From positions 496,001 to 560,000 of the forward strand of contig NZ_CP065217.1 in NCBI RefSeq assembly GCF_015767675.1: a stretch of 64,000 nt of DNA, read 5' to 3'. Shown in pieces: positions 1-64,000 of the stretch. The stretch comes from Vibrio navarrensis (GTDB lineage Bacteria > Pseudomonadota > Gammaproteobacteria > Enterobacterales > Vibrionaceae). Made by a program: the position numbers and the translations under genes. Each line of letters opens with the position of its first letter. Within the stretch, counting starts at the first letter, position 1. The notes under the pieces are model-generated. The model was not told the origin of the DNA and made no database searches. It saw nothing but the letters and a program-made list of their open reading frames with translations.

Positions 1-337
1 TCAATTGCCTGGCCAGTGTTTCATTGCTACGCCAGTCAAGCGCCAAGAGCAGCAGCGCCAACTCAAACAGCTCTGTTTGCCACACTAAAGGCTGCAGGGC
101 AACGAGTAGCACTAAGCATGGTAACAGCATCAGTAGCAGTGCAAGAGTGCCGGAGAGTTGATTTTGTGTGTAACTGTCGGGACGATTGACTTTCTCCGCC
201 AACAGTTGGGCGAATTTGTGCCATAGCCTGACCGGATGAGAAGCACGGGGGATAGGCAGAAGCAAATGAAACAACAGCGCGCCCCACATAATGAGGAGCG
301 CGCCATTGGCATAGAGTTGCTTAAACAGTTCTTCCAT
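1..337 (-). CDS. CobD/CbiB-like cobalamin biosynthesis family protein, N-terminal part
   Basis: Partial gene running off the left edge; about 112 residues are visible from an ATG at 335-337. The protein opens with a hydrophobic segment, then a short loop with HPVRLWHKF, then two more hydrophobic stretches. The HPVR motif after the first membrane segment is typical of the CbiB/CobD family of membrane proteins (adenosylcobinamide-phosphate synthesis), and Vibrio genomes carry such a protein beside mtnN. Only 12 nt separate its start from the mtnN stop, so the two probably share a transcript. Assignment rests on the HPVR motif, the membrane profile and context, since the catalytic C-terminal part is not visible; the Vibrio copy may be a divergent paralogue. 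Confidence 0.65.
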   Translation of the reverse strand, partial: MEELFKQLYANGALLIMWGALLFHLLLPIPRASHPVRLWHKFAQLLAEKVNRPDSYTQNQLSGTLALLLMLLPCLVLLVALQPLVWQTELFELALLLLALDWRSNETLARQL

Positions 338-349
338 GAACGCGTGCGA

Positions 350-1045
350 TTATTTGATCAGCGACAGCATGTTGAAGACCATTTGCGACGAGCTTTGTGC
401 CGCCAATGGGAGAAACTCTTCAAAACTCATTGGCGACTCTTTATCCGCCACATCTGAGATGGCGCGCACGACTACAAACGGCACTTTGAACTGGTGGCAA
501 GTCTGGGCAATGGCTGAGGCTTCCATTTCAACGGCAATCACATTTGGGAAGTGGCTACGAATGAAAGTTTGGCGCTCTGCGGTGCAGACAAACGCATCGC
601 CTGTACAGATCAAGCCGCGCACCGCGTGTTGACCTTCCATTTGCGCCAGCGCTTTTTCCGCGAGGCTCATTAGCTTTTCATCGGCTTCAAAAGCCGCTGG
701 TTGGCCTGCCATCTGGCCAATTTCGTAGCCAAATGCCGTGACGTCGGCGTCGTGGTGGCGAACTTCGCTGGAGATCACCACATCACCCAAGTTGAGGCTT
801 GCGTCAAAACCGCCAGCCGAGCCAGTGTTGATCACCACGTCAGGTTGATATTCATCGAGCAGAATCGTTGTGCCAATGGCTGCGGCCACTTTACCAATAC
901 CCGATTGCAGCAACACCACTTCAACGCCGTTGATCTGACCTGAATAAAAGGTGCAGCCTGCTTTGCTGGCTGTTTTTGCGTTTTGCAGCGCGTCTTTAAG
1001 AATGGCAACTTCTTGTTGCATTGCACCGATAATACCAACTTTCAT
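350..1045 (-). CDS. mtnN: 5'-methylthioadenosine/S-adenosylhomocysteine nucleosidase
   Basis: Cytosolic nucleosidase that cleaves adenine from methylthioadenosine and S-adenosylhomocysteine. It recycles methionine and purine and makes S-ribosylhomocysteine, the precursor that LuxS turns into AI-2. The 231 residues match the family length (E. coli 232). Visible are the N-terminal [13 protein letters not shown] with the catalytic Glu12, the SGIGKVAA and NTGSAGGF glycine-rich segments, the VEMEASAIA ribose-binding motif, and RAISDVAD near residue 198 carrying the catalytic Asp. The start is the ATG at 1043-1045. It is followed closely by the CobD/CbiB-like gene. Assignment is firm. Confidence 0.97.
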
Positions 1046-1138
1046 ATCAATCTCTTGTGTTCAACATTTGAATGGGCGTGAGTATAGCAAAGCTCTCTGA
1101 CAATAAGTACAGTCTGTTTGGGCGTCTGGCTTCGCTGA

Positions 1139-1567
1139 TTATTCGATGAGTCCGGCCTCTTGTAGCAAGGCTCTTAACTGCTCGGCTCGCTTACGGTTGA
1201 CACCAAAATCAGAATAGCCTACCCGAGATTCTGAGCGCACCAACAGTTGCTTGCCATCCATTTTCAGTTCCAAATCATCGACAAAACGAAATACGCGTGA
1301 AGTGCATTCGATGCGCAGATAATTTCCTTGCTGCTGTGCGCTTTTGGCTCCGGGAAGCTGTAATGCAACTTGTTCTATCTGAGCCAAAGTTGCCTGTGGT
1401 TTGAGAACAAAAGGCTCAAGGTGAAACTTGTCGCGATTTTCTTGTGTAGAAACGCAGTTTGGCTTATCGCCACAAGGGGAAGCGGTTCGGTCCATCATTG
1501 GCGTGACTCCGGTTGCGCAGGCCGTTAGCCCACAGAGGCAGAAGGTGAGAAGAACGGCTTGTTTCAT
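1139..1567 (-). CDS. DUF1499 family lipoprotein
   Basis: Predicted 142-residue lipoprotein of unknown function. I start it at the ATG at 1565-1567, giving MKQAVLLTFCLCGLTAC: a short hydrophobic signal ending in an LTAC lipobox, preceded by GAGGT. A longer in-frame start at 1648 would place the coding region across the terminator hairpin at 1624-1656, so I reject it. The mature part contains CGDKPNCVST and the RSESRVGYSDFGVNRKRAEQL segment (two pieces: RSESRVGYSD and FGVNRKRAEQ) characteristic of DUF1499. It lies between the gltD terminator and mtnN on the same strand, as a single-gene unit. No function is established for the family. Confidence 0.85.
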   Translation of the reverse strand: MKQAVLLTFCLCGLTACATGVTPMMDRTASPCGDKPNCVSTQENRDKFHLEPFVLKPQATLAQIEQVALQLPGAKSAQQQGNYLRIECTSRVFRFVDDLELKMDGKQLLVRSESRVGYSDFGVNRKRAEQLRALLQEAGLIE

Positions 1568-1623
1568 ATTGGTACCTCGCATTGAGAGATAGCGACGTTG
1601 AGTGAATGTATTCAGTCTAAAAC

Positions 1624-1656
1624 AAAAGAGGTTGGTGTCCATCACCAACCTCTTTT
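1624..1656. terminator. Intrinsic terminator between gltD and the DUF1499 gene
   Basis: Perfect 14-bp inverted repeat AAAAGAGGTTGGTG / CACCAACCTCTTTT with a 5-nt loop (1638-1642). The A and T runs on the two sides make it readable on both strands. It lies just past the gltD stop on the minus strand. Confidence 0.88.
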
Positions 1657-1668
1657 CTACATCCAGAA

Positions 1669-7562
<5,894 letters not shown>

Positions 7563-7995
7563 TGCAATTCTCCCTTTGCTTCTCTGTCTTCCGGACAGAA
7601 ATACCAGCATAAAGTTTGGCGGTATAGATGACTAACTATGCATTTTAATTGTTCTATTTTGTATATTAATGCACCAAAACTGTTAGAAAGTTTTAACAAA
7701 AAGTAATGCATTATTTTGCATTGAGTTCACAACGTATAGGTTATTGTGAAAAAGGTCAAGTTGTTAGTGAAAAATCACGTTAGCGCGGGATTTACCATGT
7801 AATGGTCTAAATAAAATGTTTAAATTCAATTAGATAGTTTTTGTGATGTTACATTTTTGCAACATGAAGAATTTCGTAGGCAGAAAAAAGACCAGCATAA
7901 AATGCTGGTCAATAAGAAAAGTTTGGAAGGATTGCGTATTGGTTACCGGTATCAGGCAGCTGTTTTGCGTGCACCGCCTGATACCAGTTGGTTTA
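7563..7995. other. Intergenic region between the two glutamate synthase operons
   Basis: 433 bp. The part next to gltB (about 7,611-7,860) is AT-rich and must hold the gltBD promoter on the minus strand; I could not fix a convincing -35/-10 pair or a sigma-54 element. The part next to the second gltD contains two hairpins: GGTATCAGGC (7948-7957) with GCCTGATACC (7976-7985), and the terminator at 7890-7910. No gene is supported; the 65-codon plus-strand ORF at 7857-8054 runs through both hairpins and into gltD. Confidence 0.6.
7883..7910 (-). terminator. Intrinsic terminator of the second gltBD operon
   Basis: GACCAGCAT (7890-7898) pairs with ATGCTGGTC (7902-7910) over a 3-nt loop. The A run at 7883-7889 becomes a U run on the minus-strand transcript. 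A second hairpin (7948-7985) lies between it and the gltD stop at 7996. Confidence 0.85.
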
Positions 7996-9468
7996 TCAGC
8001 CAGCAGAGAGCATCAGTGAATCAGCTTTGGCTTCTAAGTTTGTGTTGCCCATGAGGTAAGCATCGATAGCGCGAGCACTTTCGCGCCCTTCGTTGATACA
8101 ACGTACCACCAAAGATTGGCCAGTACGCATATCACCGGCGGCAAAAACGCCCGGTTGATTGGTCTGGAAATCTTGAGTGGCGACGTTGCCACGCTCATCA
8201 AGCGCCACATTCAGTTGGGCAAGAACGCCGTGAGGCTCTGGATGGAGGAAACCCATAGCCAGAAACGCCATGTCACAAGGGATCACACGTTCGCTGCCTG
8301 CCACTTCTTCAAAGCTAGGGCGCTCACCTGGGGCGGCCTCTTTCCACACAATATCAGCGAGGCGCAGGCCAGTGACTTGCCCCTGCTCATTGCCAATAAA
8401 TTCCTTGGTCAAAATGTTCCAATGGCGCTCAGAACCCTCTTCATGCGAGGTCGATGTGCGCAGAATCATAGGATATTGCGGCCAAGGCATATTGGCAGGG
8501 CGTTTTTCTGGTGGCATCGGCATGATTTCCACTTGCGTGATGCTGGCGGCGCCGTGACGGTTTGAGGTGCCGACACAGTCAGAGCCAGTATCGCCACCGC
8601 CGATCACCACCACATGTTTGCCAGCTGCGTGGATCTCTTCCCCTTTGAGATCCATGTTGTTCGCGCGGCGGTTGTTTTGCGCCAAAAACTGCATCGCAAA
8701 ATAGACGCCATTCAGCTCACGGCCTGGGATGGGCAGATCGCGCGGCACGGTCGAGCCGCCAGTCAGCAGCACCACATCGTACTCTTGGCGAATTTGCTGC
8801 GCGTTGACGTTAACGCCAACGTGTTGATTGACTTTAAATTCAACACCAGCTTGTGCCATCAAATCGATTTTACGATCAATGATGTCCATGCCCAGTTTGA
8901 AATCTGGAATCCCAAAGCGCAGCAAACCACCGACCTTTTCGTCGCGCTCAAACACGGTGACAAAATGGCCCGCACTGTTCAGCTGCTCTGCAGCCGCAAG
9001 GCCCGCCGGGCCAGAGCCGATGATCGCGACTTTTTTCCCCGTGCGTGAACGAGGGGTTTTCGGTTTGGCGTACCCTTCACGATACGCCGTTTCCACGATG
9101 GTTTTCTCGATATTACAAATGGTGATCGGATCTTGGTTGATGCCAAGCACACAGGCGCTTTCACACGGCGCAGGGCAGACGCGACCGGTAAACTCAGGGA
9201 AGTTATTGGTCGAACTTAGGATCTGCCACGCCTCTTCCCAGCTATCACGGTACACCGCGTCATTAAACTCTGGGATGATGTTACCGATCGGGCAGCCGTT
9301 ATGACAAAACGGCACGCCACAATCCATACAACGTGATGCTTGTGTGTTGATTTTTTTACCAAAATCGTTGTTTAGGACAAATTCCTTGTTGTTTTGGACA
9401 CGAACTGCTGGGTCAATTTTCTTCGGCAGTTCACGACCAAACTCTAAAAATCCAGTAGGCTTACCCAT
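7996..9468 (-). CDS. gltD: Glutamate synthase small subunit, second (non-Escherichia) type
   Basis: 490-residue GltD-type flavoprotein, partner of the gltB immediately upstream (its ATG directly follows the gltB stop). Fe-S cysteines occur in [20 protein letters not shown] and [18 protein letters not shown] binding is at [17 protein letters not shown] and NADPH binding at [34 protein letters not shown] closes the protein. Several motif details ([28 protein letters not shown]) resemble the GltD of Bacillus, Bacteroidetes and plastid-type glutamate synthases rather than E. coli GltD. So this is a separate lineage and not a recent duplicate of the copy at 1,669. The start has GGAGG 8 nt upstream. 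Confidence 0.95.
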
Positions 9469-12400
9469 TTACACGGCCTCCGCTTCTTGTTGTTCTGCCT
9501 CTGCCTTGCGTTTTTTCAGCACCGCTTTGTAATCACGTGGCATCACTTTCACCAAGGATTTCAAGCTGCTTTCAAAGTTATCAAGGAAAGACTGAGCCAC
9601 TTCACTTCCTGTGAATTGAACATGCTTGGTCAGCATCTCCATTAGCAGGTCTTTGTCTTCTTGTTCGATTGGGTCTAAGTCGACCAATTCTGGGTTGAGT
9701 TTCGAGTTAAAATCACCCGATTTGTCCCAAACGTAGGCCACGCCACCGCTCATGCCAGCGGCGAAGTTGCGCCCGGTTGAACCAAGAATGAGCGCCACAC
9801 CGCCGGTCATGTATTCACAGCCGTGGTCACCGACGCCTTCAACCACCACTTTCGCGCCGGAGTTACGCACACAGAAACGTTCACCCGCTAAGCCGCGAAT
9901 GTAAGATTCGCCAGACGTCGCACCGTAGAAACAGACGTTACCGACAATAATGTTGTCTTCTGCGACGAGCGTGGAGTTGGCGTCAGGGTAGAGCACCAAT
10001 GTGCCGCCCGACAAGCCTTTACCCCAGTAGTCGTTGGCATCGCCTTCCACCTCAAACTTCACTCCTTTCGCAAGGAATGCGCCGAAAGACTGACCCGCAC
10101 TGCCAGTGAACTTAACCTGCATCGGCTGTGGTAAGCCTTGATCTTTATACACTTTGGAGATTTCGTTCGACAGCATGGTGCCAACCGAGCGGTCGGTGTT
10201 GATGATCGGAAACTCGGCTTGTACCGCTTGGCCGTATTCCAGCGCAGGTTGCGCTACCTTGATCAGTTGGCGATCCAGTACTGCTTCCAAGTGATGGTTC
10301 TGCTGAGTTTGACAGTAGATGCCGTCTTGCTCGCGTGGCTGCTCAAGGAACAGCACAGGAGAGAGATCCAAGTTTTTGTACTTCCAGTGAGCAACGTTGT
10401 CGCGCACTTTCAGTTTATGCGCTTGGCCGACCATCTCTGCAATGGTGCGAAAGCCAAGTTCCGCCATGATTTCACGCAGGCCCTGCGCCATGTACTGGAA
10501 GAAGGTCACGACGTCATCCACGCGGCCGTCGAAACGCTCACGCAGCGTTTTGTTTTGCGTGGCAATGCCAACTGGGCAGGTGTTCTTATGACACTTACGC
10601 ATCATGATACAGCCTTCTACCACCAGAGCGGCGGTAGCAACACCCCACTCTTCGGCACCCAATAGAGTGGCAATCGCGATGTCGCGCGGGGTTTTCATCT
10701 GACCATCGGCTTGCACCACGATACGGTTACGCAGGCCGTTTTTCAGCAGCGTTTGGTGCGTTTCAGCTAGGCCAAGTTCCCACGGCAGACCGGTGTGACG
10801 AATCGAAGAGATTGGTGATGCGCCCGTACCGCCGTCGTGGCCAGCAATTAGCACCACATCGGCCTTGGCTTTCGCAACGCCCGAGGCGATGGTGCCAACC
10901 CCCGCTTCAGAGACCAATTTGACGTTGACGCGACCTTTACGGTTGGCGTTTTTCAGGTCAAAGATCAGCTGGGCTAAGTCTTCAATCGAGTAGATATCGT
11001 GGTGTGGCGGTGGCGAAATCAGGCCCACTCCCGGAGTGGAGTGACGCGTTGCGCCGATCCAATCATCGACTTTATCGCCAGGCAACTGACCACCTTCACC
11101 CGGTTTCGCGCCTTGCGCCATCTTGATCTGGATTTCATCTGAGTTGGTCAGATAGTAAGAGGTGACGCCAAAGCGGCCAGAAGCAACCTGCTTGATGGCT
11201 GAACGCTCAGAATCGCCATTCTCTCTCGGTTCAAAACGGAGCGGATCTTCACCGCCTTCACCCGAGTTGGATTTCGCGCCAAGGCGGTTCATGGCAACGG
11301 CAAGAGTGGAGTGCGCTTCGTAAGAGATCGAACCAAACGACATCGCCCCTGTGGCGAAGCGTTTAACGATGCTCTCAATCGGTTCCACTTCTTCAATCGG
11401 AATAGAGCCGGCGGGATTTTTGACAAAATCAAGTTGGCTGCGCAGCGTGACCGCTTTGTCGCCTTGACTATCGACCGCAGCGGCGTACTTCTTGAATTCT
11501 TGGAAGTCTTTGTTGCGCGTTGAATGTTGCAGCAAATGAATGGTTTCAGGGTTGAACAGGTGTTTTTCGCCACGCTGTTTCCACTGATACACGCCGCCGA
11601 CATCCAACATCTGGACTGGGATTTCACGAGTTGGGTAACCAACACGATGACGCACCAAGACTTCTTTGGCGATGTCATCGAGCGTCAAGCCTTGAATACG
11701 GGTGACGGTTCCGGTGAAGTATTTATCGACCACCGCTTTGCTGATGCCAAGCGCTTCGAAGATCTGCGCGCCGTGGTAAGACTGCAGCGTGGAGATGCCC
11801 ATCTTAGAGAAGATTTTCAGCAGGCCGCCGTTGACACCCTTGCGGTAGTTGTTGAAGTACTGCTCAACCGACACGCTGGCATCCAGCTTTTTACGACGTT
11901 GCAGATCAACGATGGTTTCGGTGACCAGATATGGGTTCACCGCATTGGCACCGTAGCCGACCAGTGTGGCGAAGTGGTGCGTTTCACGCGCATCACCAGT
12001 CTCGACCACGATACCGCATTTGGCACGCAGGCCTTTACGGATCAGGTGATGATGCACAGCGCCTACCGCCAGCATGGCAGGGATGGCGGCGTGGTTGGAG
12101 TTTACCGCGCGGTCTGTCAGCAAGATAATTGAGTAACCGTCGATGACCGCATCTTCGGCGTACTGGCAAATACGCTTTAGCGCGCGCTCCAGTTTGCCCG
12201 CATCTTCACTGGCTTGGAAAACGATATCCAGCGTTTTGGCTTGTAGATGCTCGTTGTCAATTGCGCGCAGCTTTTCCAGCTCGGCGTTGGAGATAACGGG
12301 CGATTCCAATTCCACTTTACGGCAATGAACTGGCGATTCCGCCAATAGGTTCTGATCTTTACCTATGTAGGTATTGAGCGACATCACCATACGTTCGCGG

Positions 12401-14007
12401 ATCGGGTCGATCGGCGGGTTGGTCACCTGAGCAAACAACTGCTTAAAGTAGTTGGCAAGATGCTGCGATTGGTGCGACAAAATCGCTACTGGCCAGTCAG
12501 CGCCCATCGAACCCAGCGGCTCGTAACCTGTTTGTGCCAGCGGCAGAATGATTTCGTTTACTTCTTCCGCGCTGATGCCGAAGGCTTGTTGGCGATGCAG
12601 CAGACGCTCTGGTGAAGGTTGGCTGTGAACGTTGTCGGCATCTGGCAGCGATTTTAAGCTCAGCAGGTTGTCTTGTACCCACTGCTCATAAGGCTGCGCG
12701 TTGGCGATGGAGTCTTTCACTTCTTCATCTGAAATGATGCGACCCTGTTCGAGATCGGCGACAAAGATGCGCCCTGGCTGCAAGCGGCCACGGTACTCGA
12801 CGTTTTCCGCAGGCACTTCGACTACGCCAGACTCTGACGCCATGATCAGCATGTTGTCTTTGGTCACGGTATAGCGAGACGGGCGAAGGCCGTTACGATC
12901 GAGCGTCGCACCCACCTGAACACCGTCGGTGAAGCAGACAGACGCAGGGCCATCCCACGGTTCCATAATGTTGGCGTGGTATTGGTAAAAAGCGCGGCGT
13001 TTCGCATCCATGGCTTTGTTTTCCTGCCACGCTTCTGGGATCATCATCATCAATGCGTGTGGCAAGCTGCGGCCAGAGAGTACCAAAAGCTCCAGCACCA
13101 TATCGAAGTTGGCCGAATCCGATGCGCCTTCTTGGCACACAGGCAACAGCATGTCGATTTCGGCTTGAGTGAATAGCTTGGATTCTAGGATCGCTTCACG
13201 CGCTTTCATCCAGTTCAGGTTGCCGCGAACCGTGTTGATCTCGCCGTTGTGAGCGATGTAGCGGAAAGGCTGCGCAAGGCGCCATTTCGGGAAAGTATTG
13301 GTAGAGAAACGCGAGTGAACCAGAGCGAGCGCCGTCACCATGGTTGGGTTTTGCAGATCCAAAAAGTACTGAGGAACCTGCTCTGTGGTCAGTTGGCCTT
13401 TGTAAACCAGTGTCTTGTATGACATCGAGTTGATGTAAAAATCATCGCCGATGTTCGAGACGCTTTCTAGACAGACGCGCACCGTGTAGTTACGCAGCAC
13501 GTACAGTTTACGCTCCAACTCTTCCGGTGTGCAGCCCGGGCCACCCGAGATAAAAACGTGCTCAAATTGAGGCTCTGTGCTAAGTGGATCAGCGCCGATC
13601 ATCGAGTTGTCGGTCGGTAAGACACGGTAGCCTAAAATGTCGAGATCGAGACGCTTGGCATTGCGCTGTAAAATATCGCGACACTGTTCACGCTTGTACT
13701 CGTCTTTCGGGAACAACACCACCCCGACACCGTATTTTTCAAAAGAAGGCAGCTTGAGTCCAAGCTTAACCGCTTCTTCTAAAAGAAATTCATGAGGTTT
13801 TTGCAGCAGAATACCCGCGCCGTCACCACTGCATGGATCACAACCTTGGCCGCCGCGGTGCTCCATTCTTGCCAGCATCTCAAGAGCCTGTGTGACCACT
13901 TGGTGAGACTTACGGTTTTTCAGGTGAGCAACAAAACCAATACCACAGGCGTCATGCTCCAGTTCTGGAGTATACAAACCCTGCGAACTTTGCTCTCTAT
14001 CTACCAT
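9469..14007 (-). CDS. gltB: Glutamate synthase large subunit, second type
   Basis: 1512-residue glutamate synthase large subunit. The start ATG has GGAAGG upstream and gives MVDREQSSQGLYTPELEHDACGIGF, read here as MVDREQSSQGLY then TPELEHDACGIGF; Cys21 is the likely glutaminase nucleophile after propeptide removal. MEHRGGQGCDPCSGDGAG follows in the glutaminase domain. The synthase domain has [30 protein letters not shown] and the canonical GGTGASP. The 3Fe-4S cysteines are in CIMMRKCHKNTCPVGIATQ. The C-terminal beta-helix contains GSAGQSFGAF and GGVALILGSTGRNFAAGMSGG. It is translationally adjacent to the second gltD. A long, hairpin-rich leader precedes it. Confidence 0.95.
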   Translation of the reverse strand: MVDREQSSQGLYTPELEHDACGIGFVAHLKNRKSHQVVTQALEMLARMEHRGGQGCDPCSGDGAGILLQKPHEFLLEEAVKLGLKLPSFEKYGVGVVLFPKDEYKREQCRDILQRNAKRLDLDILGYRVLPTDNSMIGADPLSTEPQFEHVFISGGPGCTPEELERKLYVLRNYTVRVCLESVSNIGDDFYINSMSYKTLVYKGQLTTEQVPQYFLDLQNPTMVTALALVHSRFSTNTFPKWRLAQPFRYIAHNGEINTVRGNLNWMKAREAILESKLFTQAEIDMLLPVCQEGASDSANFDMVLELLVLSGRSLPHALMMMIPEAWQENKAMDAKRRAFYQYHANIMEPWDGPASVCFTDGVQVGATLDRNGLRPSRYTVTKDNMLIMASESGVVEVPAENVEYRGRLQPGRIFVADLEQGRIISDEEVKDSIANAQPYEQWVQDNLLSLKSLPDADNVHSQPSPERLLHRQQAFGISAEEVNEIILPLAQTGYEPLGSMGADWPVAILSHQSQHLANYFKQLFAQVTNPPIDPIRERMVMSLNTYIGKDQNLLAESPVHCRKVELESPVISNAELEKLRAIDNEHLQAKTLDIVFQASEDAGKLERALKRICQYAEDAVIDGYSIILLTDRAVNSNHAAIPAMLAVGAVHHHLIRKGLRAKCGIVVETGDARETHHFATLVGYGANAVNPYLVTETIVDLQRRKKLDASVSVEQYFNNYRKGVNGGLLKIFSKMGISTLQSYHGAQIFEALGISKAVVDKYFTGTVTRIQGLTLDDIAKEVLVRHRVGYPTREIPVQMLDVGGVYQWKQRGEKHLFNPETIHLLQHSTRNKDFQEFKKYAAAVDSQGDKAVTLRSQLDFVKNPAGSIPIEEVEPIESIVKRFATGAMSFGSISYEAHSTLAVAMNRLGAKSNSGEGGEDPLRFEPRENGDSERSAIKQVASGRFGVTSYYLTNSDEIQIKMAQGAKPGEGGQLPGDKVDDWIGATRHSTPGVGLISPPPHHDIYSIEDLAQLIFDLKNANRKGRVNVKLVSEAGVGTIASGVAKAKADVVLIAGHDGGTGASPISSIRHTGLPWELGLAETHQTLLKNGLRNRIVVQADGQMKTPRDIAIATLLGAEEWGVATAALVVEGCIMMRKCHKNTCPVGIATQNKTLRERFDGRVDDVVTFFQYMAQGLREIMAELGFRTIAEMVGQAHKLKVRDNVAHWKYKNLDLSPVLFLEQPREQDGIYCQTQQNHHLEAVLDRQLIKVAQPALEYGQAVQAEFPIINTDRSVGTMLSNEISKVYKDQGLPQPMQVKFTGSAGQSFGAFLAKGVKFEVEGDANDYWGKGLSGGTLVLYPDANSTLVAEDNIIVGNVCFYGATSGESYIRGLAGERFCVRNSGAKVVVEGVGDHGCEYMTGGVALILGSTGRNFAAGMSGGVAYVWDKSGDFNSKLNPELVDLDPIEQEDKDLLMEMLTKHVQFTGSEVAQSFLDNFESSLKSLVKVMPRDYKAVLKKRKAEAEQQEAEAV

Positions 14008-14555
14008 AGATACTTCCTTCCAGTTCTAATTGATGCAACAACCCATGCAGAAAACACTGCATAAATAGTGATTGAGCATCCGTCCTTTATAGTTCTGAGT
14101 CGCAACCAGCAAGGGAAGCTGGTTTTGAGTCCTTTCCGCATCCCACAGGAATCATGTTGTGGGAAAAACAATCCTTGGTGATATCCCGGTTTTATTGGTC
14201 ACTTTATAGTGATTTATATAGGTTGGAGTGGGGCATCACCGACATAATCCGTGTTTCATCTTGTAATTAAAGTCACAAAAATGACGGTTATGTGTAAGTA
14301 TCCTACAATTTTGTGACTAGCCAATGCAACGAAAAGTCTTGGTTGCAGCCCAAAAAAAATCGTTTAAAAATGCATTTTTAGTTTAACATTTATGCAACAT
14401 GCGCGTTTTTTGTCTTTAATTATGCAGGTTTATTGATTTTTACCAGTGAATGGGGTGTTTGAATTCGCTAGCATGCTGTGTTTTTTCTTGCGAATGTGTA
14501 ATTAAATTACATAAATCGAATTAAGATTGATTCCGCTTTAGATTGGGTGAGTTCA
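14008..14555. other. Divergent intergenic region gltB / yhcC with leader hairpins
   Basis: 548 bp between gltB (minus) and yhcC (plus). Nearest gltB, the minus-strand leader has three hairpins: 14047-14062 (TGCAG...CTGCA), 14107-14123 (CCAGC...GCTGG) and 14150-14172 (TCCCACA...TGTGGGA). Farther out is a perfect 10-bp inverted repeat AGTCACAAAA (14271-14280) / TTTTGTGACT (14309-14318). The rest is AT-rich (14340-14520) and should hold the two promoters. I recognise no known riboswitch and no gene. Confidence 0.5.
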
Positions 14556-15500
14556 ATGCAATTACATCAACTGGTGAACACTCTAGGTCAGGACTTGCAG
14601 CGTCGTTATGGGGAGAAAGTCCACAAGCTGACGTTGCATGGTGGCTTTAGTTGCCCGAACCGTGATGGGACGATTGGTCGCGGCGGCTGCACATTCTGCA
14701 ATGTCGCCTCGTTTACCGATGAGCAGGCACAAATCAAGAGCATTCAGTTGCAACTTAGTGAGCGAGCTGGCGAAGTGCATCGCGCCAAACGCTACTTAGC
14801 GTATTTCCAAGCCTATACCAGCACTTATGCGGAAGTGCAGGTATTGAAGAAGATGTATGAAGAAGCGCTGAAAGCGGCGGATATTGTTGGTTTGTGTGTG
14901 GGAACGCGCCCGGATTGCGTGCCCGATGCGGTGCTGGATTTGCTTGCAGGCTATGTGCAGCAGGGATTTGAAATTTGGCTCGAACTGGGCTTGCAGACGG
15001 CGAACGATCAGACGCTCAAACGCATCAACCGTGGTCACGACTTTGCCTGCTATGCCGAGATCACCCGCCGTGCCCGTGCGCTGGGTATCAAAGTGTGTAC
15101 GCATTTGATTGTTGGTTTGCCAAAAGAGAGCGGGCAAGAGAACCGCTTGACGCTCGATAAAGTGATCACCACGGGGACAGATGGGATCAAACTGCATGGT
15201 TTGCATATTGTTGAGGGGAGCACCATGGCGAAAGCGTGGCGTGCAGGCAAATTGGAGGCGCCGAGCTTAGAAGAGTATGTGGCGATTGCGTGCGATCTGA
15301 TCCGTCATACCCCGCCGGAAATCGTTTATCATCGCGTGTCTTCTGCGGCGCGGCGTCCGACCTTGCTCTCCCCATTGTGGTGTGAAAATCGCTGGCTCGC
15401 GATGACGGAAATTGGCAAGGCATTAGCGCAACAGGGGGCGCAAGGCAGCGCACTTGAGCGTCCTTTCCGGTTTACAAAACCCCAATTAAAAGCGGAATAA
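14556..15500 (+). CDS. yhcC: YhcC-type radical SAM protein
   Basis: 314-residue radical SAM protein of the TIGR01212/YhcC family; the biological reaction is not settled. The N-terminus MQLHQLVNTLGQDLQRRYG leads into HKLTLHGGFSCPNRDGTIG, then RGGCTFCN. The cysteines in CPNRDG...CTFC bind the 4Fe-4S cluster in the long-spaced form typical of this subfamily. LCVGTRPDCVPDAVLDLLAG and WLELGLQTANDQTL follow. I choose the ATG at 14556 because GGTGAG lies just upstream and E. coli YhcC begins in the same way; a GTG at 14547 is in frame. In E. coli and vibrios the gene sits between gltB and arcB, as here. Confidence 0.9.
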   Translation: MQLHQLVNTLGQDLQRRYGEKVHKLTLHGGFSCPNRDGTIGRGGCTFCNVASFTDEQAQIKSIQLQLSERAGEVHRAKRYLAYFQAYTSTYAEVQVLKKMYEEALKAADIVGLCVGTRPDCVPDAVLDLLAGYVQQGFEIWLELGLQTANDQTLKRINRGHDFACYAEITRRARALGIKVCTHLIVGLPKESGQENRLTLDKVITTGTDGIKLHGLHIVEGSTMAKAWRAGKLEAPSLEEYVAIACDLIRHTPPEIVYHRVSSAARRPTLLSPLWCENRWLAMTEIGKALAQQGAQGSALERPFRFTKPQLKAE

Positions 15501-15552
15501 CCGCTTATTTGCTGATATATTTGCAAACAGCGTTAAAAATCAGGTAGCAAAG

Positions 15553-17337
15553 ATGGATCAGCTGTTCAGCGCGCTTCGGGACGGAGCACAACATTATGGC
15601 CTTATTCTCCTTGGCGCCGTCCTGCTATTGGTGCTGGTTAAGGCCGTGATGCTGCGTTTTCAAAAAGATCTCGATTCGTTGGTGCTGGACGCGCTTTCTC
15701 CAGTACTGCTGGTTGATCTTGCGCAAAACAAGATCCTTTTGGCCAATACGGCGGCGATGCAGCTTCTGGGCATTCGCCAGCTTAATCGTTGCTACTTCTT
15801 CCCCTCCGCTTCATCCACGTCAGACATAGCACAAACGCTCAACTCACTCTCTGGGCGGCAGTTCTCGCATCTCACTTTTACTTGGCGTTTGTCTGACAAT
15901 GAAAGTTTACAGATAGCCTTGAGCGGTCGCAAAGTCCACTATCACCACCGTTTTTGTTGGCTATTGCATGTGGGCGCGGTGGCAACGAATGACGGCGGGC
16001 AGCAAAGCGAATTGGAAGCGCTGCGAATGGCAAAATCCGCGTTAGATTCCTTGTCGGAACTGATTTGTCTGCGTGATCCTGATGGGCGAATTTTAGCCAC
16101 TAACCGTGCTTTTGAGCAGTTTTGGCAGGGACGGCGTGAAGAGTCGATCGAGCCTGTTGCGGGACAGCTCAAAGGGCGGCGCAGTGAACGTCGTTGGACG
16201 ACCGATCCGCAAGGGCGCAGTTGTTTGCTGGAAGTAAACCAGAGCCTTTTGATGAGTAAACAAGGGGAACTGCTCGGGTCGCTGAGCATCAGCCACGATG
16301 TGACAGAGTGGCATAAAATGCAGCAGAATCTGCGTGATGAAATGGAGCGGCGCAAAGACACCGAAGTGGCGCTGGCTCAGCGCGATACCATTTTGCAGAA
16401 CATCCTCGAAGCCAGCCCAGACTCGATTGGCATCTTCAATGAAAACATGGTCTATCAGGCGTGCAACAAGCCGTTTGTCAATGCGCTGGGCATTGCTGAA
16501 GTTTCTGACCTAATAGGTAAAAGGCTGCAAGATGTCATTCCTGGCGAAATGTACCAGCGCTTGTCGGCGACCGACAGCCAAGTGTTGCATGAAGGTAAAT
16601 CGCTGCGTTACCTGGACAAAATTCTCAACAGTAGCGGCGACTATTCTTGGTTTGATGTGGTGAAGTCGCCATTTCGCGATCCCGCCTCGGGCACCAACGG
16701 AGTGCTGATCATGGCAAGGGATATCTCAGAGCGTTATCTGGCGGAGCAAAAATTGGAAGCGGCGAATCAAGAGCTCGAAAAACTGAGCTTTATGGACAGC
16801 TTGACCAAAGTTGCCAACCGTCGCCGCTTTGATGAGCAGCTAAACACGTTGTGGCATCACCATGCGCGCGAAAAACTGCCTTTGGCGATCATGTTGTGTG
16901 ATATCGACTTCTTCAAAGAGTTTAATGATCGCTACGGCCACCAACTGGGCGATCACGCCTTGACTCAAGTTGCCGAGGTGTTCTCCCAAGTGATCAGCCG
17001 CTCATCGGATTGCGTGGCGCGTTATGGCGGTGAAGAGTTTGCGTTCATATTGCCCAATACCACCACCGAAGGGGCGCTAAAAGTCGCGGAAAAAATACAT
17101 GTCTGCATTGCTCAACTGGCGATTGAGCACCTTGGCTCGAAAGTCGCGCAGCGGATCACCGTTAGCCTCGGGTTGGTCTCCTATATTCCTAAACCTGAAG
17201 ATTTGCCCGAAATGGGCGTGACCTTGGCCGACAGCGCCTTGTACCAAGCCAAATCCGATGGCCGAAACCGTACTTGCGTCCATCCGGTTTCGCTCACCGC
17301 CGATGAAGTGTCCCAGCAGCAGAGTGCGAAAGGTTAA
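15553..17337 (+). CDS. PAS-PAS-GGDEF diguanylate cyclase
   Basis: 594-residue membrane-anchored sensor likely to make cyclic di-GMP. One N-terminal membrane segment (residues about 15-35) is followed by a divergent PAS-like region, a PAS domain (about 155-260) and a second PAS domain (about 275-400; SPDSIGIFNENMVYQACNKP). The C-terminal GGDEF domain starts near MDSLTKVANRRRFDEQL. The active loop is GGEEF (492-496), an allowed catalytic variant. RSSD at 483-486, five residues upstream, fits the RxxD inhibitory I-site, so product feedback is expected. There is no EAL domain. The gene lies between yhcC and arcB on the same strand with 170 bp before arcB. The signal sensed is unknown. Confidence 0.9.
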   Translation: MDQLFSALRDGAQHYGLILLGAVLLLVLVKAVMLRFQKDLDSLVLDALSPVLLVDLAQNKILLANTAAMQLLGIRQLNRCYFFPSASSTSDIAQTLNSLSGRQFSHLTFTWRLSDNESLQIALSGRKVHYHHRFCWLLHVGAVATNDGGQQSELEALRMAKSALDSLSELICLRDPDGRILATNRAFEQFWQGRREESIEPVAGQLKGRRSERRWTTDPQGRSCLLEVNQSLLMSKQGELLGSLSISHDVTEWHKMQQNLRDEMERRKDTEVALAQRDTILQNILEASPDSIGIFNENMVYQACNKPFVNALGIAEVSDLIGKRLQDVIPGEMYQRLSATDSQVLHEGKSLRYLDKILNSSGDYSWFDVVKSPFRDPASGTNGVLIMARDISERYLAEQKLEAANQELEKLSFMDSLTKVANRRRFDEQLNTLWHHHAREKLPLAIMLCDIDFFKEFNDRYGHQLGDHALTQVAEVFSQVISRSSDCVARYGGEEFAFILPNTTTEGALKVAEKIHVCIAQLAIEHLGSKVAQRITVSLGLVSYIPKPEDLPEMGVTLADSALYQAKSDGRNRTCVHPVSLTADEVSQQQSAKG

Positions 17338-17509
17338 CTTTCCCTAATAATGCCCGTTTTGTCACACGAGTTGTCAATTCAATGGCTTAACCGCTAGAGT
17401 CAAACACGCTACACTAACCTTCCACCGTTCGACACCTCGCCCCATCCCGTGGGTGTCGGTGCCGAGTTCGGCGGCTATCGCAATGGCCACTCACGCTTTG
17501 GAGCTTTAG

Positions 17510-19858
17510 ATGAAACCCATGAAAAATCTTGCCCAGTACTACGTCGATTTGTTAGTCAAGCTGGGCATCGTCCGTTTCTCCATTTTGCTCGCGCTGGCAT
17601 TGGTGGCATTGGCCGTGGTGGTGCAAGTGGGAATTACGCTGGCGCTGAAAGGGAGCGTGGATGACATCGATATCGTCCGCTCGGTCTTTTTTGGCTTAGT
17701 GATCACCCCTTGGGCGGTCTATTTTCTTTCGGTGGTGGTCGATCAACTGGAAGAGTCTCGGCAGCGATTATCCAAACTCGTCTCAAAGCTGAAAGACATG
17801 CGCTCGCGAGACCAAGAGCTGAATGTGCAGTTGCAGCAAAACATCGAGCAGCTTAACCAAGAAATCGAAGAGCGGATCAAAGCGGAAGAAGCGCGTGAAG
17901 AGGCGATGAAAGATCTGGAAAACGAAGTCTTTCAGCGCGAGCGAACCCAATTAGAACTTGCCGAGCGAACGGCGTTACTGCGCTCGTTTATCGATGCTTC
18001 TCCGGATCTTATCTACTATCGCAACGCCGATGGGGTATTTTCAGGCTGTAACCGCGCAATGGAAGAGTTAACCGGGAAAAAAGAGCATCAACTGGTCGGC
18101 TTGAGCCCGTGGGATGTCTACAGCAAAGAAGTCGCGCAGCAAATTGTCGACACCGACCAAAAAGTGTTTGCCAATAACCGTGCGCTCACCTACGAGCAGT
18201 GGCTTGAATACCCTGATGGGCGCAAGCACTACTTTGAACTGCGTAAAGTGCCTTTTTACAGCAAAGATGGTCGTCACTTGGGTTTGATGGGGTTTGGCCG
18301 TGACATTACTGACCGTAAACGCCATGAAGAGTCGTTGGAAAAAGCCAGCCGCGACAAAACCACCTTTATTTCTACCGTCAGTCATGAACTGCGTACACCG
18401 CTCAACGGCATCGTCGGTTTAAGCCGTATGTTGCTCGATACGACCTTAACGGATGAGCAGCGTAAATACATGCAAACCATCAATGTCAGTGCTATCACTC
18501 TAGGCAATATTTTTAACGACATTATCGACATGGATAAGTTTGATCGGCGCAAATTAGAGCTGTTCCCTGAGCCGCTCGATTTTGAAGATTTTGTGGTCGA
18601 AATCGAGAACATCGCCGCGTTGATGGCAGAACAAAAGGGATTGCGTTTTGACTTAGAACGTCTCAGTGAGCTGCCTAAAATGGTCGAGGTTGATGCCACT
18701 CGCCTGCGCCAAGTGATTTGGAATCTGGTCAGTAATGCGATGAAATTCACCAAAGAGGGCGGGGTGGTGATGACGGTGAGCGCAGAGGTTGAAGAGGCAC
18801 ACGCGTCGATTATCATTGAAGTGGAAGACACCGGGATTGGTATCCCAGAAGCAGAGCTGGATAAGATTTTTGCCATGTATTATCAGGTCAAATCGGGCAA
18901 AGACAACCTGCATGCTGTTGGCACGGGCATCGGCTTGGCAGTCTCGCGTCAACTGATCAACATGATGGATGGCGATATCACGGTGACCAGCGAAGAGGGG
19001 TTTGGTAGCACCTTTACCCTGACCATCAAGGTGCCCGTGGTCGAAGGCCAAACCATTGAGGCGGAGGTTGAAGCGCAACTGAGTTTGAACATTTTTATGG
19101 TGGAAGACATCGCGCTCAATGTGACGGTCGCGCGCTCGCTGTTGGAAAGTCTTGGCCATCAGGTCACGGTTGCGATGACCGGAGAAGAGGCGATTGAGCG
19201 TTTCAAACCACAAGAATACGATTTAGTACTGCTCGATATTCAACTGCCTGATATGACTGGTTTTGATGTGGCTCACTACTATCGCACCCATTATCAGAAT
19301 TTGCCGCCGTTGGTCGCACTGACGGCCAATCTGTTGAAAGATAAACGCGAGTATTTAGAGAAAGGCATGGACGACGCGATGAGTAAGCCTTTAGCGGTGA
19401 AAGCGATGCAGGAGGTGATCAGCAAATTGATCCTCACTGAGCCGGAGCCCATGCCGCGTGCTACTGAAGCTCTTGAAGTCGACGCGCAGACGCATGGTCT
19501 AGAAACCCAAGTGCTGGACATTGATATGCTCGAATCGTATGTCGATATTGTTGGTCCCACCCCAGTGTTGGACAGTATTCAAATGTTTGCCGAGATGATG
19601 CCAGGTTATTTGGACTTGCTGGATCTCAACATGATTGCCAAAGATCAGTCAGGGATTGTCTCAGAGGCACATAAAATTAAAGGTGCCGCGGGTTCGATTG
19701 GTTTGAAGCGAATTCAAAGCGTGGCGCAAAAAGCGCAATCTCCGGATATGCCAGCTTGGTGGGAGAATATCGGTGATTGGGTGGAAGAGATCAAAAATGA
19801 ATATCAACATGATATTGTGATCCTGAAAAGCTGGTTAGAACAAAGGGGAATGAAATGA
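17510..19858 (+). CDS. arcB: Aerobic respiration control sensor histidine kinase ArcB
   Basis: Hybrid sensor kinase that responds to quinone redox state and phosphorylates ArcA when oxygen is low. The 782 residues (E. coli 778) carry two N-terminal membrane helices (about 20-80), a coiled coil, a PAS domain (about 160-270), and a histidine kinase core with His292 in FISTVSHELRTPLNG. ATPase motifs are NLVSNAMKFT, VEDTGIGIP and GTGIGLAVS. The receiver has Asp576 in LVLLDIQLPD and the HPt has His721 in SEAHKIKGAAGSIG. Positions 292 and 576 equal the E. coli phosphorelay residues. GGAG precedes the ATG. Its stop overlaps the start of the next lipoprotein gene. ArcA is encoded convergently 0.5 kb away, closer than in E. 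coli. Confidence 0.97.
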   Translation: MKPMKNLAQYYVDLLVKLGIVRFSILLALALVALAVVVQVGITLALKGSVDDIDIVRSVFFGLVITPWAVYFLSVVVDQLEESRQRLSKLVSKLKDMRSRDQELNVQLQQNIEQLNQEIEERIKAEEAREEAMKDLENEVFQRERTQLELAERTALLRSFIDASPDLIYYRNADGVFSGCNRAMEELTGKKEHQLVGLSPWDVYSKEVAQQIVDTDQKVFANNRALTYEQWLEYPDGRKHYFELRKVPFYSKDGRHLGLMGFGRDITDRKRHEESLEKASRDKTTFISTVSHELRTPLNGIVGLSRMLLDTTLTDEQRKYMQTINVSAITLGNIFNDIIDMDKFDRRKLELFPEPLDFEDFVVEIENIAALMAEQKGLRFDLERLSELPKMVEVDATRLRQVIWNLVSNAMKFTKEGGVVMTVSAEVEEAHASIIIEVEDTGIGIPEAELDKIFAMYYQVKSGKDNLHAVGTGIGLAVSRQLINMMDGDITVTSEEGFGSTFTLTIKVPVVEGQTIEAEVEAQLSLNIFMVEDIALNVTVARSLLESLGHQVTVAMTGEEAIERFKPQEYDLVLLDIQLPDMTGFDVAHYYRTHYQNLPPLVALTANLLKDKREYLEKGMDDAMSKPLAVKAMQEVISKLILTEPEPMPRATEALEVDAQTHGLETQVLDIDMLESYVDIVGPTPVLDSIQMFAEMMPGYLDLLDLNMIAKDQSGIVSEAHKIKGAAGSIGLKRIQSVAQKAQSPDMPAWWENIGDWVEEIKNEYQHDIVILKSWLEQRGMK

Positions 19859-20304
19859 AACGATGGGCTCTAGCGACACTTTCTCTGGCTCTACTGGCCG
19901 GATGTTCTACACAACCTGCGATCAGTTGGCAGCAAGACAACCAAGTCACGGTAAACCAAAGCGTGATCGAACTGAAAAGCACACTGTGGGTTAACCAAAT
20001 GCCGATGGTTGGAGAACAAGAGGCGCAAAGTTTGCACGGGTCACTCTATCTCTCTTCCAATGGTGAGTTGCCCGCCAATTTGACCGTAAATCTCCTGACC
20101 ATCAAACAGGGTGAACAGCAGTGGAATCTAAGTGAAAGCGAACTTGAAGTGCGAACCCACAGCGAAAATCAGTGGGAAGTGGCGTTTAACTGGCAGGGTG
20201 AGTTCGACATTGAGCAACCCGTTGATATCGCTTTGCAGCTCGAGAATCAAGCGACGATCTTGTGGCTCGTTGAGCGCAAAGTGGCTATTGATAAGGTCTA
20301 CTAA
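19855..20304 (+). CDS. Small lipoprotein of unknown function, overlapping arcB
   Basis: 149-residue predicted lipoprotein: MKRWALATLSLALLAGC is a clear signal with an LAGC lipobox (Cys17). The mature part is mostly beta-strand-like with no motif I recognise. Its ATG overlaps the arcB stop in an ATGA arrangement, so translation is probably coupled to arcB. A strong bidirectional terminator follows directly. Residue 18 after the cysteine is Ser, so outer-membrane sorting is expected. Coupling to arcB suggests a role in the same regulon or envelope, but that is inference only. Confidence 0.85.
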   Translation: MKRWALATLSLALLAGCSTQPAISWQQDNQVTVNQSVIELKSTLWVNQMPMVGEQEAQSLHGSLYLSSNGELPANLTVNLLTIKQGEQQWNLSESELEVRTHSENQWEVAFNWQGEFDIEQPVDIALQLENQATILWLVERKVAIDKVY

Positions 20305-20316
20305 ACTGACGCAAAC

Positions 20317-20348
20317 AAAAAAGGTTGGCACCACGCCAACCTTTTTTT
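20317..20348. terminator. Bidirectional terminator between the arcB operon and arcA
   Basis: AAAAAAGGTTGGC (20317-20329) pairs with GCCAACCTTTTTT (20335-20347) around a 5-nt loop. It serves both the plus-strand lipoprotein gene and the minus-strand arcA gene, which converge here. Confidence 0.93.
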
Positions 20349-20363
20349 ATATCACATTGATAT

Positions 20364-21080
20364 TTAAGCGTCTAAATCACCACAAAAACGGTAGCCTTCA
20401 CCGTGAATGGTGGCGATGATCTCTGGCGTACCTGATATGGACTCAAAGTGCTTACGGATACGACGAATGGTCACATCAACCGTTCTATCATGCGGCTTGA
20501 GCTCACGTCCGGTCATCTTCTTAAGCAGATCGGCTCGGGTTTGGATCTTGCCCGGGTTCTCACAGAAGTGCAGCAACGCACGGAATTCAGAGCGTGGCAG
20601 TTTGTAACCATCACCCAGTGGGCTGATCAGTGAGCGGCTGTTGATGTCTAATACCCAACCGTTAAACTCATATTTTTCCACTGAACGCTTCTCTTCGTGC
20701 ACGATGCTATTGGTCATTGAGCGACCGAGCAAATTGCGCGCACGAATAGTCAGTTCACGAGGGTTGAATGGTTTGGTGATGTAGTCGTCTGCACCGATTT
20801 CTAGGCCGAGAATTTTGTCGACTTCGTTATCACGACCAGTCAAAAACATCAGTGCCACATCTGCTTGCTCACGCAATTCTCGAGCCAGAAGAAGGCCGTT
20901 TTTACCTGGTAAGTTGATGTCCATTATCACTAGATTAACGTTATTTTCTGACAGCATTTGGTGCATCTCATCACCATTGCTGGCTTCAAATACAGCATAT
21001 CCCTCTGCTTCAAAAATACTCTTAAGAGTGTTACGAGTTACTTGCTCATCTTCAACGATAAGAATCTGCGGGGTTTGCAT
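20364..21080 (-). CDS. arcA: Two-component response regulator ArcA
   Basis: 238-residue OmpR/PhoB-type regulator. The receiver domain has the acidic pair DE at 11-12, phospho-acceptor Asp54 in [10 protein letters not shown] and Lys in DDYITKPFN. The C-terminal winged helix contains [17 protein letters not shown] and [12 protein letters not shown]. The sequence is almost identical in design to E. coli ArcA. Phosphorylated ArcA represses aerobic respiration genes and activates fermentation genes. Here it sits next to its sensor gene arcB (convergent), while in E. coli the two are far apart. Transcription comes from the 21,081-21,454 region, which holds a long inverted repeat. Confidence 0.97.
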
Positions 21081-21454
21081 TGGCGGTACCTAAATTTGTG
21101 ACAAAATTGTACTAATAGAATAAATTCTAGGCAAAAACATAACATACAGGTAATGTGATTTTGATAATAAAGCAAAGTGATCAAAAAAACACTTCTTTCA
21201 GTTACGTGCCTTCCTTGAGTTCTCGCCAAAAGTAAGCAGCGTCCGACTGCTACTGGATTATTCTATAGGGTTTGTTTACCTTTCAAGACCCACAGTGACA
21301 GGCAAAGCAGATATGGAAAGGTAAACAACCCTGTTCTTTTGAGCGGATTCTATAATGTTAACAGCATGCTAACAATGCTCAAATGTTAATTCCATTCACT
21401 TTGTTGATTTATATCAATTGGCTAAATGTAACAATTATTAATCGTTCGAAACTT
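21081..21454. other. arcA / DUF3293 divergent intergenic region with a long inverted repeat
   Basis: 374 bp. The main structure is GGGTTTGTTTACCTTTC (21268-21284) facing GAAAGGTAAACAACCC (21316-21331): 16 paired bases with one bulge, loop 31 nt. A TATAAT at 21351-21356 could be the -10 of the plus-strand DUF3293 gene. No gene fits here. The repeat might be a regulator site, a leader of either gene or a small RNA; nothing in the sequence decides this. Confidence 0.5.
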
Positions 21455-21862
21455 ATGATAAAAATTGTCGAAACAGGTGTAGATGCTCAATTATGGCATG
21501 CATATTCAGACTCATTCTTCGCTTTTGCCCAGAGTTGGACAGAGGGCAACTACGCGATTATTACCGCATGGAACCCAGGAAGTGTACTATTGTCAAATGA
21601 GCAAAATTGCATAAATAATCAGCGTCTGAAAGAGAGATTAATGGACCTGGACTATTGCCCAATGTTGGTCGGCAACCAAGATTTGACCTGGAGCGAAGCA
21701 AGCTTTGCGGTAAAAGTGGATATGCGTCTAGCCTTGGACATAGCGAAAGAGTTTCAACAAAACGCCATTTATTACATCGAGAATAAAGAGTTATTTTTAG
21801 TTTCTTGTTTTGCCGATGAAACAAAACAGTCGCTGGGCAGCATCGCTTCTCGCCTACGATAA
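21455..21862 (+). CDS. DUF3293 domain-containing protein
   Basis: Small cytosolic protein of unknown function, 135 residues from the ATG at 21455 (MIKIVETGVDAQLWHAYSDS). I prefer this to the ATG at 21383, because the extra 24 residues are low-complexity and lie upstream of where family members begin; the ribosome-binding site is weak either way. AIITAWNPGS, LKERLMDLDY and the late NAIYYIENKELFLV are typical DUF3293 segments. It lies 38 nt before the RraA-family gene and is probably cotranscribed with it. Confidence 0.8.
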   Translation: MIKIVETGVDAQLWHAYSDSFFAFAQSWTEGNYAIITAWNPGSVLLSNEQNCINNQRLKERLMDLDYCPMLVGNQDLTWSEASFAVKVDMRLALDIAKEFQQNAIYYIENKELFLVSCFADETKQSLGSIASRLR

Positions 21863-21900
21863 ACGTTCTGTTTCTGTCATAAAATTATCAAGGAGGATTT

Positions 21901-22383
21901 ATGAACGACATTACTCCGGACATCTGCGATAAGTTTGAAGATAAAGTAAGGCTACTCAATCTTCCTTTGCAGAATTACGGTCAAAAAACGGCGTTTTTTG
22001 GAGAGATCGTGACAGTACGCTGTTACCACGATAACTCGAAGGTGCGCGAGATGCTTATTCAGGATGGTAAAGGCAAAGTCCTGGTCGTCGACGGACATGG
22101 TTCCTGCCTGAAAGCGTTGTTTGGCGATCAACTTGCCATCTTGGCGATTGAAAATAATTGGGAAGGCGTGATTGTCTTCGGCGCAGTCAGAGATGTGGCG
22201 CAGATGGCGCAGATGTCTCTTGGCGTCAAAGCGCTAGGAACCTCTCCATTTAAAACGGAGAAACGCGGAGCTGGAGAGGTGAATGTGACCCTGATGATGC
22301 TCAACCAAATCGTGCAACCCAAAGAGTACATTTACGCAGACTGGAATGGAATTTTAATCTCTAAACAAGCGCTTGAGATTTAA
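21901..22383 (+). CDS. rraA: RraA family protein
   Basis: 160-residue RraA/HMG-aldolase-like protein. Family members either bind RNase E and damp its activity (RraA) or act as metal-dependent 4-hydroxy-4-methyl-2-oxoglutarate aldolases. [29 protein letters not shown] and AVRDVAQM are the family motifs. An Arg-Asp pair (VRD) sits where the aldolases have their substrate- and metal-binding pair, while E. coli RraA has Arg-Gln. So enzyme activity is possible and the RNase E role is not proven here. AAGGAGG precedes the ATG. The stop overlaps the convergent outer-membrane-type gene by a few bases. Confidence 0.85.
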
Positions 22384-22844
22384 AAGCGAAAGCCGATACC
22401 CACTTCAATCCCTTGCTGCCACTCCTGATAGTCAAGAGTGGCATGCAAATCCAACGATTCGGTAATCTTGACGCGGCTTGACACTTCGGCCGCGAAACCT
22501 GTGGTGTCTGGTTGGCCATCTTCAGGGCTGACTTTGAACGAACGTAGGGTACTCTTTAAGGTAAAATGTTCGTTAATCTTATAACTTACGCCGCTAAGGA
22601 AGCCGCTTTGGTTGTTGAGTTGGGAGTTATTAACACGAGCACCGACGTAAAGATCGACCGATTCAAAGACTTGATAGGCGTAACCGCCATCTATATTCCA
22701 CACATCAAAGTTTTCTTCTGGCTGAGTTTCACTGGAGAAAAACAATTTATGGGGTGAGAGCTTGCTGGGCGCGAGAGAAGGAAGCGGGTTGGCAGTTACT
22801 TGGCCACACAAAAGCAACAGCAGCAAAACCAGCATGTTTTTCAT
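22380..22844 (-). CDS. Small secreted, probably outer-membrane beta-barrel protein
   Basis: 154 residues from the ATG at 22842-22844, which has AAGGAG 8 nt upstream; an earlier in-frame start would add 19 polar residues ahead of the signal. [18 protein letters not shown] is a clean signal peptide. The mature part alternates short amphipathic strands ([38 protein letters not shown]) and ends in IGFRF with a C-terminal aromatic, the usual signature for barrel insertion by BAM. I do not recognise a named family. It is convergent with the RraA gene and overlaps its stop. Confidence 0.75.
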
Positions 22845-23168
22845 ACCACTACTCCTTGTGTTTCTTTTTCTTATTCTGGCGTATCTTTGATTAAAGCACA
22901 CAACCTGACATTGGGCGTACTTTTTGTCGCGCGATTGTCTGAGATTATAGCCCGTCCAAAGTTCATTTTTGCAGCCAGCTTCAAACTATCGAGATAGGCA
23001 TGTGATTTACACAAATGGCTTTATGCCTTTTTCTCATAGCAAAGAGAGTGAGATTAAAAAAATTGAACTTTTTATTGACGGCAGTACAGAAACTACGGTA
23101 AACGTAGAGCTAAGCAAACACACAATCACAATGAATAGTTATCTATGACATTTAACAGCCAATCAGTA
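22845..23168. promoter_or_regulatory. Promoter region upstream of the threonine operon
   Basis: 324 bp between the divergent barrel-protein gene and thrL. The plus-strand promoter is expected in the AT-rich part; TTGACG at 23075-23080 is a fair -35, with TAAACG at 23099-23104 a weak -10 at 18-bp spacing. No gene is supported. Confidence 0.4.
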
Positions 23169-23222
23169 ATGACCACCACCATTATTATTACCGACATCAC
23201 ACATGTTGGGGCAGGCTGCTGA
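23169..23222 (+). CDS. thrL: thr operon leader peptide
   Basis: 17-codon leader peptide [17 protein letters not shown], with five Thr and four Ile codons in the first eleven positions. It is followed directly by a strong terminator hairpin at 23237-23276 and then by thrA. This is the classic attenuation arrangement. When charged tRNA-Thr or tRNA-Ile is scarce the ribosome stalls on these codons, the terminator fails to form and thrABC is transcribed. The peptide is too short for routine gene finding but matches E. coli thrL in layout and codon bias. Confidence 0.92.
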
Positions 23223-23236
23223 ACGAAAGAAATTCC

Positions 23237-23276
23237 AAAAAAAGGCCTGTATCCAACAAGATACAGGCCTTTTTTT
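23237..23276 (+). terminator. Attenuator terminator of the thr operon
   Basis: AAAAAAAGGCCTGTATC (23237-23253) pairs with GATACAGGCCTTTTTTT (23260-23276) around a 6-nt loop, ending in a U run. It sits 14 nt after the thrL stop and 31 nt before the thrA start. It overlaps no gene once thrA is started at 23308. Confidence 0.95.
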
Positions 23277-23307
23277 ATACAGTTTAAAAATGATCCGGGA
23301 GGAAGGG

Positions 23308-25767
23308 ATGCGAGTATTGAAGTTTGGCGGCTCATCGTTAGCCGATGCTGAGCGCTTCTTAAGGGCGGCAGATATCATTGCCAATAATGCAAAACAAGAA
23401 GAGGTTTCCGTTGTTTTATCAGCACCGGGAAAAACAACCAACAAATTAGTCGCTATCATTGAGTCGGCGTTAAAACACGGTGAAGCGGAGCGGCAAATCG
23501 CAGAGGTAGAAGAATCATTCCACCAGTTGTTTGATGATATTAAACAACAAATCCCTGCCATCAATGGCGCAGACTACCTCGGCCAAGTGGCCAGTTCGCT
23601 TTCTCAGCTACGTCAGTTTGTACATGGCATTAGCCTATTGGGGATGTGTCCTGATAATGTGAACGCCCGCATTATTAGTAAAGGTGAGCGTGTATCTATT
23701 CAATTGATGAAGGCGGTTCTTGCGGCTAAAGGTCATGCGGTTAACTTGATTGACCCGGTAGAATATCTTTTGGCGAAAGGCGACCATCTTGAAGGGATGG
23801 TTGATGTCGACATCTCCACGCAAAATTTCCGTAACAAGCCGCTACCTGCGGGCCATGTGCACATCATGCCGGGCTTTACCGCGGGCAACAAACAAGGTGA
23901 GTTGGTCACGCTTGGCCGTAACGGTTCTGACTACTCGGCGGCGGTGCTCGCGGCATGTTTGCGCGCGGATTGCTGTGAAATCTGGACGGATGTTGATGGC
24001 GTCTACAACTGCGACCCACGATTGGTTGAAGATGCTCGGTTACTCAAATCGCTCAGCTATCAAGAAGCGATGGAGCTCTCTTACTTTGGCGCTTCTGTGT
24101 TGCATCCGAAAACCATTGCACCTATCGCGCAGTTCCATATTCCTTGCTTGATCAAAAACAGCTTCAATCCTCAAGGGGCAGGCACGCTCATCGGCCAAGA
24201 TACTGGCGAAGATAAACTGGCGATTAAAGGCATTACCACGCTCAACAATTTGACCATGGTTAACGTTTCCGGTCCTGGCATGAAAGGCATGGTCGGCATG
24301 GCCAGCCGGGTGTTTGGCGCGATGTCTGCTTCCGGTGTATCGATAGTCCTGATTACCCAATCTTCTTCTGAATACAGCATCAGTTTTTGTATCGAAGCGG
24401 CAGATAAAGCCACTGCCGCTCAAGCCCTCGCCGATGAATTTGAGCTCGAGTTAAAAGATGGCTTGCTTGAGCCTGTCGAGTTTCTCAGTGATGTCGCCAT
24501 TATTACCTTGGTGGGTGATGGCATGCGCACTTCCAAAGGCGTAGCGTCACAGTTTTTTGCTTCGCTGGCGGAAGTGAACGTGAACATCATTGCGATTGCG
24601 CAAGGTTCCTCTGAACGCGCAATTTCTGCGGTTATTCCGGAAGATAAAATTTCCGAGGCGATTAAAGCCTGCCACGAGAATCTTTTTAATTCCAAGCACT
24701 TCTTAGATGTGTTTGTGGTTGGTGTCGGCGGTGTCGGCGGTGAACTGGTCGATCAGATCCATCGCCAGCAGGCAAAACTCGCGGATAAAGGGATCGTGAT
24801 TCGTGTCTGTGGCCTTGCCAATAGCAAAGGCCTGCTGTTAGACAGTAATGGCTTGCCACTGGATAACTGGCGCGATCGCATCAAAAATGCGACCGAAGAG
24901 TTTAGCTTGCCGCGTCTGATCGCTACCGTACAGCGCAACCATATTATCAACCCTGTGCTGGTGGACTGTACTTCCAGTGAAGCCATCGCGAACCAATATA
25001 CCGAGTTTCTCGCTGCGGGTTTCCATGTGGTCACGCCGAATAAAAAGGCTAACACAGCGAGCATGGCGTATTATCACCAATTGCGCGATGTCGCGCGAAG
25101 CTCGCGCCGCAAGTTGATGTATGAGACAACCGTTGGCGCAGGCCTTCCGGTGATTGAAAACTTGCAAAACCTGATTTCGGCAGGGGATGAGTTGGAACGT
25201 TTTACCGGGATCTTGTCTGGCTCACTCTCATTTATCTTCGGCAAATTGGACGAAGGGATGAGCTTAAGTGAAGCGACCTACATTGCGAAGCAAAACGGCT
25301 TTACTGAACCCGATCCGCGTGATGATCTCTCGGGTATGGATGTTGCGCGCAAGCTGTTGATCCTTGCACGCGAAGCGGGCATGTCACTGGAGCTGGAAGA
25401 TGTGGAAGTGGATCAGGCATTGCCACCTGGCTTCGATGATTCAGGCAGTGTTGAAGAGTTTATGGCTCGCTTACCTGAAGCGGACGCCTACTTTAAGCAG
25501 CAACTCGCGCAAGCCACGCAAGAAGGGAAAGTGCTGCGTTACGTTGGCGAAATCATTGATGGCAAATGCAAAGTGTCTATCGCGGCGGTGGACGAAAACG
25601 ATCCTATGTTCAAGATCAAAGATGGTGAGAACGCACTGGCTTTCTACAGCCGCTACTATCAACCAATTCCATTAGTCTTACGTGGTTACGGCGCGGGTAC
25701 TCAGGTGACTGCGGCCGGCGTGTTCTCGGACGTAATGCGTACACTCGGCTGGAAATTAGGGGTTTAA
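23308..25767 (+). CDS. thrA: Bifunctional aspartate kinase / homoserine dehydrogenase I
   Basis: 819-residue fusion enzyme catalysing the first and third steps from aspartate to threonine (E. coli 820). The kinase part begins [17 protein letters not shown], with the KFGGSS motif. Two ACT-type regulatory segments lie near residues 310-460. The homoserine dehydrogenase part starts near [15 protein letters not shown] and has [10 protein letters not shown] and [18 protein letters not shown] start at the ATG at 23308 because GGAGGAAGGG lies just before it; the longer frame from 23203 would run through the attenuator. Threonine feedback is expected through the ACT domains. First gene of thrABC; 3 nt separate its stop from the thrB start. 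Confidence 0.97.
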
Positions 25768-25770
25768 TCA

Positions 25771-26742
25771 ATGAGTTCAAGTGATATGGGGGTAGTCGTT
25801 TACGCTCCTGCTTCTATCGGTAATGTCAGCGTTGGTTTTGACGTGTTGGGGGCGGCGGTGTCCCCCATTGATGGCACTCTGTTAGGTGATCGAGTGATGG
25901 TGAAGCAAGGCAGCGAGCCATTTGCACTTAAAACGGCAGGTCGCTTTGTCGCTAAGTTGCCCGCCGATGCCAAAGAAAATATTGTTTACCACTGTTGGCG
26001 CGTGTTCGCTCGTGAGTTAGACAAAAAAGGTGTGGCTTTAAAATCGGTCGAAATGACCTTAGAAAAGAACATGCCAATCGGTTCTGGGCTTGGTTCCAGC
26101 GCCTGTTCGATTGTTGCAGCGCTAGATGCACTCAACCAATTCCATGCTAACCCGCTCGATGAAACCGAGTTGCTGGCTCTGATGGGCGAAATGGAAGGGG
26201 AAATCTCTGGTGGCGTGCACTACGATAACGTTGCGCCTTGCTACTTGGGCGGATTGCAATTGATGCTTGAAGAGCTCGGTATCATCAGCCAAGAAGTCCC
26301 CTGTTTTGACGATTGGTATTGGGTGATGGCTTATCCGGGGATCAAAGTCTCGACCGCGGAAGCGCGCGCTATTTTGCCATCACAATATCGCCGACAAGAC
26401 ATTATTGCGCACGGCCGCCATCTCGCCGGTTTCATCCACGCTTGTCACTCTAACCAGCCAGAGTTAGCGGCGAAGCTGATCAAAGACGTGATCGCAGAAC
26501 CGTATCGTGAGAGACTGCTGCCAGGGTTTGCTGATGCGCGCAAATACGCCGCGTCTGCCGGTGCATTGACGACGGGCATCTCGGGCAGTGGCCCAACCCT
26601 ATTTAGCATTTGCAAAGAGAAAGAGGTCGCGGAGCGCGTTGCTCGCTGGCTTGAACAAAATTACGTACAAAATGAAGAAGGATTCGTCCATGTTTGCCGT
26701 TTGAACAAACAAGGTTCGGTCGTGACAGGAAGTGAGCTATGA
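25771..26742 (+). CDS. thrB: Homoserine kinase
   Basis: GHMP-family kinase that phosphorylates homoserine, second enzyme of the operon. 323 residues (E. coli 310). [18 protein letters not shown] is the N-terminal GHMP motif, [17 protein letters not shown] the ATP-binding glycine loop, and [15 protein letters not shown] the C-terminal motif. Two starts are possible: ATG at 25771 ([11 protein letters not shown]) or the Met six codons in. I keep the first because it follows thrA by 3 nt. The stop overlaps the thrC start by 4 nt, so translation is probably coupled. Confidence 0.95.
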
Positions 26743-28019
26743 AGCTGTACAACATCAAAGAAAATCAACAACAAGTCTCCTTTGGCCAAGCCGTTCGCCA
26801 AGGTTTAGGCCGCAATCAAGGTCTATTTTTTCCCGCTGAATTGCCTCAGTTTGCCGATATTGACGCACTGCTAGAAGAAGGATTTGTTGCCCGTAGCAGC
26901 AAAATTCTCTCAGCGTTGATTGGTGATGAGCTTTCTGCGCAGCAAGTGAGCGCGATGGTGGATGCGGCGTTCCAATTTCCTGCGCCGATTGCACAAGTTA
27001 AGCCGGGTGTCTATGCCCTAGAACTTTTCCACGGCCCGACACTGGCGTTCAAAGATTTCGGTGGCCGCTTTATGGCGCAGTCACTTGTTGCTGTTTCCAA
27101 TGGTGGCAAAATCACTATTTTGACCGCGACGTCGGGTGATACAGGAGCGGCGGTTGCCCATGCCTTCTATGGTATGGAAGATATCAACGTAGTGATCCTC
27201 TATCCAAAGGGAAAAATCAGCCCGCTGCAAGAAAAGCTGTTCTGTACTCTAGGTAAAAATATCCATACGGTTGCGGTTCATGGTGATTTTGATGCGTGTC
27301 AGGCGCTGGTCAAACAGGCATTCGATGATGCTGCGTTGCGTGAAGAAATTGGTTTGAACTCTGCGAACTCAATCAACATCAGCCGTTTGATGGCGCAAAT
27401 TTGCTACTATTTTGAAGCGGCGGCGCAAATGAGCAAATCAGAGCGTGAGAACCTGGTGATTTCAGTCCCGAGCGGTAACTTTGGCAACCTGACCGCTGGT
27501 CTGTTGGCGAAAGCACTCGGCTTGCCGGTTAAACGCTTTATCGCCGCGACCAATGCTAATGACACTGTGCCGCGTTATCTCGAGACAGGTCAGTGGGATC
27601 CTAAGCCGACCGTGGCAACGACTTCAAATGCCATGGACGTGAGCCAACCGAACAACTGGCCACGCATTGAAGAGCTTTGCCGCGTGAAAGAGTGGGGACT
27701 CGAAACGCTGGGGAAAGGAGCGGTCAGTGATGCGCAAAGCGCGCAATCTGTACGCGAACTTTATCAATTAGGCTATCTGTGTGAACCACATGGCGCAATT
27801 GCTTACCGTGTGCTTGAAGAGCAACTTCAAGCGGGTGAAACTGGCTTGTTCTTGTGTACAGCGCATCCTACCAAGTTTAAAGAAGTAGTTGATGACATTT
27901 TGGGCACTGATATTGAGTTGCCAGCGCCATTGGCTAAACATGCGCAGATGACGTTACTGTCTCAGGAGTTGGAAGCCGACTTTGATGCGTTGAAAGTGGT
28001 ACTGCGTCAAGTTCAGTAG
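26739..28019 (+). CDS. thrC: Threonine synthase
   Basis: PLP enzyme that turns O-phosphohomoserine into threonine, last step of the pathway. 426 residues (E. coli 428). [20 protein letters not shown] carries the Schiff-base lysine and [15 protein letters not shown] the phosphate-binding loop; [19 protein letters not shown] and [17 protein letters not shown] are family segments. Its ATG overlaps the thrB stop (ATGA) and a terminator follows 24 nt after its own stop. Confidence 0.97.
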
Positions 28020-28043
28020 GTGAGCCAAAAATGAAATAGCAAA

Positions 28044-28067
28044 GGCGGAGTTGACTCCGCCTTTTTT
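28044..28067 (+). terminator. thrABC terminator
   Basis: GGCGGAGT (28044-28051) pairs with ACTCCGCC (28054-28061), followed by a T run to 28067. Confidence 0.92.
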
Positions 28068-28092
28068 ATTGCCAGATTGCCAGCTAAAAACA

Positions 28093-28115
28093 AACGGCGC
28101 TCAAAGAGCGCCGTT
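28093..28115 (-). terminator. grcA terminator
   Basis: AACGGCGCT (28093-28101) pairs with AGCGCCGTT (28107-28115). On the minus strand the hairpin is followed by TGTTTTTA. It lies 23 nt past the grcA stop. Confidence 0.85.
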
Positions 28116-28137
28116 AAAGTAAATGGTAATGTTGTGA

Positions 28138-28515
28138 TTAGAGCGACTCAGTAAAAGTACGAGCGATCACGTCGCGTTGCTGCTCTTGAGTCAAAGAGTT
28201 GAAACGTACAGCGTAGCCAGATACGCGAATGGTCAACTGTGGGTATTTTTCTGGGTGAGCGACTGCATCTTCTAGCGTTTCACGTTTTAGTACGTTGACG
28301 TTGAGGTGTTGACCCCCTTCGATGCGCGGTGCCGCTTCAATAGCCACTTCACGGCTTTCGAATTCACCCAGTTCGTTGAGCGCCACAACTTGATCGGCTT
28401 CATAGCCAGATAGCGCAGCCACACAACGCGCTTCGTTCTTTTCACTGTCCAAAAGCCAGATAGAGTTCAGTAGGCTGTCGTTTGCCGCTTTAGTAATTTG
28501 GATACCTTGGATCAT
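28138..28515 (-). CDS. grcA: Autonomous glycyl radical cofactor GrcA (YfiD)
   Basis: 125-residue spare part for pyruvate formate-lyase. It replaces the C-terminal glycyl radical segment of PflB after oxygen damage. [20 protein letters not shown] opens the protein and [13 protein letters not shown] near the end carries the radical glycine; the last 50 residues are nearly identical to E. coli YfiD. I start at the ATG at 28513-28515, with AGGAG upstream, not at the GTG one codon earlier. An FNR-like site lies about 95 bp upstream, which fits anaerobic control. It is divergent from nfo. Confidence 0.96.
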
Positions 28516-28837
28516 CACTATCTCCTAGTCCACGCAGGTGGTGTTATGGTGTTTATTTTCAAATTTTGTCGAGCTGCTAATTATATAGCTAATAACCATT
28601 ATTCTAGTATTGATTTAAGTCAAAAAACAACTAAAAACATTAAATTTATCAAGGTTAATTTATTGTTCTGGATCAATAAACTCTTTAAAAACAATATCAA
28701 TTAAATATAGTTGATTGGTTAAAAATTATTTTAATGATCATTTGTTGTAAATTTACTACAAATTGCAAGTCAAATTTGACGAATGAAGGCTAAATCGTTG
28801 TAATTGCCCATCAGAGATGAAAGTAAAAAGTGATTAA
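28516..28837. other. grcA / nfo divergent promoter region
   Basis: 322 bp, strongly AT-rich. It holds an FNR-like box at 28610-28623 (listed separately) and a 20-bp near-perfect palindrome TTGTTGTAAATTTACTACAA at 28742-28761, about 80 bp before nfo. The palindrome has one mismatched pair and looks like a repressor operator, but I cannot name the regulator. No gene is supported. Confidence 0.5.
28610..28623 (-). promoter_or_regulatory. FNR-like binding site upstream of grcA
   Basis: TTGATTTAAGTCAA matches the FNR/CRP-family consensus TTGAT-N4-ATCAA with one mismatch. It lies about 95 bp upstream of the grcA start. In E. coli yfiD is activated by FNR and ArcA under low oxygen, and arcA/arcB are also in this window. 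Confidence 0.6.
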
Positions 28838-29719
28838 ATGACAAACAGTAAAAATCGATATGGTAACAAATTTATTGGTGCCCACGTTTCTGCAGCGGGT
28901 GGTGTTGAGAATGCGCCGCTGCGAGCAAGAGAAATTGGTGCGAACGCCTTCGCTTTATTTACCAAAAATCAGCGTCAGTGGGTCGCTAAACCGTTGGAGG
29001 CCAAATCCATCAGTGCCTTTAAAGCCAACTGCCAGATGCTTGGGTTTGCGTCTGAGCAGATCCTGCCACATGACTCTTATCTGATTAACTTAGGAGCGCC
29101 TGAAGAGGAGAAGCGAGAGAAATCACGCTTGGCTTTTATCGATGAAATGGAACGTTGTCGACAGTTGGGCTTAACCTTGCTGAATTTTCATCCCGGCAGT
29201 CACCTCAATCAAATCTCAGAACAAGAGTGTTTGTCGCTGATTGCGCAGTCGATCAATGTGGCGCATCAAGCCGTGCCTGATGTGGTGGCAGTGATTGAAA
29301 ATACTGCTGGTCAAGGAACAAACTTGGGGTGGAAATTCGAACATCTAGCGGAAATCATCGACCAAGTGGAAGACAAAGAGCGGGTGGGCGTTTGCCTCGA
29401 TACTTGCCACACCTTTGCCGCTGGCTACGATCTCAGTTCTATGGCCGCATGTGAGCACACTTTTGCTGAGTTTGAACGCGTGGTCGGCATGCACTATTTA
29501 AGGGCAATGCATCTCAATGATTCAAAAGTGGATCTCGGTAGTAAGGTCGACAGGCATCAGGCGTTGGGGAAAGGAGCGATTGGCTGGAGCTGTTTTGAAT
29601 ACATAGCCAAAGATAGGCGCTTTGATTCTATCCCTTTGATTTTAGAAACAATTGAGCCGGATTTGTGGGCGGGGGAAATTCGGGCGTTAAGAGAATTTCA
29701 TCTACAATCAATCGATTAA
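28838..29719 (+). CDS. nfo: Deoxyribonuclease IV (endonuclease IV)
   Basis: AP endonuclease of base excision repair, a TIM-barrel enzyme with three metal ions. 293 residues; [19 protein letters not shown] is the N-terminal family motif. Metal ligands are visible in [46 protein letters not shown] and the late [10 protein letters not shown]. The ATG at 28838 has only a weak upstream site. ung, encoding another enzyme of the same repair pathway, lies 330 bp downstream on the same strand. Confidence 0.95.
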
Positions 29720-29805
29720 ATGAAGGTTTAATCATATTGGCATCTTTTTTCATATCTCACCATGACGATAGTCGCACAGAAAATTTCGCAATGGAGGATG
29801 CCACT

Positions 29806-29946
29806 ATGTTACCGACAATCACTGCTACCCCAACGTCCTTTGGCCGCCGAGCTGCACGGCTCCCTGCTCCCAATCGCCATGTTACTGGGCCGGGGCACTA
29901 CCGAACTCCACAAAAGGCGACGCATCCGCATGAGAAAAGCGAATAG
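29806..29946 (+). CDS. Possible 46-residue small protein between nfo and ung
   Basis: Short ORF beginning MLPTITATPTSFGRRAAR, preceded by GGAGG at a usable 9-nt distance. The product is rich in Pro, Arg, Thr and His and has no hydrophobic or known domain. A longer in-frame reading from 29665 overlaps the end of nfo and is less likely. The ribosome-binding site is the only positive evidence; an untranslated leader of ung or a small RNA would explain the stretch equally well. Confidence 0.35.
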   Translation: MLPTITATPTSFGRRAARLPAPNRHVTGPGHYRTPQKATHPHEKSE

Positions 29947-30049
29947 CGGTTACTCTGTGCAGGGGAGGTAATTAAATACAAATTGCCCGGTTTATCATGC
30001 GCATTTGGGTGTAAAATAGCGGCTTTGATAGTAACAGCGGGATTCCCCA

Positions 30050-30730
30050 ATGACGCAGGAACTGACCTGGCACGATGTAATTGGTGCTGAAAAGCAACAG
30101 GCGTATTTTCAACAAACACTCAGTTTTGTGGACGCAGAGCGTCAGGCCGGAAAAGTCATTTACCCTCCGGCCAAAGACGTGTTCAACGCCTTCCGTTTTA
30201 CGGAATTTAATCAAGTCAAAGTGGTCATTCTGGGCCAAGACCCGTACCACGGGCCCAATCAGGCGCATGGCCTGTGCTTTTCTGTTCTCCCCGGAATCAA
30301 GCCGCCGCCATCTTTACTCAATATGTACAAAGAGTTGGCACAAGATATCGAAGGTTTTCAGATACCAGTACACGGTTTTTTGCAGAGTTGGGCAGAGCAA
30401 GGCGTCCTGCTGTTGAATACGGTTTTGACCGTGGAGCAGGGGAAAGCGCACTCGCACGCAACCAGCGGGTGGGAAGTGTTTACCGACCGGGTTATCGAGG
30501 CGATAAACCAGCATCAGCAAGGCGTGGTTTTCTTACTTTGGGGTTCGCATGCGCAAAAAAAAGGCCGCTTCATTGATAGAAACAAGCATTATGTCCTCGC
30601 GGCCCCGCATCCCTCTCCGCTTTCTGCGCACCGGGGTTTTTTAGGTTGCCGTCATTTTTCTCAAACGAATCAGTTGCTTTCTCAACAAGGAAAAACGCCA
30701 ATCCACTGGCATTTACCGATGACGGTTTAA
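30050..30730 (+). CDS. ung: Uracil-DNA glycosylase
   Basis: Family 1 UDG that removes uracil from DNA. 226 residues (E. coli 229). The catalytic water-activating motif [19 protein letters not shown] has Asp64. [11 protein letters not shown] and [18 protein letters not shown] are conserved. [14 protein letters not shown] holds the catalytic His and the DNA-intercalation loop. The reading frame ends TPIHWHLP. A bare Shine-Dalgarno (AGCGGG) lies before the ATG. Confidence 0.97.
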
Positions 30731-30817
30731 ATGGTGCTTTTTTGAGCAAGGTCTAAACCGAAACCATTTCTCTCTTATACACTTAGTAGCAGCAATGAAG
30801 TGTTAAGGAGAAGCACT

Positions 30818-31369
30818 ATGATGATCGAACGGATAAGACGTGAGCACAGCTACATTGTGCGTTTGTTGGCTATCTTACGTCAGAAAGTGGAACAACTGAA
30901 AAACGAGCAACCGATCAACTACGGTTTGGTAGCAGAAATCGTTGACTATCTCTCTGTACATGCGGAAAAAGTGCATCACCCCAAAGAGGACATTCTCTAT
31001 CGACACTACTTGCAGCATTATGGGGCGCAGCGGACGATAGAAAACCTAGAGCAAGAGCATATCTCGCTGGCAAAAGAGACGGCCAGATTTACCGAGATAG
31101 TACAGATGATCCTCAGCGATGCGGTCGTGCCACATGATGTTTTTCTAGAGCACCTTGAAGCCTTTATCACCTCTCAGCGCCGCCATTTAGATATTGAAGA
31201 ACGTTTAGTCTTGCCTTTAATTGCAGAGTCTTTCACCACTCAGGACTGGCAAACGGTCGAATCACAGTGGTTGATCAACGAAGATGACCCTGTGTTTGGC
31301 AAAACCATTGCGGACCACTACCAACAGTTGGCTGAGAGGGTCAAACAAAGTGACAGAGAATGGGCTTAG
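30818..31369 (+). CDS. Hemerythrin HHE domain protein
   Basis: 183-residue four-helix protein with the di-iron histidine/acid pattern of HHE proteins: REHSYIVRLL, VHAEKVHHPKEDILY, LEQEHISLAKE and RHLDIEERLVLPLI. Such proteins bind oxygen, NO or serve in iron and redox sensing; the specific role here is unknown. AAGGAG lies 8 nt before the ATG at 30818, so the in-frame ATG at 30800 is not used. It stands alone between ung and DUF3545. Confidence 0.88.
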   Translation: MMIERIRREHSYIVRLLAILRQKVEQLKNEQPINYGLVAEIVDYLSVHAEKVHHPKEDILYRHYLQHYGAQRTIENLEQEHISLAKETARFTEIVQMILSDAVVPHDVFLEHLEAFITSQRRHLDIEERLVLPLIAESFTTQDWQTVESQWLINEDDPVFGKTIADHYQQLAERVKQSDREWA

Positions 31370-31409
31370 GGGCGAGTCAGTCGTCGTTCGGACAGCGTAA
31401 TAAAAAGAG

Positions 31410-31433
31410 AAATGGCACCCTAAGGTGCCATTT
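31410..31433. terminator. Hairpin between the hemerythrin gene and DUF3545
   Basis: AAATGGCACC (31410-31419) pairs with GGTGCCATTT (31424-31433) over CTAA. On the minus strand it is followed by CTCTTTTT, so it best serves the DUF3545 gene; it may also stop the hemerythrin transcript. Confidence 0.75.
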
Positions 31434-31442
31434 CAGTATTCG

Positions 31443-31628
31443 TTAAAGTTTAATGTCTTCCAGTGAATAATCGTGACAAAAATCCATGTCTCGAAGCTCT
31501 TTTAGAAGATTGCGGCGATCCATCATCGCCTCAATTTCACGCCATTTTCTTTTTACTGGTTTTGACCGGGTTTTGGTGGTGCCAGTCGTTTCAAAATCCA
31601 GTAAGTCATCTAGTTCAAAGCCGTCCAT
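31443..31628 (-). CDS. DUF3545 family protein
   Basis: 61-residue acidic-then-basic protein, MDGFELDDLLDFETTGTTK followed by KPVKRKWREIEAMMDRRNLL and ending in SLEDIKL. DUF3545 is a small family found in Vibrionaceae and Shewanella near srmB or related genes; its function is unknown. GAGGT precedes the ATG at good spacing. Confidence 0.85.
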   Translation of the reverse strand: MDGFELDDLLDFETTGTTKTRSKPVKRKWREIEAMMDRRNLLKELRDMDFCHDYSLEDIKL

Positions 31629-32328
31629 AAGCTACCTCACATAAATAACCAGCGCTTGTGCAGTCACTAAGTACCACAGTTTCTCCGAGCTTAGCCACGA
31701 TATATTTCGCATTTGTGTCGGTAACATGAAATTTTCGCCTGAAACTGAATACAACATCACATTTCACTGAGCCTGATGTGGTTGAAAAGTGAGCATTTGC
31801 ATCAACGAAAACGTTTAAATGAAAAAAAATTGAATGTTAAAGTGGTGTGTATTTAAACCGTATGACGATACAAATAGATGTTCAAAGGATGGGGTGTTTC
31901 CAAATGTAACAAGTATCAGGTTCCGACGGGAGCGGAGAAAGCGTTCGATGGCTTCGGATCATAGATAGGGTAAGGACTGCCGACCAAATTGAAGTGAAAA
32001 AGAATGATTATAATTTGATGTAAAAACATTGTGCAGTAAATGTAACCACTTTTCGCTGCTTGCGCTGTTTTTTATGTTAACAAAAAGTATATTTACAGTG
32101 AAAAATACAACAAAAATGCACTCTTATGCATATTGATTTTTGTTTTTTCAAGCTGCATTATCCGCTGCGTCAAAAAACGTTGGTACGTAAAAAGGATGCA
32201 TGAAGCGACATTTACGATTCTGGATTGCCAATCTAAAACGAATAAGACCAAGCTAATTTGACACTTGGTATCGCAATCTGGTGGATGGCTAGGACGCACG
32301 GACCGACGCAACTCAATTTGAGGTATGT
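31629..32328. other. 700-bp intergenic region before the alanine symporter
   Basis: No gene is supported; a 72-codon minus-strand ORF at 32093-32311 has no ribosome-binding site or recognisable product. The middle (about 31,910-31,990) is GC-richer than its flanks and looks like a structured transcript or remnant. Close to the symporter, GATTGC (32223-32228) pairs with GCAATC (32273-32278), enclosing CCAAG (32248-32252) / CTTGG (32264-32268). I looked for a glycine riboswitch, common before such symporters in Vibrio, and did not find its motifs. Confidence 0.5.
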
Positions 32329-33756
32329 ATGACAGACTTGATTAATTTGATGAATGACCTGCTATGGGGGTCTATTCTGGTTTACCTGCTGGTTGGGGTG
32401 GGGATTTACTTCACTATCCGCCTTGGGTTTATCCAGTTCCGCCATTTTGGACACATGTTTTCCGTATTGAAGAACAGCCGTAAAGCTGACCAAGCTGGTA
32501 TCTCTTCTTTTCAGGCACTTTGTACTAGCCTAGCTGCGCGCGTTGGTACCGGAAACATGGCAGGGGTTGCCGTTGCCCTTACTGCGGGTGGTCCGGGTGC
32601 GATTTTCTGGATGTGGTTGATTGCCATGTTAGGTATGGCGACCTCGTTTGCTGAAAGTACGCTGGCGCAGCTTTACAAAACCAAAGATGATGACGGCAAC
32701 TACCGCGGTGGTCCTGCTTACTACATGGAAAAGGGCCTTGGCATGCGCTGGATGGGCGTGCTTTTCTCGGTCTTTTTGATTATCGCTTTTGGTCTGGTGT
32801 TTAACGCTGTGCAAGCCAACTCCATTGCAGGGGCTATGCAAAACGCCTTCGGTTGGGAAGATAAGTACGTAGGCGGTGCGATCATGGTGCTGGCGGGCGT
32901 GATTATTTTCGGTGGTATCAAGCGTATTGCGCGCACCGCTGAACTGATTGTGCCTGTGATGGCGCTGGCTTACTTGGCATTGGCGCTGTTTGTGATGTTT
33001 AGCAACCTCGAAAAATTGCCTGCGGTGCTGGCTTTGATCTTCAAAAGTGCGTTTGGTTTACAAGAAGCGGCCGCTGGTGGCCTTGGCTATGCCATCGCCC
33101 AAGCGATGATCAACGGGATCAAACGCGGCCTGTTCTCCAACGAAGCGGGTATGGGTTCAGCGCCGAATGCAGCAGCGTCTGCAACGCCATATCCACCACA
33201 TCCTGCTTCGCAAGGTTATGTGCAGATGCTGGGTGTGTTTATGGACACTATCGTGATCTGTTCTGCCACGGTTTCCATCATCTTGATGTCTGGCGAATAC
33301 GTGCCTCATGGAGAAATCACTGGTATTGAACTGACACAGGTAGCCCTCAGCTCACAAGTGGGTGATTGGGGGGGCATCTTTGTCGCGGTCGCGATTTTCT
33401 TCTTCGCTTTCACCTCGATCATTGCCAACTACTCGTACGCAGAAACCAACTTAGTCTTCCTTGAGCACAACCACAAAGCGGGCTTGAATCTTTTCCGTAT
33501 GGTGGTATTGGGCTTGGTCGGTTACGGTGCGGTGGCACCACTGCCATTTGTGTGGGCGCTGGCAGATGTGTCGATGGGCTTGATGGCGATTGTCAACTTG
33601 GTCGCGATTCTGCTGCTCTCTGGCATCGTGATCAAACTGGCGAAAGACTACAACCGTCAGTTAAAAGAGGGCAAATTGCCCACCTTTAATGCTGACGATT
33701 TCCCAGAGCTCAAATCTCAGCTTGAAGAAGGCATTTGGGACAACAAAAACAAGTAA
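32329..33756 (+). CDS. Sodium:alanine/glycine symporter (AGCS family)
   Basis: 475-residue inner-membrane amino acid carrier with about ten hydrophobic segments. Family signatures are ALCTSLAARVGTGNMAGVAV, read as ALCTSLAARVG then TGNMAGVAV, and GGPGAIFWMWLIAMLG near residues 85-105. NGIKRGLFSNEAGMGSAP around residue 265 and the C-terminal half complete the AGCS pattern. GAGG lies 7 nt upstream of the ATG. It is monocistronic, with a terminator directly after. Substrate (alanine, glycine or both) cannot be told from sequence. Confidence 0.93.
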   Translation: MTDLINLMNDLLWGSILVYLLVGVGIYFTIRLGFIQFRHFGHMFSVLKNSRKADQAGISSFQALCTSLAARVGTGNMAGVAVALTAGGPGAIFWMWLIAMLGMATSFAESTLAQLYKTKDDDGNYRGGPAYYMEKGLGMRWMGVLFSVFLIIAFGLVFNAVQANSIAGAMQNAFGWEDKYVGGAIMVLAGVIIFGGIKRIARTAELIVPVMALAYLALALFVMFSNLEKLPAVLALIFKSAFGLQEAAAGGLGYAIAQAMINGIKRGLFSNEAGMGSAPNAAASATPYPPHPASQGYVQMLGVFMDTIVICSATVSIILMSGEYVPHGEITGIELTQVALSSQVGDWGGIFVAVAIFFFAFTSIIANYSYAETNLVFLEHNHKAGLNLFRMVVLGLVGYGAVAPLPFVWALADVSMGLMAIVNLVAILLLSGIVIKLAKDYNRQLKEGKLPTFNADDFPELKSQLEEGIWDNKNK

Positions 33757-33786
33757 TCGCTCTTTGCTATTAGTGTGATTGTAAAA

Positions 33787-33814
33787 GCCATGCAGACATT
33801 GCATGGCTTTTTTT
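33787..33814 (+). terminator. Terminator of the symporter gene
   Basis: GCCATGC (33787-33793) pairs with GCATGGC (33801-33807), then seven T. Confidence 0.9.
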
Positions 33815-33851
33815 GTACCCTAGTGAAAAACAAAATTAGGAAGTCATCGTC

Positions 33852-34628
33852 ATGCTTATTGTTGTTTCTCCAGCCAAAACTCTGGATTACGAATCGCCAC
33901 TCGCGACGCAAAAGTTTACCCAACCGGAATTGGTCGATTATTCCAAACAGTTGATTGACGTTTGCCGCCGCTTAACGCCGGCCGATGTTGCTTCACTGAT
34001 GAAAGTGAGCGATAAAATCGCCGATCTCAACGTGGGTCGCTTCCAAGATTGGAGCGAAACCTTCACGCCAGAAAATGCGCGCCAAGCGATTCTGGCTTTC
34101 AAAGGCGATGTTTATACCGGGCTGGAAGCCGAAACGTTTACAGAGGCGGATTTTGACTACGCGCAGCAGCATTTGCGCATGCTCTCCGGTTTGTATGGCC
34201 TGCTGAAGCCGCTCGATTTGATGCAGCCGTATCGTCTGGAAATGGGTACTAAGTTAGCCAATCCGCAAGGCAGCAACCTTTACCAGTTTTGGGGCAATGT
34301 GATCACCGACAAGCTCAATGAGGCGATTGCCGAGCAAGGCGACAATGTGCTGATTAATCTGGCCTCGAACGAATACTTTAAAGCGGTGAAGCCGAAGAAT
34401 CTGCAAGCTCAGGTGGTGACGCCGATTTTCAAAGATGGCAAAAATGGCCAGTACAAAGTCATCAGCTTTTTTGCCAAGAAAGCGCGTGGCATGATGGCAC
34501 GTTACATCATTGAAAATCGAATCCGCAGTGTGGCCGATCTTACCCAGTTTGACACCGCGGGTTACTACTTTGTGGAAGAAGAATCCACGCCGACGGAATT
34601 GGTGTTTAAGCGCGAAGAGCAGCATTAA
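33852..34628 (+). CDS. yaaA: Peroxide stress protein YaaA
   Basis: 258-residue YaaA/DUF328 protein, which limits iron-driven oxidative damage in E. coli under hydrogen peroxide and has DNA-binding features. [20 protein letters not shown] is the family start; [21 protein letters not shown] and [16 protein letters not shown] are conserved internal motifs, with [14 protein letters not shown] near the end. AGGAAG precedes the ATG. Convergent with srmB. Confidence 0.95.
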
Positions 34629-34647
34629 TTCCGTTGTTGGAAAAAGA

Positions 34648-34672
34648 AAGGGTTGGCACTTGGCCAACCCTT
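34648..34672. terminator. Shared terminator of yaaA and srmB
   Basis: AAGGGTTGGC (34648-34657) pairs with GCCAACCCTT (34663-34672). It lies between convergent genes and has a pyrimidine-rich side in both directions. Confidence 0.82.
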
Positions 34673-34688
34673 CTGTTTTATCGTGTGG

Positions 34689-35915
34689 TTACTTTTTCTT
34701 TTTCACACTTTTCTTTTTGCTGACGGCTTTTTTATCGTCTTTTTTCTTTTTCTTCTTAAACACCGGTTTTTTGTGCTGTGGACGCAGCTCTTTGACAAAG
34801 CGTTCTTTGATCTCTTCTTTGACGTAGCGAGCTACGCGGTCAAGCATCGTTTGGTCATGCGCTTCAACGATGGAGATCGCGTTGCCTTTTTTACCGGCAC
34901 GCGCGGTACGGCCAATTCGGTGCAGGTACACATCGGCGCTGCGTGGCATATCAAAGTTCACCACGTGAGAAACGTCAGGTAAATCGATACCGCGTGCGGC
35001 TACATCGGTTGCAAGTAGCACGTTAACGCTGCCATCACGAAAACGCGCAATCGCATTGTTGCGGCGATCTTGTGGCATCTCCCCTTGGATCCAAGAGCAC
35101 GGGATCTGAGCGCTTTCCAGCTGTGCTCGTAGGTCGGCCAAACGCTCGCGTGTTTTCAAGAAGACAATAGTGCGCTCAGCTTGCTCGGTAAGAATGTTTT
35201 TCAGCAGCGCCAGTTTGTGTTCCATGCTATCGGCGCGGTAGTACCACTGGGTGATTTTCTTGCGCTCGCGACGAGAAGGCTCGGCATCAATGTCGGCTGG
35301 GTCTTTGAGCAGATCCGCGGTGAAGCCTTCCACGCCCTTACCTTCCAAGGTGGCAGAAAAGAGCATGCTCTGTTTACGCCAGCGACATTCGTTCGATAGG
35401 CGGTCCACAGTCGGGGCAAAGCCCATATCCAGCATGCGATCCGCTTCATCAAGGATCAGCCACTCAATGGCTCGGCAGTCGAAACGCTCGGCTTGAATGT
35501 ACTCCATCAAGCGGCCAGGTGTGGCGACGACGATATCCTGCGTTGTAGAGAGAATATCGGCATGCTCTTGATACTGCACGCCACCTGTGATGGTGAAGAT
35601 ATTGAGCTTGGTATACTTTGCCAGTGCGCGCGCTTGGTCAGCCACCTGCATCGCCAGCTCACGCGTTGGCGTTAAGATCAAAATACGTGCCGGCCCCGGT
35701 TTGCGACGCGGGAAGTCAATCAGATATTGTAGCGCTGGCAGCACGAAGGCCGCCGTTTTTCCGGTACCGGTGGGCGCACAGGCCAGAATGTCTCGGCCGT
35801 CCAGAGCTTGTGGGATCGCTTCGGCCTGAATTTGCGTTGGACGCTCAAAGCCAAGTTCATCAATGGCAGCCAACAGGTTGGGGTCAAGATCCAGTTCAGC
35901 AAAAGTTCTGATCAC
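34689..35915 (-). CDS. srmB: ATP-dependent RNA helicase SrmB
   Basis: DEAD-box helicase needed for early assembly of the 50S ribosomal subunit, especially in the cold. 408 residues. The Q motif is GFERPTQIQAEAIP; then ACAPTGTGKTAAF (Walker A), PTRELAMQV, VATPGRLMEY, LILDEADRML (DEAD) and SATLEG. The second domain has IVFLKTRERL, TDVAARGIDLPDV and HRIGRTARAGKKG. The tail is nearly pure lysine (34,689-34,760), as in SrmB. The start codon is GTG (35913-35915) with GGAG upstream. trmN6 is upstream on the same strand. Confidence 0.93.
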   Translation of the reverse strand: MIRTFAELDLDPNLLAAIDELGFERPTQIQAEAIPQALDGRDILACAPTGTGKTAAFVLPALQYLIDFPRRKPGPARILILTPTRELAMQVADQARALAKYTKLNIFTITGGVQYQEHADILSTTQDIVVATPGRLMEYIQAERFDCRAIEWLILDEADRMLDMGFAPTVDRLSNECRWRKQSMLFSATLEGKGVEGFTADLLKDPADIDAEPSRRERKKITQWYYRADSMEHKLALLKNILTEQAERTIVFLKTRERLADLRAQLESAQIPCSWIQGEMPQDRRNNAIARFRDGSVNVLLATDVAARGIDLPDVSHVVNFDMPRSADVYLHRIGRTARAGKKGNAISIVEAHDQTMLDRVARYVKEEIKERFVKELRPQHKKPVFKKKKKKDDKKAVSKKKSVKKKK

Positions 35916-36019
35916 AGTAGGGTCTCCACAAGCTCGGTTAACTCACAGGTTAACAGAGCAGCAACAATTAAAAGGGGACGTATTATAGAGTGAACGGTGA
36001 TTAGGATCACATGTTATTT

Positions 36020-36739
36020 CTACATCTTGAGATAAAAGTCTTGCGTTAGGGCGACAAACTCGGCGCTGTAGCCGTTTTCCTCTCGAATGGACAGGCTTTG
36101 CTCTTGTACCGCTGTCGCTTGCAATTTCAGCTCGAACAGTAGCCGTGAGACGGGTTTTTGCTCGCTAGGGCGCACCCGGCAAAGACGGCTAAGGTGCCAG
36201 CCTTGCGTTTGTGCCAGTTGGATGAAGGCAGTTCCTTCCACATCGGGTAACACAAAGCTAGCTCGCCCGTCTTGGTTGAGCAGCGCTTTGGCGCGCGAAA
36301 TCAGATCCCAGTGACTTAAGCTGTCTGTGTGCCTCGCCGTGGCACGTTGCTGCATTTTGGCCTGCTCTCCGCTGTTGAAATAGGGCGGGTTGCAGATGAT
36401 GGCGTCAAAACGCGTTCCCAGATTGAGGGTCAAGACATCGCCTTGCTGCACCTCCAGCCGATCTCGCCACGGGCTTTGTGCAAAGTTATCTCTGGCCGCT
36501 TCGATAGCATGCGCATCAATATCGACCGCCGTGATGCGCAGCGTAGGAAAACGCTGTGCAGACATCAGGCTCAAGAGCCCAGTGCCTGTGCCAATGTCGA
36601 GCAAGTTGCTCGCGAAGGAAAAATCGCTCCACGCCCCAAGTAACACACCATCGGTGCTGACAGGCATCCCTGAGTGGCTGTCTGCGATCGAAAACTGTTT
36701 AAAATTGAAGCCCTTAGTTTTTAATGTGTCACTCTTCAT
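36020..36739 (-). CDS. trmN6: tRNA1(Val) (adenine(37)-N6)-methyltransferase
   Basis: 239-residue SAM-dependent methyltransferase (YfiC) that modifies A37 of tRNA-Val. FKQFSIADSHSGMPVSTDGV opens it and LLDIGTGTGLLSLMSAQRF is the SAM-binding motif. DAIICNPPYFNSG contains the NPPY motif of N6-adenine methyltransferases. In E. coli yfiC also neighbours srmB. No strong ribosome-binding site is visible before the ATG. Confidence 0.94.
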   Translation of the reverse strand: MKSDTLKTKGFNFKQFSIADSHSGMPVSTDGVLLGAWSDFSFASNLLDIGTGTGLLSLMSAQRFPTLRITAVDIDAHAIEAARDNFAQSPWRDRLEVQQGDVLTLNLGTRFDAIICNPPYFNSGEQAKMQQRATARHTDSLSHWDLISRAKALLNQDGRASFVLPDVEGTAFIQLAQTQGWHLSRLCRVRPSEQKPVSRLLFELKLQATAVQEQSLSIREENGYSAEFVALTQDFYLKM

Positions 36740-37047
36740 GTTTATGTTTTTATCTCGCTATTTTTTAGATACAAAAACCACTGTTAAATGATTGTGTGAA
36801 ATTATTCTCTAGGTGTTAACGACTTGTGGGTAAAGTTGTATGGATTATTTGTCTGGATTAAAAATAGATACCAGTGACATCAACTGTAATATTGTCATTT
36901 CTGTAAATTAATGTAGTGTTTTTGTCGCAAAGGTTGCCAATTGATGGTGGTTTAGTCATTATGCGCGCCTTATTCGAAAGAGGGATCAGGTTTTCTGATC
37001 CACAAAAGCATACACAACATTCATCAGAATTATTCTAAGGGTTATCT
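36740..37047. other. trmN6 / brnQ divergent intergenic region
   Basis: 308 bp, AT-rich. The only clear structure is a hairpin GGATCAG (36983-36989) / CTGATCC (36995-37001) in what should be the brnQ leader. I see no ORF worth listing and no known regulatory element. Confidence 0.5.
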
Positions 37048-38361
37048 GTGAAACAGACTTTAAAATTTTCCGATATCCTCGCAGTCGGCTTCATGCTGTT
37101 TGCGTTTTTCCTCGGTGCCGGTAACATCATTTTCCCACCGCTGGCAGGGCAACTTGCCGGTGATAATTTAATGCCAGCGATGTTTGGCTTCTTGCTGACG
37201 GCGGTTGGTCTTCCTTTGATCACCATTATTGCCATCGCCCTCGCAGGTGGAACTTGGGAACATTTGACCAAAGATCTACCCAAACAAGCCGCGATGCTGA
37301 TGGCGGTGCTGATCTTTATCATCATTGGCCCTGCATTTGCTGCGCCGCGAACTGGTCTGGTTGCTTATGAAATGGCGATAAAACCGTTTTTCGCTGAAGC
37401 CGCACAGTCGCATCTCACCATTTTCTCTGTGCTGTTTTTCGCGGTAGCGATCTTTTTCTCTTGGTCACAAGGTAAATTGATCGATGTGATCGGCAAAGTG
37501 CTGACTCCGGCGCTGTTTGTGGGTTTGATTGTTCTGGCAGTTGCGGTGTTTGTCGACCCACAAGGCGCGTTTATTGCGGCGCAGGGCGAATACCTCACTC
37601 AGCCGCTGACCAAAGGTTTCCTAGAAGGTTACAACACCATGGATACTTTTGGTTCGCTGATGTTCGGCATGCTGATTGTTGATGCGCTGCGCAATCGCGG
37701 CATCACTGAGCGTTCGGCAACCACACGTTATTTGATCCTAGCGGGCGTGATTGCGGCGGCAGGGCTGGCGTTTGTCTACGTTTCACTTTTCTATCTCGGT
37801 GCAACCAGCGCGACTGTGGCTGCGGGGGCCGACAACGGTGGCGTGGTTCTGAGCCTTTACGTTCAAGCTCTGTTTGGTCCTTATGGTCAAATCGTGTTAT
37901 CGGTCATCGTATTGCTGGCGTGTCTGACCACGGCGATTGGTCTTATCTCAGCCTGTTCTGATTACTTTAGCTCTCTGACTCCGCTTTCGTACAAAGCGTG
38001 GGTGGTGATTAACGGTGTCGCGTGTGCGGTCGTGGCAAATGTGGGTTTGGCGCAGCTGATTTCTCTGTCTGTGCCCGTGTTGTTCGCACTTTACCCAGTG
38101 GCGATTGCCTTGGTTGCACTGACGTTTGTTCGCAAGAAACTGCCGAACCCACGTGTTGCTTACCGTGTAGTGATTTTAGTTTCACTGTTGTTTGCTTTGA
38201 TCGACGCGGCAAAAGTCGCTGGTGTGGATGTCTCTGCGTTTAAAGTGCTGCCACTGTTTGACGTGGGCATGGGCTGGTTGCTGCCAACCGCTGCGGCGAT
38301 TATCTGCATGTTCTTTGTTAGCCGCTCAGTGGCGCAAGAACTGACGCAGCAAAACGCGTAA
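37048..38361 (+). CDS. brnQ: Branched-chain amino acid:cation symporter BrnQ
   Basis: 437-residue LIVCS-family inner-membrane carrier for Leu, Ile and Val (E. coli BrnQ 439). MKQTLKFSDILAVGFMLFAF begins the protein; FFLGAGNIIFPPLAGQLAG is the family signature at the first membrane segment. About 12 hydrophobic segments follow. The start codon is GTG with AAGGG upstream, since no suitable ATG is nearby. A terminator follows. Monocistronic. Confidence 0.95.
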   Translation: MKQTLKFSDILAVGFMLFAFFLGAGNIIFPPLAGQLAGDNLMPAMFGFLLTAVGLPLITIIAIALAGGTWEHLTKDLPKQAAMLMAVLIFIIIGPAFAAPRTGLVAYEMAIKPFFAEAAQSHLTIFSVLFFAVAIFFSWSQGKLIDVIGKVLTPALFVGLIVLAVAVFVDPQGAFIAAQGEYLTQPLTKGFLEGYNTMDTFGSLMFGMLIVDALRNRGITERSATTRYLILAGVIAAAGLAFVYVSLFYLGATSATVAAGADNGGVVLSLYVQALFGPYGQIVLSVIVLLACLTTAIGLISACSDYFSSLTPLSYKAWVVINGVACAVVANVGLAQLISLSVPVLFALYPVAIALVALTFVRKKLPNPRVAYRVVILVSLLFALIDAAKVAGVDVSAFKVLPLFDVGMGWLLPTAAAIICMFFVSRSVAQELTQQNA

Positions 38362-38388
38362 CAGGCGCATCACTTAAGCAACGAAAAC

Positions 38389-38422
38389 AAAAAGCCCTGC
38401 ACTCATCCTGCCGGGCTTTTTT
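38389..38422 (+). terminator. brnQ terminator
   Basis: AAAAAGCCC (38389-38397) pairs with GGGCTTTTT (38413-38421), a 15-nt loop between. The T run ends at 38422. Its A-rich left side could also serve the convergent fldB. Confidence 0.85.
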
Positions 38423-38480
38423 CATTCTCAATGTTTTTCTCAATTTTCTTTTTGAGCGCTGAGTCGCAAGTATGACCAGC

Positions 38481-38999
38481 TTAAAGCTTGTCGTGGTACT
38501 CGACCAACACTTGCTCAACCCAAGTGGCGATGCGCTCATCGCTCAGTTCATATTGTGAGTCTTCATCCAGCGCTAGGCCGACAAAGTGCGTACCGTCTGC
38601 AGTCAACGCTTTTGAAGCGTCGAATTGATAGCCCTGGTTTGGCCAGTAGCCGATAAACTCAGCGCCGGCGATTTTCAGCTCATCGTGCAGCAGCCCCATC
38701 GCATCGAGGAACCACTCGCCGTAGCCTTCTTGATCGCCAAGGCCGAACAGGGCGACCGTTTTGCCTTGTACTGGTGAGCTAGACACTTGCTGCCAGATGG
38801 CCGACCAATCTTCCTGAATCTCACCAAAATCCCAGGTGGAGATGCCCAATAGCAGCAGATCATACTCTGCCATCAGGGAAAGAGGCGACTCTTTAACGTT
38901 GTGAACATCCACTAACTCTTCGCCAATCAAGGCGCGAATTTTCTCCGCTGCCATTTCGGTGTAGCAGGTGGTTGAGCCGTAAAACAATCCGATTTTCAT
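38481..38999 (-). CDS. fldB: Flavodoxin 2 (FldB)
   Basis: 172-residue flavodoxin, a FMN electron carrier. [20 protein letters not shown] has the phosphate-binding loop with the FldB-specific STTCYTE pattern; [11 protein letters not shown] and [18 protein letters not shown] are the isoalloxazine-side loops. The ATG at 38997-38999 fits the family start, but an ATG at 39008 and a GTG at 39011 are in frame and none has a good upstream site. Adjacent and divergent to xerD, as in E. coli, where fldB precedes xerD-dsbC-recJ-prfB-lysS. Confidence 0.94.
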
Positions 39000-39156
39000 G
39001 TTTGTCATCACTGCGATTGGTTAGAACACCGAATTCTACCCATATTTTGCTGAGGATTGCAGCGAATATCGCGTGCACAAGGATTTTTTATAGCATTAAT
39101 AACCTGCCTGACATACTCTCAGGCCATTAAGTTCTAAACAGGATAAGGAAACAAGC

Positions 39157-40074
39157 ATGCAGCAGTCTGCATCAATCAATATGCAGGACTTTGGCTTGGT
39201 GGAGCAGTTTCTCGATGCGATGTGGATGGAGCGCGGGTTGGCGGAAAACACCCTTGCTTCTTATCGCAACGATCTGATGAAGTTGCTGCAATGGATGGAA
39301 ACAAGCCATTATCGACTTGATTTCATTAGCTTATCTGGATTGCAAGAGTATCAAGCCTATTTAGCGGATCTCGATTATAAACAGACCTCGCGCGCCAGAA
39401 TGTTGTCGGCGATTCGTCGCCTGTTTCAGTATCTGCACCGGGAGAAAATTCGCGCCGACGATCCGAGCGCGTTGCTGATCAGCCCCAAACTGCCGCAGCG
39501 TCTGCCCAAAGACATCAGCGAAGCGCAAGTGGATGCGCTGCTGGATGCGCCCGATGTAAATGATCCGCTGGAACTGCGTGACAAAGCGATGCTAGAGCTT
39601 TTGTATGCCACTGGCCTGCGGGTGACGGAACTGGTCAGCCTGACGATGGAAAACGTCAGTTTGCGCCAAGGGGTTGTGCGCGTTACGGGTAAAGGGGGCA
39701 AAGAGCGCTTGGTGCCGATGGGGGAAAACGCCATCGACTGGCTGGAAACCTTTATTAAACAAGGTCGCCCGGTGTTGCTCGGTGAGACAACTTCGGACGT
39801 GGTTTTTCCCAGTCAAAGGGCCAGACAGATGACGCGTCAGACCTTCTGGCATCGAATCAAACATTACGCGGTGGTTGCTGGTATCGATACCGATCATCTC
39901 TCGCCGCACGTATTGCGCCACGCTTTTGCGACGCATTTATTGAACTATGGTGCGGATCTGCGGGTCGTACAGATGCTGCTTGGTCATAGTGACTTATCGA
40001 CCACGCAAATTTATACTCACGTAGCAACTGAACGACTGAAACAGATTCACAGCGAACACCATCCGCGTGCTTAG
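39157..40074 (+). CDS. xerD: Site-specific tyrosine recombinase XerD
   Basis: 305-residue recombinase that, with XerC, resolves chromosome dimers at dif and is used by many integrating phages. The N-terminal SAM-like domain spans about 10-105. Catalytic residues are visible: Arg155 in ATGLRVTELV, Lys179 in TGKGGKERL, His251 and Arg254 in HVLRHAFATHLL, His277 in LLGHSDLSTTQ and Tyr286 in IYTHV. AAGGA precedes the ATG. It heads the xerD-dsbC-recJ cluster. Confidence 0.97.
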   Translation: MQQSASINMQDFGLVEQFLDAMWMERGLAENTLASYRNDLMKLLQWMETSHYRLDFISLSGLQEYQAYLADLDYKQTSRARMLSAIRRLFQYLHREKIRADDPSALLISPKLPQRLPKDISEAQVDALLDAPDVNDPLELRDKAMLELLYATGLRVTELVSLTMENVSLRQGVVRVTGKGGKERLVPMGENAIDWLETFIKQGRPVLLGETTSDVVFPSQRARQMTRQTFWHRIKHYAVVAGIDTDHLSPHVLRHAFATHLLNYGADLRVVQMLLGHSDLSTTQIYTHVATERLKQIHSEHHPRA

Positions 40075-40099
40075 CGGATGCTAATATAAGGTGATTTTA

Positions 40100-40891
40100 A
40101 TGAGCGTATTACGCCGACTAACTCTTTTGACTCTTCCGTTTTTTGTCACGGCGTGTGGCGCTGAAGAGAGCCATGCAACCACGCCAGCGACCGAAGTCGT
40201 TGCCAGTGCTAATGTTGCCAGTACCAACATAGATAGCGCCGCATTAAAAGCCCGTTTTAGTAAACTTGGCCTGAATATTACCAATATTCAACCTTCGGAT
40301 GTGGCTGGCTTAGTTGAGATCCAAACCAACAGCGGCGTGCTGTTTTCGTCAAACGATGGCAAGCATTTTATTGCAGGTACCCTGTACGCACTTGACGACA
40401 ACGGCCAATACCGTGACGTAATTGCCGAGCGCCAAGCACCGCTCAATGCAAAAAAAATCGCCAAGTTTAGCGATAGCGTGATTGAATACAAAGCCGCCAA
40501 TGAGAAATACGTCGTGACGGTGTTTACCGATATTACGTGTGGCTACTGTGTGCGTTTGCACAGTCAGATGAAAGAATACAACGATCTTGGTATTACCGTT
40601 CGTTACATGGCTTTCCCGCGTCAAGGGGGAGTGAGCCCGGTGGCCGATCAAATGGCGGGTGTTTGGTGTGCTGCCGATCCGAAAGCGGCCATGCATGACG
40701 CGAAAGTGAATCGTAAATTTGCGCCGGTAGAAAACGATGTCTCGCAATGTAAAAAGACCATTGCCGCTCACTATCAGCTAGGTCAAGAGCTCGGTATCAA
40801 TGGTACGCCGGCTATTTTCCTTGCCAGCGGTGAAATGATTGCCGGCTACTTGCCACCGGAAAAGCTTTTACAACGACTACAACAGCAATAA
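40100..40891 (+). CDS. dsbC: Periplasmic disulfide isomerase DsbC, with a lipobox
   Basis: 263-residue thiol:disulfide isomerase that repairs wrong disulfides in the periplasm. The active site is Cys147-Gly-Tyr-Cys150 in FTDITCGYCVRLH, and the cis-Pro loop is GINGTPAIFLASG. An N-terminal dimerisation domain precedes the thioredoxin fold. The signal ends LPFFVTAC-GAEES, which fits a lipobox (VTAC, Cys19, Gly at +2); E. coli DsbC has an ordinary signal peptide. So this copy may be lipid-anchored. I start at the ATG at 40100, with AAGGTG upstream; a GTG at 40091 is in frame. recJ follows by 57 nt. Confidence 0.94.
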   Translation: MSVLRRLTLLTLPFFVTACGAEESHATTPATEVVASANVASTNIDSAALKARFSKLGLNITNIQPSDVAGLVEIQTNSGVLFSSNDGKHFIAGTLYALDDNGQYRDVIAERQAPLNAKKIAKFSDSVIEYKAANEKYVVTVFTDITCGYCVRLHSQMKEYNDLGITVRYMAFPRQGGVSPVADQMAGVWCAADPKAAMHDAKVNRKFAPVENDVSQCKKTIAAHYQLGQELGINGTPAIFLASGEMIAGYLPPEKLLQRLQQQ

Positions 40892-40948
40892 ATCCATCCA
40901 TATCCAAGGAGCAGAGCCTGGCGTTAAGCGCTTGGCTCTATTCAACGC

Positions 40949-42688
40949 ATGATAGAAATACAACGTCGACCTGAACCCGATCTCTCTCTGTTACCCGAGA
41001 GCCTCCCAGAACTGCTTAAGCGCATTTATATCAACCGTGGCGTGACTGATATTGCTCAGTTGGACAATGCCGCAAAAGGTCTCCATTCCTATCAAAAGCT
41101 GCATGGTATTGAACTGGCGGTCACACTGCTGTTTCAAGCCATTCAAGAGCAAAAACGCATCATCGTGGTTGGCGATTTTGACGCCGATGGCGCGACCAGC
41201 TCTGCCCTGTCGGTTTTGGCGCTGCGCATGCTTGGTAGCCGCAATGTCGATTATCTGGTGCCAAATCGTTTTGAAGATGGTTATGGCCTGAGTCCTGAAG
41301 TGGTGGATCAAGCGATCGAACTGGGTGCAGAAATGATCATGACCGTCGACAACGGTGTCTCCTCGATTGAGGGGGTGCGCTACGCCAAAGAGCGTGGCTT
41401 AAAAGTACTGGTCACCGACCACCATTTGCCAGGGCAAGTGTTGCCGGATGTCGATGCGATGGTCAATCCGAACTTGCAGACCTGCGCATTTCCCTCCAAA
41501 TCCTTGGCGGGCGTTGGTGTCGCCTTTTATCTGATGATGGCGCTTTGTGTGCATATGCGCAAATGCGGTTGGTTTGCTGAGCAAGGCATGGCCGAGCCCA
41601 AGTTGATGGAGCTGGTTGACTTGGTGGCGCTTGGCACCGTGGCTGACGTGGTGCCGCTGGATGAAAATAACCGCATTTTGGTCCATCAAGGTTTGCAGCG
41701 TATTCGCGCTGGTAAAGCGCGTCCGGGCATTCAAGCGCTGATCGAAGTGGCCAAGCGCGATGCGCGTCGTCTGGTTGCCGCCGATTTTGGCTTCGCGCTT
41801 GGGCCGCGCATCAATGCCGCGGGGCGTCTTGATGATATGTCTTTCGGTGTTGAGCTGCTGCTGAGTAACAATATCCACGCCGCACGGCGCATGGCCAACG
41901 AGCTGGATGCGCTTAACCAAACGCGCAAAGAAATTGAAGAAGGGATGAAGCAAGAAGCGCTGGCTTTTTGTGAGCGTCTGGAGTTTGGAGAGAACACCGA
42001 GCTGCCTTATGGATTGGCTCTGTTCCAGCGCGATTGGCATCAAGGGGTAATTGGCATTCTCGCCTCGCGCATTAAGGAGAAATACCATCGCCCGGTGATC
42101 GCGTTTGCTGATGGCGGTGATGGTTTGATCAAAGGATCTTGTCGCTCTGTTCCCGGTTTACACATGCGTGATGCGTTGGATCTTATCGACACGCAAAACC
42201 CAGGTTTGATTCTCAAGTTCGGCGGGCACGCCATGGCCGCGGGGTTGACCATCAAAGAGGCCGATTTTACGCGCTTTAGCCGTCTGTTTGATCAGGTTGT
42301 GAAACAAGAACTGGATGAAGCGGCGCTCAAGGGCATTATTCTCTCCGATGGCGAGCTCCAACCGGAGCAGTTTTCTATGCATGTCGCGGAAATGCTGCGT
42401 TCGGCGGGGCCGTGGGGACAAGGCTTCCCAGAACCAGTTTTTGATGGTGAATTCAAACTATTGCATCAAAAACTGGTGGGTGAGAAGCACCTCAAACTGA
42501 TGCTCGAACCGCTTTTTAAAGGCCAGCCGACCAACATCATGGTGGATGGCATCGCCTTTAACGTCGATCTGCGCCGCTGGCCCGATGCGTCAGTAAAAAC
42601 TGTACGTTTGGCCTATAAACTCGACATCAACGAGTTCCGTGGCAATCAATCATTGCAATTGATGGTGGACCATCTCGAAGCAAGATAA
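40949..42688 (+). CDS. recJ: Single-stranded-DNA-specific exonuclease RecJ
   Basis: 579-residue 5'-3' exonuclease for recombination and mismatch repair (E. coli 577). DHH-family metal motifs: IIVVGDFDADGATSSALS, MTVDNGVSS, LVTDHHLPG and LGTVADVVPLDE. The DHHA1 domain has SVPGLHMRDAL and FGGHAMAAGLTI. The C-terminal OB fold runs from about 460. It lies between dsbC and prfB, all on the plus strand. mutH in this window encodes a partner in the same repair pathway. Confidence 0.97.
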   Translation: MIEIQRRPEPDLSLLPESLPELLKRIYINRGVTDIAQLDNAAKGLHSYQKLHGIELAVTLLFQAIQEQKRIIVVGDFDADGATSSALSVLALRMLGSRNVDYLVPNRFEDGYGLSPEVVDQAIELGAEMIMTVDNGVSSIEGVRYAKERGLKVLVTDHHLPGQVLPDVDAMVNPNLQTCAFPSKSLAGVGVAFYLMMALCVHMRKCGWFAEQGMAEPKLMELVDLVALGTVADVVPLDENNRILVHQGLQRIRAGKARPGIQALIEVAKRDARRLVAADFGFALGPRINAAGRLDDMSFGVELLLSNNIHAARRMANELDALNQTRKEIEEGMKQEALAFCERLEFGENTELPYGLALFQRDWHQGVIGILASRIKEKYHRPVIAFADGGDGLIKGSCRSVPGLHMRDALDLIDTQNPGLILKFGGHAMAAGLTIKEADFTRFSRLFDQVVKQELDEAALKGIILSDGELQPEQFSMHVAEMLRSAGPWGQGFPEPVFDGEFKLLHQKLVGEKHLKLMLEPLFKGQPTNIMVDGIAFNVDLRRWPDASVKTVRLAYKLDINEFRGNQSLQLMVDHLEAR

Positions 42689-42827
42689 ATGTTCATCCGA
42701 AGCCCCGAACCGTGGGCTTCGAATGCTTTGGCTAACGAGTCAACATCGGCCAAATTTTTCCTGTATCTCTGTCACATTTTTCAGTAGAATTCTGCGGTTA
42801 AATTCTACTCTAAAATGTTGAGCCAAC

Positions 42828-43926
42828 ATGTTTGAAATCAATCCTATTAAAAACCGTCTTCAGGACGTGTCTGCGCGCACGAATGTCCTGAGGGGGTATC
42901 TTTGACTACGACGCCAAGAAAGAGCGTCTTGAAGAAGTCAACGCAGAACTAGAACAACCTGACGTTTGGAACGAGCCAGAACGCGCTCAAGCGCTTGGCC
43001 GTGAACGCGCTTCATTGGAAGCGGTGGTGGAAACCATCGACCAGCTTGATCAAGGTGTTGACGACGTTGAAGGCTTGCTTGAACTCGCTATCGAAGCAGA
43101 AGATCAAGAAACGTTTGACGAAATTGGCCCTGAGCTGGAAGCGTTAGAAGAGAAACTGGCGGGTCTTGAGTTCCGCCGTATGTTCTCTGGCGCGCACGAT
43201 TCATCCGATTGCTACATCGACTTGCAAGCGGGCTCTGGCGGCACAGAAGCGCAAGACTGGACCAGCATGATGCTGCGTATGTATCTGCGCTGGGCCGAAG
43301 CGAAAGGCTTTAAAACCGAAGTGATTGAAATTTCTGACGGTGACGTTGCGGGTCTCAAATCGGTTACTGTGCGTATTGTTGGCGATTACGCTTACGGCTG
43401 GCTGCGTACCGAAACCGGCGTACACCGCTTAGTGCGCAAATCACCTTTTGACTCAGGCGGCCGTCGTCACACTTCATTTGCTTCTGCGTTCGTTTATCCT
43501 GAGGTTGATGAAAATATCGATATCGACATTAATCCTGCCGATCTGCGTATCGACGTTTATCGTGCGTCTGGTGCGGGTGGCCAGCACGTTAACACCACGG
43601 AATCGGCGGTACGTATTACCCACGTACCAACCAACACTGTGGTACAGTGCCAAAACGATCGTTCTCAGCACAAGAACAAAGATCAGGCGATGAAACAACT
43701 GCGCGCGAAGCTATTCGAGCTAGAACTGCAAAAGCAAAACGCAGAGAAACAAGCGAATGAAGATGCGAAATCCGATATCGGTTGGGGCAGCCAGATCCGT
43801 TCTTACGTACTGGACGACTCTCGTATCAAAGACTTACGTACCGGCATTGAAAACCGCAATACCCAAGCGGTGCTTGATGGCGATCTGGACAAATTTATCG
43901 AAGCCAGCCTGAAATCTGGCTTATAA
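42828..43926 (+). CDS. prfB: Peptide chain release factor 2 (programmed +1 frameshift)
   Basis: RF2 recognises UGA and UAA stop codons. The first 25 codons ([19 protein letters not shown] then VLRGYL) end at an in-frame TGA at 42903-42905. Translation continues after a +1 shift on CTT into [13 protein letters not shown], giving 365 residues, exactly the E. coli length. [11 protein letters not shown] holds the SPF stop-codon recognition motif and [16 protein letters not shown] the GGQ peptidyl-hydrolysis motif. A search for continuous frames finds only the part from 43,015. It is followed by lysS 33 nt on, as in E. coli. Confidence 0.97.
42891..42906 (+). promoter_or_regulatory. prfB programmed frameshift signal
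   Basis: AGGGGGTATCTTTGAC: an internal Shine-Dalgarno-like AGGGGG, then the slippery CTT followed by TGA C. This is identical to the E. coli recoding site. When RF2 is scarce the ribosome pauses at the weak UGAC stop and shifts +1, restoring RF2 production. Confidence 0.96.
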
Positions 43927-43959
43927 GCTTTTCACCGACAAAACAGGATAGATCGAAAA

Positions 43960-45501
43960 ATGACTGATGCTGTTCAAAATGAAACCGTACAAGAAGCTTC
44001 TACACCAGAAGAGAATAAGCTCATTGCAGAGCGCCGCGCGAAGCTAGAGCAAATTCGCAAGAGCTGCAAAGCCAATGGCCATCCAAACGACTTCCGTCGT
44101 GACAGCCTTGCTGGCGACCTTCAGAAACAGTTCGGTGAAAAGAGCAAAGAAGAGCTGGAAGCGCTAAATCATGTGGTGGCGATTGCGGGCCGTATTATGG
44201 CGAAGCGTGGCCCATTCTTGGTTATCCAAGAAACCTCTGGCCGCATTCAAGCGTACGCAGATAAAGAAGTACAAAAAGTACTGAAAGAGAAGTACCAAGG
44301 TCTGGATATCGGTGACATCATCGGTATTAAAGGCGCTTTGCACAAATCGGGTAAAGGCGATCTCTACGTCAACATGGAAGAGTACGAATTGCTCACGAAA
44401 GCATTGCGTCCTCTGCCAGAAAAATTCCACGGCCTGACTGACCAAGAACAGCGTTACCGTCAGCGTTATGTGGATCTGATTGTCAACGAAGATTCGCGCA
44501 ACGCGTTCAAAATTCGCTCTAAGCTGATTTCGGCTATCCGCCGTTACATGGAGTCAAAAGACTTCATGGAAGTGGAAACGCCAATGATGCAAGTGATTCC
44601 TGGTGGCGCATCTGCGCGTCCGTTTATCACTCACCACAACGCACTGGATCAGCAAATGTTCCTGCGTATTGCGCCTGAGTTGTACCTCAAGCGTTTGGTG
44701 GTTGGTGGTTTTGAACGTGTGTTCGAGATCAACCGCAACTTCCGTAACGAAGGTCTTTCTCCACGTCACAACCCAGAATTCACTATGATTGAGTTCTACA
44801 TGGCGTACGCCGATTACAACGACCTGATCGACCTGACCGAAGACATGCTGCGCACGGTTGCGCTGGAAGTGTTGGGCCACACGTCAATGCCTTACGGCGA
44901 TTTCACTGTGGAATTCGGCGGCAAGTACGCACGTATGACCATGCTGGAAGCGATCAAGCACTACAACCCTGACCACGCTGACATTCAGGCGCTGACGGTA
45001 GAAGACGTGCAGGATCGTGACAAGCTGGTGGCTATTGCGAAATCACTGGATATCTACGTGGAGAAATTCTGGACCTGTGGCCAACTGCTTGAAGAGATCT
45101 TCGGTGAAACCGCAGAGCCTAAACTGATCCAGCCAACCTTCATCACCGGCTACCCGGCAGACATCTCTCCGCTGGCACGCCGTAGCGATGACAACCCGTT
45201 CTTCACTGACCGCTTTGAGTTCTTCATCGGTGGCCGTGAAGTGGCAAATGGTTTCTCTGAGCTCAATGATGCGGAAGATCAGGATCAGCGCTTTAAAGCG
45301 CAGGTTGACGCGAAAGATGCCGGTGACGACGAAGCGATGTTCTATGACGCGGACTACATCACTGCGCTTGAGCACGGCCTACCGCCAACGGCAGGACAAG
45401 GCATTGGTATCGACCGTCTGGCGATGCTGCTGACCAACACGTACACCATTCGCGATGTGATTTTGTTCCCAGCGATGCGCCCGCAGTCGCAAGCTCAATA
45501 A
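43960..45501 (+). CDS. lysS: Lysyl-tRNA synthetase, class II
   Basis: 513-residue LysRS. The N-terminal OB fold (about 60-170) has [15 protein letters not shown] and the anticodon-binding strand pattern. Class II motif 1 is around [18 protein letters not shown], motif 2 is [20 protein letters not shown] and motif 3 is [15 protein letters not shown]. The start is the ATG after AGGATAG. It ends the recJ-prfB-lysS cluster with a strong terminator. Confidence 0.97.
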
Positions 45502-45801
45502 GCGCACTAAAATAACAAAAACCACCTTCGGGTGGTTTTTTTATCTATGCTGAAACCAAGATGATACGCATCACACTTTTGAGACAAGGCCTTTTGCTTA
45601 ACTCGAAAGGTGCAAAGAAATTATTTGCTATCTTATTGGTATTCCTTCTATTTTTTTAGAGAAAATGCCAGTTTGCTTCCAAAGCTAAGTGGTGAGCGTA
45701 TCAATTGTCAGTGGTCTTATTTATAAGACAGACTTGAATGTCATTACTCTTGATAATGTATGCAAAGAAAGAGCGTAGTAAGAAGAATATAAGGGTGTTC
45801 T
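45502..45801. other. Intergenic region lysS / vpsR
   Basis: 300 bp. It begins with the lysS terminator. The rest is AT-rich and must carry the vpsR promoter. I see several short A/T tracts but no operator I can name and no gene. Confidence 0.5.
45517..45542 (+). terminator. lysS terminator
   Basis: AAAAACCACC (45517-45526), TTCG tetraloop, GGTGGTTTTT (45531-45540), with the T run to 45542. Confidence 0.95.
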
Positions 45802-47136
45802 ATGGCTGGTCAGTTTAAGATGGATTCTGTCCCAGGTTCTCTTGTGGTGGTAGGCGGATCGTACGAGCCTTGGCTATCTGTGTTAGAGCAGGTGGGCTGG
45901 AAGTGTCATCAAAGCGGTGACCTGCGCAAAGCCGATGCACTTTTGGCTGATATTGGGCCCTGTATCGGGATTGTGGATCTCAGCCATGATGAATTTAGCC
46001 TCAATGGCATTGCTAACTTGGTCAGTGCACACAAGCACGTTCGTTGGCTGGCGTTTATTCGCGAGTCTCAACTCAGCTCTGACACGATTTGCCAGTTTAT
46101 CGTCAACTTTTGTATCGATTTCTTCACTGCCCCCATTCCGGATGCTCAGCTCCTGAGCACCATTGGGCACCAACTTGGCATGCTCAAATTAGAGAAGAAA
46201 GTGTGGCCAAGTTTTGGCAATAATCAGGATATGGGGCTTATCGGCGATTCCATTCCGATGAAGCGCTTACGTGATCAGATAAAACGGATCGGCCCAACCG
46301 ATGTGAGCATTCTTATTTATGGCGAAAACGGTACAGGCAAAGAGACAGTGGCTCGCGCGGTACATAAAATCTCGTCGCGTGCACACAAGCCGTTTTTCTC
46401 AGTGAAGTGTCGAGCGTTAAGCGAAAAGCGCTTTCAAGCGGACGTGTTTGGCATTGGCGCGGACGACAATGCAGGGCCATCGATTCTCGAACAGGCTGAC
46501 GGCGGCACCGTGCTGTTCAACGATATTCTAACCATCTCAAAAACTCAGCAGTTGAATCTGCTGCGTTTCTTACAAGAGGGAGCCATCGAAACCAACGATG
46601 GAATGAAGAGCGTCAATGTTCGCATTTTAGCCGCGAACTCATCGGATATTGAGAAAGCATTGATCGATGGCGATTTTAACGAAGAGCTTTATCACTACAT
46701 CAATGTACTACGCATCAATGTGCCGAGCTTAAAGGAGCGAGCTAGCGATATCGGCCTTTTGGCGCGCTATTACTTGCAGGAGTTCTCCAAAGAGTACAAC
46801 TCGCAAGCCAAAAGTTTATCCGAAGATGCGCAGCGTGCCCTAACACGCTATTTTTGGCCGGGTAACGTACGTGAGTTGATGAATCAGATCAAACGTGCGG
46901 TGTTGATGTCAGACAACGTGATGATCGAGGAATCGCTGCTTGATCTCCCCAAGCGGGGGGAGAGTAAACGCAGCCTAAAGAGCATTCGAGAAAAGAGTGA
47001 GCGCGACGCATTACTGCTGGTGTTGGAATCTCATTCAGGCCAAGTGTCGAACGCAGCCAAAGAGCTCGGTGTTTCACGGGCGACGATGTACCGTCTGCTG
47101 AACAAACATAATCTGATTTCTGAACAAGTCGTTTAA
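45802..47136 (+). CDS. vpsR: VpsR-type biofilm/exopolysaccharide regulator
   Basis: 444-residue response-regulator-like protein of NtrC architecture, equal in length to V. cholerae VpsR, which activates exopolysaccharide genes upon binding cyclic di-GMP. The receiver has Asp59 in CIGIVDLSHD, the position studied in VpsR. The AAA+ domain has Walker A GENGTGKE. The sigma-54 contact loop GAFTGA is replaced by GIGADDNAG, and Walker B reads GGTVLFNDI, lacking the usual DE. These changes agree with VpsR working with sigma-70 polymerase. A Fis-type helix-turn-helix (VSNAAKELGVSRATMYRLL) closes it. AAGGGTG precedes the ATG. In V. cholerae lysS and vpsR are also adjacent. Confidence 0.92.
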   Translation: MAGQFKMDSVPGSLVVVGGSYEPWLSVLEQVGWKCHQSGDLRKADALLADIGPCIGIVDLSHDEFSLNGIANLVSAHKHVRWLAFIRESQLSSDTICQFIVNFCIDFFTAPIPDAQLLSTIGHQLGMLKLEKKVWPSFGNNQDMGLIGDSIPMKRLRDQIKRIGPTDVSILIYGENGTGKETVARAVHKISSRAHKPFFSVKCRALSEKRFQADVFGIGADDNAGPSILEQADGGTVLFNDILTISKTQQLNLLRFLQEGAIETNDGMKSVNVRILAANSSDIEKALIDGDFNEELYHYINVLRINVPSLKERASDIGLLARYYLQEFSKEYNSQAKSLSEDAQRALTRYFWPGNVRELMNQIKRAVLMSDNVMIEESLLDLPKRGESKRSLKSIREKSERDALLLVLESHSGQVSNAAKELGVSRATMYRLLNKHNLISEQVV

Positions 47137-47155
47137 ATTGGTTGATTCTTACAAG

Positions 47156-47183
47156 GCCACGTCATAAGTGGCTTTTTGTTTTT
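47156..47183 (+). terminator. vpsR terminator
   Basis: GCCAC (47156-47160) pairs with GTGGC (47168-47172), followed by TTTTTGTTTTT. Confidence 0.8.
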
Positions 47184-47292
47184 AGATTCAGTGGAAATTT
47201 TTATATTCTATAGTTGAATATCTTATTCCTAACGTTATGTGCAATTTGTGTATAGGGAAATCTACGGTATTTTTACAATTACATAAAAAGTG

Positions 47293-47343
47293 TTTGATTA
47301 TAAGATGCTTTTGGCTAGAATTTAACCGTGACTATTTAGTCAC
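47293..47343 (+). promoter_or_regulatory. Promoter with overlapping palindrome before two small ORFs
   Basis: TTGATT (47294-47299) and TAGAAT (47316-47321) form a sigma-70-like pair at 16-bp spacing. Immediately downstream, at the expected start of transcription, is the palindrome GTGACTATTTAGTCAC (47328-47343). It could be an operator or the first hairpin of the RNA. The 35-codon ORF starts 46 nt later. Confidence 0.5.
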
Positions 47344-47388
47344 ATCCTATCAAATCGTTTGGATTAATAACCTCAGGAGGGGCATAAC

Positions 47389-47496
47389 ATGTTGAATCTT
47401 TTTGCACATCAACCCGCTTTTGCTTCTCGAGATACACATTCATCTGTGATGTTTGCTGGTGTTGGCGCAGGCGCTGATACCCGTATTGATGGTTAG
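47389..47496 (+). CDS. Possible 35-residue peptide upstream of the DUF1127-like gene
   Basis: Short ORF starting at ATG 47389-47391, MLNLFAHQPAFASRDTHSS and ending VGAGADTRIDG, with a very strong Shine-Dalgarno CAGGAGGGG 5 nt upstream. The peptide is Ala/Gly-rich without a membrane segment. It is followed 125 nt later by the DUF1127-like gene on the same strand, with no terminator between, so the two likely share an mRNA. It might be a regulatory leader or a functional small protein; I do not recognise it. Confidence 0.5.
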   Translation: MLNLFAHQPAFASRDTHSSVMFAGVGAGADTRIDG

Positions 47497-47621
47497 TTAA
47501 TCCGCACCTTTAGTTTGTAATTGGGCTGCGGAAAATGGCAGCTCGGTTAGAGACATTCGTTATCTTCATTTTTAGTGTCTGCCATTTTTCTCAGCAAAAA
47601 TTTTGTTTTTGGAGAAAAATT

Positions 47622-47873
47622 ATGCGTCATTCTATTTATTTGAAATTAGCCACTTTGCTGGTACAAGCCGATCTAAAACGTGAAGAACGCCAATGGGCAG
47701 CCCGCGTTCGCCGCAGTAGTTATGATGTTCCTTGGGCCAATACGTTTTTGCTCAAAGATATCGGTTTGGACGAAGGTGGACGAATGAATCCGAATACGGT
47801 ACCCGATGATGTTAAAGTCGCTCGTCGCATTCGTCATATGCGTCGGGTATTAAGTGCGCGAATACCGACGTAA
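47622..47873 (+). CDS. Small DUF1127-like basic protein
   Basis: 83 residues from the ATG at 47622, preceded by GGAG. MRHSIYLKLATLLVQADLKR is followed by REERQWAARVRRSS and the short motif LLKDIGLDEGGR, which resembles the L-x-DIGL motif that ends DUF1127 proteins. A basic, arginine-rich tail follows. DUF1127 proteins are often small RNA- or stress-related factors; no role is proven for this one. The ATG at 47535 would add 29 hydrophobic residues and has no upstream site. A long hairpin follows. Confidence 0.65.
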   Translation: MRHSIYLKLATLLVQADLKREERQWAARVRRSSYDVPWANTFLLKDIGLDEGGRMNPNTVPDDVKVARRIRHMRRVLSARIPT

Positions 47874-47875
47874 TA

Positions 47876-47910
47876 TTGAGGCTGCGACGCGTTTTGGGTC
47901 GCAGCCTCAA
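47876..47910. terminator. Long hairpin between the DUF1127-like gene and the aldo/keto reductase
   Basis: Perfect 13-bp stem TTGAGGCTGCGAC (47876-47888) / GTCGCAGCCTCAA (47898-47910), 9-nt loop. There is no T run on the plus side, so it may work as a processing or barrier structure; it separates two convergent genes. Confidence 0.7.
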
Positions 47911-47914
47911 CTGA

Positions 47915-48949
47915 TTACGGGCAAGGGTTGGAATAAGTGGTGCCAATCTCCTGAATTTTAGTTAATACCTCTTCACTTAACTCAATATTAATGCTGTCAA
48001 TATTGGCTTTAAGCTGTGCAATGCTGGTTGCGCCGATGATATTGGCAGCGACAAATGGGCGCTGGTTGACGAAGGCCAGTGCCATTTGAGCTGGATCTAA
48101 GCCTGCCTCTTGTGCCAACGCGACATAGGCTTGTGTGGCCTTAATCCCTTGTGGAGTAAAATAGCGTTGAAAGCGTTCAAACAGGCTGCATCTTGCATCT
48201 GCTGGTTTGGCCCCATTCAAGTATTTCCCGCTCAGGCAACCAAACGCCATTGGAGAATAAGCCAATAACTGAACGCCCTCGTAGTGACTTATTTCTGACA
48301 AACCAACTTCAAAACTGCGATTGAGCAAGTTGTAAGGATTTTGAATCGAGACAATTCTCGGTAAATCATGTTTTTCGGCTAAACGCAGCAAACTCATCAC
48401 GCCCCAAGGGGTTTCATTTGATACGCCGATATAACGCACTTTTCCTGCATTGACCAATTCAGTCAGCGCCTCTAAGGTTTCTATCAGAGTGACCTCTTCT
48501 AGGGCTTCTGGGTAAGGGTAGTTTAGCTGGCCGAAGCAATTGGTTTGTCTTTGTGGCCAGTGTAACTGGTAGAGATCGACGTAGTCAGTTTGCAGACGTT
48601 GTAGGCTATCGTTGATCGCCGTATGGATATGACGGCGGTTCAAACTCATGTTCTCGCGGATGTAGGGGACATTTCTTGGTCCCGCCACTTTGGTCGCCAG
48701 TATCACTTTTTCCCGTTTGCCTGATTTGACTAGCCAATTACCAATAAACTGTTCTGTAAGACCTTGAGTTTCCGCTTTGGGCGGAACCGGATACATTTCC
48801 GCGGTATCGATAAAATTGACGCCATGGTCTAAGGCGTAGTCGAGTTGGGCAAAGGCATCCTGCTCAGTATTTTGTTCACCAAACGTCATCGTGCCTAAGC
48901 ATATTTTACTGATCTCAAGGCTGGAGTGGGGAAGTTTGCTATATCGCAT
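47915..48949 (-). CDS. tas: Tas-type NADP(H)-dependent aldo/keto reductase
   Basis: 344-residue aldo/keto reductase (E. coli Tas 346), a TIM barrel. LEISKICLGTMTFGEQNTE is the N-terminal motif; NFIDTAEMYPVPPKAET contains the catalytic Asp and Tyr, VILATKVAGPRN the Lys, and VDLYQLHWPQR the His. NADPH binding is at SPMAFGCLSGKYLNG and NIIGATSIAQLKANI. The physiological substrate is not known. It is a single gene, near mutH as in E. coli. Confidence 0.92.
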   Translation of the reverse strand: MRYSKLPHSSLEISKICLGTMTFGEQNTEQDAFAQLDYALDHGVNFIDTAEMYPVPPKAETQGLTEQFIGNWLVKSGKREKVILATKVAGPRNVPYIRENMSLNRRHIHTAINDSLQRLQTDYVDLYQLHWPQRQTNCFGQLNYPYPEALEEVTLIETLEALTELVNAGKVRYIGVSNETPWGVMSLLRLAEKHDLPRIVSIQNPYNLLNRSFEVGLSEISHYEGVQLLAYSPMAFGCLSGKYLNGAKPADARCSLFERFQRYFTPQGIKATQAYVALAQEAGLDPAQMALAFVNQRPFVAANIIGATSIAQLKANIDSINIELSEEVLTKIQEIGTTYSNPCP

Positions 48950-49141
48950 GGCACATCCTTGTCGGTAGAGAGTGAAGTCAACTCAAGCAGAGATTTTGCT
49001 ATCTCAACTGGTTGAATCGTAGGTGATCAATATAGGGGAAATTAGGCCGTTGCCCAAGTGGTTTGCGTGCCGTTCGTAATCTCGTTACTTTTGACTAAAC
49101 TGGATCATTACAGGACTTGTTATCACGGAAGTAGGAGCAGG

Positions 49142-49456
49142 ATGATGCAAAAACATCAACTGGATCTGTGGATGCAGAGTCATTATAAAGAGGGCGGTGG
49201 AATGCCCAAAGTGTTTGTGGTTGGTCGCTCAAATGTCAACGAGTACTCGTTAGCGGTGGAATACAAGCACCATTTTGAGCCGATTATCGATGGCGATGAG
49301 CTGATTCATTTTACCTCCTTAGAGCAGGTTAAAGACGAACTGCTGCGACTTGGGATCGATAAAGCGTATCTGCGTTTGCATAACGCTTACGAAGAGTGTG
49401 GCAGCCCTAAAGTCAGCCTTTATTGTGACATCGAAATCGCCGTTACTCCTCATTAA
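49142..49456 (+). CDS. Small protein of unknown function (DUF6482-like), convergent with mutH
   Basis: About 104 residues from the tandem ATGs at 49142 and 49145, with AGGAG just upstream. [20 protein letters not shown] begins the protein; the middle is [20 protein letters not shown] and the end is [12 protein letters not shown]. It fits a small family often called DUF6482, but I hold that name loosely. The earlier in-frame ATG at 49058 adds residues without a ribosome-binding site. The last 14 nt overlap the mutH stop on the other strand. Confidence 0.7.
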
Positions 49457-50126
49457 CGGCCGCGATGAAGGCGCTTTTGAGGATCTGTTCGGTAAATTGA
49501 GTGCGCAGATAAAAACCTCTTGGTAGGGTTTTGATCGGTTTGCCGTTGGCATTATACGCTTCGGTCAGAGCGCGGCTGTTGGCGGCTTTTGGCCTCAAGT
49601 GGAGTGCTTCGCCACGTCGCGCGGAAATTTGATCGTACTGGCCGAGAGCGATCAGCTCCATCAACTCTTCCCAATCTTGGCGTAGGATCATTTCTTGTTC
49701 GGCAGAGGGGGACCAAATGAGCGGTGAGCCGACTCGTCTCATGGCGAGCGGAATTTCTCGTTCACCTTCGACCGGAATCCACAGTACGCGAGAGAGCTTG
49801 TTGCGTACATGGCTGTTGTGCCACGTTAGGCCATGAATCCCTGTTAAAGGCGCGACGCATACAAAGGTGGTTTCCAAAGGCTTGCCACTATAACTGACAG
49901 GGATACTTTTCAATTCAATCCCCAGTTCAGAGAAATCTTGTTGCGGCTTACTGCCTGCTGGGGCTCCCAAGTGCCATTCTAAAAGTTGCCCGACCCAACC
50001 TTTATCCCGCTTGAGGTTTTCGGGGACCGCAATGCCTGCTTCTTCGGCCAGTTCCGCAAAACTAAGACCAGCAATTTGTGTCGCGCGCTCAAAGAGCTCT
50101 TGTTCTGACTGGGGAACGGGTTTCAT
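49443..50126 (-). CDS. mutH: DNA mismatch repair endonuclease MutH
   Basis: 227-residue endonuclease that nicks the unmethylated strand at hemimethylated GATC when activated by MutS-MutL. The catalytic D-x6-E-x-K motif is Asp64, Glu71 and Lys73 in [16 protein letters not shown], with Glu50 in [25 protein letters not shown] lies near the C-terminus. Its presence implies Dam methylation. The upstream intergenic region is rich in GATC and DnaA boxes. Confidence 0.96.
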
Positions 50127-50747
50127 TGATAGTAGGCTCTGGCGAATAAAAGGGCTATTTTAGCAAAAAATGCTGCTTGGGAAGCAGTGCAAATCGATCA
50201 AAAAGCGTTATTTTGGGATCTTTTGACAAGTTATCCACAGAGGTCATTGCTGTTTTCACTAGTAACTCAGGTGCATGGATCAATAAACAGTACTTATATC
50301 ACCAATAGAGGCTTGATTTTCTGTATGAACTCTGAGTTTGTCCTACTTTAGTGTGGATAAATTAGTCACTGTATGATCTTTGACCGATCCGTTTGTGATT
50401 AAAAGATCACCAGGGCTAGTGTGATCTTTTAAAGAAGGTTTTTCAGTTTAATTTATTGATTTTATTTGTTTTGTTTTTATTTTTTTAGCGTTTTTTCTAG
50501 ATTGTGTATTTTTTTTCTTCAAGGCATTAAGAATGTTCCTCTCATTCTACACAAAGTTATTCACAGAAAAGGTGAATAAATGTGGGCAATGTCTCAATCT
50601 GATGTTGATAACTGGTATATCGCTGTAAAGTTATGCACTAAAGCTCGAAACGCGATAAATCTTAGCGATATCACATCAGTAAGTTTGCTACTGCTGGGGA
50701 TATGTGGAAAAATCACTGTAATAAAAATTTATTTTAGAGGTTAGCCA
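50127..50747. promoter_or_regulatory. Candidate DARS2 (DnaA-reactivating sequence) between mutH and rppH
   Basis: 620 bp without a gene, holding three perfect DnaA boxes (TTATNCACA): 50231-50239 (+), 50352-50360 (-) and 50557-50565 (+). Near-matches lie at 50571-50579 (-), 50581-50589 (-, two mismatches), 50631-50639 (+) and 50703-50711 (-). The trio at 50557-50589 is head-to-head then tandem, which resembles the three-box core of E. coli DARS2, and that site lies in the same mutH-rppH gap. There are seven GATC sites in 50,195-50,427, a perfect inverted repeat AAAAGATCAC / GTGATCTTTT (50401-50430), and a T-rich stretch (50,440-50,520). DARS2 converts ADP-DnaA to ATP-DnaA with IHF and Fis. IHF and Fis sites were not located. 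Confidence 0.72.
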
Positions 50748-51266
50748 GTGATAGATGGCGATGGTTACCGGCTGAATGTTGGTATAGTGATTTGCAATAA
50801 CCATGGTCAGGTCTTCTGGGCTAAGCGATACGGGCAACACTCTTGGCAATTTCCTCAAGGGGGAATTGATGATGGAGAAACTCCAGAACAGGCCATGTTC
50901 CGTGAGTTGTACGAAGAAGTCGGTCTTACACACAAAGATGTTAAGATCATAGCGAGCAGTCGTCACTGGTTAAGATACAAATTACCAAAACGTCTGGTTC
51001 GCTGGGACTCTAAGCCTGTTTGTATCGGCCAAAAGCAGAAATGGTTTCTTTTGCGTCTTGAATGTGATGAATCCAGGATTGATATGCAAAGAGGAAGCTC
51101 CCCTGAATTTGATGGTTGGCGCTGGGTGAGCTATTGGTATCCGGTTAGACAAGTGGTCTCATTTAAACGCGATGTTTACCGTCGGGCGATGAAAGAGTTC
51201 GCCTCTTTAGCTATGCCTTTTCGAGAACGTAAGGTGAAAGGTAAGAAAAGCAAACGCAGAGGATAA
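50748..51266 (+). CDS. rppH: RNA pyrophosphohydrolase RppH
   Basis: 172-residue Nudix hydrolase that removes pyrophosphate from 5'-triphosphate mRNA ends and so triggers RNase E decay. The Nudix box [20 protein letters not shown] then VGL fits GX5EX7REUXEEXGU. GHSW-like QHSWQFPQ is conserved just before it. The start is GTG at 50748 ([12 protein letters not shown]), with AGAGG upstream. ptsP begins 2 nt after its stop, so both share an operon, as in E. coli. Confidence 0.96.
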
Positions 51267-51268
51267 CT

Positions 51269-53515
51269 ATGCTGAGCCAACTAAGGGAGATAGTTGAAAA
51301 AGTTTCTCGGGTCGAAGATGTTCACCTAGCATTGAACATTTTAGTTCGAGAAACTTGTACAGCATTGAACACGGAATGTTGCACCATTTACCTCGCGAAT
51401 GAGGAGAGGCAGCGCCTAGAGTTGATGGCAACGCAGGGGCTGATTTTCCAGGGAGATAGTATCCACATTCGTTTTGAAGAGGGGTTAGTGGGTTTGGTGA
51501 AGCGCAGTGCCGAACCGCTTAACTTGGCCGAAGCGTCTAAACATCCTGCATTTAAATACTTTCCTCAATTGGGCGAAAAAGTTTACCACTCTTTTCTTGG
51601 GGCGCCGATTATTCACCGTAAAAAGGTGCTTGGAGTGTTGGTCATCCAGCAGAAAACGCCGCGCCTGTTTAATGAAATGGAAGAGTCATTTCTGGTGACC
51701 TTGTCTGCGCAGTTAGCGGTGTTGATTGCGCATGCGCAAAGCCAAGGGCACTGGTCTCTCTCCTCTAAACCCGCCGCTATTCAAGGCATTGCCGCTTCCA
51801 GCGGCGTCGCGATTGGCGAGTTTTGGTTTGATAACTCTCAGCCGCAGCTTTCAGAGGTATGTCCGGCATCCACTCTGGATAAAGAGCGTGAACAAGAGTG
51901 GCTGCTGGTCTCTATAGAAGCTGCCTTAGCCGATTTCCGGCGTATGCGTAAAAAATTCGACAGCGAAATCAACAAAGATGCGCTGGCGATATTCGACTTG
52001 TTTACCCATTTGCTCAATGATCCCATGTTGCGCACCGATTTGAAAAAGCATATCGAACGGGGTGACCGCGCAGATTGGGCGCTGCGTCAAGTGGTGGAAA
52101 GCTACTCCAACCGCTTTGCCCGTATGTCGGATGTCTATTTGCGTGAGCGTGCGCAAGACGTGCGTGAGCTTGGGCAACGATTGCTCTTTTTTCTGCACAA
52201 TAGTGAGCATGAATTGCAACCTGTTGATCGTCCAGTGATCTTAGTCGCTCATGAGCTGACGGCTTCTCTGCTCGCCTCCATTCCTAAGGAATACTTACTG
52301 GCGGTTGTTTCTCTTGAAGGTGCCGCCAACTCGCATGCGGCGATTTTATCGCGCGCCTTAGGCGTACCCGCAGTAATGGGGGCCAACCTCAATCTGGCAG
52401 AAGTTCATGGCAAGAAGGGGATTGTTGATGGCTATACTGGTGAAATTTACCTAGAGCCAAACAAGCAGATCCTGCGTGAATACCGCAATCTGATCACGGA
52501 AGAGACCGAACTGCATGCCATCGTTAACCAAGAGTTGGCGGAGCCTGCGCAAACGCTAGATAAAGTAGCGGTGGAACTGTTGCTCAATGCAGGGCTCAGT
52601 GCCGATAGCAATATCGCCATTAACTCGGGAGTAGATGGCGTGGGATTGTACCGCACCGAAATTGCATTTTTGCTGCAACATCGATTTCCTTCCGAAGAGG
52701 AACAATGGCAGCAATATCGAGCTATTCTCCACAGCTATTCTAACCAACGAGTAGTGATGCGCACTTTAGACATCGGTGGAGACAAAGCGCTGCCCTATCT
52801 GCCAATTGAAGAAGATAACCCGTTCCTTGGTTGGCGAGGGATACGTTTTACCTTAGATCATCCTGATATTTTTCTCATTCAAGTGCGCGCGATGGTGCGT
52901 GCCAGTGTCGAGCACAACAATCTTAGTATTTTGTTGCCGATGATTTCTGGCGTGCGGGAGTTGGATGATGCGGTTCGTTTGATTGAGCAAGCCTATCAAG
53001 ACGTGCTGCAATTTGCCCCGCAAGTACAACGGCCAAAAATTGGTATTATGATCGAAGTGCCGTCCATGGTGTATTTAATCCCAGTAATCGCCAAGCGGGT
53101 CGATTTTGTTTCGGTGGGAACCAACGATTTAACCCAGTACTTATTGGCGGTTGACCGGAACAATTCGCGGGTCGCGGATGTCTACGAATCGATGCATCCT
53201 GCGGTGATGCAAGTGCTCAGGCATATCCGCCAACAGTGTGAAAAGTACCAGTTACCCGTGTGTATCTGTGGGGAATTGGCTGGTGATCCTTTTGGTGCTT
53301 TGCTGTTGCTTGGCTTGGGATATCGCAGTTTAAGCATGAACACCTCCAACGTGGCAAGGATTAAGTATTTGATTCGCCACAGTCAGCTCAGTGACTTACA
53401 ACAACTGGCGCAACGCGCGCTCGACATGTCGTATGGCGATGAAATTAGCCAGATGATGCGAGCGTATTTTATTGAACATGATTTTGCTGGTTTTGTTCGT
53501 GCCAGTAAGAAGTAG
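51269..53515 (+). CDS. ptsP: Phosphoenolpyruvate-protein phosphotransferase PtsP (EI-Ntr)
   Basis: 748-residue enzyme I of the nitrogen phosphotransferase system, which passes phosphate from PEP to NPr and EIIA-Ntr. An N-terminal GAF domain (1-170; TECCTIYLANEERQRLELMA, GAPIIHRKKVLGVLVIQ) is followed by the EI part. The phosphorylated His356 lies in LEGAANSHAAILSRALGVPA, the same position as in E. coli. RTLDIGGDKALPYL, GTNDLTQYLLAVDRNN and CICGELAGDP mark the PEP-binding barrel. The GAF domain of E. coli PtsP senses glutamine and 2-oxoglutarate, the metabolites made by the glutamate synthases in this window. Confidence 0.96.
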   Translation: MLSQLREIVEKVSRVEDVHLALNILVRETCTALNTECCTIYLANEERQRLELMATQGLIFQGDSIHIRFEEGLVGLVKRSAEPLNLAEASKHPAFKYFPQLGEKVYHSFLGAPIIHRKKVLGVLVIQQKTPRLFNEMEESFLVTLSAQLAVLIAHAQSQGHWSLSSKPAAIQGIAASSGVAIGEFWFDNSQPQLSEVCPASTLDKEREQEWLLVSIEAALADFRRMRKKFDSEINKDALAIFDLFTHLLNDPMLRTDLKKHIERGDRADWALRQVVESYSNRFARMSDVYLRERAQDVRELGQRLLFFLHNSEHELQPVDRPVILVAHELTASLLASIPKEYLLAVVSLEGAANSHAAILSRALGVPAVMGANLNLAEVHGKKGIVDGYTGEIYLEPNKQILREYRNLITEETELHAIVNQELAEPAQTLDKVAVELLLNAGLSADSNIAINSGVDGVGLYRTEIAFLLQHRFPSEEEQWQQYRAILHSYSNQRVVMRTLDIGGDKALPYLPIEEDNPFLGWRGIRFTLDHPDIFLIQVRAMVRASVEHNNLSILLPMISGVRELDDAVRLIEQAYQDVLQFAPQVQRPKIGIMIEVPSMVYLIPVIAKRVDFVSVGTNDLTQYLLAVDRNNSRVADVYESMHPAVMQVLRHIRQQCEKYQLPVCICGELAGDPFGALLLLGLGYRSLSMNTSNVARIKYLIRHSQLSDLQQLAQRALDMSYGDEISQMMRAYFIEHDFAGFVRASKK

Positions 53516-53526
53516 AGTAGGTTTTC

Positions 53527-54318
53527 GTGAACATTGAGTTGTTGATGCTTTTGTTGGCACTAGGTGCTTTTGTCGGTGTGATGGCGGGCTTGTTGGGGAT
53601 TGGCGGTGGGCTGATTGTGGTTCCGGCGTTACTCTATCTATTGCCTTGGGCGGGAATACCCACTGAGCTGAGTATGCACATGGCTCTGGCGACCTCCCTT
53701 GCGAGCATTATTGTCACCTCGGGCTCGTCAGCACTTAACCACCTCAAGCTGGGTAATGTCGACATGTTCGTCGTCAAATGGCTGATGCCCGGTGTGGTGG
53801 TGGGCGGCTTTATTGGTGCCAATATTGCTGAATGGATCCCAACCCAATACTTGCCGAAAGTGTTCGGTGTCATTGTTCTGTTTCTTGCTTTGCAGATGTT
53901 TCGCTCCATTCGTGCCACTTCGCAGAAAAACATGCCAGGGAGTCTGCTGACTATGGTGTACGGCAGTGGCATTGGCGTGGTTTCAAGCTTGGCTGGCATC
54001 GGTGGCGGCTCGCTTTCGGTGCCGTTTCTCAACCGACACGGGGTCGAAATGCGCAAAGCGGTCGGTTCATCCTCGGTGTGTGGCTGTGTGATTGCTATTG
54101 CGGGGATGAGCGGTTTTATTTTGCATGGTTATCAAGCGCAAGGTTTACCGAATTACAGCATCGGTTATGTCTATCTGCCTGCTCTGGCTGCGATTGCGGG
54201 GACTTCGATTCTGACCACGCGATTTGGTGCTAAATGGGCGACCACGCTTCCTACCGCCGTGCTGAAAAAAATCTTTGCACTGTTTTTAATGTTTGTAGCA
54301 CTCACCATGTTACTCTAA
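53527..54318 (+). CDS. TauE/SafE-family membrane transporter
   Basis: 263-residue inner-membrane protein of the TauE/SafE (sulfite/organosulfonate exporter) family, eight or so hydrophobic segments. The repeated family motif appears as GVMAGLLGIGGGLIVVPAL near the N-terminus and GVVSSLAGIGGGSLSVPFL in the second half. The start is GTG at 53527, 11 nt after ptsP; the protein begins MNIELLMLLLALGAFVGVMA. Substrate is unknown. Probably in one transcript with rppH-ptsP. Confidence 0.88.
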   Translation: MNIELLMLLLALGAFVGVMAGLLGIGGGLIVVPALLYLLPWAGIPTELSMHMALATSLASIIVTSGSSALNHLKLGNVDMFVVKWLMPGVVVGGFIGANIAEWIPTQYLPKVFGVIVLFLALQMFRSIRATSQKNMPGSLLTMVYGSGIGVVSSLAGIGGGSLSVPFLNRHGVEMRKAVGSSSVCGCVIAIAGMSGFILHGYQAQGLPNYSIGYVYLPALAAIAGTSILTTRFGAKWATTLPTAVLKKIFALFLMFVALTMLL

Positions 54319-54359
54319 TTCGAAATTTCTCCAGCTGTTAACATTAAGAGTACCTATTT

Positions 54360-55172
54360 ATGTCTCAGGGATACCTTACCTTTCCCAATATTGATCCTGT
54401 GTTGATTTCTATCGGCCCCATTTCCGTTCGTTGGTATGGGCTGATGTATTTGGTCGGATTTATGTTTGCCATGTGGCTGGCCAATCGGCGAGCGGATAAG
54501 CCCAACAGTGGCTGGAACCGCGAACAAGTTTCCGATCTATTGTTTGCAGGGTTTCTTGGCGTGGTCGTTGGTGGGCGTTTAGGCTACGTGCTTTTCTACA
54601 ACTTTGACCTGTTTTTAGCTGATCCTCTGTATTTGTTTAAGGTTTGGACAGGCGGTATGTCATTCCACGGCGGCTTGCTTGGTGTGATTACTGCGATGTT
54701 GTGGTATGCCAAGAAGCATGGCCGCACCCTCTTTGGTGTCGCAGATTTTGTCGCACCGTTAGTGCCGTTTGGGCTTGGTGTTGGTCGCCTTGGCAACTTT
54801 ATGAATGGCGAGCTGTGGGGCCGAGTAACTGATGCGCCTTGGGCGATGGTTTTCCCGACGGGAGGGCCACTGCCTCGCCACCCTTCACAACTGTACGAAA
54901 TGGCGTTAGAAGGCGTGGTTCTCTTCTTTATTCTCAACTGGTTTATCCGTAAACCTCGCCCGCTTGGCTCGGTCTCTGGGCTATTTTTGGCTGGATATGG
55001 TACATTCCGCTTCCTTGTGGAATACGTACGTGAGCCGGATGCGCATTTAGGTCTGTTTGGTGGTTTCATTTCGATGGGGCAGATCTTGTCTTCTCCGATG
55101 ATCTTCGGTGGATTGGCACTAATGCTGTGGGCTTACAAACGTGGTCACTACCAAGATAAAGCAAGTGCATAG
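54360..55172 (+). CDS. lgt: Prolipoprotein diacylglyceryl transferase
   Basis: 270-residue inner-membrane enzyme that attaches diacylglycerol to the lipobox cysteine of prolipoproteins, first step of lipoprotein maturation. [19 protein letters not shown] begins it. The signature [19 protein letters not shown] contains the essential Arg and Asn; SFHGGLLGV has the conserved His. [19 protein letters not shown] lies in the last third. thyA starts 12 nt after its stop, the usual lgt-thyA order. Confidence 0.96.
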
Positions 55173-55184
55173 TAAGGAATTGAA

Positions 55185-55757
55185 GTGAAACAATATTTAG
55201 AACTGTGTCGCCGCATCGTCGATGACGGACACTGGGTTGAAAATGAGCGCACCGGTAAGCGCTGTCTTACGGTGATCAACGCGGATTTAACCTACAATGT
55301 TGCCAACAACCAATTCCCTCTAGTGACAACACGTAAGAGTTTTTGGAAAGCGGCTGTGGCTGAGCTGCTGGGTTACATTCGTGGGTATGATAGCGCCGCG
55401 GATTTTCGCAAACTTGGCACAAAAACTTGGGATGCCAATGCTAACTTAAACCAAGCATGGCTTAGCAACCCTTATCGCAAAGGGGAAGATCACATGGGCC
55501 GGGTTTATGGAGTTCAAGGACGTTCTTGGGCCAAACCGGATGGTGGCCATATCGACCAGTTACGCAAAATTGTCGATGACTTGAGTCGTGGGATTGACGA
55601 TCGCGGTGAAATTCTCAATTTCTTCAATAAAGTACCCCTCAAAAAACTACTAGTTAGTGAGTGGGTGAGTGAGTTGCCTTTTATATCAAGACTTTTAAGA
55701 TGCTTTAATACTAGTAGTCACTACCAGTGCCCACTACAAGTTACTCAAGGAGCCTAG
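55185..55757 (+). pseudogene. thyA: Resident thyA cut by an integrated element
   Basis: 5' part of the chromosomal thymidylate synthase gene. The GTG start (55185) has AAGGAAT upstream. Residues 1-148 match the long (about 283-residue) ThyA type of Vibrio, e.g. [20 protein letters not shown] and [20 protein letters not shown]. At GEILNFFN the match stops (55,617-55,628), where the family continues with YNPGEFHMG and the catalytic cysteine. The last 42 codons are element DNA and unrelated. The product lacks the active site, so it cannot work as thymidylate synthase. A complete thyA of another type follows. Its upstream promoter and coupling to lgt are intact. Confidence 0.9.
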
Positions 55758-55759
55758 CA

Positions 55760-56554
55760 ATGAAACAATATCACGACTTAATGAAAAGAATCCTTGAAGA
55801 GGGTACAGAAAGGGGAGACAGAACAGGTACAGGTACACTTTCAGTCTTTGGTCATCAAATGAGATTTAACCTATCAGAGGGTTTTCCGCTGGTTACAACG
55901 AAGAAATGTCATTTACGATCAATTATCCATGAACTCCTTTGGTTCTTGAAAGGAGACACCAACATCACTTACCTAAAAGAAAATGGTGTAAGTATTTGGG
56001 ATGAGTGGGCAGATGAGAATGGTGATCTTGGCCCTGTTTACGGATATCAGTGGCGGTCTTGGCCTAATTCTGACGGTAGCCACACTGACCAGATTGCGAA
56101 TGTGGTAGATGCTATTAAGAACAACCCAAATAGCAGAAGACACATGGTTGTTGCCTATAACCCATCTTTTGTAGATGAGATGGCACTACCTCCATGTCAT
56201 GCGATGTTTCAGTTTTATGTAGCAAATGGCAAGCTTTCGTGTCAGCTTTATCAGAGAAGTTGCGACGTTTTCTTGGGGCTTCCGTTTAATATTGCCTCTT
56301 ATGCGCTTTTAACTCATATGATTGCACAACAGTGTGATTTAGATGTTGGAGACTTTGTTTGGACTGGAGGGGATACTCATCTTTACCTTAATCACTTAGA
56401 GCAAACTAACCTCCAGCTTTCAAGAGAACCATATCCACTTCCAGAGCTGAAAATCAACCGCAAACCTGACAGCTTATTTGACTATAAGTTTGAGGACTTT
56501 GAAATCGTAGGCTACGAATGTCACCCTCATATCAAAGCTCCTGTAGCCGTATAA
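55760..56554 (+). CDS. thyA: Replacement thymidylate synthase, short (Escherichia) type
   Basis: Complete 264-residue ThyA, the same length as E. coli ThyA, making dTMP from dUMP with methylene-tetrahydrofolate. ATG at 55760 with AAGGAG at optimal distance; a longer in-frame start at 55727 has no site. Cys146 in [12 protein letters not shown] is the nucleophile, at the E. coli position. [50 protein letters not shown] and [13 protein letters not shown] are conserved. The protein is much less like the resident 283-residue type, so it did not arise by duplication. It is carried by the element and placed to be read from the lgt-thyA promoter. Confidence 0.94.
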
Positions 56555-56584
56555 GCCGCTTGCCCCTAAAGGTTTAGCAAGGTG

Positions 56585-56666
56585 ATGGTCAAGTAAAATA
56601 ATAAAGCCAATCGTAACGCTCGTGTAGCTCACTACTCGCTAGGCATTTATGATTTTTCTTGACCAT
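56585..56666 (+). repeat. Long imperfect hairpin downstream of the replacement thyA
   Basis: An inverted repeat of about 24-25 nt per arm: left arm 56585-56608 starts ATGGTCAAG and ends AAAGCC; right arm 56642-56666 starts GGCATTTATG and ends CTTGACCAT. The arms differ at about two positions plus one bulge. The loop is 33 nt. It lies 31 nt after the thyA stop. It may be the thyA terminator or processing structure, or the remnant of a miniature element. It has no T run. Confidence 0.6.
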
Positions 56667-56716
56667 TCGCTTGACATGATAGGGTAAAATACGTTTTACG
56701 CGAAAAATTAAAAATA

Positions 56717-56747
56717 AAGTGAGTTAGATTATTAACCTAACTCACTT
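56717..56747 (-). terminator. Terminator of the SMC-like ATPase gene
   Basis: Perfect 11-bp stem AAGTGAGTTAG (56717-56727) / CTAACTCACTT (56737-56747), 9-nt loop. On the minus strand it is followed by TATTTTTAATTTTT. It lies 23 nt beyond the ATPase stop. Confidence 0.85.
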
Positions 56748-56769
56748 ATAAGTTCGCGTAATTTAATCA

Positions 56770-59580
56770 TCAAGAAATAGAAATTTTTGAGTCTGCTAAG
56801 TTACCCTCGTGTACTGATAGGTATGGATTAAGCATATCAATTAGCTTAACTGTGTCGCTTAATAATTTTTCGTTCTCTACAATTTTGCTCAAATGACGAT
56901 TTACAATTTCAGGAGGGGCACTTTCTATAAAATTTTTATTATCTCTATACCTTTTGATATCAATGCCAATTTCATTCTCTAAAGATTCTCTTTTTGAAAT
57001 CAATTTTTCATGGTGAATATCTGCATCAATAATCATTTCTAGCTTGCATAAGCTTTCATATATTACTCTTACTTCGTCACTTGTTGTTGAGTGAGAGAAA
57101 TTTAAATTGTATTCATCATATCCGTGATGCTCTTGATTCTGTCCTTGCCAATTAACCAAGTCCTTTTTAAGTAGTAAAAATATACCATGCTTATCTGAAA
57201 AACAATCTTCAAACTTTCTATATGTATCCTCTAAGCTTATTTCCAACAGATTGTTTTTACGATAATTCCTCTCACTGAACTTTGCTTTTACTTCAATTCC
57301 ATTTGAAATGCAGTAATTATTTACCATGCTCTCAAGCCAGATTCTAGAGTAAACTAAAGCTTGTCTTATGTCATAAAAATCTAAAGCTTTTTCTATTTTT
57401 GATTTAAAGCTAACGTCTTGCTCTATAAGTACAACTCCATCATTGTAGTATTTCATTACCCTACTAATGAATTCACTATCCTGAGAACAATAGTTACATA
57501 TTCTCTCCCAGAATAACCTATCATGAGTAGTTATTATTCTTTGAGTTTTTGATAGGTACGGATCTGCTATAAATAATTCAATAATGTTTTTTCTATGATC
57601 GCTGTCAATCGCATTCACTACATCATCGAAGATAATTGTTGGATGGTTCTGCTTTTCACAGATTGCTAGTAATAAAGATAAACCCAATGAACGTAAATGC
57701 CCCTCACTCAAAATACAAAATGCATCAAGCTCTCTACCATCTGAAAGCCTTAAGAGTATCCTATAATTACCATTGTCTTCTTTGAAATTAATAGAATGAA
57801 TTTTTTCAAGCTCATGGTCATGTTTGTTTATTTCTGTATAGAATTTAAGGGCTGAATCTTCGATGTTACTTATGGATTTGCATTCTTCTTGCCTCTTGTA
57901 ATTAACTAAGTTTAGGTACAATTTTTTATGACTTTCTTCTAGTTCAACAAGGAAGCGATTTAAATACTTTTCTTGTTTCACTTTTGAAGCTAAAACCTTT
58001 AGTTGATTAACTATCTCAAGTCGGTCTTTGTTATATTCGCTTAATCTTTCAAGGTATTTTATTGACGTACTAATTTTATCGTCGATTAATTGTATATCAT
58101 GGTCTAACTTGCTGTATCTTTCATTGAGTTTATCTGTTACTTCGTCATATTTATTAACTGATTCATTATTGCTAACAACTAGCGCATTATATTCATCAGT
58201 AACTTTATCAACATTATAGATCACAGATAAAGCTGTAGAGTAGTCACCTTGTTCTAAGTTAATTTTTAGATTATTTACAATCGATATAGCATCTAATTTA
58301 ACGACAAAATCATTTGACAATTCATCAATTGACAATAATAGACTGGACTTAACTTTTTCAATTGAATCAACTACGAGTTTCAACCTATTTTCTAACGTTG
58401 ACAAATATGATAGTTTATCAAGTTCACTTTTCGAGTTAATTAGGGGGTTAATAACAGTTTTATTGATATCAGTATGACAAGCTGGGCATTTCTCTACATC
58501 ATTTATATCAATTATTGATTGATATAACTCTCTGTAACTGAGTAGCCTTGTTCTATCTTCAAGCGATTTTTCAATCGATAATTTAATTCTTCTGGCAGTT
58601 TCAAGCTTATTTAGCCAATGGCGAAATTCAATTAACCTAACCTCTTTTGACTTAACTCCCTTAGAGCGTTTGGAAATTTTATCAAAAAGATTTTTTTTAT
58701 ATTTTTTAAGAAATTTTAACTTACATCTTATAGAATATTTATCAATGTATCTCAAAGAAAGTAAGTTTGAAATTGATCGTAGGTTTTCCGAGTAGTATTT
58801 CCGTACATCTATAGTTTTCTGTTGTATCTGTTCTAAATTTTTCGAACAAAGAGCACTTTCTGATTGCGATCTATCTGCATGAAATTGTTGAAGTTTGAAT
58901 GATTCTGGCTTTACAGTATTTCTTATAATGTCGTCAATTTCTTCAAGTTGGAATAAGACGGCTAGCACATCATTATGAGTGAACTTTGTATCTTTTGAGC
59001 CAAGCAGTGAAAACTCTTGTAGTCGGTTACGATCGATAAAACAATTATTTCTTCTTCTATCAATTTTGTTAATTGAACCATCAACCAAATTAGCAACTAC
59101 TTGAGGTTTTGTAGAATTCCTTTTTATATATTGACTTAGCTTGGTATTTCTTCTGTCTGCTTCTTTAATTGAACCTGTGAGAGAATATTCAATTGCTTCA
59201 CATAAAGAAGTTTTTCCACCACCATTGGGGGCGTAAAATAAATTTATCCCAGTAGAAAACTCAATGAAAGAACCTTTGTCGTTTTTGTTTAATTGTCCGA
59301 ATCCTCGGAAATTTGAAATTGATATACTTTCTATCGGATCAAGAGTGCTGTTATCTAAATTATCGCTAAACTGCAAAGGTTCATTTATAACGCTAAGATA
59401 TTTAGCGCGTTTTCTAGTCAGACTATCAATAGTTTTTGCAATGTTTTCGGGTGTTAGATCTTGAACGATACTCTTGCTAATTTTTGTTCTTGAGTACAAT
59501 TTTTCTAATAGAAAAAGATAACTAGGTTCACTTTCACTTAATAAGTTTGTTATCAAAAAGTTGTGTAGATGATAGCTCAT
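56770..59580 (-). CDS. SMC/Rad50-like AAA ATPase with zinc hook, putative defence protein
   Basis: 936 residues; not a gene I can name. ISISNFRGFGQLNKN (residues 86-100) and YAPNGGGKTSLCEAIEYSL (Walker A Lys123) begin an ABC/SMC-type head. Long coiled-coil segments flank CPAC (365-368), the zinc-hook motif of Rad50-like proteins. The second half of the head has LSEGHLRSLGLSLLLAI (ABC signature, about 624-640), PTIIFDDVVNAIDSD (Walker B) and ITTHDRLFW (H-loop). About 240 residues after that are helical and of unknown function; LVYSRIWLESMVNNYC and the late NFSHSTTSDEV recall HEPN-type pairs, but this is weak. Similar ATPases occur in Lamassu, RloC-like and other anti-phage systems. It is AT-rich with many AAT/ATT codons. 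The RES protein gene lies upstream on the same strand. Confidence 0.85.
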   Translation of the reverse strand: MSYHLHNFLITNLLSESEPSYLFLLEKLYSRTKISKSIVQDLTPENIAKTIDSLTRKRAKYLSVINEPLQFSDNLDNSTLDPIESISISNFRGFGQLNKNDKGSFIEFSTGINLFYAPNGGGKTSLCEAIEYSLTGSIKEADRRNTKLSQYIKRNSTKPQVVANLVDGSINKIDRRRNNCFIDRNRLQEFSLLGSKDTKFTHNDVLAVLFQLEEIDDIIRNTVKPESFKLQQFHADRSQSESALCSKNLEQIQQKTIDVRKYYSENLRSISNLLSLRYIDKYSIRCKLKFLKKYKKNLFDKISKRSKGVKSKEVRLIEFRHWLNKLETARRIKLSIEKSLEDRTRLLSYRELYQSIIDINDVEKCPACHTDINKTVINPLINSKSELDKLSYLSTLENRLKLVVDSIEKVKSSLLLSIDELSNDFVVKLDAISIVNNLKINLEQGDYSTALSVIYNVDKVTDEYNALVVSNNESVNKYDEVTDKLNERYSKLDHDIQLIDDKISTSIKYLERLSEYNKDRLEIVNQLKVLASKVKQEKYLNRFLVELEESHKKLYLNLVNYKRQEECKSISNIEDSALKFYTEINKHDHELEKIHSINFKEDNGNYRILLRLSDGRELDAFCILSEGHLRSLGLSLLLAICEKQNHPTIIFDDVVNAIDSDHRKNIIELFIADPYLSKTQRIITTHDRLFWERICNYCSQDSEFISRVMKYYNDGVVLIEQDVSFKSKIEKALDFYDIRQALVYSRIWLESMVNNYCISNGIEVKAKFSERNYRKNNLLEISLEDTYRKFEDCFSDKHGIFLLLKKDLVNWQGQNQEHHGYDEYNLNFSHSTTSDEVRVIYESLCKLEMIIDADIHHEKLISKRESLENEIGIDIKRYRDNKNFIESAPPEIVNRHLSKIVENEKLLSDTVKLIDMLNPYLSVHEGNLADSKISIS

Positions 59581-59878
59581 TTATTATAACTTATTAAAAA
59601 ATAGCATGATATCATGTAGCTCACCAAAAATCAATTAGTTGCATATTAATCTAAGCCCAACCCCGCAATAGCAGACTCAGATCTTGCTTTTTCACTCATT
59701 ACTTTCTATATATAAAAATTCGAAGATTATATGAAACTCGCTTCAATTCTGAAGCAAACTTTGGGACACTAGCAAATTGATACATACGCCAGCTCACCGT
59801 GGGACAATTTCGAGTTAAACTCCAAACTATAGTGGAGCTTAATCAAACGGATGCATCGGATTGTTTAACCCTTATATG
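59581..59878. other. Intergenic region between the RES gene and the ATPase gene
   Basis: 298 bp, no gene. Two direct copies of TGGGACA occur at 59762-59768 and 59800-59806 in an otherwise unremarkable AT-rich stretch. No terminator is obvious after the RES stop, so readthrough into the ATPase is possible. The ATPase start has no strong Shine-Dalgarno. Confidence 0.45.
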
Positions 59879-61165
59879 TTAGAAATCTATATCTTCAACG
59901 TCGTCGATCACTAATAAATTTTGCTTTCTTGCAAGAGTTTTCACAGCTTCAATATAATGCAACTCTAAACTACCATGGACAAATGATAAATTGGCTTCAG
60001 ATTTTTGGGAAGGAAGGTTTTCGCTAAATTTTTCTGAGTATGTATACCAGTCATCTTCTTGATGATGCCACTCTTTAAATATAATTTTTCTTTCTTTATT
60101 ATACGTAAAAGAGTTGACATCGGATCTCTCTGGAAATAACACAACATTCAAACCATTAAAACCTGTTTGAACAGATGAAAATATTAAACCAGAAATGTCA
60201 CTACCAAAATTCACTCTGAAATATTCAAATATAACCTGCGTCTCTAAGTAGTTAGAATTTTTCCTTTTTGAAGCAGGCTTAGATAAAAGAAACATTAGTC
60301 GCTTTAAAAATAGGCTTTTGTGTGATTTTTCTAAATAATTGCTCTCAAATGGATGGTATTCTTTTTTACTTAACTCTTCAATTTTACGCAAGTCTAAAAG
60401 CTTCAATGGTCGATTCACAGTAAACTCACCAGAAATTACCAAATCACCTGTAATTGCTCGAACCTCACTGAAGCATGTTTCACGATCTGATGATGCATAA
60501 AATGCAGAGATACCTTTTGGAGTCATCCTTTGATCACTAGCTAATTTAGCTGGCACTGCTCCTAACTGATTTGCTGGATCACTAATTATACTCTCTCGTT
60601 CTATTTTAGAGTTTGCAATTCGAGCACGGAATAAAGATACGTTAGGTTCTAACACTGTACATATATCGTCATTAACGTGATTGTTTTCATGTATCACAGA
60701 GAACAAATCGTCTAGGAACTGGTTAACTTCAAAGTTAAAAAATCGTTTCCCGTGTGAAATGGAATCGATGAAACAAAGCCATTTATCTTGATATAAATTA
60801 TTCTCTAATGTCCCATTATTTAGAGTAAATAGATTATTTTCAACATCTACCTGCTGTGACAAATAGCTAGATAAATCACGTTCTAACGCCTCATTCTTCA
60901 GTCCGATATCGTGTATAATTTCCCATATTTCTTTTACATATAGGTCATCACTTCCACACCAGAATGAAGAACTTTCCTGTGGACTACATTCATCAATAGG
61001 AATAATAGCTTCAAAAAAATTATTTTCGATAAAGGAGAAAACACTCTCTTTTGGAGCTACGATACTTTTAGAGTCGCAGTAGCAACAGACTTCTTGACCT
61101 ATATTAAGCCTTTCAACCTCTTTTTGAACCTCACCTACTTCCACACATTCCTTACAGATATACAT
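59879..61165 (-). CDS. RES-domain protein with N-terminal zinc ribbon
   Basis: 428 residues from the ATG at 61163-61165; AGGAA lies 9 nt upstream and a GTG one codon earlier is in frame. The N-terminus has paired cysteines C4-x2-C7 and C27/C30 (a zinc ribbon), then about 130 helical residues as in the HEPN/RES N-terminal family. The RES fold follows: SLFRARI (Arg about 180), GISAFYASSDRETCFSEVRA (Tyr about 223, Glu about 234) and LETQVIFEYFRV with a later LIFSSVQ (Ser about 330). RES proteins such as MbcT and those of Xre-RES modules degrade NAD+ and poison the cell. No small Xre antitoxin is directly upstream. Same strand as the ATPase, so a toxic effector with an ATPase sensor is plausible but unproven. 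Confidence 0.82.
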   Translation of the reverse strand: MYICKECVEVGEVQKEVERLNIGQEVCCYCDSKSIVAPKESVFSFIENNFFEAIIPIDECSPQESSSFWCGSDDLYVKEIWEIIHDIGLKNEALERDLSSYLSQQVDVENNLFTLNNGTLENNLYQDKWLCFIDSISHGKRFFNFEVNQFLDDLFSVIHENNHVNDDICTVLEPNVSLFRARIANSKIERESIISDPANQLGAVPAKLASDQRMTPKGISAFYASSDRETCFSEVRAITGDLVISGEFTVNRPLKLLDLRKIEELSKKEYHPFESNYLEKSHKSLFLKRLMFLLSKPASKRKNSNYLETQVIFEYFRVNFGSDISGLIFSSVQTGFNGLNVVLFPERSDVNSFTYNKERKIIFKEWHHQEDDWYTYSEKFSENLPSQKSEANLSFVHGSLELHYIEAVKTLARKQNLLVIDDVEDIDF

Positions 61166-61905
61166 CACAACATTCCTATGACCAAATCAATTACCAGACT
61201 GCAACCTTCCGAATAATCAACCACTATTTTTGAGTCAGGTATTCTCTGGTTGGCTTATAGATGACAACCTATTTATACTTAAGAAACAGTAAATTATCAG
61301 GTTAGAGTTTAAGATGCCAGTGACACTATACGACAAGTTGCTGCATACCTTAAATATGACTAAGCGGTGACTCATATACTTTGGGCAAGGAACTGCTTTT
61401 GTCGCCAACGCTCTCATCGAACATAAGAAAAATCTAGGTTAATTTACCTTTACACCAAACCCATTGATAGCTCTATCTAAAACGTCTTGGGGCGTGCGAT
61501 GTGAGGTCGTATGAAGCGCTGTTCACCGCTCAATGTGTGAACCATCAGTATCACCAGATGAACCTAAGAGCCTGAATAAAGTAGCGGCTCCGACAATGTA
61601 ACGAAGGTTGGCATTCGCCAATCGGGATCTAAATCGTGAGAGGACGATCCTCCTGATAACCACAAAATTGGGTGAGTGCTAGGTAATCAGCATGATGAAC
61701 ATACGTGAATTCGCATAAGGTGCGTTATACGTTGAAATAGCGGAAGTGGTTAATACGCTGTAGCCAAAAGGCAAGAGAGTCGAAAGAGATTACCCCATGA
61801 TCTTTCGTGGTCATTGAACTCTCCGCAACATAGCTGTGAAAAACAGCCCTATCCCTAAAATAAACTCCAATCGATTCAGCCCAAACTACATACAAACCTA
61901 ACTCA
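61166..61905. other. 740-bp non-coding region with an intron-like segment
   Basis: Between the RES gene and the XRE regulator. The first 330 bp have no recognisable gene; a 60-codon minus ORF at 61235-61417 has no supporting signal. From 61494 on the sequence looks like structured RNA (see the group II intron-like entry). The last 70 bp before the XRE stop are plain. Confidence 0.5.
61494..61805 (+). mobile_element. 5' fragment of a group II intron (domain I), probable
   Basis: Begins with GTGCG at 61494-61498, the conserved 5' end (GTGYG) of group II introns. Many short, GC-richer hairpins follow: GTTCAC...GTGAAC (about 61520-61543), GAGCC...GGCTC (about 61569-61591), GGTTGGC...GCCAATC (about 61605-61623) and GAGAGGACGATCCTC (about 61638-61652). 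AATGTAACGAAGG is of a type common in domain I. The base composition is less AT-rich than its flanks. No reverse transcriptase gene and no domain V/VI hairpin are found before the XRE gene, so if it is an intron it is truncated and inactive. I cannot confirm by alignment. Confidence 0.45.
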
Positions 61906-62115
61906 TTAAGGCAGAAGTTCCTTCACATCACAGCCCAAAGCGTCTGCAATCTGATACAACTTTTCAAGCGTGATATTGATTTTACCGCGTTCGATGCGGC
62001 TCATATAGCTTCTATCTATCTCAGCGACGAGGGCTAGCTTCTCTTGAGGTAAACCTTTGGATCTTCTCATTTGTACAATACGTTGGCCTACAGCTTCGGC
62101 AAGTTTCGTGTTCAT
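61906..62115 (-). CDS. XRE-family transcriptional regulator
   Basis: 69-residue single-domain helix-turn-helix protein. RIVQMRRSKGLPQEKLALVA and IDRSYMSRIERGKINITLEK form the HTH; YQIADALGCDVKELLP ends it, in the style of HipB and of restriction-control (C) proteins. It is transcribed away from the 181-residue protein and the HipA-like kinase. The shared 99-bp promoter region carries two 12-bp palindromes, the natural place for it to bind. No good Shine-Dalgarno is seen. It is probably the antitoxin or repressor of the neighbouring cluster. Confidence 0.85.
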   Translation of the reverse strand: MNTKLAEAVGQRIVQMRRSKGLPQEKLALVAEIDRSYMSRIERGKINITLEKLYQIADALGCDVKELLP

Positions 62116-62128
62116 GTTTTTTATTTAT

Positions 62129-62186
62129 GAAATTAATTTCCTGAACAATGCACACTTGCGGACTATATGACCACGGATTATAATCC
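62129..62186 (+). promoter_or_regulatory. Divergent promoter with two palindromic operators
   Basis: Plus-strand promoter: TTGCGG (62156-62161), 17 bp, TATAAT (62179-62184). The -10 lies inside the perfect palindrome GGATTATAATCC (62175-62186), so a bound repressor would block it. A second perfect palindrome GAAATTAATTTC is at 62129-62140, next to the XRE gene start. The two centres are 46 bp apart. The XRE protein is the likely ligand. Confidence 0.75.
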
Positions 62187-62214
62187 TCAAAATTAACGCA
62201 ATCGGTCATTTTTT

Positions 62215-62760
62215 ATGCAATCGAAGGTAAAAATCAGAAAAGAGCTATTTCTCGCCATTTATTACAATGAACACTTCTCTGCCAACGACCTAAAATCCTT
62301 TCCATTAGACAGTGATGAAAAAGAATACTTATCGGATGAATACGTCGAAAAAAAATTGAAGGAAATGTCGTTGATCGGCGGAGTCCTTTCGTGCGGTTTC
62401 GATAAGCATGGTGATGAAGAATTTTCCAAAGGTTTTATGTTTAACCATATCGACTGGGAGGTCGTGGATTACGATAACTACAGTGAGGACTCCAACTGCC
62501 TTTCTTTCAAAAGAGAAAGTCTTTTGACGATTTTGCAAGATAAACAGTCAGAGCTGTCAGAGTCCTATTCTCTTCATAAAAGGACATGGAAGCATTTCAA
62601 TCGGTTGTGTGCTCAACACTCAGAACTTCGGCTGTGTTTAGACGAGTATATATCCGAGTATGACAATCGTAGGCTGGATCTCAAAGCCGAAATGCAGGCA
62701 GTAGAAAACGCAATTACCTTCTACAAAAACACAGCCCACCCAGTAGAAAGTGGGAACTAA
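62215..62760 (+). CDS. Unknown 181-residue protein preceding the HipA-like kinase
   Basis: Soluble, acidic protein: MQSKVKIRKELFLAIYYNEH, then DEYVEKKLKEMSLIGGVLS, and a charged helical tail (residues 95-175; LDEYISEYDNRRLDLKAEMQ) that may form a coiled coil. I recognise no domain. The kinase frame starts next to its stop (TTG at 62762, one base after TAA, or GTG at 62750 inside it), so the two are translationally coupled. It is not HipS, the small partner in HipBST systems, since it is longer and its kinase still has an intact N-terminal subdomain. A role in kinase control is inferred from position alone. Confidence 0.75.
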   Translation: MQSKVKIRKELFLAIYYNEHFSANDLKSFPLDSDEKEYLSDEYVEKKLKEMSLIGGVLSCGFDKHGDEEFSKGFMFNHIDWEVVDYDNYSEDSNCLSFKRESLLTILQDKQSELSESYSLHKRTWKHFNRLCAQHSELRLCLDEYISEYDNRRLDLKAEMQAVENAITFYKNTAHPVESGN

Positions 62761-62761
62761 T

Positions 62762-64000
62762 TTGCACAATCCTATACTTTACGCACATGCTACAAACAAC
62801 AACATGCTCGTGGGGCAGTTTGTCCAACAGTCGAAGACCAACGTATCATTTTCATACTCTGATGAGTGGTTAGCATATGATTCAGCTTTCCCTATTTCGT
62901 TAAGCCTACCGCTTGTAAGGGGAGAATGCTCAGCATTTAATGCACTGAATTTTATGTATAACCTGCTTCCTGACTTGGAAGAAGAACGATTAAGTATTGC
63001 TCACTCGGTCGGTGTGCAATCCAACGATGTATTCACCTTACTCTCAAAAATTAGTCACGATTGCACGGGCGGCATTTCATTTACTGAGAGTAGGGAGCCG
63101 CCAAAGATAGGGTGGAAATATCGAGAGATCTCGGCAAGTGAATTAAATGAACTCGTTACCCAGCGTAAGTCATTTCTTCCATTCTTTGGGGATTATCGAC
63201 CTTGTATTTCGGGAACACAGCGAAAAACAACGTTAACTAGGTTGAACGGTAAATGGTATGTACCTCAAGAGAAATCACTAAGTAGCCACATTATCAAATT
63301 CCCAATGGATGTAATTGCGCAAAGCAACTCAGTATTAGATATGAGCGGCAGTGTTGAGAATGAATTCATCTGTACTCAAATAGCGAAGGAACTTGGTTTT
63401 AAAGTCCCCGATATTGAGATAATAACCGCAGAATCAGGAGCTAAAGGCCTTGCAGTAAAACGGTTCGACCGATGTTTTGGTGATGGAGTTGTGACTCGTA
63501 GACACCAAGAAGATTTCTGCCAGATTTTTGGTGTACCTGAACATCAAAAATATCAATCGGAGAACAACCTAAGTGTCTCCAAAATTGTTGATGCTTTAAG
63601 TCTCTCTGCGGAAAGCAAGGTGAACAATTATGATTTTTTTAAGTTCATGATTTTACAGTGCCTTCTTGGAGCCACTGACGGTCATCTCAAGAACTTTTCC
63701 GTGCATATTGCTCCAGGCGGGCACTATCAGCTCGCACCGTTCTACGATTTGCTATCAGCTTATCCTGCCGTCGGTGCTACTGGGTTAAATAAGCGAAAGT
63801 TAAAGCTAGCTATGGGACTGAAAGCATCACGAGGATACAAATACCATATCAACAAAATTTGCTTACGCCATATAGAGCAGACAGCTAATCAGTTCGGTAT
63901 CAGCAATACGAACTGTCATGAAATCGTCTCTGCCTTTCTCGCTCAATTTAGTAGCGCACTTAGCTCTGTAGACAATCGATTTCCTGAAAAGGAGTTCACG
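62762..64000 (+). CDS. hipA: HipA-family serine/threonine kinase toxin, partial at the window end
   Basis: At least 413 residues; the frame is open at the right edge. I start it at TTG 62762 with GGGA upstream (a GTG at 62750 is in frame). The N-subdomain reads LVGQFVQQSKTNVSFSYSDE and then FPISLSLPL. The HipA glycine-rich loop is SGTQRKT (150-156). VENEFICTQIAKELGF, LAVKRFDR and RRHQEDFCQIFG follow. The catalytic motif is DGHLKN (306-311, Asp306), and the metal-binding loop APFYDLLSAYP comes next. All key residues are present, so the kinase should be active. HipA phosphorylates aminoacyl-tRNA synthetases and causes dormancy. Expected partner: the divergent XRE protein. Confidence 0.9.
   Translation, partial: MHNPILYAHATNNNMLVGQFVQQSKTNVSFSYSDEWLAYDSAFPISLSLPLVRGECSAFNALNFMYNLLPDLEEERLSIAHSVGVQSNDVFTLLSKISHDCTGGISFTESREPPKIGWKYREISASELNELVTQRKSFLPFFGDYRPCISGTQRKTTLTRLNGKWYVPQEKSLSSHIIKFPMDVIAQSNSVLDMSGSVENEFICTQIAKELGFKVPDIEIITAESGAKGLAVKRFDRCFGDGVVTRRHQEDFCQIFGVPEHQKYQSENNLSVSKIVDALSLSAESKVNNYDFFKFMILQCLLGATDGHLKNFSVHIAPGGHYQLAPFYDLLSAYPAVGATGLNKRKLKLAMGLKASRGYKYHINKICLRHIEQTANQFGISNTNCHEIVSAFLAQFSSALSSVDNRFPEKEFT

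Follow-up and report, generated by a model that had tools for sequence, protein, structure and literature searches.

Genomic islands that interrupt a gene required for dTTP synthesis and at the same time supply the missing function have a published precedent. In Pseudomonas putida KT2440, a 65-kb island splits tmk and carries the essential dNMPK gene PP_1964 (PMC10653934). The authors present this island as a "first-case example" and mention similar islands in other genera as well as standalone genes (Wirth et al. 2023; PMC10653934). GInts, i.e., islands with the ginABCD genes, begin their cargo at the stop codon of the fourth gene; their insertion sites are reported to be located at gene ends, at 5' ends or between genes, and the target is argued not to be fully inactivated (Bardaji et al. 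2017; PMC5385486). For strand-biased circularizing elements and Tn554-type elements, the accessible text describes no target gene that is both split and replaced (PMC10214605). Our literature searches, for which most subscription journals lay outside coverage, retrieved no earlier report of islands inserted in thyA, and a general search for elements carrying a copy of their own target found no matching paper. Group I introns do occur in thymidylate synthase genes, e.g., in td of phage T4; these introns also represent mobile DNA inside conserved thymidylate synthase motifs, but they are spliced from the message, whereas in the islands described below the gene is cut and another copy is supplied. 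Gamma-mobile-trio (GMT) islands, which were reportedly described by Mahata et al. in 2024, are a further point of reference.

The stretch analyzed here, referred to as the window, comprises 64,000 nucleotides (positions 496001-560000 of contig C1) from the 5.1-Mb genome of Vibrio navarrensis. Without thymidine, thyA is an essential gene. A preliminary description had proposed that an element integrated into the resident thyA and brought a built-in replacement. Both halves of the gene, exact 6-bp junctions and a complete second thyA were indeed recovered, and a site-specific island has very probably integrated inside thyA, with a complete, diverged thyA at its left end that would keep up dTMP synthesis of the host. 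The features of the locus are compiled in Table 1.

Table 1. Features of the thyA island and its left junction (positions within the window unless marked C1)
Feature	Position	Strand	Remarks
Resident long-type thyA, 5' part	55185..55622	+	146 codons; 95.7% identity to the intact G098 gene
Left recombination core	55623..55628		TTCAAT; empty site TATAAC; right core TTCAAC, C1:576683-576688
Chimeric open frame	55185..55757	+	190 aa; truncated ThyA plus 42 island codons
Island portion inside the window	55629..64000		Rest runs to C1:576682
Shine-Dalgarno-like motif	55747..55752	+	AAGGAG; judged by eye
Replacement thyA	55760..56554	+	264 aa; E. coli type; PF00303 430 bits; NF002499 506.8 bits (cut-off 405)
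RecF/SMC-like ATPase	56770..59580	-	936 aa; cargo; SMC_N 64 bits; weak PADLOC matches
HEPN_RES_NTD1 plus RES domain protein	59879..61168	-	429 aa; cargo
XRE-type regulator	61906..62115	-	69 aa; cargo; HTH_3
Protein upstream of the HipA-like gene	62215..62760	+	181 aa; cargo; no Pfam match; 88% identity to G108 island protein
HipA-like kinase	62750..64000	+	Cargo; cut by the window end; 439 aa in full from ATG

A PF00303 search of the genome revealed three thymidylate synthase matches, namely, the 5' part of the resident gene (C1:551188-551643), a complete thyA (C1:551763-552551) and the 3' part of the resident gene (C1:576680-577093). The resident thyA is of the long type and starts with GTG 12 nt beyond the stop codon of lgt, which ends at 55172, exactly as the preliminary description had it. 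Comparison of the resident DNA with 227 genomes of the genus identified an intact thyA in G098 (96% identity over 724 bp) and in G033 (95%), both of them close species. Their alignment to the window diverges at the predicted point, and the 3' remainder, sought beyond the right end of the window, was located together with the right border (C1:576683-577093). The empty site of G098 reads AATTTC-TATAAC-CCCGG, with TACAAC as the core in G033, and the alignment to both species gives a left junction of AATTTC-TTCAAT-AAAG and a right junction of AATAA-TTCAAC-CCCGG; outside the 6-bp core, no host bases were lost at insertion. The island hence extends over 25,060 bp from the left core (C1:551623, window 55623) to the right core (C1:576683). 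The earlier statement that the resident gene is intact to codon 148 holds with respect to the break itself, but the relatives can be followed only to codon 146, and position 55628 marks the end of the core. Since codons 147 and 148 read TTC-AAT rather than TAT-AAC as in G098, they represent the recombination core. It is extremely unlikely that this arrangement stems from misassembly or from simple duplication of thyA with no mobile element involved. The contig measures 3.53 Mb, the two junctions share one 6-bp core, and a comparable situation was encountered in 12 other genomes; two halves of one gene, recombinases at one island end and the intact site in two close species contradict such explanations as well.

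The start codon of the replacement gene lies 132 nt past position 55628, in agreement with the predicted full-length Escherichia-type thyA in the same direction, about 130 bp on, with a good Shine-Dalgarno sequence. Its product aligns with E. coli thymidylate synthase structures over 264 of 264 residues, and ten active-site positions (E. coli numbering) are identical in all 27 resident, 13 island (the window's own included) and 7 solo ThyA proteins compared. The claimed strong difference between the two types is reflected by an identity of 31% over 148 resident residues. The resident frame stays open across the 42 island codons to a TAG stop at 55755-55757, 2 nt before the replacement ATG; an open frame of this length is not rare by chance. 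Between 55150 and 55760, a single terminator-like site was detected, on the minus strand, and no promoter-like site on either strand. Because of this, and because of the stop-start coupling, reading of the replacement thyA from the lgt-thyA promoter fits the locus, and we infer transcription from this promoter together with translational coupling as the simplest model. RNA structure at the left end of the island was considered and dismissed (z 0.02; 95 of 200 shuffles fold equally well).

In the proposed mechanism, a multi-gene tyrosine-recombinase module would move the island into conserved thyA coding sequence, with strand exchange presumably performed by GmtY/GmtZ-like proteins. The carried thyA, as the first gene of the left end and in the same direction as the broken gene, would be transcribed from the lgt-thyA promoter, translated by stop-start coupling and yield an active enzyme, so that the host would keep its dTMP synthesis. 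Precise excision would rebuild the old gene due to the 6-bp core, with Phe instead of Tyr at residue 147, and cells should be Thy+ whether they carry the island or not. After imprecise loss, no thyA would remain, which would tie the host to its island. Due to its 31% identity to the resident, the replacement gene should not offer a target site.

From left to right, the island contains thyA, the RecF/SMC-like ATPase, the HEPN/RES protein, the XRE regulator and the 181-residue protein with the HipA-like kinase (HipA_C, 161.7 bits; 76% identity to its counterpart in the G108 island), followed by other genes without family call, UmuDC-like genes, a possible regulator and the recombinase end. The HEPN/RES protein (59879-61168) beside a large SMC-like ATPase with weak defense-family matches is possible anti-phage cargo. 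A perfect 35-bp direct repeat is located between cargo genes (L004:13829-13863 and L004:13877-13911, 13 bp apart). Inverted repeats between the two island ends were discarded as weak (8 of 200 shuffles score as high). Read inwards from the right end, a 497-residue tyrosine recombinase comes first, followed by a protein of 1134 residues that matches Integrase_2 and, weakly, phage integrases, by two smaller proteins (228 and 145 residues) and by a RecD2-like helicase.

In common with GMT islands, this island has relatives of GmtY and GmtZ and a VPA1267-family protein, the latter being an association with GMT islands and not part of their published definition. It differs in that its recombinases score 181.9 bits against GmtY (NF040693; curated cut-off 340) and 264.3 bits against GmtZ (NF047926; cut-off 600), whereas the 145-residue protein exceeds the VPA1267 cut-off of 90 with 197.5 bits; GmtX is absent among the NCBIfam matches of the 228-residue protein, a collection that may hold no GmtX model. 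By the curated models, the recombinases are diverged relatives of the GMT proteins and not members. Where GmtY-like matches occur in Vibrio genomes (13 loci), the genes preceding the recombinase appeared, by eye and within a range of at most 1.5 kb, either complete or uninformative instead of split.

For the 497-residue recombinase, the best match listed for the genus outside its own genome is 28% identical (E 3.9e-20), and among 394 genomes of the order only its own passes E 1e-30. A protein database search returned 17 sequences with 57-87% identity over 97-98% of the query. Plasmids gave a single match (33% over half of the query), and two scans of viral contigs gave one weak relative and none, respectively. 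A pattern scan of a genome collection yielded one relative, 44% identical, in a metagenome-assembled genome (MAG) of Propionivibrio. There, the DNA adjoining the start of the GmtY-like gene is, by eye, the 3' part of an HNH-endonuclease gene oriented like thyA in the window. On another contig, an HNH domain search found an HNH gene that covers profile positions 1-37 of 47 only, with a complete HNH gene in the same direction about 400 bp downstream, whose start is overlapped by the cut frame by 13 nt. The roughly 130 bp between the HNH genes align with the left end of the window island (0 of 200 shuffles as good, z 6.1), while the right ends of both islands show no alignment above chance (54 of 200 shuffles). 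As judged from two contigs of one MAG, the Propionivibrio island apparently interrupts an HNH gene and brings another one at the position that thyA occupies in the window island. Islands of this kind may hence carry a substitute for whatever gene is targeted.

The search for further genomes with a split and a second thyA covered 589 genomes, i.e., 227 of the genus, which were screened with PF00303 and examined further in cases of multiple matches, and 362 others of the order (from an order sample of 394, of which 32 belong to the same genus). A split thyA is present in six of the 227 genomes (G000, i.e., the window's, G210, G222, G028, G011 and G108) and in seven of the 362 (G431, G398, G388, G564, G295, G320 and G578), and in each of the 13 a complete thyA is present as well. 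This complete gene lies between the two pieces, on one contig, in 11 genomes; the 3' piece of G011 and that of G388 are located on a separate contig. The check suggested by the preliminary description thus succeeded in 12 additional genomes (5 of the genus and 7 of the order), but its specific arrangement of a truncated long-type thyA with a short-type gene directly behind recurs solely in G564, with other recombinases, and the other islands place the gene elsewhere. Several genomes were left out of the count of splits: in G145 and G254 the pieces sit at contig edges or on a small contig, in G007 and G094 they overlap and probably reflect frameshifts, and G070 has a complete gene plus two pieces with low scores. 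Also left out were G018, G101, G111, G201, G202, G230, G269, G344, G372 and G554, which have a second low-scoring thymidylate-synthase-like gene; in the first five of these ten, the second protein has 318-351 aa and may be a phage-type nucleotide hydroxymethylase. A split gene escapes this search if just one of its pieces passes the E-value limit.

As estimated from translated junctions, the cuts lie near codon 110 (G108), 147 (G000), 165 (G295), 217 (G320) and, in G210, G222, G028, G011, G431, G398, G388 and G564, near codon 187, to which the cut short-type codon of G578 corresponds, amounting to about five positions over all islands. A short-type thyA was carried into a long-type resident in G000, G398, G388, G295 and G564; seven islands combine long with long, and G578 brought a long-type gene into a short-type one.

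The window's own recombinase type was found in just one thyA island, its own. Ten of the 13 islands share another module of three recombinase-like genes and a small fourth gene (in G320 assigned by place and size only), the recombinases being 23-85% identical between genomes. Pfam assigns the first two genes of G210 to the phage-integrase family, with the third scoring under the cut-off; the third gene is in two frames in G210 and G011. Set beside GInts by their published description, these ten islands agree in gene order and sizes (10 of 10) and in the start of the cargo, and the exchanged 6-nt core is shared even by the window island (PMC5385486). The thyA islands differ from GInts, as described there, in that the target is cut mid-gene and replaced (PMC5385486), and the window island has no ginABCD-like operon, its best match to a GInt-like recombinase being a short piece of 31-37% identity. 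In all ten GInt-like islands, the complete thyA is the first gene past the fourth module gene. It is co-directional with the recombinase operon in G398, G388, G578, G295 and G320, with frames overlapping by 1-4 nt in all but G578, and convergent in the five islands of Vibrionaceae. In the Vibrionaceae GInt-like islands, the second recombinase-like gene starts with several repeats of one unit (L109:103-1995, L110:8520-9578), which is present once or more in G210 and varies in number between genomes. The G210 island additionally harbors restriction-modification-like genes and, nested within it, a 470-aa TnpB-like beside a 172-aa TnpA-like protein (L077:8157-10081), by eye of the IS200/IS605 type.

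The remaining two islands have modules of their own. G108 encodes unrelated proteins of 742, 708, 195 and 451 residues, of which only the last is a phage integrase by Pfam, and its island thyA is located beside the resident 3' piece. In G564, the left end opens with thyA; next come three proteins (977, 699 and 143 residues), a RecD2-like helicase with 30% identity to that of the window island and a 427-residue protein that is a recombinase by eye. Judged from these gene sets, at least four recombinase modules, the window's included, are associated with a thyA inside thyA. The islands of the window (62215-64000 and L004:11462-11851) and of G108 (L104:1929-4634) share the 181-aa protein, the HipA-like kinase and a 129-aa protein. 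These neighboring cargo proteins are 88, 76 and 74% identical, and their occurrence beside unrelated recombinases, in the same gene of different species, is read as cargo exchange at a common site.

Does the carried thyA reflect an evolved link between target and cargo? It might instead be ordinary nucleotide-metabolism cargo, with insertions in thyA being seen only where a spare copy exists. The gene is common on mobile DNA, given that 1250 of 50,697 phage records match the window ThyA at E 1e-60 or better, and a hit in thyA without a spare would be lost, which alone would account for the 13 of 13. Such a survivor bias appears improbable to us, since thyA is not scattered over the islands but directly follows the recombinase operon in all ten GInt-like cases and heads the left end of both the window island and that of G564, and since in the Propionivibrio relative of the window island the carried gene matches another target. 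With respect to selection on the carried genes, the five thyA genes of the Vibrionaceae GInt-like islands form 10 pairs, of which seven have a finite dS, in most cases above 1, and yield dN/dS values of 0.028-0.063; saturation was observed for the remaining three, for all five pairings with G193 and for G388-G398. In G108 and G320, the changes at conserved positions of the carried ThyA show a peak where the island itself is inserted (a level reached by 8 of 246 overlapping windows in either case), and the other seven long-type genes tested lack such a peak (78 to 149 of 246 windows as high). At the DNA level, six of the nine islands tried gave a value, with 4 to 18 mismatches of 30 at the target site, and three, the window's own among them, were not placeable. 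The protein comparison provides only a hint of target-site immunity through divergence.

Beyond the islands, solo genes may indicate how such an integration ends. Beside lgt, the usual arrangement is a co-directional long-type thyA. In G193, the sole thyA at the lgt locus is reversed (L111:12035-12895) and groups as sister with the five Vibrionaceae island genes (100/100). In six other Vibrio species (G060 and five more, L070-L075), a reversed short, E. coli-type thyA is located between lgt and a LysR-type gene, with a variable lgt-thyA gap, and these six genes group with those carried in G398 and G388 (98/93). One of the six, G201, has two low-scoring thymidylate-synthase-like genes in addition. 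A remnant of the resident thyA was detected neither at the six G060-type loci by tblastn with the resident protein nor by eye in G193. Solo genes left behind by island loss after replacement and solo genes later captured by islands would both give the observed picture. We consider it possible, but rather doubtful, that the reversed chromosomal genes came first. The sister position of the G193 gene, which is not nested within the island genes, and the missing remnants are consistent with such a capture, and the same alternative has been raised for dNMPK by Wirth et al. (PMC10653934). However, the solo genes occupy the resident's own place beside lgt and are convergent with lgt in seven of seven cases, as would be expected for a gene that remains after a Vibrionaceae GInt-like island has decayed.

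What characterizes the tmk case, an essential gene that is split and a carried gene of the same activity, is found at the sequence level for thyA, of which both halves and an intact site were recovered. In both systems, a tyrosine-recombinase island with variable cargo splits an essential gene of dTTP synthesis and carries a gene for its function, and some strains have the standalone substitute only (PMC10653934). The systems differ with respect to the target and to the substitute, which for tmk is a phage-T4-related kinase but for thyA a homolog of the split gene; moreover, the thyA islands use several recombinase modules, and the replaced function is deduced from their genes (PMC10653934). 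New relative to tmk may be the target, the homologous replacement, the several recombinase systems and a carried gene that perhaps changes with the target.

We tentatively propose, with somewhat less than even confidence, that gene-swapping islands represent a general lifestyle, in which unrelated recombinase systems evolve to cut far into conserved, essential genes and keep a target-immune decoy copy of the gene they cut, wired to the recombinase operon or to the left end. Which gene is carried would depend on the target (thyA in Vibrio, HNH in Propionivibrio), and decay would leave the foreign gene behind. What has been published as one case, for tmk in P. putida and its relatives, would become a recurrent strategy, with at least four recombinase modules bringing the same replacement gene into the same target. 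The question can be put to the test, given that one genus offers islands, empty sites and possible end states alike, and the observations suggest looking in every gene-splitting island for a carried homolog of the split gene. The islands open a path for a distant version to take over from an essential core gene with no lethal step in between. If the proposal is true, gene-swapping islands would, through their decay, drive such takeovers in core genes, again without passing through a lethal intermediate.
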